A stretch of 33,949 nucleotides of DNA, from IMG/VR virus record IMGVR_UViG_3300043395_001460, positions 1 through 33,949 of that record. One strand, given 5' to 3'. The position numbers and the translations under genes are program-made. Under the pieces are notes generated by a model that had not been told where the DNA came from, made no database searches, and saw only the letters and a program-made list of their open reading frames with translations. This DNA comes from a virus. Each line of letters opens with the position of its first letter. The stretch's first letter is position 1. Shown one piece after another: positions 1 to 33,949 of this stretch.

Positions 1-127
1 TGAGCAGTTTGCCGGTTGTCGGTGTAGGGTTTGGCGCGCCATTAGGTTTGTGGACGATGGGCCGCGCGGCTGGAGACGTGCGGCTTTTCTCATGGCCGGC
101 CAGGTGAGCAAGGGTGCCGAGGGAGAC
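1..127. repeat. Left copy of the 127-bp terminal direct repeat
   Basis: These 127 bases are repeated exactly at 33823-33949. A coding frame (primase-helicase) reads through the joined ends without a break, so the molecule is circular, or circularly permuted or concatemeric, with a unit of 33,822 bp. A repeat of exactly 127 bases is a common k-mer overlap left by short-read assemblers on circular contigs. I read it as an assembly overlap rather than a biological terminal redundancy. Confidence 0.95.
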
Positions 128-910
128 ACCACCGGCTGCGGATGAGAACGTGCGCCATTTGGCTTCACAGGCGCCTGGCTCAAACTTGCCTGAGATGGTG
201 GACCATTGGATCCAATCGGCTAGCAGTGAGTCGTCGACTGAGTGCAATGCCATGCCGACGCGTAACCATGCGTCGTAGTCATCAGCGTCTGCTGCTGGCA
301 CTGAGGCGAGGTAGGTGCGTGCGCGTTGAATGTCGGTGTCAGGCAGCTGCAGGAGCGGTGCAGATGCGGGCTTCTGGCGCTGCATCTGCTGCAGCAGCAG
401 CGATGGCGCTTCGGCGAGAGGCAGATCACCAGGGGCGCGGCCATTGAGCCAGCGGTAGGCGCCGGTGATGGGGTGCGCGCCGGCTACGACGGATTGGCAT
501 CCAGACCAGCGCAGCTCAAGCTGTTCGCCTTTGACGCTGCTGCGGATCTTGGTGGTCTTGATGGTGGGCCAGAAGGGCTCAGGCACCTGATAGATCACCT
601 GCAGGCGCCCATCGCGACCTGAGGTGACGGCCCAGGACTTGGGAAGGTCGCGCAGGGGGGCACCGATCTGCTCGAGGACCTCGGATGCGCCGAGGCCATC
701 GTGATCGACGAATAGAAGACCGCCGGACTGTGGGCCTGCGATGACGCCAATGGCTACAGCACGGCCTGCTGTGATCTCGGTGGTGAGATCAGCGCGTGAG
801 ATGGGATGCTTTTGCCATTCGGGCTGATAGGGGCGCTTGTCGTTGCCGACTGCTACCAGGGCCCAGTGGTTGGGGATATTGGCGAGCTGCTGCAGGAGAT
901 CGGCGGCCAC
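1..910 (-). CDS. Primase-polymerase / VapE-type helicase, N-terminal part (continues across the join at 32699-33822)
   Basis: This is the first part of a 677-residue protein that starts at 910, runs to base 1 and continues from 33822 down to 32699. The frame opens just after a stop at 968-970 and contains no early ATG. I chose GTG at 910 (VAADLLQQLANIPNHWAL...) because it is the only GTG/ATG/TTG codon before the conserved N-terminus, and the neighbouring helicase and nuclease also start with GTG. Residues 1 to about 190 look like an archaeo-eukaryotic primase-polymerase domain, with the metal-binding FVDHDG motif at about 68-72, SGRDGRLQVIYQVP downstream, and GAHPITGAYRW after that. Residues about 215-285 resemble a PriCT domain (YDAWLRVGMALHSV, then KWRTF). 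The role is priming, and possibly limited synthesis, of phage DNA. The helicase half is described at the other end of the window. Confidence 0.85.
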   Translation of the reverse strand, partial: MAADLLQQLANIPNHWALVAVGNDKRPYQPEWQKHPISRADLTTEITAGRAVAIGVIAGPQSGGLLFVDHDGLGASEVLEQIGAPLRDLPKSWAVTSGRDGRLQVIYQVPEPFWPTIKTTKIRSSVKGEQLELRWSGCQSVVAGAHPITGAYRWLNGRAPGDLPLAEAPSLLLQQMQRQKPASAPLLQLPDTDIQRARTYLASVPAADADDYDAWLRVGMALHSVDDSLLADWIQWSTISGKFEPGACEAKWRTFSSAAGGVSLGTLAHLAGHEKSRTSPAARPIVHKPNGAPNPTPTTGKLL

Positions 911-945
911 ATAGCTACAGAGAGGCCGGCGAAGTGTGGCAGATA

Positions 946-961
946 GGTTGGCAGGTTGGTA
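946..961. repeat. Two GGTTGG-type 8-bp repeats upstream of the primase start
   Basis: GGTTGGCA (946-953) and GGTTGGTA (954-961) stand in tandem between the VRR-NUC stop and the primase GTG. They are flanked by a short inverted pair, AGATA (941-945) and TATCT (964-968). The same unit, mostly in the opposite orientation, is repeated many times beyond the other end of this gene (32488-32717). That makes a chance origin less likely. They could be binding sites for the primase-helicase or a regulator. Confidence 0.6.
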
Positions 962-962
962 G

Positions 963-1313
963 TTATCTCAAGATTTTGTTTGCGTCGCAGACTGAGCGAG
1001 CGATGCCAGCAATACCACCAGCGGATTGCACAGCGCCGAGCCATGCGTGCTGTTCGGGTCTGACGCGGCCGGTGGGAGTCTTGACTTCAATGCTGGTGAA
1101 CACGGCCAGTTGGCTGCCCACCATGTCGGGGGTGATGGTGATGGTGCGCCAGCCGATCAGGTCTGCGGAACCGCGTGCTAGGCCGAACTGCACGGGCCTG
1201 CCGGTGCGTGGATCTGGGAGGATCCCGCAGTTGTTCCGAAAAAGTCGCAGATCAGATCGGGTGCCGAGGGCTAGGCGGATTTGCTGTTGGAGGGTGGTCT
1301 CAACGTTGGCCAC
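963..1313 (-). CDS. VRR-NUC domain nuclease
   Basis: This 116-residue protein starts at GTG 1313 and overlaps the end of the upstream helicase gene by 14 bases. It shows the VRR-NUC (PD-(D/E)XK superfamily) pattern: GLARGSADLIG with the catalytic Asp, then SIEVKTPTGRVRPEQHAW with the E-x-K pair and the following Gln. These small phage nucleases stand alone and are usually found beside SF2 helicases and primases, as here. The VRR-NUC family cleaves branched or structured DNA, so a role in resolving replication or recombination intermediates is likely, but that is inferred from family and context. The primase gene begins 53 bases downstream, so the three genes probably share one leftward transcript. 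Confidence 0.85.
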   Translation of the reverse strand: MANVETTLQQQIRLALGTRSDLRLFRNNCGILPDPRTGRPVQFGLARGSADLIGWRTITITPDMVGSQLAVFTSIEVKTPTGRVRPEQHAWLGAVQSAGGIAGIARSVCDANKILR

Positions 1314-2673
1314 GCGCCTGATGGATCCGGTATGCCCAGCCCGGACTGTAACCGCGTTCTTTAGCTAGGGCGAGCAGTTGCGGAAGGGTGCGAGCTGCTT
1401 GGCGTTGGCGTTTGAATTGGTCGCGTTCTGCCATGCGTTGTTGCACCTGTTCGCGTTTGAGCTCTTTTAGTTCACCCATCAGCTGCCGGATCTTGCTGTT
1501 GCGAATTGGCACGCATTGATGGCCGCAGACTGGGCATTGCGGCTGCGGCTTGAATGCCGCAAAGCACTGGTCACAGGTGCGGACCGATGGCGCTGGTGTG
1601 CCGCGGGTGCGCTTCATGCGGTCATCGAGTGACCAGTCGCGTGGATCATCAGGGAATCCATGGCGGGTGACGTTGCCGACGTGATCGAGAATCACAGCGT
1701 GTGGCTTGTCTGGTGTAGGGCGCAGCACGCGGCCCACCTGCTGCAGGTAGAGCCCGAGCGATTGTGTTGGCCTGAGAAGGATTGCGCAGCTGGCGGCCGG
1801 GACATCGAAGCCCTCGCTCACCACGTCGACGGTCACCAAGATGCGCGTGTCCCGGCTGGAAAAATCAGCCACCACCTGCTCACGGTCTGGTGTGTCACCT
1901 AACAACAACTCCGCTGTGATCCCAGCCGTCTTAAATGCGTCGCACACTGAAATGGCATGTTTGATATTGCAGCAGAAAGCGATGGCCTGTTGGCCTGCTG
2001 CCAAGCGCTGGTAGTGGCTGATGGCATCACCCGTCACCGTGGGCCGATCCATAGCGGCCGCGGCCTGATCATTGGCATAGTCGCCGGCTCGGGTGCGGAC
2101 GCTTGCCAGATCAGCCACCACAGGCGGCGCATAGATCCGTGCAGGTGAGAGGTGGGCGGTGAACACCAGATCGGCCACAGATGGGCCAAGTACCAACTGA
2201 TCGAACGCGGAGCGCAACCCACATCCGTCGAGGCGGCATGGCGTGGCTGTGACGCCCAAGCGGTAGGCATCGGGCCAGTGATCGAGGATGCGCGCCCACT
2301 GACCAGCTGTGGCGTGATGGGCCTCATCAATGATGATCAGGCCGGGTTGCCAGTCCATGCGGGTTAGGCGCCGGGCGAGCGTTTGCACGGATGCGATCTG
2401 CACGGGTGCATCTGTGGCTGGCACACCAGCCGCGATGATGCCGTGATCGAGACCGACCCATTGGAGCTTGCTGCTGGCTTGATGGATCAGCTCACGGCGA
2501 TGCACGAGGATCAGCACGCGGTTGCCTTTGGCTGCAGCGCTGGCGGCGATGGTGGCAAATACGACGGTCTTGCCGCCGCCCGTTGGCAGCACTAGCAACG
2601 GTGAACGCGCGCCAGCCCGATAGGCGTTGCGCAGATCATCGATGGCGCGCTGCTGGTAGGGGCGAAGCTGCAC
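1300..2673 (-). CDS. SF2 DEAD/DEAH-box DNA helicase with C-terminal zinc finger
   Basis: This 457-residue protein starts at GTG 2673 (MQLRPYQQRAIDDL). The superfamily 2 helicase motifs appear in order: Q-like motif LRPYQQRAI, Walker A PTGGGKT (about 31-37), motif II IIDEAHH, motif III GVTATP, and motif VI QQVGRVLRP. A four-cysteine cluster follows at about residues 365-388 (CDQC...CPVCGHQC), then a basic, coiled-coil-like tail. It resembles the RadD/SSL2-like helicases of phages. It opens the leftward replication operon, with VRR-NUC overlapping its 3' end. It probably unwinds or remodels DNA at replication or recombination intermediates. The start lies 53 bases from the divergent exonuclease ATG, so both promoters must fit in that gap or overlap the genes. 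Confidence 0.92.
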   Translation of the reverse strand: MQLRPYQQRAIDDLRNAYRAGARSPLLVLPTGGGKTVVFATIAASAAAKGNRVLILVHRRELIHQASSKLQWVGLDHGIIAAGVPATDAPVQIASVQTLARRLTRMDWQPGLIIIDEAHHATAGQWARILDHWPDAYRLGVTATPCRLDGCGLRSAFDQLVLGPSVADLVFTAHLSPARIYAPPVVADLASVRTRAGDYANDQAAAAMDRPTVTGDAISHYQRLAAGQQAIAFCCNIKHAISVCDAFKTAGITAELLLGDTPDREQVVADFSSRDTRILVTVDVVSEGFDVPAASCAILLRPTQSLGLYLQQVGRVLRPTPDKPHAVILDHVGNVTRHGFPDDPRDWSLDDRMKRTRGTPAPSVRTCDQCFAAFKPQPQCPVCGHQCVPIRNSKIRQLMGELKELKREQVQQRMAERDQFKRQRQAARTLPQLLALAKERGYSPGWAYRIHQARGQR

Positions 2674-2677
2674 GGGG

Positions 2678-2722
2678 TTGCATCCAATGGCAATAGCCTA
2701 TAGGGTGCCGCAAGTTGCCACA
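2678..2722. promoter_or_regulatory. Divergent promoter/operator region between helicase and exonuclease
   Basis: The 53-bp gap between the helicase GTG (2673) and exonuclease ATG (2727) must serve two divergent operons. For the rightward operon, TTGCAT (2678-2683) and TATAGG (2699-2704) are spaced by 15 bp, a weak sigma70-like pair. TATAGG lies inside the perfect palindrome CCTATAGG (2697-2704), so the same bases can form a -10 in either direction. A second small palindrome, GCAAGTTGC (2710-2718), could be an operator half. This assignment rests on pattern and position only. Confidence 0.4.
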
Positions 2723-2726
2723 ACCT

Positions 2727-3557
2727 ATGGACAACGCCTCTTACCACGTTCATCCTGCTGTCTCAAAGTCTCATCTGGATCTCATTGCGAGATCACCGCT
2801 GCACTACTGGGCGCGGTACTTAGATCCGAACCGCGTTGCACCAGAGCCCAGCGCTGCAATGCGCCTTGGCACTGCGCTGCACACGCATGTCTTGGAGCTG
2901 AGTCGATGGGATGACGAGATCGCCGTGGCTCCTGCGTGTGATCGTCGCACCAAGGCTGGCAAAGATGCGTTTGCATCATTCGAGGCCAGCGCTGCTGGCA
3001 AGACCGTCATCACCGCCGACGATGCCGATGTGGTCATGGCGATGGGCCGCAGCGTGATGCGCCATCCAGGTGCAGCAATGCTGCTGGGATTGCCTGGCAA
3101 GGCAGAGACCACGCACATGTGGACGGATCCGCTCTATGGCATCGAATGCAAGTGCCGGCCTGACTGGCTGACCGATGACGGCAGCATCATCGTGGATCTC
3201 AAGACGACGCGCGATGCCAGCCCGCGTGGGTTCCGCCAGAGCATCGCGTCGTATCGGTATCACGTGCAGGCCAGCTGGTATCTGCATGGCGTTCACGCTG
3301 CCACTGGCAAGCGGCCTGATCAGTTCATCTTCATCTGTGTCGAGTCAACAGCTCCCTATGCGTGTGCGGTTTATGCCGCAGATGCGGAGATGATCGAGCG
3401 TGGCCACGAGCAGGCCATGAAGGATCTAGGCAGGCTGGCTGTCTGCAAGGCGGCTGACAGCTGGCCGAGCTACAGCGATCAGATCGAAACCATCAGCCTG
3501 CCCGGTTGGATGACGGGCCAGGGCGGGCAACAGCTCACCGAGATTGAGACCTACTAA
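2727..3557 (+). CDS. PD-(D/E)XK exonuclease, RecE/DUF3799-like
   Basis: The protein is 276 residues from ATG 2727; a TTG codon 12 bases upstream in frame is less likely. It matches the phage exodeoxyribonuclease VIII-like PD-(D/E)XK family. The N-terminus carries SKSHLDLIARSPLHYW, then GTALHTHVLE. The catalytic core is IECKCRPDWL...IIVDLKTTRDA, giving the acidic residues and the D-x-K of the nuclease. YHVQASWYLHG follows as the Q/Y motif. It would digest double-stranded DNA ends to expose single strands for the RecT-like annealase encoded next. The two genes overlap in TAATG, implying translational coupling. With SSB downstream they form a complete recombination cassette. Confidence 0.88.
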   Translation: MDNASYHVHPAVSKSHLDLIARSPLHYWARYLDPNRVAPEPSAAMRLGTALHTHVLELSRWDDEIAVAPACDRRTKAGKDAFASFEASAAGKTVITADDADVVMAMGRSVMRHPGAAMLLGLPGKAETTHMWTDPLYGIECKCRPDWLTDDGSIIVDLKTTRDASPRGFRQSIASYRYHVQASWYLHGVHAATGKRPDQFIFICVESTAPYACAVYAADAEMIERGHEQAMKDLGRLAVCKAADSWPSYSDQIETISLPGWMTGQGGQQLTEIETY

Positions 3558-4225
3558 TGACTGACAGCACAGCACTCATCACCACCCAGCCCGGCGGCTC
3601 GGTGTTTTCGGGGATTGAACAATTCGAGAACGCTCAGCGGATCGCCAAGGCCTTGGCCAGCAGCACGCTCATCCCGCCGCAATTCCAGGGGCAGCAGGGC
3701 TTTGCCAACTGCTTGGTTGCGCTTGAAATCGCAGGGCGCATGGGCATCAGTCCGTTCCTTGCGATGCAACATCTGCATGTGATCCACGGCCGCCCCAGTT
3801 GGAGCAGCAGTTTCATCATTGCGATGGTCAACGGCTGCGGTCGGTTCAGCCCGCTGCGGTTTGAGATGAGCGGTGAAGGTGACAGCCTCGCTTGCTATGC
3901 CGTGGCGACTGACCTTGCCAGCCAGCAGGAACTAAAGGGGCCCACGATCACGATGACCATGGCCAAGCGCGAAGGCTGGGCTACCAAGTCAGGCAGCAAG
4001 TGGGCGACCATGCCTGAGCTGATGATCCGTTACCGGGCTGCAGCCTTCTGGGGCCGGCTGTATGCCAGCGACATGCTGCTTGGTATGCAGAGCCAAGAAG
4101 AGGTGCTCGATGTGGAGCCGGTCATGGTCACCACTGCCCCTGCTGCCACCAGCGTGGCGGATCTGAATGCAAAGCTGCAGGCTGACCCTGAGCCCGCCGT
4201 GATCGAAACCGATGAGCTCTTCTGA
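3557..4225 (+). CDS. RecT-family single-strand annealing protein
   Basis: The 222-residue product resembles phage RecT recombinases: MGISPFLAMQHLHVIHGRPSW, then SSFIIAMVNGCGRFSPLRFE, GPTITMTMAKREGW, and PELMIRYRAAAFWGRLYASD. These are the usual blocks of the core fold. The acidic C-terminus (VIETDELF) is typical of proteins that contact SSB or a nuclease partner. It would anneal complementary single strands produced by the upstream exonuclease. The start ATG overlaps that gene's stop by one base, and the HTH gene begins 14 bases before this stop. The recombinase may also help form concatemers needed for packaging. Confidence 0.9.
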   Translation: MTDSTALITTQPGGSVFSGIEQFENAQRIAKALASSTLIPPQFQGQQGFANCLVALEIAGRMGISPFLAMQHLHVIHGRPSWSSSFIIAMVNGCGRFSPLRFEMSGEGDSLACYAVATDLASQQELKGPTITMTMAKREGWATKSGSKWATMPELMIRYRAAAFWGRLYASDMLLGMQSQEEVLDVEPVMVTTAPAATSVADLNAKLQADPEPAVIETDELF

Positions 4226-4397
4226 CTATCTGACGGCCACGCAGCTGGCAACCCGATGGGGCCTGCACCCTGACACGCTGATGCGCTGGCGTAAGGCGGG
4301 CAAGGGTCCGTCGTATTTCAGAACTCCCGGCTTCGTGCTCTATCCCCTGGCCGAGGTAGAGCAATACGAAAAGGCCAACACCATTACCCACGAGTGA
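4212..4397 (+). CDS. Small HTH protein, excisionase/MerR-like
   Basis: This 61-residue protein is made almost entirely of one winged-helix unit: YLTATQLATRWGLHPDTLMRWRKAGKGPSY followed by FVLYPLAEVEQYE. This is the HTH_17/excisionase pattern, with the recognition helix around HPDTLMRWR and a wing ending in a YP..EVE.Y element. No integrase is present in the window, so I favour a transcriptional or DNA-architecture role over excision. It overlaps recT by 14 bases and its stop overlaps the GTG at 4394, so it is coupled to the recombination operon. Confidence 0.8.
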   Translation: MSSSDYLTATQLATRWGLHPDTLMRWRKAGKGPSYFRTPGFVLYPLAEVEQYEKANTITHE

Positions 4398-4399
4398 TC

Positions 4400-4831
4400 A
4401 TGAGCTTCAACGGAACAGTGACCGGCAACCTGGCTCGAGATCCTGAGCTAAAGGCTTTTGATAATGGCAGCATGGTCTGCAACATTGTCATTGGCGTCAA
4501 ACGTCCCAAGCGCCGTGGCGAGGATCAGCCCCCTTTCTGGGTAAAGGCGCAAATCTGGGGCAAACAGGCTGAGATGGCGGCTGACTGGATGCACAAAGGT
4601 GATCTGGTGCTGCTTACTGGCGAGATTTCCGAGGAGCGTTTCCAAAAGCGCGATGGCTATCAAGGCTTTGCTGTTGTGGTTGAAAACGCACGTTTTGAGC
4701 TGCTGCAGTCGAAGGCTGCCTCTCCTGCGCCTGCGCTCCAAGCTGCCGCACAGGCCACCGCTGCGGCTCAGAGCCTGGCTGCGGCCACTGACGGCGTGGT
4801 TGCCGAGGTGATCGAGGAGCCGTTCTTCTAA
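4400..4831 (+). CDS. ssb: Single-stranded DNA-binding protein
   Basis: The protein is 143 residues from ATG 4400; an in-frame GTG at 4394 overlaps the previous stop and would add two residues. The OB fold starts with MSFNGTVTGNLARDPELK and continues through FWVKAQIWGKQAE and LVLLTGEISEERF. An Ala/Gln-rich flexible linker follows, and the tail ends EVIEEPFF, resembling the acidic Phe-containing tip by which bacterial SSBs recruit partners. It coats single-stranded phage DNA during replication and RecT recombination. Its stop overlaps the convergent small gene by four bases. Confidence 0.93.
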   Translation: MSFNGTVTGNLARDPELKAFDNGSMVCNIVIGVKRPKRRGEDQPPFWVKAQIWGKQAEMAADWMHKGDLVLLTGEISEERFQKRDGYQGFAVVVENARFELLQSKAASPAPALQAAAQATAAAQSLAAATDGVVAEVIEEPFF

Positions 4832-5031
4832 CGCCCCATCAGCTCGCACTCGAGGCGAGCGATCTCGTTAACGGCCTGCTGCAGCAGCTGCTGCTGATAG
4901 CAGGCTTGTTTCAGGAGCGCGGCAGCCATTGGGCCTGCATCTTTGCTTGTGAGCAGGGTGCGGGCCTGTTTTTCGATCTCGAACTGCTGCTCTGGCGATA
5001 GCTGGACAGCCATCCACTCACCGAAGTTCAT
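4828..5031 (-). CDS. Small helical protein of unknown function
   Basis: I do not recognise this 67-residue protein. It starts at ATG 5031 and runs against ssb, with the stops overlapping. The sequence (MNFGEWMAVQLSPEQQFEIE...) is rich in Gln, Glu, Leu and Ala and should be mostly helical, with heptad-like spacing in the second half (LLKQACYQQQLLQQAVNEIARLE). There is no signal peptide or membrane span. It is the only leftward gene among rightward early genes and lies back-to-back with the zinc-ribbon gene. It could be a small regulator or inhibitor, but nothing in the sequence shows that. Confidence 0.6.
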   Translation of the reverse strand: MNFGEWMAVQLSPEQQFEIEKQARTLLTSKDAGPMAAALLKQACYQQQLLQQAVNEIARLECELMGR

Positions 5032-5067
5032 GGTGCCATAGTGGAGGGGTACAGGTTCAGGTTACCT

Positions 5068-5301
5068 ATGGAGTGCCCACGCTGCGGTAGCGGTGAGATC
5101 AGGGCGATTGCGACGAACGGGAAGCAACCTGACAAGGTGACCCGCCAGCGGCGATGTGTGGACTGCCGCCACGTCTGGTACACGGTTGAGCTGCCGGTGA
5201 GCCTGGTGGCAATCGGCTGGGCACGGACACCGGATACCAACAAAAGCGTGCCCGTTCTTAGGGTCCCGGTGGAATTGGCGGTTGGCACCAATGCTGTGTA
5301 A
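5068..5301 (+). CDS. Zinc-ribbon protein, NrdR N-terminus-like
   Basis: This 77-residue product starts at ATG 5068; an in-frame GTG at 5041 would add nine residues. The N-terminal half is a zinc ribbon with CPRC (Cys3, Cys6) and CVDC (about Cys30, Cys33), with QRRC.DC..VWYT similar to the zinc ribbon of NrdR repressors. There is no ATP-cone, so it is not NrdR itself. The C-terminal half is of no known fold. A nucleic-acid-binding or transcription role is plausible. It is followed by the main rightward promoter region at 5322. Confidence 0.7.
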   Translation: MECPRCGSGEIRAIATNGKQPDKVTRQRRCVDCRHVWYTVELPVSLVAIGWARTPDTNKSVPVLRVPVELAVGTNAV

Positions 5302-5321
5302 CGGGATATGACAACGACCCG

Positions 5322-5349
5322 TTGACGTACACCGCTGGCGGTGTATCAT
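5322..5349 (+). promoter_or_regulatory. Sigma70-like promoter with a palindromic operator in the spacer
   Basis: TTGACG (5322-5327) and TATCAT (5344-5349) are separated by 16 bp, a good sigma70 pair. The spacer is almost entirely a perfect inverted repeat: TACACCGC (5328-5335), TG, GCGGTGTA (5338-5345). The right arm overlaps the first two bases of the -10. A dimeric repressor bound there would block RNA polymerase. The promoter sits 140 bp upstream of the mini-gene array beginning at 5489 and probably drives it. The leader between 5350 and 5488 has no gene. Confidence 0.7.
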
Positions 5350-5488
5350 CACGGCACGAGGGGAGCGGTCCACTCGCAAAACTCAACCGCCGGCCGAACA
5401 GCGCACACGAGGCCGCTAAACCCGAGCGCAACAGGGCCTGACTAAGCCCGCATCGCCGGTTGGCCCGGCACATTTATCTATCACCACC

Positions 5489-5644
5489 ATGAAGCACGCA
5501 CTGACGAGCGACTGGGGGCCGATTCTTTACGTATGGACTGCTCAGCTCGCCGAAATCATCGTGGCCGTGTACGTAGCCGGGCTAATGCTCGGCGCGTGGC
5601 TGCATCGCCTCAACAACCGCATCGCCAAGATGGTCGCATCATGA
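5489..5644 (+). CDS. Small membrane protein, unknown
   Basis: A 51-residue frame, MKHALTSDWG then a hydrophobic stretch from about residue 12 to 37 (ILYVWTAQLAEIIVAVYVAG) and a short basic tail with HRLNNRIAK. It should be a single-span inner-membrane protein with a cytoplasmic basic end. It is the first gene of the array after the promoter at 5322, and its stop overlaps the next ATG (ATGA). I do not recognise the family. Early small membrane proteins in phages often alter host envelope functions or block superinfection, but there is no direct evidence here. Confidence 0.65.
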   Translation: MKHALTSDWGPILYVWTAQLAEIIVAVYVAGLMLGAWLHRLNNRIAKMVAS

Positions 5645-5778
5645 TCAACCGCATCAACAACGCCATTTGCCTGCTGATCGTTGCTGGCGTGTTCGCCATG
5701 ATCGGCATCGAATCCGGAAATCAAACCAGTGCCACTCACTCTGGTACGCAGTCCTATGTGGAGGTGCGCCATGACTGA
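5641..5778 (+). CDS. Small protein with N-terminal membrane anchor, unknown
   Basis: This 45-residue protein starts at ATG 5641, which overlaps the previous stop. Its N-terminus, MINRINNAICLLIVAGVFAM, is a signal anchor or signal peptide. The remaining polar residues are rich in Ser, Thr and Gln, so the C-terminus is probably periplasmic. A longer frame is open upstream, but the ATGA overlap makes 5641 the natural start. It may act together with the membrane protein encoded just before it. Confidence 0.6.
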   Translation: MINRINNAICLLIVAGVFAMIGIESGNQTSATHSGTQSYVEVRHD

Positions 5779-5944
5779 ACGCCGTTACTACTTTCAGATT
5801 CCAAGCTGCAACGTGATCGACTGCGTGATGGCGGTAAGCATCACGGACGCTAAGGATCAAGCGTTCAAGGAATACGGCCACCAGTGGCCCGATCTTGAGT
5901 GGATCAATGCCGACACCGTTACTGAGTCTGTGATCTATGGCTGA
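5771..5944 (+). CDS. Small protein of unknown function
   Basis: A 57-residue frame from ATG 5771 (MTERRYYFQIPSCNVIDCVM), overlapping the upstream gene by 8 bases and the downstream one by 8. The composition is typical of a small soluble alpha/beta protein: VMAVSITDAKDQAFKEYG suggests a strand followed by a helix. No motif is recognised. It belongs to the tightly coupled rightward array. Confidence 0.65.
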   Translation: MTERRYYFQIPSCNVIDCVMAVSITDAKDQAFKEYGHQWPDLEWINADTVTESVIYG

Positions 5945-6170
5945 GGTTAAAGGCGCGTTGTTTCAATGGCGCAACGATGAAGAGGTTGGCGCTTGTTATG
6001 GCGAAGGCGTCAGCAGGCCACGCCACAATGCCCGCGTGCGTGACTACACCGTGATGGTCTACCCGCGAGGCGGGCAACCACTGAAGTGGTATACACGGGC
6101 CGAAAGCAAGAAGCACGCGATCCGATACGCGCAGAACCGCTGGCCTGGCGCCACAGTGGAGGTGATGTGA
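5937..6170 (+). CDS. Small basic protein of unknown function
   Basis: A 77-residue protein from ATG 5937. It is basic, with a strand-rich middle (RVRDYTVMVYPRGGQPLKWY) followed by ESKKHAIRYAQNRWPGATVE. That combination resembles small phage proteins in which a beta hairpin is followed by a helix ending in a W-P motif. The gene before it has a related arrangement (TDAKDQAFKEYG...WPDLEW), so the two could be diverged paralogues. This is an impression from the sequence only. Function is unknown. Confidence 0.65.
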   Translation: MAEVKGALFQWRNDEEVGACYGEGVSRPRHNARVRDYTVMVYPRGGQPLKWYTRAESKKHAIRYAQNRWPGATVEVM

Positions 6171-6373
6171 TGGCAGATCACATTCGCGCCAAACTGGAAG
6201 CTTTGATCAGCGATTCCGGCATGTTCAACGCCGGCCGCCAGGAAGAACGTGTGCGACTGGGCAACCTACTGCGCGTTCGCCTGGATGAGCTGGCCAATCT
6301 GCCAAGCCATCCGCACATTTCCGCACGCCGCGAAGAATTGCTCAACATCTTGCAAGCCCTAGTGATCCCATGA
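6170..6373 (+). CDS. Small helical protein of unknown function
   Basis: A 67-residue protein, MADHIRAKLEALI..., whose start overlaps the previous stop by one base (TGATG). It is predicted largely helical, with many Arg, Glu and Leu residues and no membrane span or cysteine motif. The stop overlaps the next ATG (ATGA). I do not recognise it. Confidence 0.65.
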   Translation: MADHIRAKLEALISDSGMFNAGRQEERVRLGNLLRVRLDELANLPSHPHISARREELLNILQALVIP

Positions 6374-6660
6374 ACCGAGTGCAACTGGATCAGCAACGCG
6401 CCAACATGATGGACGCGCTCTACGAGCGCAGCGGCCGTGATGAACTGCCCTACGGCCATCCACTCCGCAGCACCTACACCGGCCTGTGGGAAGAATTTTG
6501 CCGCGACATTGCAGCCAACTTTCGGGACACTGACTACGCGGACATGTTCGCCCGCGTGGTGGGTGCCATGGATGCCACGCAGTCGGTGATGACTGAGAAA
6601 CAGGCCCAGCAGGCGATCGAGGTTTGCCGGCAGCAGCTGCTGGGGGATAAGTGGCGATGA
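6370..6660 (+). CDS. Hypothetical helical protein upstream of thyX
   Basis: A 96-residue soluble protein (MNRVQLDQQRANMMDALYER...). It is helical throughout, with aromatic positions such as GLWEEFCRDIAANF and YADMFARVVGAM. The end, EVCRQQLLGDKWR, overlaps the thyX start as ATGA. Coupling to thyX does not by itself give it a nucleotide-metabolism role. No domain is recognised. Confidence 0.7.
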   Translation: MNRVQLDQQRANMMDALYERSGRDELPYGHPLRSTYTGLWEEFCRDIAANFRDTDYADMFARVVGAMDATQSVMTEKQAQQAIEVCRQQLLGDKWR

Positions 6661-7283
6661 GCGTTGAGCTGATCCACTGCACGCCAGATGCTGAGGCGTT
6701 GATCGTCAAGATGGCCAGGGTGAGCAATCCGGCCAACGCCGACAATCAGGCCACCGCGCCAAGGCTGCTGCGCTACCTGATCCGGCACCGGCACTGGTCA
6801 CCGTTCGAGATGGCCAGCCTGTGCCTGAAGATCGAAACCGAGCGCGATATCGCGGCGCAGATCCTGCGGCACCGGTCGTTCAGCTTCCAGGAGTTCTCCA
6901 CCCGTTACGCCGTCACCGGCCGTGCGCAGGCGCCACGCTTGCGCCGGCAAGACACGGAGAACCGGCAGAACAGCCACGACGATCTGGACCCGACAGCGCA
7001 GCAGGCATGGGGCAACCTGCTGAGCGATCACCTCACGCGATCCCACGCGCTCTACCAGCAGTTGCTGGAGCAGGGCATTGCCAAGGAGACAGCGCGCCGG
7101 ATCCTGCCACTCTGCACGCCAACCACGCTTTATATGCACGGCACGCTCAGAAGCTGGATCCACTACATCAATGTGCGGACTGATCCGTCAACGCAGCTGG
7201 AGCACCGTGAGATTGCGTTGGCCGCGCGCGAGATCTTCGCTCAGCAGTTCCCCGCCATTGCAGAGGCCGCCTTCAATGACTGA
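6657..7283 (+). CDS. thyX: FAD-dependent thymidylate synthase ThyX
   Basis: The protein is 208 residues from ATG 6657; an in-frame GTG at 6651 is less likely because 6657 gives the ATGA overlap. The ThyX signature RHR-x7-S is present as RHRSFSFQEFS (about residues 71-81), followed by TRY. RHRHWSPFE appears earlier at 43-51, and LYMHGTLRSWIHYINVR with the flavin- and dUMP-binding residues appears late. ThyX makes dTMP from dUMP using methylene-tetrahydrofolate, NADPH and FAD. Phages carry it to raise thymidylate during replication. It works in the same pathway as the deaminase-like gene at 9685. Length fits the family. Confidence 0.96.
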   Translation: MSVELIHCTPDAEALIVKMARVSNPANADNQATAPRLLRYLIRHRHWSPFEMASLCLKIETERDIAAQILRHRSFSFQEFSTRYAVTGRAQAPRLRRQDTENRQNSHDDLDPTAQQAWGNLLSDHLTRSHALYQQLLEQGIAKETARRILPLCTPTTLYMHGTLRSWIHYINVRTDPSTQLEHREIALAAREIFAQQFPAIAEAAFND

Positions 7284-7509
7284 TCCAATCAACCCAGACC
7301 ACTATCGCCGCGGCCCAGTGGAGGCCATCGACGTGATCGAGGCTGCCATAGCGGATGCGCCGCATATGGTGCCCGCCTACTTGCACGGTCAGGCGCTCAA
7401 GTATCTGCTGCGGCTGTGGTGTAAGGGCAATGCTCTGCAAGATGCCCGGCAAGATGCCCGCAAGTGCCGCTGGTATCTCGATCGGCTGATTGCCAAACTA
7501 GAGGGATGA
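7276..7509 (+). CDS. DUF3310 family protein
   Basis: This 77-residue protein carries the DUF3310 pattern: TDPINPDHYRRGPVEAIDVIEAAI, then QALKYLLRLWCKGNALQDARKC and WYLDRLIAKLE. The family is common in tailed phages near nucleotide-metabolism genes. It is sometimes labelled a nucleotide kinase, but its biochemical role is not established. The start overlaps the thyX stop by 8 bases and the end overlaps the next ATG. Confidence 0.85.
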   Translation: MTDPINPDHYRRGPVEAIDVIEAAIADAPHMVPAYLHGQALKYLLRLWCKGNALQDARQDARKCRWYLDRLIAKLEG

Positions 7510-7736
7510 TGCACCTGCCAGGCCTAAACCTGCTCGAGCGCTTTGCGCTGTGGTTGTTGGTGCGCAGCCCGCGAACCAGCATGGTGGTGGTGAAAGAACT
7601 GCACTGGCCAACGGTGTTTGTGGCGGCCAATCCGCTGGATCCGGTGGCGGCGCACGTCACGGGCGGCCAATCAGAACCAGCCTCGCTGCAGCTCGAGCGG
7701 ATCTACCACCTGCCGAGCTACGGGGAAGACGAGTGA
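7506..7736 (+). CDS. Small protein of unknown function
   Basis: A 76-residue product from ATG 7506 (a second ATG follows at 7509). The first 30 residues are hydrophobic with basic residues between (LLERFALWLLVRSPRTSMVVV), perhaps an amphipathic or membrane-associated helix. The rest is polar and acidic at the end (YHLPSYGEDE). The stop overlaps the next GTG as GTGA. No family recognised. Confidence 0.6.
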   Translation: MMHLPGLNLLERFALWLLVRSPRTSMVVVKELHWPTVFVAANPLDPVAAHVTGGQSEPASLQLERIYHLPSYGEDE

Positions 7737-8056
7737 TCAGTCTGCACGCCGGCCGTTTGCTGCTGGTGTGCAGCCGCTCCGATCACAACTGGCACGCGCG
7801 CATCGTGCTCGGTCCGAAACCCGAGCTGCAGCTCGAGGCCGATACCGGCACCGTGCAGCTGCAGGAAGCGCTGCTGCGGGCGCAGTCGATCTATCGCGCA
7901 GCGGTCACCAACCTGCGGCCAGCTGGTGGCGCGCCAATGTGTTGGGATTGCCGCTTCTGGGAGATGGGGCACCAGCGCTGCGGGTATGAGTTGCCAGAAT
8001 CGAAGAGAAGCGGCGGCCGTTTCGCGGCCAGGTGTGATCTCTATGTTCGGTCCTGA
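7733..8056 (+). CDS. Cysteine-cluster protein of unknown function
   Basis: A 107-residue protein from GTG 7733, chosen because GTGA overlaps the previous stop although the frame is open further upstream. The N-terminal half is probably a small beta-rich domain (ISLHAGRLLLVCSRSDHNW...). The C-terminal 40 residues carry MCWDCRFW, then QRCGYELPE, then ARCDLY. This gives a Cys-x2-Cys...Cys...Cys pattern that probably binds zinc. I recall similar Cys-rich tails in small cyanophage proteins but cannot name a family. It sits in the coupled array after DUF3310. Confidence 0.65.
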   Translation: MISLHAGRLLLVCSRSDHNWHARIVLGPKPELQLEADTGTVQLQEALLRAQSIYRAAVTNLRPAGGAPMCWDCRFWEMGHQRCGYELPESKRSGGRFAARCDLYVRS

Positions 8057-8213
8057 GGTGCTCAGCCGCACCGAGCGCGATGGCGGCAGCATCGAAACGC
8101 TGATGCCAGTCAACGGCGAGATCTATTACCGCAGCTGCGTTGGCGGCACATGCCGCTACAGCTCCGACCTATGGCAGGCCGAGCTATACCTCGATCACCT
8201 GCTCGGCCGCTGA
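8043..8213 (+). CDS. Small protein of unknown function
   Basis: A 56-residue frame from ATG 8043 (MFGPEVLSRTERDGG...), overlapping the previous gene by 14 bases. It holds two cysteines in SCVGGTCRY and ends in an amphipathic helix, LWQAELYLDHLLGR. Its stop shares a base with the next ATG (TGATG). No family recognised. Confidence 0.6.
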   Translation: MFGPEVLSRTERDGGSIETLMPVNGEIYYRSCVGGTCRYSSDLWQAELYLDHLLGR

Positions 8214-8299
8214 TGCTCCACGACGTGCTGATCCTGGTGGTGGAGTATTGGGTGACGTGCCTGATCGCGCTGTGGGTGTGCAGCCGGATTCTGCCCTAG
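8213..8299 (+). CDS. 28-residue membrane peptide, last gene of the array
   Basis: MLHDVLILVVEYWVTCLIAL followed by WVCSRILP: nearly the whole peptide is one hydrophobic helix. Its ATG overlaps the previous stop. It is very short, so the call depends on the overlap and on the clean membrane pattern rather than on homology. It would be an inner-membrane miniprotein. A leaderless chance frame cannot be excluded. Confidence 0.45.
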   Translation: MLHDVLILVVEYWVTCLIALWVCSRILP

Positions 8300-8325
8300 C
8301 CTGACTGCGTTCCCGCTCTGCTTCG

Positions 8326-8470
8326 GCATCGGGCTAAGTCCCTGGCAACAGGGCCTCATCGGGTTTACCAAGTCTGACTCTCTGCAGGCAGTCCCCCGAT
8401 GCGACAACATCAGCGGTCGCGGATTCGCCAAGACTGCCGAGGTAGCCGAGCCCCTGGGAAACCGGGGGCT
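8326..8470 (+). ncRNA. Candidate structured RNA or 3' UTR with terminator-like hairpin
   Basis: The 275-bp gap between the array and the convergent HNH gene holds nested potential helices on the plus strand. GCATCGGG (8326-8333) pairs with CCCGATGC (8395-8402). Inside it is CCCTG-GCAA-CAGGG (8340-8353), with a GNRA loop. GCGGTC (8413-8418) pairs with GACTGC (8432-8437) and encloses GCG-GATT-CGC. AGCCCCTGG-GAAA-CCGGGGGCT (8449-8470) has nine pairs, one of them G-U, and a GNRA loop. Only a weak T-rich tract follows, so the last hairpin may be an inefficient terminator. GC-rich DNA folds readily, so conservation would be needed to prove a real RNA. I cannot match it to a known family. Confidence 0.35.
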
Positions 8471-8574
8471 TTGGTGTATTTGGGTGCCCGGTGGCTGGTC
8501 CGCACGAGGTGCCAGCCTCACCGCTGCCGGGCGCAGCGGACGACTGAGATCCGAAGATCAACAGAACCCAGAGC

Positions 8575-8901
8575 TTAGCCATCTGCAAGCCAACGTGCGA
8601 TCGCCCACTCGCCCAGAGCTGACCAGAACGGCTGCTGGCGATACCAGTCCACCCACGGCTTGTGCCCCTTGGAGCAGTTGCAGCCCATGCAGCAGGCGAC
8701 CATGTTGCTCGGCACGGTAATGCCGCCGTGCGCCTTGGGGATGATGTGATCGAGCGTCGGGCTGCGGCCGAGATCATCGCCGCAGTAGGCGCAGCGATAG
8801 TTCCAGGCGAGGAGGATCTGATCACGGGCTGATCGCCGGGTGACCAGCCGGGTCTCGTCAATCCGGTGTCGATCCACTGAGATCCGGCGGCAGGGGGACA
8901 C
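8575..8901 (-). CDS. HNH endonuclease
   Basis: The protein is 108 residues from GTG 8901; an in-frame GTG at 8877 is an alternative. The HNH/McrA-type site is clear: WNYRCAYCGDDL, TLDHIIPKAHGG with the DH pair, then NMVACCMGCNCSKGHKPW. Two CxxC pairs bind zinc and the His residues form the catalytic site. The C-terminal residues after the fold are few, so this is a minimal nuclease with no obvious DNA-binding extension. It overlaps the upstream small gene by 44 bases. In phages such enzymes can assist packaging or act as selfish nicking enzymes. It lies far from the terminase genes here, so the role is open. Confidence 0.88.
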   Translation of the reverse strand: MSPCRRISVDRHRIDETRLVTRRSARDQILLAWNYRCAYCGDDLGRSPTLDHIIPKAHGGITVPSNMVACCMGCNCSKGHKPWVDWYRQQPFWSALGEWAIARWLADG

Positions 8902-9043
8902 AGTTCACCTCGATGTCGATGATGTCTTCATCGGAGGGGATGAACTCGGCCAGGTGGCTGTAGATGTCAGCTGGCAGGTCGTCGGGATCGGAGTCCGATC
9001 GGATGATGAGCTTGGCGGAGATCTCTAGGTAGAACGCCCGCAT
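8858..9043 (-). CDS. Small acidic protein of unknown function
   Basis: A 61-residue frame from ATG 9043 (MRAFYLEISAKLII...). It is strongly acidic in the middle (DSDPDDLPADIYSHLAEFIP, then SDEDIIDIEVNCVPLPPD). The pattern of a beta strand, an acidic helix and a second strand suggests a small alpha/beta protein. The frame is open further upstream to 9367, but that part covers the divergent gene and promoter and has poor coding character. It precedes and overlaps the HNH gene. An acidic partner or inhibitor of the nuclease is a speculative possibility. Confidence 0.6.
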   Translation of the reverse strand: MRAFYLEISAKLIIRSDSDPDDLPADIYSHLAEFIPSDEDIIDIEVNCVPLPPDLSGSTPD

Positions 9044-9140
9044 GGGCTGGCCGCCGCTTGCTGCACGGTAGCGGGCGCGACAGGATTGGGCCTGTGACGG
9101 ATTGTGAACGGGCCGGCCGATCAGCTCAGGGTGCCCCGTG

Positions 9141-9153
9141 GGCGGTGTATAGT
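9141..9153 (+). promoter_or_regulatory. Candidate promoter -10 with operator half-site
   Basis: TATAGT (9148-9153) lies 25 bp before the ATG at 9179. It is preceded by GGCGGTGTAT (9141-9150), identical to ten bases of the operator/-10 region at 5337-5346. No convincing -35 hexamer is visible at the right distance. It may be an activated or extended promoter, or a site for the same regulator. The call rests mainly on the shared 10-mer. Confidence 0.4.
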
Positions 9154-9178
9154 TCACACATCGACAGCCACCACTCCG

Positions 9179-9403
9179 ATGACCCTCCCCACCATCGCCA
9201 ACCGCACCAGCCACTTCCTGATCTCCGCCGATGGCACCCAGCTGGTTCGCTTCTCTGACGCCGGCGACCACCAGATGCTGATGAATCGCTTTGCTCTCGA
9301 AGCTGGCGAATGGGCTCCCCAGGGTGGCGGCTTTGATTGGACTGGCAAAATGCGCCAGCGCTACCAAGCCCTCACTGCCAAGGGCTACCGCAAGGTCGCC
9401 TGA
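9179..9403 (+). CDS. Small protein of unknown function
   Basis: A 74-residue protein from ATG 9179 (MTLPTIANRTSHFLISADGT...). It has a strand-rich first half, a helix around QMLMNRFALEAGEW, a Gly-rich turn, and a basic end (RYQALTAKGYRKVA). It lies behind the candidate promoter at 9148 and is followed by a perfect hairpin at 9412. No domain recognised. Codon use matches the neighbouring rightward genes. Confidence 0.65.
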   Translation: MTLPTIANRTSHFLISADGTQLVRFSDAGDHQMLMNRFALEAGEWAPQGGGFDWTGKMRQRYQALTAKGYRKVA

Positions 9404-9411
9404 CCCCTACC

Positions 9412-9429
9412 GGGGCGCTCCGGCGCCCC
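9412..9429. other. Perfect 7-bp intergenic hairpin
   Basis: GGGGCGC (9412-9418), loop TCCG, GCGCCCC (9423-9429) form a perfect stem in the 39-bp gap between two small rightward genes, close to the ribosome-binding region of the second. There is no T run, so it is not a standard terminator. It could stabilise the upstream mRNA end or lower translation of the downstream gene. Confidence 0.5.
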
Positions 9430-9442
9430 TAACCTCACCACC

Positions 9443-9631
9443 ATGCAATACATCCTCCGCATCGGTCCGTGGCACGTCGGACCGTTTCCGACCCACATCT
9501 CGGCGCAGCACTTCGCCGAGAGCCACGGCTGCGATGACTACACGATGATTCCGTTGGACGATCCGGCTGAGGCGCCGGGGCGGATCTATCGGCTGCGCAT
9601 GGCGGATCTGCAGCATCCGATGCGCAAATAA
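9443..9631 (+). CDS. Small protein of unknown function
   Basis: A 62-residue protein, MQYILRIGPWHVGPF..., with a beta hairpin at the N-terminus, then ISAQHFAESHGCDDYTMIPL and an Arg-rich end. The architecture resembles the small proteins at 5771 and 5937 (strands followed by a helix and a polar strand), but similarity is too weak to claim homology. It ends inside the 5' side of the convergent terminator. Confidence 0.6.
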   Translation: MQYILRIGPWHVGPFPTHISAQHFAESHGCDDYTMIPLDDPAEAPGRIYRLRMADLQHPMRK

Positions 9632-9654
9632 AAAACCCGGCTGGCTAGGCCGGG
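9630..9654 (-). terminator. Intrinsic terminator of the dCTP deaminase-like gene
   Basis: Read on the minus strand, CCCGGC (9654-9649), a 7-base loop and GCCGGG (9641-9636) are followed by six T (9635-9630) and a further T-rich run. This is a standard rho-independent terminator 30 bases beyond the deaminase stop. It overlaps the last codons of the convergent small gene. Confidence 0.85.
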
Positions 9655-9684
9655 GCAGGCGTCCACTCGTTCTCCGGTGTCAGG

Positions 9685-10203
9685 CTAGCCCTTGCTCGCG
9701 GTGACGCCGAGATCGCCGTTGTAGCGGCCAGTGATCGCGTAGCTGCGGCCGGGGATGCCTTCCATCTTGTGGAAGACCATCTGGCCGATCTTCATGCCAG
9801 GCCAGATCCCGATCGGGTGCATCCGGCGCGCATTGCTCAGCTCCAGCGTGAGGCGGCTGTTATGCCACCCTGGATCACACCAGCCGGCCAGCAGGTGCTC
9901 GAGGCCTTCGCGGGCGCGGCTGGACTTGAGCACGAACTGCGCCGCGATGAAGTCCGGCAGGTTGAAGATCTCGCGCGTCTCCGCCAGGCAGAACTCACCC
10001 GGCTGCAGCCAGTACGGGTCCTCCGCGGTGTGGCCGGCGATGCCGTGGATCTGCAGCTCAGGGCGATCCGCCACCTCGATCATGATCCGATCGCCCAGCA
10101 GCACATCGATGCTGGCCGGATTCACTAGCTCAGGATCGAATGGCACCACCATCGCGTGGCGCTTGCACAGGTCGTGGATCTCGTAGTCGGGCAGCGGAGC
10201 CAT
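9685..10203 (-). CDS. dcd: dCTP deaminase / dUTPase-fold enzyme (Dcd-like)
   Basis: The protein is 172 residues from ATG 10203. Dcd-family blocks are clear: LVNPASIDVLLGDRI at the N-terminus, FVLKSSRAREGLEHLLAGW with the nucleotide-binding SSRAR, CDPGWHNSRLTLELSN with the conserved Glu of the active site, and PGMKIGQMVF. The enzyme converts dCTP to dUTP, and some relatives also hydrolyse dUTP to dUMP, the substrate of the phage ThyX. The sequence alone does not settle which version this is. It stands alone on the minus strand with its own terminator. The divergent homing endonuclease begins 73 bp from its start. Confidence 0.9.
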   Translation of the reverse strand: MAPLPDYEIHDLCKRHAMVVPFDPELVNPASIDVLLGDRIMIEVADRPELQIHGIAGHTAEDPYWLQPGEFCLAETREIFNLPDFIAAQFVLKSSRAREGLEHLLAGWCDPGWHNSRLTLELSNARRMHPIGIWPGMKIGQMVFHKMEGIPGRSYAITGRYNGDLGVTASKG

Positions 10204-10276
10204 GCGCGCGCAGTAGGATTGGGGTGCTCCAGCGGGTTGCCGCCCCTGAAGCGTGACCACCTGCAGGACCCAGGCG

Positions 10277-10804
10277 ATGACCACCAGCGTAGAGGTGTGG
10301 AAGCCCGTTGTCGGCTACGAAGGGCTTTATGAAGTGTCGGATCACGGCCGGGTCAGAAGCTTGCGCAACCGCCGCTGGTGCGGCAGCCACTGGTACGAAG
10401 TGCCGATCAGTGCGATGAAGGCCACTATTGCCCGCAACGGTTATCCCGTGGTCAGGCTTACCAAAGAAGGCCGTGGTCGCACTGTCGCTGTTCACACGAT
10501 TGTGTTGACCGCTTTTTGTAGTTCAAAGCCAGCGGGACAAGAGTGCCGGCATCTCAATGGGAATCCTCAAGACTCCCGCTTGTGCAATCTGGCTTGGGGA
10601 ACGCCGCTTGAAAATACAGAAGACCGCAAAAGGCATGGAACCATGCCTCAAGGTCCTAAGCATCACGCAGCAAAGCTCACTATTGAACAAGTGCTTAAGA
10701 TTCGAACCGCAACAGGCGCCCATCGAGAAATTGCACAGCGCTATGGGATTGCTGCTTCTGCCGTCTCAACGATAAAAAGCCGCAAGTCTTGGTCTTGGCT
10801 CTAA
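10277..10804 (+). CDS. Freestanding homing endonuclease, NUMOD4-HNH
   Basis: The protein is 175 residues from ATG 10277; an in-frame GTG at 10253 is less likely. The N-terminus is a NUMOD4 unit (EVWKPVVGYEGLYEVSDHG, RVRSLRN). The HNH core reads VHTIVLTAFCS, then CRHLNGNPQDSRLCNLAWGT and ENTEDRKRHG. The C-terminal 45 residues form a helix-turn-helix (LTIEQVLKIRTATGAHREIA, then YGIAASAVSTIKSRKSW) that would bind the target. The 3' two thirds is visibly more AT-rich than its neighbours, a sign of recent arrival. It lies on the plus strand between two leftward genes, and its stop overlaps the endolysin stop. It is a selfish nicking or cutting enzyme that spreads to phages lacking it. Confidence 0.92.
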   Translation: MTTSVEVWKPVVGYEGLYEVSDHGRVRSLRNRRWCGSHWYEVPISAMKATIARNGYPVVRLTKEGRGRTVAVHTIVLTAFCSSKPAGQECRHLNGNPQDSRLCNLAWGTPLENTEDRKRHGTMPQGPKHHAAKLTIEQVLKIRTATGAHREIAQRYGIAASAVSTIKSRKSWSWL

Positions 10805-11877
10805 TACTCCCAGCGCACCCGTGGCCTGCCTTGCCGGATTCCTACATGCACGAATCCCTTGGCTGCTCCATAGCCCAATGAGTAGGGCCATGCCTTATCG
10901 CACCAATCCTGCACGGTGTAGATGCTTACTCCGTCAACGTACACATCAACCGCCCCGCAACCCGTCTTGAACAGGTGCTCGCTGTTACTGGCGCCACCAA
11001 CGGAGGCATTTACTGCTGGCGGCCTATGCCCACTTGTGATGATTACCGGCTTGCCAAAGTGGGCGCGCACCTTCTCAAGAAACTGGCAAAGTTCCGTAGC
11101 AATGTCGCACTGGCTTTGATTCAGAAAGCGGCGCCGCTCCTCACCGTTGCACAGCTCGCCATAGGTGAAGTTGGGGGTCACTGCAAAAGAGAACGGACTG
11201 GCCGGTGTCAGCTTGCTTGCTGGCTTTTGCGGTAAACCGATGCCCTGCATCCAAAGTCGACCCTCGGCTTGTCTGCGCCGGCGCAAGCCCGCTTCGACGT
11301 TCGTGTTGGGGTTGCAATAAAGAAGCATTGCGTCGGGGACTTTTGACCAGTCTTTGTCCCGCAGTCTGGCGGTAATAGTTTCAAAGCCTGTTGAGCCATA
11401 GAACGAGCTGCCCACGTTGTAACCCAGAGAGATGAGCGCGCACTTCTGCGCATCGGTCATCTCCACCCAGTAAGGCACGGTGATGCGCAGCTTCTCGGCG
11501 ATGCGATCCACTTCCTGCCGCAGGAGCAGGTCAGCCTCGATCGCGTTGATCGCGTCGCCACGCTTGACAGGCACACCGCCGCTATAGCGGGTGGTGCCAT
11601 ACCCAATCGTCCACGGCTCACCACCGCTGAGCGGATCGGGATAGGCGCTGAGGTGGCAGCCTTCGAACTCCTTAATCAGGCTGATCGCGGCGCTTAGGTC
11701 GCTTTGCTTGCCGTCTTGACTCCATGTCTGAAACCATTCGCGGTCGCGCCGCATCACGGCGTCGTAGCCGTTGGCGATCAGATCGGTTTCTAGCTGCTGA
11801 ATCGCGGCGCTCTGATGCGGTTGCGCCTTGTAGTACCTGAACAGCTGTTGCAGGGTGATGGGCGCGTCGTTCGCCAT
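10801..11877 (-). CDS. Two-domain endolysin: GH24 lysozyme plus M15 peptidase
   Basis: The protein is 358 residues from ATG 11877. Residues 1-58 are a helical leader. Residues about 60-215 form a T4-type lysozyme (GH24): LIKEFEGCHLSAYPDP, then EPWTIGYGTT, NAIEADLLLRQEV, and ALISLGYNVGSS. This domain cuts the sugar backbone of peptidoglycan. From about residue 235 an M15A-type zinc peptidase follows: NFTYGELC, PVIITSGHRPPAVN, SEHLFKTGCGAVDV and FVHVGI. His301, Asp311 and His344 are the likely zinc ligands. It would cut peptide stems. No signal peptide is visible, so release needs the membrane proteins encoded just upstream. The combination of a glycosidase and a peptidase in one phage lysin is unusual for this size class. 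Confidence 0.93.
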   Translation of the reverse strand: MANDAPITLQQLFRYYKAQPHQSAAIQQLETDLIANGYDAVMRRDREWFQTWSQDGKQSDLSAAISLIKEFEGCHLSAYPDPLSGGEPWTIGYGTTRYSGGVPVKRGDAINAIEADLLLRQEVDRIAEKLRITVPYWVEMTDAQKCALISLGYNVGSSFYGSTGFETITARLRDKDWSKVPDAMLLYCNPNTNVEAGLRRRRQAEGRLWMQGIGLPQKPASKLTPASPFSFAVTPNFTYGELCNGEERRRFLNQSQCDIATELCQFLEKVRAHFGKPVIITSGHRPPAVNASVGGASNSEHLFKTGCGAVDVYVDGVSIYTVQDWCDKAWPYSLGYGAAKGFVHVGIRQGRPRVRWEY

Positions 11878-11880
11878 GAT

Positions 11881-12027
11881 TCAGCGGCGCTGCTTTGGGA
11901 AGGCCAGCTGCAGCACCTTGATCAGCAGCTGAATCCAGCTGTTCGACTTGAGCGGTGACACCGCGATGATCTCGCTGCCTGCTGCAACGATGATCGCGAT
12001 CACCGCGATCGTGGTGGCATGATCCAT
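11881..12027 (-). CDS. Small membrane protein, candidate holin component
   Basis: A 48-residue frame from ATG 12027 with one hydrophobic segment, TTIAVIAIIVAAGSEIIAV (about 5-23), then PLKSNSWIQLLIKVLQLAF and a basic end (PKQRR). It lies three bases from the endolysin and two bases after the next upstream gene, so it belongs to the lysis cassette. A single-span protein with an amphipathic second helix and a basic tail fits a pinholin or holin accessory. I recall similar small proteins next to cyanophage lysozymes but know of no functional proof. Confidence 0.65.
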   Translation of the reverse strand: MDHATTIAVIAIIVAAGSEIIAVSPLKSNSWIQLLIKVLQLAFPKQRR

Positions 12028-12029
12028 GG

Positions 12030-12281
12030 CTAACAGGTAGGCGGCCGTGCTTCCAACTTAGATACGCGCTGCTCAACCGTCGATAGCCGGCCAAACGTTT
12101 CGCGCCGGTCTTCCTTGATGTCTTTATGCAGCACCTCGAGCTGTGTGGCGATGTGCTCCACAGCTGAGGTGAGTCTGATCACGGCATCACGGGCCTGGTC
12201 ATTGCGGCGGCTGGCACCAGAAGCGCCCATAGCTGCCACTGTGATGGATGCACCAGCCACTGCGGCGATGATCTCGATCAT
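12030..12281 (-). CDS. Membrane-anchored coiled-coil protein, holin-like
   Basis: An 83-residue protein from ATG 12281. It begins with a hydrophobic segment, MIEIIAAVAGASITVAAMGA, and continues as a long amphipathic coiled coil (AVIRLTSAVEHIATQLEVLH through STVEQRVSKLEAR). This topology resembles XhlA/haemolysin-type phage lysis proteins, except that here the membrane anchor is at the N-terminus instead of the C-terminus. It is located between the small membrane protein and a small basic protein. Together with 11881-12027 it probably forms the membrane-permeabilising part of the lysis system. Confidence 0.65.
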   Translation of the reverse strand: MIEIIAAVAGASITVAAMGASGASRRNDQARDAVIRLTSAVEHIATQLEVLHKDIKEDRRETFGRLSTVEQRVSKLEARPPTC

Positions 12282-12305
12282 GGCGGCAACGGCTACAACT
12301 ACAGC

Positions 12306-12443
12306 TTACCGACCCTGCCCGCGCAAAGGCTTCTTACCGCGCCGCCGCGGCCGTGAGCGCTGCCCATAGCCCTGGCATGTGGTCTTAGGCGGGCCGGGCT
12401 GATGCTGCAGGCTGCCGGTGCCGGTCTTGCTGCGTACTGCCAT
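12306..12443 (-). CDS. Small Arg/Lys/Gly-rich basic protein
   Basis: A 45-residue frame from ATG 12443, whose start overlaps the upstream stop (TGATG). It reads MAVRSKTGTGSLQHQPGPPK..., ending RGKKPLRGQGR: strongly basic, rich in Gly and Pro, and probably disordered. I recall short proteins with the same TGTGSLQH and RGQG elements in cyanophages, where they are uncharacterised. It may bind nucleic acid or be a minor virion component. Confidence 0.65.
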   Translation of the reverse strand: MAVRSKTGTGSLQHQPGPPKTTCQGYGQRSRPRRRGKKPLRGQGR

Positions 12444-12760
12444 CAGTTAGCCCAAGGCACACCAGCGCCAGTCACAGGATTGCGTTGCAGGTCGATCTGA
12501 TTTTGCAGTGCAGCCTGTATCTCTTGCACTTTTCCCTCGCCAAACTTGGCGGCAACCCAGCTGGCGACAGTGAACTCATCGAGATCGGCGTAGGGCACCA
12601 TGCTGTCGGGGTCTGCCGGATCGAGACCGATGCTGCCGTAGGCGCTGGAGCTATAAGTGCCGTCATGGGCGGTGACGGTGTAGTGAACCGTGGTCACCAT
12701 TCCGTCCGCGAGATTGCGTTCGAGGTTGGCAACGTTCCAGCTGTAGGTGGTATCAGCCAT
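12443..12760 (-). CDS. Conserved cyanophage-like hypothetical protein
   Basis: A 105-residue protein from ATG 12760. MADTTYSWNVANLERNLADG and VTTVHYTVTAHDGTYSSSAYG suggest a beta-rich first half. LDEFTVASWVAAKFGEGKVQ and EIQAALQNQIDLQRNPV form a helical second half that ends in VPWAN. From memory, proteins of this shape are widespread in T4-like and other cyanophages close to tail or lysis genes, but their role is unknown. A virion-associated role is plausible from its place after the tail fibre. Confidence 0.75.
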   Translation of the reverse strand: MADTTYSWNVANLERNLADGMVTTVHYTVTAHDGTYSSSAYGSIGLDPADPDSMVPYADLDEFTVASWVAAKFGEGKVQEIQAALQNQIDLQRNPVTGAGVPWAN

Positions 12761-12826
12761 GGGGTTGGTGGTGATGGGTGGAGTTTAGATCGGGTGGCAA
12801 GTGAAGGTGTCTAAAAGGTTTTGATG

Positions 12827-12871
12827 GCCTAAGCGTGAGACGCCTCATCAGGACGAAACAGAGGCTTAGGC
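12827..12871 (-). terminator. Inverted-repeat hairpin between tail fibre and downstream genes
   Basis: GCCTAAGC (12827-12834) and GCTTAGGC (12864-12871) are a perfect 8-bp inverted repeat in the 134-bp non-coding gap after the tail-fibre stop. Inside, GCCTC (12842-12846) and GAGGC (12861-12865) offer an alternative stem. On the minus strand the hairpin is followed by a moderately T-rich stretch (AAAACCTTTT), so it could be a weak terminator or mRNA-processing signal separating tail from lysis genes. Confidence 0.5.
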
Positions 12872-12894
12872 GCTGTCATTAGAGAGTAGGACTA

Positions 12895-15519
12895 CTAGCT
12901 CAAGCGGTAGCTAACAAACGTGTTGGCAGCCGTCCGCCGTGAGGCAAAACGACCGGATGCACCAGCGGCAATAGTTGCACCACCAACAATGGTGTGCCCT
13001 GTACCAGCACCAATCGTGCAGGTGCCCGATCCGGTGTTGATCACGGACCACTCAAAAGTCATGTTGGTGTAGATGCCACTGAAGCCACCTTCTGACAAGG
13101 TGCCAGTGGGTAGTGTCAGGGTTGCAGCAGCGCCGGTGTATTGGATGATGCCGGTCTTCAACTCAGCAATAGTGAGCGTTGCACCAGCACTCTTGCTGGT
13201 TACATCAGGCTGGTTGTAGCAAACAACGCGGTCATTGGTGATGCGTAGGGCTTCAGTTGGGCTTGAGGCGCCATCGGCAGTTACCGACAGAACGATCCGC
13301 CCAGGCATGTCATTTGCGCCGGGGGTGCCGTCGACAAAAGCATCAATATTTGCAGCTAGCTTGGGGGTGGATGTTCCGTCATCGCCATACCAAGATAGGG
13401 GGCCGAGTTGGTCACCACTTGACAAAATGGTTCCTATTGCTGTTGTTGATCTCGACTTAACAAAAGAGAATCCGTAAGAGAATTGGTTGGCGATTAGTGA
13501 GTGTTGGTAGATATTTCCGCCGCTGCATTCAAGCTTTCCGCTTCCAATCGCGGATCCGCCAATGCTGCTACTCGTCCCCACCAGCAGGCAACCCGATGAG
13601 TCGAGGCGGGCTTTTTCGCTGTCATTAACACCAAGCAGAAGAGGGACGTTATGCCCTGTTGCGACAAATGCGTAGCCATCTCCTGCTCTTAAATATGCGC
13701 TAGAGGCTGTGCCACCACCGCCACCTTGGTATGTTGCGTAAAATTGACCGATGGTGCCGCCAGAGGTATCTGTAGTGCCAACGCGGATACTTTGTGTACC
13801 ACTGGATCGCACGTCCAGCAGGTATTGTGGGCTACTAGTCCCCACACCTACTTTGCCATCGCTGGTGATGCGGAGGCGTTCGGTGTTGTTTGTCTGAAAA
13901 ACAATATCTGTCGAACCTGCTGTTGAAAGAAAAAGGGGAAGGTAGGATCCAGTACCCAGTCTGTCGGAAGTTATGTCTGCCGTAGTAGAAGTTGCACGTA
14001 ATCTGATGTATCCAGAGTTTGTTGGATCTGAAGCATTGGCGGCAACAATACCCGCCGTAGTATTTGATCCATTGGGCAAAATAAAAGGGGTTGTTGCTCC
14101 GTCTGTCGTACTTGTCTGGATTGCAAGCCGGTTTGCGTGAGTAGCGTTGCTAAAGTCACCGAGAAAACGCTTTCCAGTACCAGCAACCTCTACGTTCCCG
14201 TTGGAATCAATAGATAGGCGCTGGGTGCCATTAGTGGCGAGGGCTACGCTGTTAGCGGCAGGCAGGTAAACCCCGTTGGTGGGCACCGTGCTGCTTGTCG
14301 GGATGAAGCTCGCAGCGGTGCTGGTGCCGGTGGTGATGGTGTTCTGAGCGCCGAAATCAGGGCTGATCTTGGTGCCTGCAATCGCGGCGCTGGCGCTGAT
14401 GTCGCCGTTGACGATGGTGCCGTCAGCGATCATCGTGCTGGTTACGGTGCCACTATCGCCAGTCGTTACAAGGGTCCCACTGGTAGCAGGAACAGTAATG
14501 GCTGTTGTACCAGCGACAGATGCAGGAGTAACGGTAATTGTTCCGCTAGTTGCCCCTGGCAAAGCAACAGAACTGATGCCTGTGAGTGCTTGATTTGCAC
14601 TGGAGCGATTGAGTGCTACCGAAGTTGTGCCTACATATGTAGTGCTATTGCCGAGAACACCGCTTGGAATAGCGCCGCTCAGGTTGCTAGCTGTTAGTGC
14701 GATGCTGCTACCCAAACTGGTGGCATCCAACACTTTGGTGCCATTGATGCGGTACTCCTTGCCGCTGGCAATGTTGACGTGTTCGCTGAGTGTCCACGCA
14801 TCTGTGGCGTCAACCCAGTTGATCGTCTTATCCGTAGCACCCTTCAATGTGATACCGCCGCCGTCAGCGGTTACATCTGTTGGGGTTGCAACATCACCGA
14901 GGATGACGTTCTTATCCTCAACGACAAGATTCTGAGTGTTGATATTGGTGGTCATGCCGTTGACGGTCAGATCACCCGTGATCGTGACACTGCCATCGAA
15001 GGTGGCAGCACCCGTCACGTCCAACGTGCCGGGCACATCGATGTTGCTCGCCCACTCAACGCCAGTGCCAGCGGCATCAGTCTGCAGCAGTTGACGCGCG
15101 GCACCATCTGCCAGTTTGCTGACGGCGATCTCGGCGCTGGCACTGATGTCAGCGTTAACGATGCTGGCATTGCCGCTCACAATGACGGTGCCGCTCTGAT
15201 TGGGCAGTGTGATCGTGCGGTCCGCCGTCGGATCCGTCACCGCCAGCGTGGTCTCGAATCCATTGGCGGTGCTGCCCTCAAAGGTCAGCGTGCCAGTGGT
15301 GCCGATCTCCAAGTTCCCCAGCACCGTGCCGCCTGACACCACGAACGGGAAATAGGCGAGGCTGTTCCATGCCGTTGTGCCATTGCCGATCTTGATCTTC
15401 TTTGTGTCGCTCTCGAGGCCCAGCTCGTTTGCCAGCAGCGTCGGGTTTGCTGATGTCCAGTTAGCAGCAGTATCAGCGCGAAGCTGGATCTGAACCTGAA
15501 CGGTTGTGGGTGTGGTCAC
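12895..15519 (-). CDS. Tail fibre / receptor-binding protein
   Basis: The protein is 874 residues from GTG 15519, overlapping the upstream stop as GTGA. The N-terminal 60 residues (VQIQLRADTAANWTSANPTL, then KKIKIGNGTTAWNSLAY) match the head of many phage fibre proteins that docks on the tail. The shaft is repetitive and beta-rich. NADISASAEIAVSKL and NGDISASAAIAGTKI are two copies of one module, and GTLDVTGAATFDGSVTITGD resembles cyanophage fibres. Two similar blocks (NSVALATNGTQRLSIDSNGN and FQTNNTERLRITSDGKVGVG) follow. The C-terminal part (about 790-874) is probably the receptor-contact tip. The middle (about 13400-14300) is less GC-rich than its surroundings, suggesting exchange. No intramolecular chaperone was recognised. 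Confidence 0.88.
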   Translation of the reverse strand: MTTPTTVQVQIQLRADTAANWTSANPTLLANELGLESDTKKIKIGNGTTAWNSLAYFPFVVSGGTVLGNLEIGTTGTLTFEGSTANGFETTLAVTDPTADRTITLPNQSGTVIVSGNASIVNADISASAEIAVSKLADGAARQLLQTDAAGTGVEWASNIDVPGTLDVTGAATFDGSVTITGDLTVNGMTTNINTQNLVVEDKNVILGDVATPTDVTADGGGITLKGATDKTINWVDATDAWTLSEHVNIASGKEYRINGTKVLDATSLGSSIALTASNLSGAIPSGVLGNSTTYVGTTSVALNRSSANQALTGISSVALPGATSGTITVTPASVAGTTAITVPATSGTLVTTGDSGTVTSTMIADGTIVNGDISASAAIAGTKISPDFGAQNTITTGTSTAASFIPTSSTVPTNGVYLPAANSVALATNGTQRLSIDSNGNVEVAGTGKRFLGDFSNATHANRLAIQTSTTDGATTPFILPNGSNTTAGIVAANASDPTNSGYIRLRATSTTADITSDRLGTGSYLPLFLSTAGSTDIVFQTNNTERLRITSDGKVGVGTSSPQYLLDVRSSGTQSIRVGTTDTSGGTIGQFYATYQGGGGGTASSAYLRAGDGYAFVATGHNVPLLLGVNDSEKARLDSSGCLLVGTSSSIGGSAIGSGKLECSGGNIYQHSLIANQFSYGFSFVKSRSTTAIGTILSSGDQLGPLSWYGDDGTSTPKLAANIDAFVDGTPGANDMPGRIVLSVTADGASSPTEALRITNDRVVCYNQPDVTSKSAGATLTIAELKTGIIQYTGAAATLTLPTGTLSEGGFSGIYTNMTFEWSVINTGSGTCTIGAGTGHTIVGGATIAAGASGRFASRRTAANTFVSYRLS

Positions 15520-16043
15520 TTGGCAGCGCCTCCGCCTTTGATGATGAGTGTGGCCGCAGGACTGGTGCGATCGGCCTCGCCTCCGTCAAGGATAAACGGG
15601 GCATTTCCATTGAAGGCAAACGATTGGAAGGCCGCAACGGTTCGCGTTACTGCAGTGCCACCCACCAAGATGTAAAGCAGGTTGACGCCGAACAGCATCC
15701 GCAGCGCCACCGTCACATTGAAGAACAGACCTAGCTGCTCTTCCTCCGGTGGCTCCTCATAACGAAAAACCGATGTTGCTTCACCGACTGGCGCACCACC
15801 CCAGATGGCGGTTGGCACTGCAAAGTAGCGGTGCGTGCCATCGCTACCGATCCAGTGGTCGCGGATCTGTTGCATCTGCGCCAGCGTCAGATTCGCGTAG
15901 CTCAGCCGCACGATGCCGCCGGTGGTGCGCAGCGAATGGCGAAACCGGATCGGGCCAGCACCGACGGTTGGTTCCTCGCTGATGTTGAGTGCGCCGATGT
16001 CATAGCTGATCGCATCGGCATAGAGGGAGGGGAAGTCAGCCAT
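15516..16043 (-). CDS. Putative minor tail protein
   Basis: A 175-residue protein from ATG 16043. MADFPSLYADAISYDIGALN, GPIRFRHSLRTTGGIVRLSY and LTLAQMQQIRDHWIGSDGTH suggest a beta-rich domain with one helix; YFAVPTAIWGG follows. The C-terminal half is hydrophobic and Gly-rich. I do not recognise a named family. Location between the tail-tip proteins and the fibre points to a baseplate or fibre-attachment role. Its stop overlaps the fibre start. Confidence 0.65.
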   Translation of the reverse strand: MADFPSLYADAISYDIGALNISEEPTVGAGPIRFRHSLRTTGGIVRLSYANLTLAQMQQIRDHWIGSDGTHRYFAVPTAIWGGAPVGEATSVFRYEEPPEEEQLGLFFNVTVALRMLFGVNLLYILVGGTAVTRTVAAFQSFAFNGNAPFILDGGEADRTSPAATLIIKGGGAAK

Positions 16044-16045
16044 GG

Positions 16046-16708
16046 CTAGCTAGTGCATCCGACGGTGTACTCCCATGCTGTCCCAGCCGTTGGCGCAAAT
16101 ATTGTCACCGTGATGTAGCGGCTAGTGCTGGTCTTGGTGACAGTCACCGTATGCGAGCCAGATACGATGCCGCTGTCGTAGCTTGCAGCCCCTGTGATCA
16201 GGATGCGATCAGCCACGGTGAAGAAATCGTAAGTGAGCTGAAATGAGCCAGCGCCGCTGCCGATATCAATGGTTTTCGTGTAGGTGCCAGCACCGCCGGA
16301 GTTGGCATTATCTGCGGTCGGGCAGGTTGGGATGTCAGCCACCTCGAAGCTAGGTGGAATCAGCTCTAGTTCCACATTGGCATAGATCTGTCCACAGACT
16401 TCCTCGGTCTCGGGCGGCGAAACATAGATCCACTGGTAGCCAGTCGGGAATGTGAGCCCAGACCCCACAAGCGTGGCGCTGTCCAGATCAAATGGCTCGA
16501 ATCTGCCGTGCAGTGCGTAATGACTGATCAGGCTGTAGTGATTCGCGCGGCTGAGCAGGTTAAAGCTCATGCGTAGCTGGTGGCCAACGCTTGTGCTGCT
16601 ATGGCGCACGCTCACCTCGTCACCAGTCAACACACGCAGAGGCGTGTTAGCGCTGCTGGCTGGCGTGTAGGTGCGGGTGCTAGGGGTTAGCGCGGGGAAA
16701 GTAGCCAT
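16046..16708 (-). CDS. Putative minor tail / tail-tip protein
   Basis: A 220-residue protein from ATG 16708, whose start overlaps the upstream stop (TGATG). The N-terminal 130 residues (TPSTRTYTPASSANTPLRVL, LRMSFNLLSRANHYSLISHY, YQWIYVSPPE) resemble the small tail proteins found upstream of fibres. From about residue 135 there is a beta-sandwich-like region (YTKTIDIGSGAGSFQLTYDF, VADRILITGAASYDSGIV) of the kind that often binds carbohydrate. It probably belongs to the adsorption apparatus at the tail tip. Identity is from pattern and position. Confidence 0.65.
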   Translation of the reverse strand: MATFPALTPSTRTYTPASSANTPLRVLTGDEVSVRHSSTSVGHQLRMSFNLLSRANHYSLISHYALHGRFEPFDLDSATLVGSGLTFPTGYQWIYVSPPETEEVCGQIYANVELELIPPSFEVADIPTCPTADNANSGGAGTYTKTIDIGSGAGSFQLTYDFFTVADRILITGAASYDSGIVSGSHTVTVTKTSTSRYITVTIFAPTAGTAWEYTVGCTS

Positions 16709-19047
16709 CACAGATCTTTCCTTGTCGAAGTAACGACAGTCCCGTTGGTCAGAGTTGCAGTAAGACGGAATCCAACTACAGGATCAGAGAAGCAACCTAC
16801 ATTAGTCAAAGCAGTTATAAATCCGTTGCTTGGATTCCAATAAGCCGGTCTGAATATAGATGGATTACTACATGCAGGTGTGCTAGTAGCAAATACAACT
16901 GGCGGTGAGCTAAATTGCCCTAATACCTGTTCAAAACCTATTATCCAGCTCAACGTATAGAAAGAGACATTTCCTGGATATGGATCCCAAGTTGCACCAG
17001 GGAAAGAGCCGCCGCCTATACCAGGGAATGAAATGCCACCTGTAGGTGCGCCCCATCCATCTGGAGATGATGGATCCACGCACCTAGCATCAGCTTCGAA
17101 GCAAGTAGCATTGTCAAACAAATACTCATTAAACAATTCAAACCTAACAAAGCAATCGCCTTCTATTGCTGTGCCTATAGCTATTGGAGCTTCGCTAAGG
17201 CGTACGCCTGATTCGCAATTTATCGCCCACAACCGCACCTCAGCCGGACAGCAAGGCGGTGTCACTGTCACCTCATCACCAGGCAGTAATGGGCGATCCG
17301 TTGGGATACCGCTAACAGTGGGAGCAGGCGGTGTATCAATCGGATCCTCTGGATTGTTGATACCACCAGTGCCGCCGCCACCTGGCTGTGAATCTCTGCC
17401 ACCTTGTGCGTCTGGATTATCTGGATTCTCCGTGCCAGCCGGGAACTCAGGGTCAGGCACATTAGCCGGCCATTCAGGCGAATCAGGATCAGGCTCTACA
17501 TCATCAGGGAAGTCATCAGGCAGGCCGCCAGGCGTGCCACCTTCGTCAGGGATGGGATCCTCATCTTCAGGGTCGTTCACGTCGCAGGTGAAATCACCGC
17601 GGCCGGTCGGATACTCGAAGCCATTGATTGTGGTGCCAGCCACATACAGCGCAACGATGCTGCGGCCGTTCATATCGATGGGGTAGTGCATGAGATCAAG
17701 TTCAACCGCGCCGCTGAGGCTCTTGTTGATGCGCTCGACCTCATACAAATAGTCGTGATAGGTGACGGCATCCACATCCGTTTCACGCCGCAGGCGAACC
17801 CGCACCACGTCGCCCAATGTCAGTGTGCTGTTGAATGCATCGGGCCGCACACGGATGCGCAGAGTGTGAGTAACAAAAATGCGACGCGCAGCAAGGTATG
17901 CACCAACTTTTGCAGCGTGCAACTCTGACGTGCAGAACTCGCTTAGGTCATGCTGCTCAATCGGTGCATCAACATCGGTGCCTGGCAGGCGTACCACAGT
18001 GGTGCGAATGATGCCGATGTCATCATCAGGCTGCTGCCGCCATAGCACCTGCATTGCAGTGGGCCGACGGTCAGCGTATGGGATGAACTCGATCTCAAAA
18101 CCATCCGGCAGCAGATGATCCTCGGTGAAGCCAAACACCCACTCGATGGCAGTGGTGTCGATTGCATACGCGACGGTATAGGGCAGCCGCGGGCGGAATG
18201 CCTTTTTGCCGTTGTTATCACTGACGCGCAGCAGGAAGTAGGTGCTGATGTTTTGCAGCCAGTCCTCTAGGTTCTGCGATGCTTCGACCGTACCGTTGAA
18301 ATACAGCTGCTGCGTCTCGGTGAAGTTGGCCGCGGCTGTGAATGTAGCCGTGTCGATCAGCGCATCTGGGAAGCGGCTGGACTGTTTGATCAGATAGATC
18401 GCTAGATCGCAGACGTTGTTGCTCGATCCTGTTGTGCCTTCAATCAGGCGATCAACAATGATGCCCTGGCGCACGAAACAATGCACCTGCCGATCCCAGG
18501 TGCTGTCACCATCGGCGTGCGTGTTCTCATAGCTCAGCGTGGTCAAGTCGTCGTAATAGCCACTGGTGCCGCAAAACGCTGGGCATGGCCACAGCTCTGT
18601 GCCAGCCACTGGCGTGATGAAGTTGCCAGGCGTCCATGTGCCAGCACGCTGGTCATAGGTTTGCGCCCATGTGCCAACGCGGCAGGCACGCTGGAACACA
18701 TCACGCACCTGCAGCTGCGGCATGTCGCCTTGGCTGAGCACCAGGTGCAGCTTCACCTCCAGTTCGTTGGTAGTGTCATCATTCTCAAAGCGCCCCTCAG
18801 TAGCGCCGGGGCTCACGAACACGCCGCCCACTTCGTAGACAATCGCTGTCGCTACATCCAGGTTCCACCTGTAGGTGGTGCGTGTCACGCGCTTGCCGAA
18901 CACAATCGGAACGGTCTCACCGATCACGATGCTGCGCTGGCGGCTATCCAGTGCGCTGTATCCTTCCGCTGCACCTTCGCTGGTTGGTGCGCTCTGCTCA
19001 GGCAGCAGGGTCAGTGGGGCGCTGATCGTGATGCTTGTGCTGGCCAT
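16708..19047 (-). CDS. Tail-tip attachment protein (gpJ-like core with variable C-terminus)
   Basis: A 779-residue protein from ATG 19047. The first 470 residues resemble the tail-tip/central fibre proteins of lambda-like phages: RSIVIGETVPIVFGKRVTRT at the N-terminus, a long beta-rich body, and LTLGDVVRVRLRRETDVDAV with the Phage-tail_3-like pattern. A strongly acidic, Pro/Gly-rich linker spans about residues 490-590. The last 180 residues form a cysteine-rich domain (CCPAEVRLWAINC, NATCFEADARC, PACSNPSIF, NVGCFSDPV). The DNA for this domain (about 16711-17230) is markedly more AT-rich than the rest of the gene. That suggests a swapped host-range module. It probably closes the tail tube and contacts the host surface. 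Confidence 0.82.
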   Translation of the reverse strand: MASTSITISAPLTLLPEQSAPTSEGAAEGYSALDSRQRSIVIGETVPIVFGKRVTRTTYRWNLDVATAIVYEVGGVFVSPGATEGRFENDDTTNELEVKLHLVLSQGDMPQLQVRDVFQRACRVGTWAQTYDQRAGTWTPGNFITPVAGTELWPCPAFCGTSGYYDDLTTLSYENTHADGDSTWDRQVHCFVRQGIIVDRLIEGTTGSSNNVCDLAIYLIKQSSRFPDALIDTATFTAAANFTETQQLYFNGTVEASQNLEDWLQNISTYFLLRVSDNNGKKAFRPRLPYTVAYAIDTTAIEWVFGFTEDHLLPDGFEIEFIPYADRRPTAMQVLWRQQPDDDIGIIRTTVVRLPGTDVDAPIEQHDLSEFCTSELHAAKVGAYLAARRIFVTHTLRIRVRPDAFNSTLTLGDVVRVRLRRETDVDAVTYHDYLYEVERINKSLSGAVELDLMHYPIDMNGRSIVALYVAGTTINGFEYPTGRGDFTCDVNDPEDEDPIPDEGGTPGGLPDDFPDDVEPDPDSPEWPANVPDPEFPAGTENPDNPDAQGGRDSQPGGGGTGGINNPEDPIDTPPAPTVSGIPTDRPLLPGDEVTVTPPCCPAEVRLWAINCESGVRLSEAPIAIGTAIEGDCFVRFELFNEYLFDNATCFEADARCVDPSSPDGWGAPTGGISFPGIGGGSFPGATWDPYPGNVSFYTLSWIIGFEQVLGQFSSPPVVFATSTPACSNPSIFRPAYWNPSNGFITALTNVGCFSDPVVGFRLTATLTNGTVVTSTRKDL

Positions 19048-19050
19048 GCC

Positions 19051-19515
19051 TTACATCCGAATCGGTGCGCCGATCAGTCGATTGGTGTATTTGCGCGGCG
19101 GGATCTGCGCACCTACTGGCGCCAGCGTAGAGCCTAGGCGCAGCTCGATCAACGAGAACGATCCACCCATGCTGACGGCCTCACCGACGTAGGTGCCGAT
19201 CAGCAGCTGGCCAGCCTGCGGCGCGGCATTGGTGAGCCGAGTGTCGAACTCATACAGCTTGATCTCGATCAGCCGGTTGAAGTTCAGCGCATCCTTAAAA
19301 GCCTGCAGGATCGACTCTGTGGCAGGCGCTTCAACGGTGATGCCAACATCAGTGCCAGGCGTGCCGCCGATCAGGCCGTTGACCGCAAACGGCCTGTAAA
19401 CCCAGCTCGCGCTATCCCAGACCACAGTGGTGTTGACGTAGTAGCCCTGCCAGCGTTGGTAGGTGGTGCTGCCCTCATAGATCCGCAGGTATTGCGCTTG
19501 GCCGCGATTGCTCAT
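19051..19515 (-). CDS. Minor tail / tail assembly protein
   Basis: A 154-residue protein from ATG 19515, starting one base inside the tape-measure stop and ending 3 bases before the tail-tip gene. It is beta-rich (YLRIYEGSTTYQRWQGYYVN, ILQAFKDALNFNRLIEIKLY, GQLLIGTYVGEAVSMGGSFS). In lambda the genes between the tape measure and J (M, L, K, I) build the tip complex. This gene holds the corresponding place and may combine M or L functions. No named family recognised. Confidence 0.65.
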   Translation of the reverse strand: MSNRGQAQYLRIYEGSTTYQRWQGYYVNTTVVWDSASWVYRPFAVNGLIGGTPGTDVGITVEAPATESILQAFKDALNFNRLIEIKLYEFDTRLTNAAPQAGQLLIGTYVGEAVSMGGSFSLIELRLGSTLAPVGAQIPPRKYTNRLIGAPIRM

Positions 19516-21323
19516 CAGATCGCACCTTGGAAGCGACGGCCGGCAAAGCTGCGGTTGTTGCCCAGCAGGTTGGACGCGAGGGAGTTGAGCGAACGCTCGA
19601 GATCCTCAATCGTGACGTACCGCTGGCCGCCCTGCTGCAGCACCGGGCCGGTTGTGATCTGCACGGTGGTGTTGCCTTGGCTGGCGCTACCAGTAGCAGC
19701 GCCCGGCACCACGCCAGCACCGCGAACGCCCATCAGGTAGTTCGCGGACGCCCGCGCCATCTTGGATTCGGGGATGATGTATTCCCGCTGTCCACCTTCA
19801 CCCACCATTGCCAGGGTGGGTCGATCAACGGTGCCGCCTTCTGCAAAGCGTGGGATCGTGACCGTAGGCGCCAGTGGAATGTTGGGCAGCTTCAATGCTG
19901 ACAGCGCACGGTTAGCTGCGGAGATCAGCTTATTGATGCCGTTCACTGCACCATTGATAAACCTTTCCACCAGCGATAGGTAGCCGTTGAAGATGTTGCG
20001 AATGAAGCGCGTGACCGCATCAAATGGTGAGCGGAGCGCATCAGCCAAACCGCGAAACGCACCGGCGATACCTTTGACCACATCCCCTGCCAGCTTGACG
20101 ACAGGATCCACAAAGGTGCGTTTGAACGCCGTAGCCGCATCAACTAGCACCTTGCCGATTGCCCCAAACGCATCTGCGATCTTGTCACGGAAGGCATAGA
20201 TCGCAACGCCAGCTGCAACAGCAAGCGCAACCCAGCCGACTGGGCCAGTGAATACGCCGATCAGAATCTGACCCAAGCTCAGTAGTGCTGCACCAAGCGG
20301 GGCAAACGCACCAGCGAATCCAGCAATTACAGCAGGTGCTGCAGCGATAGCAGCTGCAACGCCGGCAATGATGGGGCCAAGTGTCGTCGCTACAGAGATC
20401 ACAGCAGTGATCGCTGGTGCTAGTGCAATGAATGCTGCAGTTAATGCAGCAGCAGCAACAACAACCGTTTGTGCTTGCGGGCTGAGCGATGTGAACCACT
20501 GGCCAATCTGACCAAGAACCGCCAAGAATCCTTGTAACACCGGCACTAACGATTTGATCGCTCCAGGCAGGAACTCGCCAAGCTGTTGCGCTAGTTGCGT
20601 GATATATGGCAACGCCGCTGTGATCGCCTCATTAAACGGCCCAGCAAGCTCACGCATAATTGCGTTGATCGCATCATTGAACGCATCAGCAGCCTGCGCC
20701 ATCTCGGTGGTGATGGTGGCTGAATACTCATTGATTGCAGCGCTGCCGCCATTCAGCATCGGAATCAGGTTTGCGCCAGACTTACCAAATATCTCCATCG
20801 CTAGCGCTGTCTTCTCGGCACCTTCAGGCAGCTTGCTGAACTTATCGGCAATGTCAAGCATTACTTCGTCAACACCGCGCAGCTTGCCGGTTGAATCGAC
20901 AGTGCTCACACCAATCGACCGCAATGCTTCGCTTGTGGCAGACGATGAATCCGCCATCCCTTTTGCAAGTTTGCCCATTGCTTTGCCAACCTCATCCAAG
21001 CTGCTACCACTATCTTCTGCAGCTCCACCAAACTTGCTCAATGCTTCAACGCCAACACCAGTGCGTTGACTTAGGTCGTTCAAATTGTCGGCTGCATCAA
21101 TTGCCCGTTTTCCTATAACTGCAACACCGCCAATGGCTGCAGCACCAATACCTGCCAAAGCCGTGCCAATGCCTCTAGTTGCAATACCAAGTTTCGAGAA
21201 GCCCTGGCTTAGGTTATTTGCTTGCTTATCTGCATTGCCAAGCGCCCTCTCTAGCCCCTGAATCTGAGCCAGACCATCAACGTTGGCCTTGATATTGACC
21301 GCAGCGGTCATGTTCATGGCCAT
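19515..21323 (-). CDS. Tail tape measure protein
   Basis: The protein is 602 residues from ATG 21323. The N-terminus is helical (AAVNIKANVDGLAQIQGLER, QANNLSQGFSKLGIATRGIG), followed by a tape-measure core (NLNDLSQRTGVGVEALSKFG, EVMLDIADKFSKLPEGAEKT, ALAMEIFGKSGANLIPML). Hydrophobic Ala/Ile-rich stretches at about 290-370 are likely membrane-active segments used in DNA delivery, and helical repeats follow. The largest gene between the tail chaperones and tip proteins, it sets tail length and is threaded inside the tube. By the usual rule of about 0.15 nm per residue the tail would be near 90 nm, a rough inference. The DNA of the 5' part is less GC-rich than the phage average. Confidence 0.9.
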   Translation of the reverse strand: MAMNMTAAVNIKANVDGLAQIQGLERALGNADKQANNLSQGFSKLGIATRGIGTALAGIGAAAIGGVAVIGKRAIDAADNLNDLSQRTGVGVEALSKFGGAAEDSGSSLDEVGKAMGKLAKGMADSSSATSEALRSIGVSTVDSTGKLRGVDEVMLDIADKFSKLPEGAEKTALAMEIFGKSGANLIPMLNGGSAAINEYSATITTEMAQAADAFNDAINAIMRELAGPFNEAITAALPYITQLAQQLGEFLPGAIKSLVPVLQGFLAVLGQIGQWFTSLSPQAQTVVVAAAALTAAFIALAPAITAVISVATTLGPIIAGVAAAIAAAPAVIAGFAGAFAPLGAALLSLGQILIGVFTGPVGWVALAVAAGVAIYAFRDKIADAFGAIGKVLVDAATAFKRTFVDPVVKLAGDVVKGIAGAFRGLADALRSPFDAVTRFIRNIFNGYLSLVERFINGAVNGINKLISAANRALSALKLPNIPLAPTVTIPRFAEGGTVDRPTLAMVGEGGQREYIIPESKMARASANYLMGVRGAGVVPGAATGSASQGNTTVQITTGPVLQQGGQRYVTIEDLERSLNSLASNLLGNNRSFAGRRFQGAI

Positions 21324-21646
21324 CAGTCTGCCCTCTCATGCATGATCGTGAGCACTTCCGCCTCAATGATCTGGATGTCTTCCAGCATGGCGGCGGGATC
21401 GTCTGCTCCATACAGTCTAAAGGCCCATTCAAGGGCGCCATAATCCAGTCCGATCAGGCCATTGCCGCCGCTGCGCCATTGCGTCTGGCAACGCAGGAAC
21501 ATCTCAAGCGCTGGCCATGCGTCAGGATCAACCTCGAAATCATCCACCTCAGGCGGGATGTCGATCTCAAGCCCAAAGGCTGCTGCGTCATCGGCGGTGT
21601 CATCAATGACCTTTGCCTTTGCCCAATGCCGCGCAGCCTCTGTCAG
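21323..21646 (-). CDS. Frameshift extension T of the tail assembly chaperone (GT)
   Basis: This part carries a DUF1799-type sequence (FEVDPDAWPALEMFLRCQTQ, GLIGLDYGALEWAFRL). It can be made as the C-terminal half of a GT fusion. After a -1 slip on A AAA AAC (21652-21646), the reading continues LTEAARHWAKAKVIDDTADD, then AAAFGLEIDIPPEVDDFEVD, into the known frame. Coding character therefore extends well upstream of the nearest start codon (GTG 21547), which argues against independent initiation there. The fusion would be 233 residues (126 from G plus 107). In lambda, gpG and gpGT coat the tape measure while the tail tube assembles, and the T part contacts the tube protein. Confidence 0.85.
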   Translation of the reverse strand: MTEAARHWAKAKVIDDTADDAAAFGLEIDIPPEVDDFEVDPDAWPALEMFLRCQTQWRSGGNGLIGLDYGALEWAFRLYGADDPAAMLEDIQIIEAEVLTIMHERAD

Positions 21647-22023
21647 TTTTTTGTTTTGTTACCGGTGACGCTATCGAAATAAGCCTCGATCACAGCCGAC
21701 GCAACCATCGGCACATTCAGCAGTTGCTCGCAGGCGCCAGCGCTAAATGGCACCTCATCACCATCGTCGTCGAGGATGCCTGACCAGCCGATCAGCACCT
21801 CATGCGCAATCGACTGATCGGTGATGGCATCCTCCAGTGTTTCGCTGCGCTCTGCTGCTTTGACCATGCGCTGGGCTTCGGTGCGAATCTCGTTGATCCG
21901 TGCCTGTGGCAGCCGCTTGAACTCAGCCTCAAAGGTCTGCTTCTCGAATCTGCCCCCGTCAATCGGCAGCCTGCAGGTAACAGGCCACTTGTAGGAGGCA
22001 GATTGCTTGAGGACAAAAGCCAT
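21643..22023 (-). CDS. Tail assembly chaperone G
   Basis: A 126-residue protein from ATG 22023 (MAFVLKQSASYKWPVTCRLP). It has a beta-rich N-terminus (a strand with DGGRFEKQTFEAEFKRLPQA), then helices with RINEIRTEAQRMVKAAERSE and LIGWSGILDDDGDEVPFSAG, ending FDSVTGNKTKN. The pattern EVLIGWSGILDDDG is typical of siphophage tail chaperones. It follows the tail tube gene and precedes the tape measure, as G does in lambda. Most ribosomes stop here, while a fraction shift to make GT. Confidence 0.88.
   Translation of the reverse strand: MAFVLKQSASYKWPVTCRLPIDGGRFEKQTFEAEFKRLPQARINEIRTEAQRMVKAAERSETLEDAITDQSIAHEVLIGWSGILDDDGDEVPFSAGACEQLLNVPMVASAVIEAYFDSVTGNKTKN
21646..21652 (-). promoter_or_regulatory. 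-1 ribosomal frameshift site A AAA AAC
   Basis: On the minus strand the heptamer A AAA AAC is in the correct phase of the G frame (ACA AAA AAC TGA) and the stop follows immediately at 21645-21643. Slipping back one base opens the T frame. This is one of the strongest slippery heptamers in bacteria. Position, phase and the downstream DUF1799-type frame all agree with the G/GT arrangement of long-tailed phages. Confidence 0.88.
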
Positions 22024-23186
22024 CAGGAGAAAGTGAGCACCAGCTCATCGTTGCCAGACGATGACGGGATTGCCACATAGGGCAGCGTCAACATCTGAAT
22101 GCCGTCCTGGTCAGAGTAGGACGGGTTGCCAATGTCCACAATGGGGGCCAGGAGCGACACCTGATTGCCGGCAGTGGTGCCATGCAGCAGGCTGAGGATG
22201 CCTGTGGTGTCGTCGTTGGCGATGGTGAAATAATCCTTTGCCGCAATAGTCGGCGCCTCGATCATCACCTCGCCAGCGGGGGCTCGGTTGGTGATGAGCA
22301 CTTGCTTGGTGCAGCCCACCAGCTCGCGGTAGACGATCTCATTGGCCACATCCAGGCTCACCATCTGCAGGCACGCGTCGGCATAGCCGAGCACCGATAC
22401 GGCCGAGGTGTTGCCAGCCTTGAAGATCAGAGGAGTTGCCTGATTGGTATAGGTCGTAGAGGGTGCAGCCGTGTCAGTTGGTGCGTTATAGATCCCGGTC
22501 ATGGTGAAGTTCACCACCGGCAGCTGACCCACTTCAAGGTTCAGGCTGAAGGTACCGCGACAGCCAGTGGCCTTGTGCAGCACACCATCGTTGTTGAAGT
22601 AGATCGTGGCGCTCTCAAAGCTGCTGCTCACCGGCTTGTAGCCGACGTTGGCCTCGATGCTGTAGGTGCTAGATGTTGCGGGCGTGAACGCTGCAGTGGA
22701 CTTCTGCACTGTTGCGACCTTGGTGCTACCGACGTAATCGGTGATGATGCCCTTGCTGCCATTACCAGTGCCACCGGTGATGCTGATCACCATGCCGTTG
22801 TAGTAGTCATCAGTGGCACTGGCACCTGAAGCCAGCGTGATGCTGCCAGCGGATCCGGCCTGCGCAGTGCCTGTTACAGCTGATGCGGTGGTAGTAGCAG
22901 CAAGACCACAAGCACGCAGCAGGGAATCCATCTTGCTGGCAGTACCCGAAGTGCCCGAGCCTGCAAGCTCAACCTCGAAGGTGAGCACCACACGGGTCTG
23001 ACTCAGGATCTGAGCGCTATTGCCAAGGTATGGCCGAATCAGATCACGGCTAACGGTCTCGGCCTCAATGGGCGTCACTTCAAGGTTGCGGACCAGCAAC
23101 GCATCAGTGCCGGCCGGGCTCGAGTCGGTGCCATACGTCCCTTCGATCTTCGTCAGGATCAGGCGCTTACGGCTGAGTAATGGCAT
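22023..23186 (-). CDS. Major tail (tube) protein
   Basis: The protein is 387 residues from ATG 23186. The N-terminus reads LLSRKRLILTKIEGTYGTDS, then DALLVRNLEVTPIEAETVSR, both typical of siphophage tube proteins. Between about residues 105 and 170 it carries a small Gly/Ser-rich insert domain (SAGSITLASGASATDDYYNG, ISITGGTGNGSKGIITDY) that is recurrent in phage structural proteins and likely decorates the tube surface. The C-terminal half continues the tube fold (SFESATIYFNNDGVLHKATG, GTFSLNLEVGQLPVVNFTMT). Its place between the head-tail joining genes and the chaperones agrees with lambda V. Confidence 0.88.
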   Translation of the reverse strand: MPLLSRKRLILTKIEGTYGTDSSPAGTDALLVRNLEVTPIEAETVSRDLIRPYLGNSAQILSQTRVVLTFEVELAGSGTSGTASKMDSLLRACGLAATTTASAVTGTAQAGSAGSITLASGASATDDYYNGMVISITGGTGNGSKGIITDYVGSTKVATVQKSTAAFTPATSSTYSIEANVGYKPVSSSFESATIYFNNDGVLHKATGCRGTFSLNLEVGQLPVVNFTMTGIYNAPTDTAAPSTTYTNQATPLIFKAGNTSAVSVLGYADACLQMVSLDVANEIVYRELVGCTKQVLITNRAPAGEVMIEAPTIAAKDYFTIANDDTTGILSLLHGTTAGNQVSLLAPIVDIGNPSYSDQDGIQMLTLPYVAIPSSSGNDELVLTFS

Positions 23187-23210
23187 CGGTCAAGCCCTTT
23201 TATCAGCAGT

Positions 23211-23636
23211 CTAACTAGCCAGATTCGTAACGCTTGTGCGGTAGCGAACGACATAATCGCAGGCAATCACACCAGCAGGCTGGTCTGCTTCAGACAGATC
23301 AAAGGTCACGCCTTGTGGCTGCACATCAATGGCGTAACCGCCAAGCGTCAGGTCAGCCATCAGCTTGCTGTGCATGTCCTGAACGATTGGATCAGCGACT
23401 TGATCGGGGATGTTGCCACGGACGATCACGGCAACCCGCACTGTCAAGCTCCAGTCCAGGGTTGGGAGGCTGGTGTTTTGTTGTGCCGTATCACTGAGCG
23501 GTTCAACCACAATGGCCGGGCTTTCACCTCGCGTGATCGGTTCAACGCGGCTGCGATAGATGCGAGTGCCAACACCCGTCGTTCCGGTCAGTGCTGTGCG
23601 TACAGCAGCCAGGATGGTTTCGCGCTTGGTGGTCAT
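23211..23636 (-). CDS. Tail terminator / tail completion protein (gpU-like)
   Basis: A 141-residue protein from ATG 23636. RETILAAVRTALTGTTGVGT and GTRIYRSRVEPITRGESPAI are typical of tail-terminator proteins, with a helix then a strand holding an Arg-x-Arg. LTVRVAVIVRGN and VQDMHSKLMADLTLGGYAID follow, and the C-terminal strand pair reads VIACDYVVRYRT. It would cap the finished tail and join it to the head, as lambda U does. It overlaps the upstream gene by four bases (ATGA). Confidence 0.82.
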   Translation of the reverse strand: MTTKRETILAAVRTALTGTTGVGTRIYRSRVEPITRGESPAIVVEPLSDTAQQNTSLPTLDWSLTVRVAVIVRGNIPDQVADPIVQDMHSKLMADLTLGGYAIDVQPQGVTFDLSEADQPAGVIACDYVVRYRTSVTNLAS

Positions 23637-23911
23637 GTTCTCTGTATTCCGATTTGCACGAAACTGCCATCATCAATCAGCATCGTTTCGCGAACCGTAT
23701 AGGCAACACCATTAACGGTAATCGCATCACCGCGAATCAAACTGCCAAAATCAGATGCCTTAGCTGTCAAGGTGTAGTCCGTCGTCAGCACCATGTCTCC
23801 GCTGATGACTTGACTTGGCATGTCCAAAATGCCTAATGCCGTCACCGCACCAGCCGTGCAGCTAACACCAAAGTCATCAAGGAACACACCAAGGTCTTCA
23901 GCTAATGCCAT
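23633..23911 (-). CDS. Head-tail joining protein (gpFII-like)
   Basis: A 92-residue protein from ATG 23911. The layout resembles small head-tail attachment proteins: LAEDLGVFLDDFGVSCTAGA, then an ALGILDMPSQVISGDM strand pair, LTAKASDFGSLIRGDAITVN and GVAYTVRETMLIDDGSFVQI. It would complete the head so the tail can dock. Gene order (capsid, small protein, this gene, terminator protein, tube) agrees with lambda FII. It overlaps the 60-residue gene by 14 bases. Confidence 0.8.
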   Translation of the reverse strand: MALAEDLGVFLDDFGVSCTAGAVTALGILDMPSQVISGDMVLTTDYTLTAKASDFGSLIRGDAITVNGVAYTVRETMLIDDGSFVQIGIQRT

Positions 23912-24080
23912 CGGCCTTTACCTTGCGTGATGCTTTTGGCTTGGTTTCATCAACGGGTGCATCAACAGCGCGACCAATACGAATCAACTCGGCCGCAACG
24001 TTGGAATCCAACTCATAAGTCTTGCCAGCTTCAAGGAACTCACCTTGAGCAGCACAGTCAATCGAGATCAAAACCTTCAT
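23898..24080 (-). CDS. Small head-associated protein, unknown
   Basis: A 60-residue protein from ATG 24080. The first 40 residues (MKVLISIDCAAQGEFLEAGK, TYELDSNVAAELIRIGRAVD) form the compact strand-helix unit seen in short proteins downstream of many HK97-type capsid genes. The rest is a charged tail (DETKPKASRKVKAD). It begins just after the terminator that follows the capsid gene. Role unknown, perhaps a minor head or connector factor. Confidence 0.7.
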   Translation of the reverse strand: MKVLISIDCAAQGEFLEAGKTYELDSNVAAELIRIGRAVDAPVDETKPKASRKVKADGIS

Positions 24081-24085
24081 AAATG

Positions 24086-24110
24086 AAAAAGGGGGCAGTT
24101 GCCCGCCCCC
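24086..24110 (-). terminator. Intrinsic terminator after the capsid gene
   Basis: Minus strand: GGGGGC (24110-24105), an 8-base loop, GCCCCC (24096-24091) and five T (24090-24086). It sits 8 bases after the capsid stop and 6 bases before the next ATG, inside the head-tail operon. It would make capsid mRNA more abundant than tail mRNA, with readthrough feeding the tail genes. Confidence 0.88.
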
Positions 24111-24118
24111 GCTCCTTA

Positions 24119-26917
24119 TCAGGTGGTGATGTCCAAGATGGCAGCAAAGCTCTTGGGATCGCGCACGGCCACGTCGTAGGAGACGATACCGCGAACGCTG
24201 GTCAGAGCCTTGGAGAAGTCATCGCTGTCTTCACCCACGGTGATCTCAAGACCATTACCCCAGAAACCAACCATTGCCTGGCTGAAATCGCCCATCACAA
24301 GCGCGGAACAAACACCGCTGCTGGTGCCCTTGGTCAGGGTCGAAGGAACCTGATTGGTGGCAGCCAGAGGGTAGCCGTTCAGAGCAGCAGGGGTTTGATA
24401 ACGACCGAGAGCGGCGCCATCCACGTTGAACAGGAAGGGACCGTCACCAGTGGTAGAACCACCAGCGCGGAGCTTCTTCAGAGCTGCCAGCACCTTGTAG
24501 TTGGTGACGTAAGCAACGTTGTCAGGATTGACAGCGCCGTTCACGTTCATCACAGCAGCTTCCAGATCCACCACTTTCTCAAGGGTGATCGCGCCACCGT
24601 TGGTGCCCATGGCCACCGAACCGATGCCGGAGGTCTGCATGATGCCGGTGGGCTGGCCAGAAGAACCGGAGCCGTTCAGGATGCCCAGATCAATGGCAAG
24701 GGTGATGCCATCAGTCAGATCGCGACGGACCAGATCTTCAATGCCAGGGGTGCCCTGCAGAAGGGTCTGGCGGCTGTACTTGGACAGAGCGGCCAGGTTC
24801 TTGGGGGTCATCGTCACCTGATCGAAGGTGGACTCCGACTGAGTGATCGCGGTGGTCTGGGTGCTCAGGTAGTAGGTCGAAGCAACAGCGGAGCGGCGGG
24901 GGATTGCCACGTTGCCAACCAGGCCAGGCATGGTGCGGACGCCCAGCGAGAGCATCACAGCCTGATTGCGCAGAAACTCAATGAAGTCTCCAGCAAGCAG
25001 ATCGGTAGCAACAATGTTGCCACCAGTCGTGGCGCCAGAAGTCACATAGGTGGCGCGCTGATTGAGAGCAGCAAAAGGAACAAAGAAGCTGCGCTCGGTG
25101 GTCTTCACCAGGCCAGACTTCTCGACTTCCTTGCTCACCTCACGCACAAGGCCAGCCTCGCGGCTAGACCAGTCGCCGGTCAGCATGGCGCGGATGCCAG
25201 CGGTGATGCTGTAATCAGCGCGTTCCTGCAGCGGCATGTCGATAGGAGCCACGGTCTCAATGGGCTTGGCGCCCAGCTTGTCAAGAACAAGGGCACGGGC
25301 TTCGTCGATCGAACGGCCAGACTCAACGAGTTGACGGCCAAGATCGCTCATACCGTGCTTGTCGCACAGTGCGGAAATGCCAGCGATGCGGGAGCGCTCA
25401 GCCTCAGCGGCTTCGGCCCGCACCACGGCCAGATCAGGGGTGGTGTTTTCCATTGCAGGAATGGGATCAGGTGTAGGTGCTGCCGAGGCAGCGGGTTCGT
25501 TGGGCATTAACGCTCGGCCAATACCCACGGTTTTGTCAGCCGGAATCGAGACCACAGAGATCTCATACGGTGACCAGGCGGTGGCAACAAAGTCACCACT
25601 GCCACGCTCTTCCATTTTGTCGATGGAATAGCCAAAGGACACGTTTCGAAGAACGCCATCCTTCACATCGCTCAAGACTTCCTGAGCGAAGGCGTTGCGG
25701 CTGAACCGCACACGCGCATACCCGCGACGACTACTGCCATCGATGTATGCACGCTCAACCACGCCGATAACCTTGTCAGGGTTGTGGTTGAACAACAGCG
25801 GTGCGCTGTCATTCAATCGGCTTAGATCCGCGGATTGCGGATCATGGCTGAGGATCTCATTGCCAAAATAGCGAGCGACCGGATATTCAGAACTGAATGG
25901 AAACTCAAAGGTGCGACCATCGCCATCTTCTGCTGCACGATTAAATGCAACTGAATGAAAGCGGCGAAGACCTTGCTCACACATGTCACGTTGCTCTGAA
26001 CCCACCGCAGGAATCGGTGCCTCAGGTTGATCCATTGTCAAAAGCCTCTCAGGTATGACCCACAATTTACAAATGCCAGCCGGATCAATCTCGCCGGTCA
26101 CAAGCTCGCACGCTTTCGGTCCTTGATAGAAAGCACAGTTGGCGCAGACCATACCCTCAGCAGCAAACGGGTTGCCACTGCCATCAACGTAGTGCGCGCC
26201 ATTGGCGCCGATGTCCTGCTGGAACTGGCCTACCGTCTCAACAATGTCCTCAAGCGCCTCATACATCAGCACCTGACGTGGTGACATATCAGGCGTAATG
26301 TCGCGCGTGCCACCATCGCCCGTGGCTTCTTCAAACTCGATCGGCTTGAAGTCGTGATCCGCGAGCCATTGCCTTGCCTCAGCAGCAGTGAACTGCGAAC
26401 TGCGGAAGCGAATCGCTTGGATCTCACTTTTGCCAGCCTTGATTCCATAGATGAAATCAATGCCAGGCCCGCCCGCGTCATTCTCACGACGCAGAGAGTC
26501 ATACTGTGCAGGATCTGTTAGCCGCGCTGCGTGCTCATTTGGATAGGGGCGCCCTGATTCCATAGCGCGGTTTTCTTGTATTGCTTTGATTCTATCTGCT
26601 TTTGCAGTAGCCCATTCCTGTCCAGCATCTCCGCCCCATGCGGCCCATGCCACACGGCCAGCTGATGGGTAGCCATCTTCACCAGGGCTGAAACCATCAC
26701 CCTGCTTGTCGACCTCATGCCTGGCAAACCATGCCGCCATCGTGATGACGGTTTCAGCGCTCAGCTCATCACCACTCAGGATCTGACGCGCCCTGGCCGC
26801 GGCCACCTCAGTGCCACCATCACGGCCTTCTGCTTTCCAATCGCGGTAGCGCTGCGCTTCCTCGCGCATCCCATCAGTCGGCGTCAGATCAATCTGTTCG
26901 CCATTGATGCTTGCCAT
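24119..26917 (-). CDS. Prohead protease-major capsid fusion with N-terminal extension
   Basis: One 932-residue frame from ATG 26917, overlapping the portal stop as TGATG. Residues 10-115 (REEAQRYRDWKAEGRDGGTE, GFSPGEDGYPSAGRVAWAAW) and 150-197 (GIDFIYGIKAGKSEIQAIRF, ARQWLADHDFKPIEFE) are modules I have seen in phage head proteins without a named function. C258, C261, C270 and C283 form a metal-site-like cluster. Residues 320-475 are a U35/S78-type prohead protease, with His378 (PLLFNHN), Ser427 (RNVSFGYSI) and Glu452 (EISVVSIPAD). A helical delta-like region (about 490-555) leads to an HK97-fold capsid: FIEFLRNQAVMLSLGVRTMP, VAIPRRSAVASTYYLSTQTT, QTLLQGTPGIEDLVRRDL, and the C-terminal strand KALTSVRGIVSYDVAVRDPK. 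Self-cleavage should release mature capsid protein. There is no stop or frameshift between the parts. Confidence 0.92.
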   Translation of the reverse strand: MASINGEQIDLTPTDGMREEAQRYRDWKAEGRDGGTEVAAARARQILSGDELSAETVITMAAWFARHEVDKQGDGFSPGEDGYPSAGRVAWAAWGGDAGQEWATAKADRIKAIQENRAMESGRPYPNEHAARLTDPAQYDSLRRENDAGGPGIDFIYGIKAGKSEIQAIRFRSSQFTAAEARQWLADHDFKPIEFEEATGDGGTRDITPDMSPRQVLMYEALEDIVETVGQFQQDIGANGAHYVDGSGNPFAAEGMVCANCAFYQGPKACELVTGEIDPAGICKLWVIPERLLTMDQPEAPIPAVGSEQRDMCEQGLRRFHSVAFNRAAEDGDGRTFEFPFSSEYPVARYFGNEILSHDPQSADLSRLNDSAPLLFNHNPDKVIGVVERAYIDGSSRRGYARVRFSRNAFAQEVLSDVKDGVLRNVSFGYSIDKMEERGSGDFVATAWSPYEISVVSIPADKTVGIGRALMPNEPAASAAPTPDPIPAMENTTPDLAVVRAEAAEAERSRIAGISALCDKHGMSDLGRQLVESGRSIDEARALVLDKLGAKPIETVAPIDMPLQERADYSITAGIRAMLTGDWSSREAGLVREVSKEVEKSGLVKTTERSFFVPFAALNQRATYVTSGATTGGNIVATDLLAGDFIEFLRNQAVMLSLGVRTMPGLVGNVAIPRRSAVASTYYLSTQTTAITQSESTFDQVTMTPKNLAALSKYSRQTLLQGTPGIEDLVRRDLTDGITLAIDLGILNGSGSSGQPTGIMQTSGIGSVAMGTNGGAITLEKVVDLEAAVMNVNGAVNPDNVAYVTNYKVLAALKKLRAGGSTTGDGPFLFNVDGAALGRYQTPAALNGYPLAATNQVPSTLTKGTSSGVCSALVMGDFSQAMVGFWGNGLEITVGEDSDDFSKALTSVRGIVSYDVAVRDPKSFAAILDITT

Positions 26918-28500
26918 CAATCCTCCGGCGCCTCGGTCGGATCCTCGAGGACTGATTGCTCCACATATACCTCTTCTTCCATTGGAGGCAGAGTGTCTGC
27001 AAACGCATCCTCTGATCCCATCGGCTTGGCCACCTGCGTCGCGCCGCCTTCTGTCACCTCGCTTGGATCGGTGTCCGTCACGATGTTCATCTCATCCAAC
27101 ATCGCCAGCTCAGCCTGACGCATAACCAGCACATCATCCAGATCGCCGCCCTGCTCAGCGATCACTTGGCCAAGTGTCTTAAAGCCGCAGCGCACTGCCG
27201 TCTTATAGGCGTCAACCTCACGCTGCGGGTCTACCCATTCCCAACTGCGCGGCACCCAGCGGCTAGCCCGATAGCGATCAGGATTGGTCTCATAGCCAGG
27301 CAGGTCCAGCGCGCCGCCAAGCACGGCCATCTCAAGCCACTTCTCAAACACTGGCTGGTGGAAGTTTTCGATCATGTACCGCTGCAGAACGCGATAAGTG
27401 TCACGCTCCTCAAGCAGGCTCAACCGGCTGCTGCTGTAGTTGCTCTCTGAGAAGTTCTTGGACACCGACTCAAACGAAACACCAACCCCGGCTGCCACTG
27501 CGCGCAACATCGATCGAGTGAACGGCTCAAGCTGCCCATCCGGTGCGTTGAGATCGGGCACTGTCACGCTTTCGCCCGGCGCCAAATACTTGAACACACC
27601 AGGCTCAAAATTGCTAACGCGCTCAGAACCATACAACTCATCGCCCATCAGCTCACCCTCGGGTGATTGGATGAATCCCATCAGCGCGCTGCTCGCACGC
27701 GCACGCACCACCTCAGCTTCCTCATAGCCCTGCAACATGTGAAGCCGCATCAGGGCAGAGGCAAACCATGTCACCCCGCGAGTCTGACCTGGCCGCTCCG
27801 GCAGAAACAAATGGATCACCTCGTCAGCAGGAACCCTGATCCGCTTCACACCTTGGCCGCGGCCAACGCCCATTGCAGCATCGCCAGGATGCTGGCTGTA
27901 GAAGTGATAAGCCTGCGGCCGCAGAAACCCATCCACCTCAATACCCATTCGCACGAAGTTGCCATCCTTCGCGGCGGGCATATCCTCATCCACCAAGTAA
28001 TCCGCCTCGAGCACCTGCAACGCAAACGGCACCTGGCTATCGCCAAACGGCCGGCGGATCATGCGCACAAATACCTCACCACTCTCGGCCAGGCTCCGCA
28101 CCACCAGGCGTTCGATGTCGTGGAAGCCAAGGATCCCGCTGACATCACAGCGGTTCTTGTTCATCCACTTTTCCCATGCCTCATGGATCTGGCCATTGAT
28201 GGCCTCATCCAATTTGCCGCCGCGCAGCATCCGCACCTGGCCCTGATGCCGGATGCCGTGACCAATCACATTGTTCTGAATAGAACGGACTGCCTGCCGT
28301 GCGTAGTCATTATCACGACACAGTTGCCGCGCTCGATTACGCAGTGCCTTGAAGCTGCCCTTGATCTCGGCATCAGCGCTAGTGCCACTCGTCACCCAAT
28401 CAGCCGTCAGCCTGCTACTGCGCGCACCTTGGTAAGCGCGACGTTGTGACCGCACAGGTTCAAAACCCATTGCCCGGAACAGCCTTGTGCGCAGTCCCAT
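26917..28500 (-). CDS. Portal protein (lambda gpB type)
   Basis: The protein is 527 residues from ATG 28500. Portal hallmarks: ARSSRLTADWVTSGTSADAE, LRNRARQLCRDNDYARQAVR, then SIQNNVIGHGI; LVVRSLAESGEVFVRMI; LQVLEADYLVDEDMP; DEVIHLFLPERPGQTRGVTW; and VGVSFESVSKNFSESNYSSS. These are the conserved core of the lambda-B portal family. It forms the dodecameric ring at one capsid vertex through which DNA is packaged and released. The acidic C-terminal 60 residues are probably internal and may be trimmed. Unlike lambda C, no separate protease gene follows. Confidence 0.95.
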   Translation of the reverse strand: MGLRTRLFRAMGFEPVRSQRRAYQGARSSRLTADWVTSGTSADAEIKGSFKALRNRARQLCRDNDYARQAVRSIQNNVIGHGIRHQGQVRMLRGGKLDEAINGQIHEAWEKWMNKNRCDVSGILGFHDIERLVVRSLAESGEVFVRMIRRPFGDSQVPFALQVLEADYLVDEDMPAAKDGNFVRMGIEVDGFLRPQAYHFYSQHPGDAAMGVGRGQGVKRIRVPADEVIHLFLPERPGQTRGVTWFASALMRLHMLQGYEEAEVVRARASSALMGFIQSPEGELMGDELYGSERVSNFEPGVFKYLAPGESVTVPDLNAPDGQLEPFTRSMLRAVAAGVGVSFESVSKNFSESNYSSSRLSLLEERDTYRVLQRYMIENFHQPVFEKWLEMAVLGGALDLPGYETNPDRYRASRWVPRSWEWVDPQREVDAYKTAVRCGFKTLGQVIAEQGGDLDDVLVMRQAELAMLDEMNIVTDTDPSEVTEGGATQVAKPMGSEDAFADTLPPMEEEVYVEQSVLEDPTEAPED

Positions 28501-29069
28501 CAGAACCTCACGAACAGATTGTGGGGATTGCCCAAACCATTGGCAATGGCTTCAGCCTTTTGCTCGCGTATCACTTGAGCCTTCAACTGGCTTTGCAGTG
28601 CAAGCAAGTCAGAGAGATCATACTTGCTCAGACTTCGGTTGCCGATTGAATACTGCCTAACTACGCCACCCGTGACGATCGCTCGAATCGCTGCATCAAC
28701 AGCATCCAAATCCTTTTGCGCTTGACTGCGGCCATCAAATGCAGTTGGTGAACCTGTATAGCTAAGGCTTGGAAGCACCTCAAACTGTCCAGCTCCGAGC
28801 GTTACATGCTCACCACTTTTCGTGGCTTCAGCTTGGAAATACCACTGGCCGGCATCAAATGCAGCGCTTGTCGCCTGCGAAATTACAAACTCCCAGCCGG
28901 ACCCATAAGCAGTTCCAACAACCGTGGCGCCTTCGTTGTTGTGGTCAAATCTCAAGTAATACGTCAGCGTCCACGTTGCACTCGTGATCGCGTTGCCCAG
29001 ATTGTCAACGCCAGCATCGTCGCGCCACTTGATCGTGTCGCCTGCCCTGATCTGACTAGGGATCTTCAC
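28500..29069 (-). CDS. Head-tail connector protein, gpW-like C-terminus
   Basis: A 189-residue protein from GTG 29069, with GGTGAGG as a likely ribosome-binding site just upstream. The N-terminal 110 residues are beta-rich (IRAGDTIKWRDDAG, ATWTLTYYLRFDHNNEGATV, QWYFQAEATKSGEHVTLGAG). From residue 115 comes a helix, strand, helix unit: DLDAVDAAIRAIVTGGVVRQ, YSIGNRSLSKYDLSDLLAL, then SQLKAQVIREQK. This matches lambda gpW, which sits at the same place between the large terminase and the portal. The N-terminal sandwich is an added domain absent from lambda W. It should bind below the portal and help tail attachment. Confidence 0.75.
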   Translation of the reverse strand: MKIPSQIRAGDTIKWRDDAGVDNLGNAITSATWTLTYYLRFDHNNEGATVVGTAYGSGWEFVISQATSAAFDAGQWYFQAEATKSGEHVTLGAGQFEVLPSLSYTGSPTAFDGRSQAQKDLDAVDAAIRAIVTGGVVRQYSIGNRSLSKYDLSDLLALQSQLKAQVIREQKAEAIANGLGNPHNLFVRF

Positions 29070-29073
29070 GGCC

Positions 29074-30933
29074 TCACCAGTTGCTGACGAATCCAGGCCC
29101 AGCCGTGGCCGGTGCTTGCTGTCTTGATCTTAGCGGTGGCTTCTTGCCATCTTCCAACTGCGCTCTTAACTGATCCCACATGGTCGCTTGGTTCATCCTG
29201 CGCCCATAGAGCAACATCGCCGCGTAGGCGTAGACCATGCAATCCAATGCCTCATTGCGATCGCCTGCCTTCTTCACCCACTCCCTGATCGGAAACCCGC
29301 GGTGATATCGCAGCGCCTGCCGCTCACTGGTCACCTGCTTGAAGTAGTCAGCATCAGCAGCCATGCCAAAGTTCAATCCGCCAGCCTGTTGGTTGTGGCG
29401 CAGCCGGCCGAACAACGTCGTCTTGATCGTGTCGGTTCCCAGCTGATACAGCGTCACGCCACGCCGCAGCACCTTGCCGCGCCAATTCACATCCACCTTG
29501 TTGCCCTTACCAACCGCTGGGCTGTTGCGTCTACTGCTGCCCTTAATCGCCACCACCCCCTGACCCACGCGGTCACGCACATACCGATACACCTCGTGCG
29601 TGCAGTGGCCGCCAGAGTCAACCGCCATCTGCGCCACCTTCAACGTCTTGCCGCTCTCCGTGTCCCAATCAGTCGCCAGCACCTGATCCAGCTGGCCCCA
29701 CACTTCCGTTTGCGTCGGGTCGCCCATCAGCTCCTGATGCCACACCATCCATCCCGTCTCACCCTCACCCCAGCCCCATACCGTCACCGCTAATCGGTTG
29801 TCCTGCACGTCAACGCCAGCAGTCAGCAACACCACGCCTTCAGGGCACAGCCCACTGCGATATGCCAGCCGGCGTTCCATCAATCCATCGGCGCTGATCT
29901 TCGCCGCGTAGTCCTCCTCCCATGTCTCCGCCAGGCGCGTATTGACGAACGCCTTAAGCGCCGGCGCATCACCCTTGGCCCTTAGAAAATCATCCACCAG
30001 CTGTTCCCAGCTGCACCAGCCCAATGGGCTGTAAAGCCCCGACAACTGGAACCCAGCCGTCCGCCCATTGCCAGCCGGTGCTGTTGCACGCCACTCACCA
30101 GCGCGCAACATGCCCGGCTTGTGCAGTTCCTCATATCGCTCGCCGCAGTGCTCGCACTGATAGCGCGCAGTTTCAGGCTTGCCCTCGGTCCACTTCAGCT
30201 GGCCCCACTTCAGCCAATCCATTGCGCCACAACTCGGGCATGGCACATAGAACCGCCGCTGATCGCTCCGCAAATACTCAGCCTCGATGCGGCTGAAATC
30301 CTTCACGGTCGGAGTGCTGGTCAGCAAGATCTTCCGCCGCGCAAATGTCGTCGTCCGTCGCTCTGCCAGCGCTACCGGATCACCCTCGCCGTCCACATCG
30401 CTAGGAAATCCATCCACCTCATCGCAGAACAAATACCTACACGGCGCTGATCGCAAACCCGTCGCGCTGTTGGCCCCAGTCAGCAGCATGATCCCACCGC
30501 TGAACTCCTTGCTAAACATCGTGTTGCCAGAGTCCCGCGCCCGCGCCGGTGCGATCTTCTCTGCCAAGCACGGTGTCTCCGTGATCATGCTCTCGAGGCG
30601 TTGCTTACTCAATCGCTTCGCCATCTCAACAGTCGGCTGCACGCACAACATCGGCCCCGGCGCATGGTCGATCACATAGCCCAGCCAGTTGCTGCCCGCC
30701 TCCGTCTTGCCCGTCTGCGCAGCAAACATCATCACCACCCGCTGCACTGGGCTTTCGCTGCTCAGGCAGTCCATCGGCTCACGCAGGTATGGCGTCCGAT
30801 CTGTGCGCCACGGCCCAGGCTCCGCGCTTGCCTTGCTGCTCAGCCGCCGATAGCGATCCGACCATTCACTAACGGTCAGCGGCTGCTCAGGGCGCAGCCC
30901 ATCCATGAATCCTTCACGCCACGCGCTACTCAT
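29074..30933 (-). CDS. terL: Terminase large subunit (lambda gpA type)
   Basis: The protein is 619 residues from ATG 30933, overlapping terS by 8 bases. The ATPase carries Walker A AAQTGKTE (71-78), then LTGANSATGLRS and Walker B RYLFCDEVDG (about 166-175). A zinc finger follows at about 230-265 (CPSCG...CEHCG). The nuclease half has TAGVDVQDNRLAVTVWGWG with a catalytic Asp, AQMAVDSGGH, and EALDCMVYAYAAMLLYG near the end. These are GpA_ATPase features. This enzyme powers packaging and cuts the concatemer. GpA-type terminases usually make staggered cuts at cos sites. Confidence 0.96.
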   Translation of the reverse strand: MSSAWREGFMDGLRPEQPLTVSEWSDRYRRLSSKASAEPGPWRTDRTPYLREPMDCLSSESPVQRVVMMFAAQTGKTEAGSNWLGYVIDHAPGPMLCVQPTVEMAKRLSKQRLESMITETPCLAEKIAPARARDSGNTMFSKEFSGGIMLLTGANSATGLRSAPCRYLFCDEVDGFPSDVDGEGDPVALAERRTTTFARRKILLTSTPTVKDFSRIEAEYLRSDQRRFYVPCPSCGAMDWLKWGQLKWTEGKPETARYQCEHCGERYEELHKPGMLRAGEWRATAPAGNGRTAGFQLSGLYSPLGWCSWEQLVDDFLRAKGDAPALKAFVNTRLAETWEEDYAAKISADGLMERRLAYRSGLCPEGVVLLTAGVDVQDNRLAVTVWGWGEGETGWMVWHQELMGDPTQTEVWGQLDQVLATDWDTESGKTLKVAQMAVDSGGHCTHEVYRYVRDRVGQGVVAIKGSSRRNSPAVGKGNKVDVNWRGKVLRRGVTLYQLGTDTIKTTLFGRLRHNQQAGGLNFGMAADADYFKQVTSERQALRYHRGFPIREWVKKAGDRNEALDCMVYAYAAMLLYGRRMNQATMWDQLRAQLEDGKKPPLRSRQQAPATAGPGFVSNW

Positions 30934-31459
30934 TGCACAGCTCCACCAACGCAGCCCGGTGCTCTTGCGTCAGCACCTGATGGATCACCAGCGGATCAGT
31001 CTCGCCAGCAAGCTGATGGCTCAGCCGATCCGCCAGATTCGCCAATGCTTCACGCACGCCGCGGCCAACCTTAAACGCCTCCTTCTTCACCTCATCAGCA
31101 GGCACCAGCTCTCCACGCTGCTGCGTTACCTGCAGCTTTGCCAGCTCCGCCTGATAGTGCTCACGCCGTGCCCTGCTCTCATTCAGATCAGGGATCGCAT
31201 CATCCGGCAGGCCGTTGACACGACGCTTCAACTCATCAACGTCCCGTGGTGGTGGCTCCACAGGATCAGGCCGGCTCACCTTGCTAACGGCATTGGCAAC
31301 CGTGTTCCTGTTCCACAGCTCCAAGGCCAGATCACGATCTAACCAGCGCTTTCCGTCCTTCTCAACAACGGCCGCGGCAATCCTGCTCTTCGTCGCATGA
31401 GTAACAGCACCCTTGCTGCACCCTCTGATCGCTGCAAACTCAGCGAACGTAACTAGCAC
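30926..31459 (-). CDS. terS: Terminase small subunit (Nu1/DUF1441-like)
   Basis: The protein is 177 residues from GTG 31459; a TAA is directly upstream in frame and there is no nearer ATG. An N-terminal HTH (LVTFAEFAAIRGCSKGAVTH through DGKRWLDRDLALELWN) is followed by a disordered Pro-rich linker. A long helical assembly region (LNESRARREHYQAELAKLQV, GVREALANLADRLSHQL, TDPLVIHQVLTQEHRAALVE) completes it. This is the Nu1-like arrangement of DNA-binding, oligomerisation and large-subunit contact. It recognises phage DNA, most likely in the 317-bp region upstream of its own start. Confidence 0.88.
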   Translation of the reverse strand: MLVTFAEFAAIRGCSKGAVTHATKSRIAAAVVEKDGKRWLDRDLALELWNRNTVANAVSKVSRPDPVEPPPRDVDELKRRVNGLPDDAIPDLNESRARREHYQAELAKLQVTQQRGELVPADEVKKEAFKVGRGVREALANLADRLSHQLAGETDPLVIHQVLTQEHRAALVELCNE

Positions 31460-31776
31460 TTAGTTGAATCGCTCTAGCGTTAACTTAACTCCCACTAAAC
31501 GCCCCTAAACTGTCTTAGGGGAGTCTCATTTAAGACTCACGTGAGACTCCTTGCGGCGCAATGGTTTAGGACGATTGGGCGCTGACGCTAGCGGAAGCGG
31601 GTGCGAGCGAACGACCCACATAGATTGGTGGGGGAAGGACCCATTTTGTGACGCGCGACGACGGTGACCGGTCGAGCCCGGGGTGGCGAGGGGTATCTCA
31701 AAGCATCAGCGATCACGATGCCGTGATGGTGTGCAGCGCCAGCTGTGCGCGCGACGAAATGAAATGGATTTGTTGA
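31460..31776. other. Non-coding region upstream of terS, candidate cos/packaging site
   Basis: No gene is visible here. Several inverted repeats are dense at the terS side: CCCCTAA/TTAGGGG (31502-31508, 31515-31521), GGAGTCTCA/TGAGACTCC (31520-31528, 31542-31550), and the palindrome CTCACGTGAG (31536-31545). Further away are GACCGGTC (31666-31673) and ATCACG/CGTGAT (31712-31717, 31722-31727). In lambda the cos site lies upstream of the small terminase gene and carries repeated terminase-binding sites. Location and the GpA-type terminase support the same here. I cannot locate the nick positions. Confidence 0.55.
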
Positions 31777-32457
31777 TCAACGTGCGGTCGCGATGGCGCG
31801 TTGCAATGCGGTCTCGAAGTAGGCGCTGTAACGACGCTGCACGACCTTGGCTGCGATGTCATCAATAGGGAAGCGTGGCGTGTAGCTGCCCTCATCAGTG
31901 GTCGCGATGAAGTAGGGGAATAGCTGGAGGCGGGACCGGCGGTAGATACCAGGGGGGCGGTCACCACCCCGGGGGGTGCCGTAGAAGAACCCCCCCCGGG
32001 TGTTTGTGGTGGACAGGCCCTTCTGAATGCTGCGGATGGTTGAGAGGGAGACGTTGCCCTGAGCTGTGAGCTTGACCAATGAGGTGGGCACCAGCTGGGC
32101 GTTAGCAGGAACGCCACCAGAGGCCACTACGTCGCCCAGGAAGCGCTTCTCAAACCCTTTCTGGGGTCTGGTGCCGCCATGCACCGCAAAGCGCAGGTAG
32201 CGCCTTCTGAGCGCCTCTGGCAGTACAACAGCCTCGAGGGTGGCCTTGGTGGCCTTCTGAACGCGGTAGGCGGTCTGCGTGAACTTGACGGGCTGATCAA
32301 GGTATTGGCGCGTGGCGCTGTTGATCGAACCGCGCGCGTCGAAGGCGGTGTCATTCAAGGCGACGCTGGCAGCGAAGCGCATCTGCTTGGTCATGGCCCC
32401 AGCGAAGGCGCCGGCCTTGTCCAGGTTGCTGTCGATCGCGATGGAGAGGCCTGCCAT
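31777..32457 (-). CDS. Minor tail protein, gpZ-like
   Basis: The protein is 226 residues from ATG 32457; the frame is open to 32577 but that would run through the repeat cluster. Z-like features: helical N-terminus (GAMTKQMRFAASVALNDTAF, SINSATRQYLDQPVKFTQTA), a basic loop region, and a conserved end, RFPIDDIAAKVVQRRYSAYF followed by ETALQRAI, resembling the YPIDVVKIP...F element of lambda gpZ. Lambda Z sits between FII and U, while here the gene lies upstream of the packaging site. It would act in tail completion. The GC homopolymers at 31952-31997 lie within the Gly/Pro/Arg stretch. Confidence 0.7.
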   Translation of the reverse strand: MAGLSIAIDSNLDKAGAFAGAMTKQMRFAASVALNDTAFDARGSINSATRQYLDQPVKFTQTAYRVQKATKATLEAVVLPEALRRRYLRFAVHGGTRPQKGFEKRFLGDVVASGGVPANAQLVPTSLVKLTAQGNVSLSTIRSIQKGLSTTNTRGGFFYGTPRGGDRPPGIYRRSRLQLFPYFIATTDEGSYTPRFPIDDIAAKVVQRRYSAYFETALQRAIATAR

Positions 32458-32487
32458 GAGCCAAGGGTAGGCGGAGCCGATTGCCCC

Positions 32488-32717
32488 TTCCAACCTTCCA
32501 ACCTTCCAACCTCGGCCAAGGACTCGCGAGACATTCGGTGCAGCCGTCGATTCCTGCCAACCTGTCAACCTTGCCAACGTTGCCCCTATAGGTCCTTTTT
32601 CGGTCCTTACTACTCTTTACAGAGATCCTTCAGAAAGGTTGGGAGGTTAGAAAGGTTGGCTAAGTCGCTGGGCCGCAAGGGATCTCAGCCTTCCAACCTC
32701 ATGCCGCAGGTTGGAAG
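32488..32717. repeat. TTCCAACC iteron-like repeat cluster
   Basis: Three exact tandem TTCCAACC units lie at 32488-32511. Degenerate copies follow at 32555-32562, 32563-32570 and 32571-32578. Inverted copies lie at 32637-32644, 32645-32652 and 32654-32661. TTCCAACC recurs at 32691-32698 and GGTTGGAA at 32709-32716. The last two form a perfect 10-bp inverted repeat (32690-32699 and 32708-32717) over the stop codon of the primase-helicase. A stretch at 32585-32640 (CCTATAGG, a GGTCCTT direct repeat, T runs) is less GC-rich. Directly and inversely repeated short units beside the replication gene suggest a replication origin or a multi-site operator. Confidence 0.7.
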
Positions 32718-33949
32718 AATACCCATTTGGCCCTGCCTTCGACCCATTGGCGCTGCTTGATGAAGCCGAGCTCGCGCATGATCGATGCCACCTGCATCTG
32801 ATCAGCGCGGCCTTGGCGCTCCACTGGTTTGCTGATCGCTTCGCTCAACAGCAGCTCACTGGTGATGGGTCGGCCGTCGTTGCGAGGTGCTCCGAGCCAC
32901 TCCTGAATGGCTGCTTTCCATGGGCTATCCACGAGGTAGGACTCGTTCTCGTGATCCACCTGTGCGCTGTGTTCGCGTGAGAGGTGATTTGGCTGGCCCT
33001 CGCGGTAAGCGGCTACTGCTGCGCTCCAGATGGCATCACGCTCAAGCAGCAGGCCATCCACGGGGATGTGTGGCGCAGCGGTGACGGGGATGACCCAGAA
33101 GCGCCGGTTGCCGGTGTCGTCGACCAGGAAGCCGGTGTCGCGGTTGGTGGAACCGACGATGATCGAGCGGCGTGGGTATGCCTCCGTGGTGCGCTGGTAT
33201 GGCGCGCGGAACATATCGGTCTGCTGGGTGAGAAAGGCTTTCACCTGGCCTGCGTGCTTGCGGCCGGTGATGTGATCGAGCTCGGCCCATTCCATGAGCC
33301 ATGAGCGGTGCAGCACCATCAGGTCATCTTTCGAGCCGATGTCTCGTAGTGCATCGGAGAACCAAAGCCCGCCGAGGTTGCGCCAGAAGGTGGACTTACC
33401 GCAGCCTTGGGGGCCCATGAGCACGCAGGCTGAGTCGTGCTTACAGCCGGGCTCGAAGATGCGCCGCACAGCCGCTATGAGGGTGGCCTTGAGCATGGCG
33501 TCGTAGAGGCTGCCAGGAGCGTCTCCAGGGCGCAGGTAAGCGGTTGCTAGGTGCTCGATGGGTACGGGCTGCACGTGATCGGCTACGTGCTCGAGATATT
33601 CGCGAACCGGGTCGTATGGGTTTTCGAGTGCGACGACATGTACGGCATCTGCTGCGAGGTCTTTGGTGACCTTGACGCCTTGCTGTGAGAGCTCGAGGTA
33701 GAAGTGCTCGATGTGCTCGAGCGGTTGCTCGTCTAGCTCGATGGTCTTGGTGAAAACATTCCAGCGGAGGCGGTCTGCCATCTGCTGGCGCAGCAGGGCC
33801 AGGAGTTCGTTTGATTCCAGCTTGAGCAGTTTGCCGGTTGTCGGTGTAGGGTTTGGCGCGCCATTAGGTTTGTGGACGATGGGCCGCGCGGCTGGAGACG
33901 TGCGGCTTTTCTCATGGCCGGCCAGGTGAGCAAGGGTGCCGAGGGAGAC
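32699..33949 (-). CDS. Primase-polymerase / VapE-type helicase, C-terminal part (begins at 910 across the join)
   Basis: This is the helicase half, with bases 33823-33949 duplicating 1-127. The stop is at 32699-32701. After a linker (about residues 285-330 of the full protein), the VapE/D5-like SF3 ATPase follows. Walker A GPQGCGKST is at about 440-448. WLMEWAELDHI is Walker B-like, then KAFLTQQTDMFRAPYQR and SIIVGSTNRDTGFLVDDTGN with RRFW. A winged-helix-like end follows (ASIMRELGFIKQRQW, WVFFQPAA). Such fusions prime and unwind at phage and satellite origins. With no polymerase gene recognised nearby, this protein is probably the core of the replisome. The gene is flanked on both sides by GGTTGG-type repeats. 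Confidence 0.92.
   Translation of the reverse strand, partial: VSLGTLAHLAGHEKSRTSPAARPIVHKPNGAPNPTPTTGKLLKLESNELLALLRQQMADRLRWNVFTKTIELDEQPLEHIEHFYLELSQQGVKVTKDLAADAVHVVALENPYDPVREYLEHVADHVQPVPIEHLATAYLRPGDAPGSLYDAMLKATLIAAVRRIFEPGCKHDSACVLMGPQGCGKSTFWRNLGGLWFSDALRDIGSKDDLMVLHRSWLMEWAELDHITGRKHAGQVKAFLTQQTDMFRAPYQRTTEAYPRRSIIVGSTNRDTGFLVDDTGNRRFWVIPVTAAPHIPVDGLLLERDAIWSAAVAAYREGQPNHLSREHSAQVDHENESYLVDSPWKAAIQEWLGAPRNDGRPITSELLLSEAISKPVERQGRADQMQVASIMRELGFIKQRQWVEGRAKWVFFQPAA
33823..33949. repeat. Right copy of the 127-bp terminal direct repeat
   Basis: Identical to bases 1-127. It should be removed once when the circle is closed. The primase-helicase frame is in phase through either copy, since the 33,822-bp unit length is a multiple of three and the codon register is unchanged. 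Confidence 0.95.

Follow-up and report, generated by a model that had tools for sequence, protein, structure and literature searches.

The protease-capsid gene and its relatives

The window, ie the whole 33,949-nucleotide stretch of DNA that was analysed, carries on its minus strand a protease-capsid fusion gene at 24119-26917. The frame runs from an ATG at 26917 to a stop codon at 24119-24121, encodes 932 amino acids and has no internal stop. Its ATG overlaps the stop codon of the portal gene (TGATG; 26917-28500, phrog_21, E 4e-118), and genes for a head-tail joining protein (28500-29069, phrog_5774) and the terminase large subunit (29074-30933) lie on the same strand. A cyanobacterial host is likely, because the nearest terminases among isolates are those of S-CBS3 and S-CBS1 (51%). 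Elsewhere, a plus-strand gene for a NUMOD4 + HNH homing-type endonuclease (10253-10804) adjoins a dCTP deaminase-like gene (9685-10284, minus). Also on the minus strand are a two-domain endolysin with phage lysozyme and peptidase M15 domains (10801-11877), an 874-residue tail protein with an Mtd N-terminal domain (12895-15519; an mtd gene is annotated in related cyanophages) and, near the right end of the window, a VapE-like gene (virulence-associated protein E-like domain; 32699-33781).

The fusion protein is ordered as modules A, B and C, the S78 protease, a variable linker, a delta-like segment (D) and an HK97-type capsid domain. An initial sequence-only reading had described a single uninterrupted 932-residue frame holding protease, capsid and a 300-residue N-terminal extension, and both the frame and the profile matches bear this out. 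Its residue numbers for the protease and the cysteine spacing are all correct; the strand, which it did not give, is minus. The prohead protease occupies residues 328-469 (25511-25936) by Pfam and family profile, the Pfam Peptidase_S78 match covering residues 369-463 at 38.4 bits (cut-off 21). The catalytic His378 (25784-25786) and Ser427 (25637-25639), together with Glu452 (25562-25564), are unchanged in an alignment of eight phages, ie the window and seven isolates. By its profile and these conserved residues, the protein is assigned to Peptidase S78. Segment D, at residues 489-610 (25088-25453), is called delta- or scaffold-like from its family profile and from its position between the protease and the mature capsid. 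The major capsid domain covers residues 611-932 (24122-25087). Its Pfam Phage_capsid match (residues 632-926, 134.6 bits, cut-off 24.2) spans profile positions 1-277 of 280, a near-full-length match by which the domain is classed as an HK97-fold capsid protein; it also matches the shell chain of phage R4C (8gta, E 4e-29).

The fusion had been read as unusual, but it belongs to a large known family. Residues 314-929 match phrog_617 at E 4.5e-111 and PHROG 4523 also matches; the labels of the two groups are 'major head protein' and 'major head and protease protein'. A tblastn search returned 129 phage records, including VP882, phiHAP-1, Jilinvirus, Cronusvirus, S-LBS1, S-CBS1 and S-CBS3, and the CRP roseophages. 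On its sequence the window gene is thus a PHROG 617-type fusion, in which a single frame following the portal gene encodes both the S78 protease and the HK97-type capsid. Other members (Vibrio VP882, Halomonas phiHAP-1, Jilinvirus, Cronusvirus R4C, Synechococcus S-LBS1) likewise have an S78-delta-like-HK97 gene directly 3' of the portal gene, but most lack the 300-residue modular extension. The Synechococcus phages S-CBS1 and S-CBS3 and the Roseobacter phages CRP-831, CRP-811 and CRP-406 share with the window the same fusion with module A, and none of them has C; the S-CBS phages also carry B, CRP-831 has the order A-F-B and CRP-811 has A-Tudor. Further candidates have been described, namely the capsid polyprotein of Pseudomonas phage PAJU2 (P85500), for which autocatalytic cleavage was proposed, and ORF18 of Lactococcus phage Nocturne116, both as possible prohead protease-capsid fusions (PMC8306868). 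The passage of that paper dealing with them does not mention a modular extension like that of the window.

The reality of the long frame was judged from related contigs. The order A-B-C-protease-D-capsid recurs, in one frame each, on two independent contigs (L091 and L013). Between the window and L091, dN is 0.010-0.069 and dS 0.41-1.75 in each of modules A to C, in the linker from C to the protease, and in the protease, D and capsid domains; in module C the values are 0.010 and 0.44. Only the short (20-residue) protease/D linker is looser (dN 0.27, dS 0.50). The substitution pattern argues that purifying selection acts along nearly the whole fusion chain. An assembly error or hidden frameshift between protease and capsid is ruled out by the independent contigs and the low dN/dS along the chain, and on these two grounds a sequencing or assembly artefact can be set aside for practical purposes.

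A modular N-terminal extension

The extension had been treated as a fixed part of the protein, with two further modules in its first 300 residues beside the cysteine cluster. The two modules are there, as A (residues 1-114, 26576-26917) and B (residues 120-198, PYPNEHAARL..., 26324-26560), both confidently predicted folds (AlphaFold2 model of A+B, pLDDT 88.3). Module A is helical and phrog_2859-like (E 2.5e-28). Module B is BRX-like: its Pfam BRX match is below the cut-off (E 9e-4, 19 bits, cut-off 24.5) and its best VIA match, to the BRX domain of RLD2 (Z 4.9, 53 residues, 4.1 Å), is a weak likeness. Against PDB folds, A+B gave no Foldseek match below E 0.001 and only middling Z values with VIA. 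Among predicted viral structures, A/B-like folds were found in prohead proteases, portals and XkdF-type proteins, and also in proteins named HAD-like, Dps and ParB/sulfiredoxin. The annotation of Roseobacter phage CRP-823 divides the capsid gene into a pair of overlapping CDS (L008:1480-4408), the frame changing inside B, which may be a sequencing error or a real split.

A survey of 143 distinct fusion ORFs, in all of which the protease-D-capsid core is constant, indicates that the extension is not fixed. Five modules were scored: helical A, BRX-like B, HiPIP-like C, Tudor (PF11160, Hva1_TUDOR) and F (DUF5824-like). Nothing recognisable lies upstream of the core in 55 ORFs; the others have A-B-Tudor (33), A-B (13), A-Tudor (11), B (8), A (6), A-B-C (3), C (3) and rarer combinations or orders including A-C-B-Tudor, C-B-Tudor, A-Tudor-B and A-F-B, so that no fewer than 11 module combinations occur, in several different orders. 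On a tree of the capsid domain the minimum numbers of changes are 10 for A, 13 for B, 4 for C (with 5 carriers) and 12 for Tudor, counts that are approximate since the tree is a quick one with several long branches. One pair of contigs, identical in capsid sequence, carries different modules. Contig L013 has A, B, C and protease in common with the window but a very different capsid (dN 0.61), whereas L010 has A, B, protease and capsid in common with it and lacks C, a pattern of recombination at module borders. Modules A, C, Tudor and F also occur on separate, unfused S78 proteases, and C on an S49-type protease. From its sequence distribution, then, the extension is made up of exchangeable modules that have been reordered, lost and regained on a single protease-capsid core. 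The fusion itself was already known; the less ordinary part is the interchangeable front end that recurs on the capsid proteases of many phages.

Module C (residues 211-292, 26042-26287) was delimited from a 35-sequence alignment and holds the cluster Cys258-x2-Cys261-x8-Cys270-x12-Cys283 (26069-26146). Scanning viral contigs for it gave 162 relatives. In the 35 aligned sequences the mean column identity is 66%, and all four cysteines are kept in 35/35 with spacing 2/7-8/12; also invariant are an upstream His-Tyr and, close to the final Cys, a Lys and a Trp. The profile of C matched the high potential iron-sulfur protein (HiPIP) 3h31 of Rhodothermus marinus in the PDB at E 3.8e-5, and there were weaker matches to HiPIP-type PioC, 1hpi and 1isu, interspersed with disintegrins. 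The HiPIP family PF01355 shares with C the C-x2-C...C...C order, an aligned upstream Tyr and an 'NG-x-C-x2-W' end; in comparison C has shorter spacing, is fused to head proteins and has a cluster that is only putative. PF01355 matches 28 of the 35 members, the window segment reaching at best 20.3 bits against a gathering cut-off of 22. The AlphaFold2 model of C is poor (pLDDT 67.8) and gave no Foldseek fold match from so weak a model. Because of the sub-threshold Pfam score and the poor model, C is named HiPIP-like and not HiPIP. The suggestion that the cysteines bind a metal or cofactor is nevertheless strengthened by the conserved HiPIP-like Cys4, which makes the module a candidate that probably holds an iron-sulfur cluster.

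Many carriers of C are head proteases. It lies N-terminal to an unfused S78 protease in six contigs (L097, L099, L110, L119, L123 and L131), after the S78 protease in another (L148), and on the C-terminal side of an S49-type head maturation protease in L125. In the head locus of the isolate DSL-LC01, an Actinomycetia phage, C is part of a CDS whose annotation reads 'capsid maturation protease', and a CDS annotated 'high potential iron-sulfur protein' is present there too. Unlike in the window, this protease is separate from the capsid protein. An origin of C as a cellular domain was rejected: in some 85,000 species genomes of bacteria and archaea it was found in only four short MAG contigs, one of them with the full A-C-B-protease-capsid order. 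It is this near absence that makes C look phage-borne. Within the literature library searched, nothing relevant turned up on HiPIP domains in phage proteases or capsids. In one fusion protein (L251) a different Cys-rich segment (CQNCGYYENTP...GYCTKWDITC, at about residues 205-340) fills the slot between B and the protease, and looks similar to the DSL-LC01 'high potential iron-sulfur protein' (L171:1074-1808).

Internal initiation and stoichiometry

A fusion of protease and capsid had been taken to force the two into a 1:1 ratio. Met489 (25451-25453), at the protease/D junction, bears directly on this point. The junction Met is present in about 105 of 110 distinct protease/D junctions, even though the linker before it varies, and is missing in four related contigs. 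In 18 isolates of non-cyanobacterial hosts it is preceded by a Shine-Dalgarno sequence with a mean energy of -6.28 kcal/mol, compared with -5.46 for annotated starts and -2.37 kcal/mol for other in-frame Met codons (Mann-Whitney p 6e-8, which overstates independence as the isolates are related). In simulations with synonymous codons, a control made per gene, the junction strength was never reached in 20,000 draws; in the PEVP group the amino acids account for the Shine-Dalgarno. Because of this strong signal, an extra unfused delta-capsid product is predicted in the non-cyanophage relatives. A conserved in-frame ATG with Shine-Dalgarno was thus seen within genes annotated 'major capsid protein' in 18 isolates (L331-L343, L009, L090, L004-L006), apparently an unannotated nested capsid start.

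The window clade differs. None of its 45 sequences has a Shine-Dalgarno at the junction Met (mean +0.45, none at or below -4), the value at Met489 itself is about +0.6, and S-CBS1, S-CBS3 and S-LBS1 likewise have none there, although the window and these three phages have one at most of their other gene starts. An internal start just before the protease was also considered, and was rejected as there is no conserved ATG with Shine-Dalgarno at that site. Since neither position shows such a start, the window gene is better read as giving one long product. The presumed 1:1 ratio is nonetheless uncertain: in the 18 non-cyanophage relatives an internal start would add unfused capsid protein, whereas in the window clade the signal for it is absent.

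The T=7 shell of R4C is built of 415 copies (PMC10276861). Were a shell of 415 copies to consist of full-length chains throughout, its interior would need to hold about 28 MDa (about 34,000 nm3), which on a rough estimate is four fifths of a sphere with an assumed inner radius of 21.5 nm. Such crowding would be a serious difficulty, unless some of the product is shorter, initiation occurs without a Shine-Dalgarno, or the head is large; S-LBS1 heads are reported to measure 75-80 nm (PMC6157547).

Processing of the polyprotein and role of the modules

The R4C gene product is a 629-residue fusion, and the shell chain deposited for it (8gta) contains residues 362-629 only. This chain aligns from window residue 632 (codon 25022-25024), downstream of the protease. 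The expectation that the N-terminal part must be removed from the shell is consistent with this analogue, in which the upstream parts are absent from the solved chain. The text of the R4C paper mentions neither protease nor cleavage (PMC10276861), so that cleavage is inferred from the deposited chain; the late start could also reflect disorder, so that the cut site is approximate.

N-terminal parts of HK97-type capsid proteins face the prohead interior in the HK97 paradigm, and this is also their scaffold side. By analogy, the C-terminal domain of the window protein would build the prohead shell, so that modules A to C, the S78 protease and the delta-like segment would lie inside. Once the prohead has assembled, the protease would cut upstream of about residue 632; mature capsid protein would stay in the shell and the N-terminal part would be released. 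In this scheme A, B and HiPIP-like C would be interchangeable passengers, dispensable for assembly, carried by the head protein into the prohead interior, where they may act within the particle or, if retained, be delivered with the DNA. The fusion, the conserved catalytic residues, the R4C chain start, the swapping of modules and the four invariant cysteines are observed; the orientation follows the HK97 precedent, and the iron-sulfur cluster, the passenger role and the fate of the modules are our inference. Taken as a whole, a self-processing head polyprotein with passenger modules has about an even chance of being correct. Counting against it are the crowding, the sub-threshold HiPIP match and poor model of C, and the attachment of module A to non-head proteins as well (the HAD-like, ParB/sulfiredoxin and Dps names given above), by which A is not strictly bound to entry into the capsid.

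Three other readings were weighed against this polyprotein model. Initiation at Met489 might yield a separate delta-capsid protein, with only a minority of subunits carrying protease and modules, as a scaffold is nested within the protease gene in lambda (C/Nu3) and the herpesviruses (UL26/UL26.5). The signal at the junction, as strong in the 18 isolates as at annotated starts, the persistence of the Met beside a variable linker and the relief of crowding make this a strong second reading for the family. It does not carry over to the window clade, where (as in S-CBS1, S-CBS3 and S-LBS1) the signal is missing, and the four contigs without the Met and the PEVP group also count against it; for the gene studied here it is improbable. 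The modules could instead regulate or chaperone the protease, keeping it inactive or docking it, with the Cys4 site acting as a switch, by redox state or metal, to hold back cleavage until the prohead has assembled. The recurrence of C and A beside proteases of two unrelated families, S78 and S49, would fit, but the 55 module-free ORFs, the replacement of modules by unrelated folds, their placement on either side of the protease and the presence of A on portals and other proteins make such a role unlikely too. Least probable is that the extension helps as a scaffold or fills space, fixing the size of the prohead before being simply degraded. It would be bulky and sits on the appropriate side of the capsid protein; unrelated folds, however, swap freely on an unchanged core, and a filler has no need of invariant cysteines.

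The comparison also gives a directly testable answer to the question of stoichiometry in protease-capsid fusions: most isolates would have a ribosome site within the gene, which the cyanophages have apparently lost. Here one of the most highly conserved tailed-phage machines carries a front end that is modular and quickly exchanged. Should the modules enter the prohead and stay there, head proteases would be a common route for packaging foreign domains, possibly including an iron-sulfur protein, into environmental phage virions. A broader version, put forward tentatively and with little expectation that it holds, makes head proteins a general loading dock: swappable domains (HiPIP-like, Tudor, BRX-like) fused to the protease/capsid polyprotein would enter the prohead, be cut free by the same protease and be ejected into the host with the genome, as a delivery system for effector-like domains.
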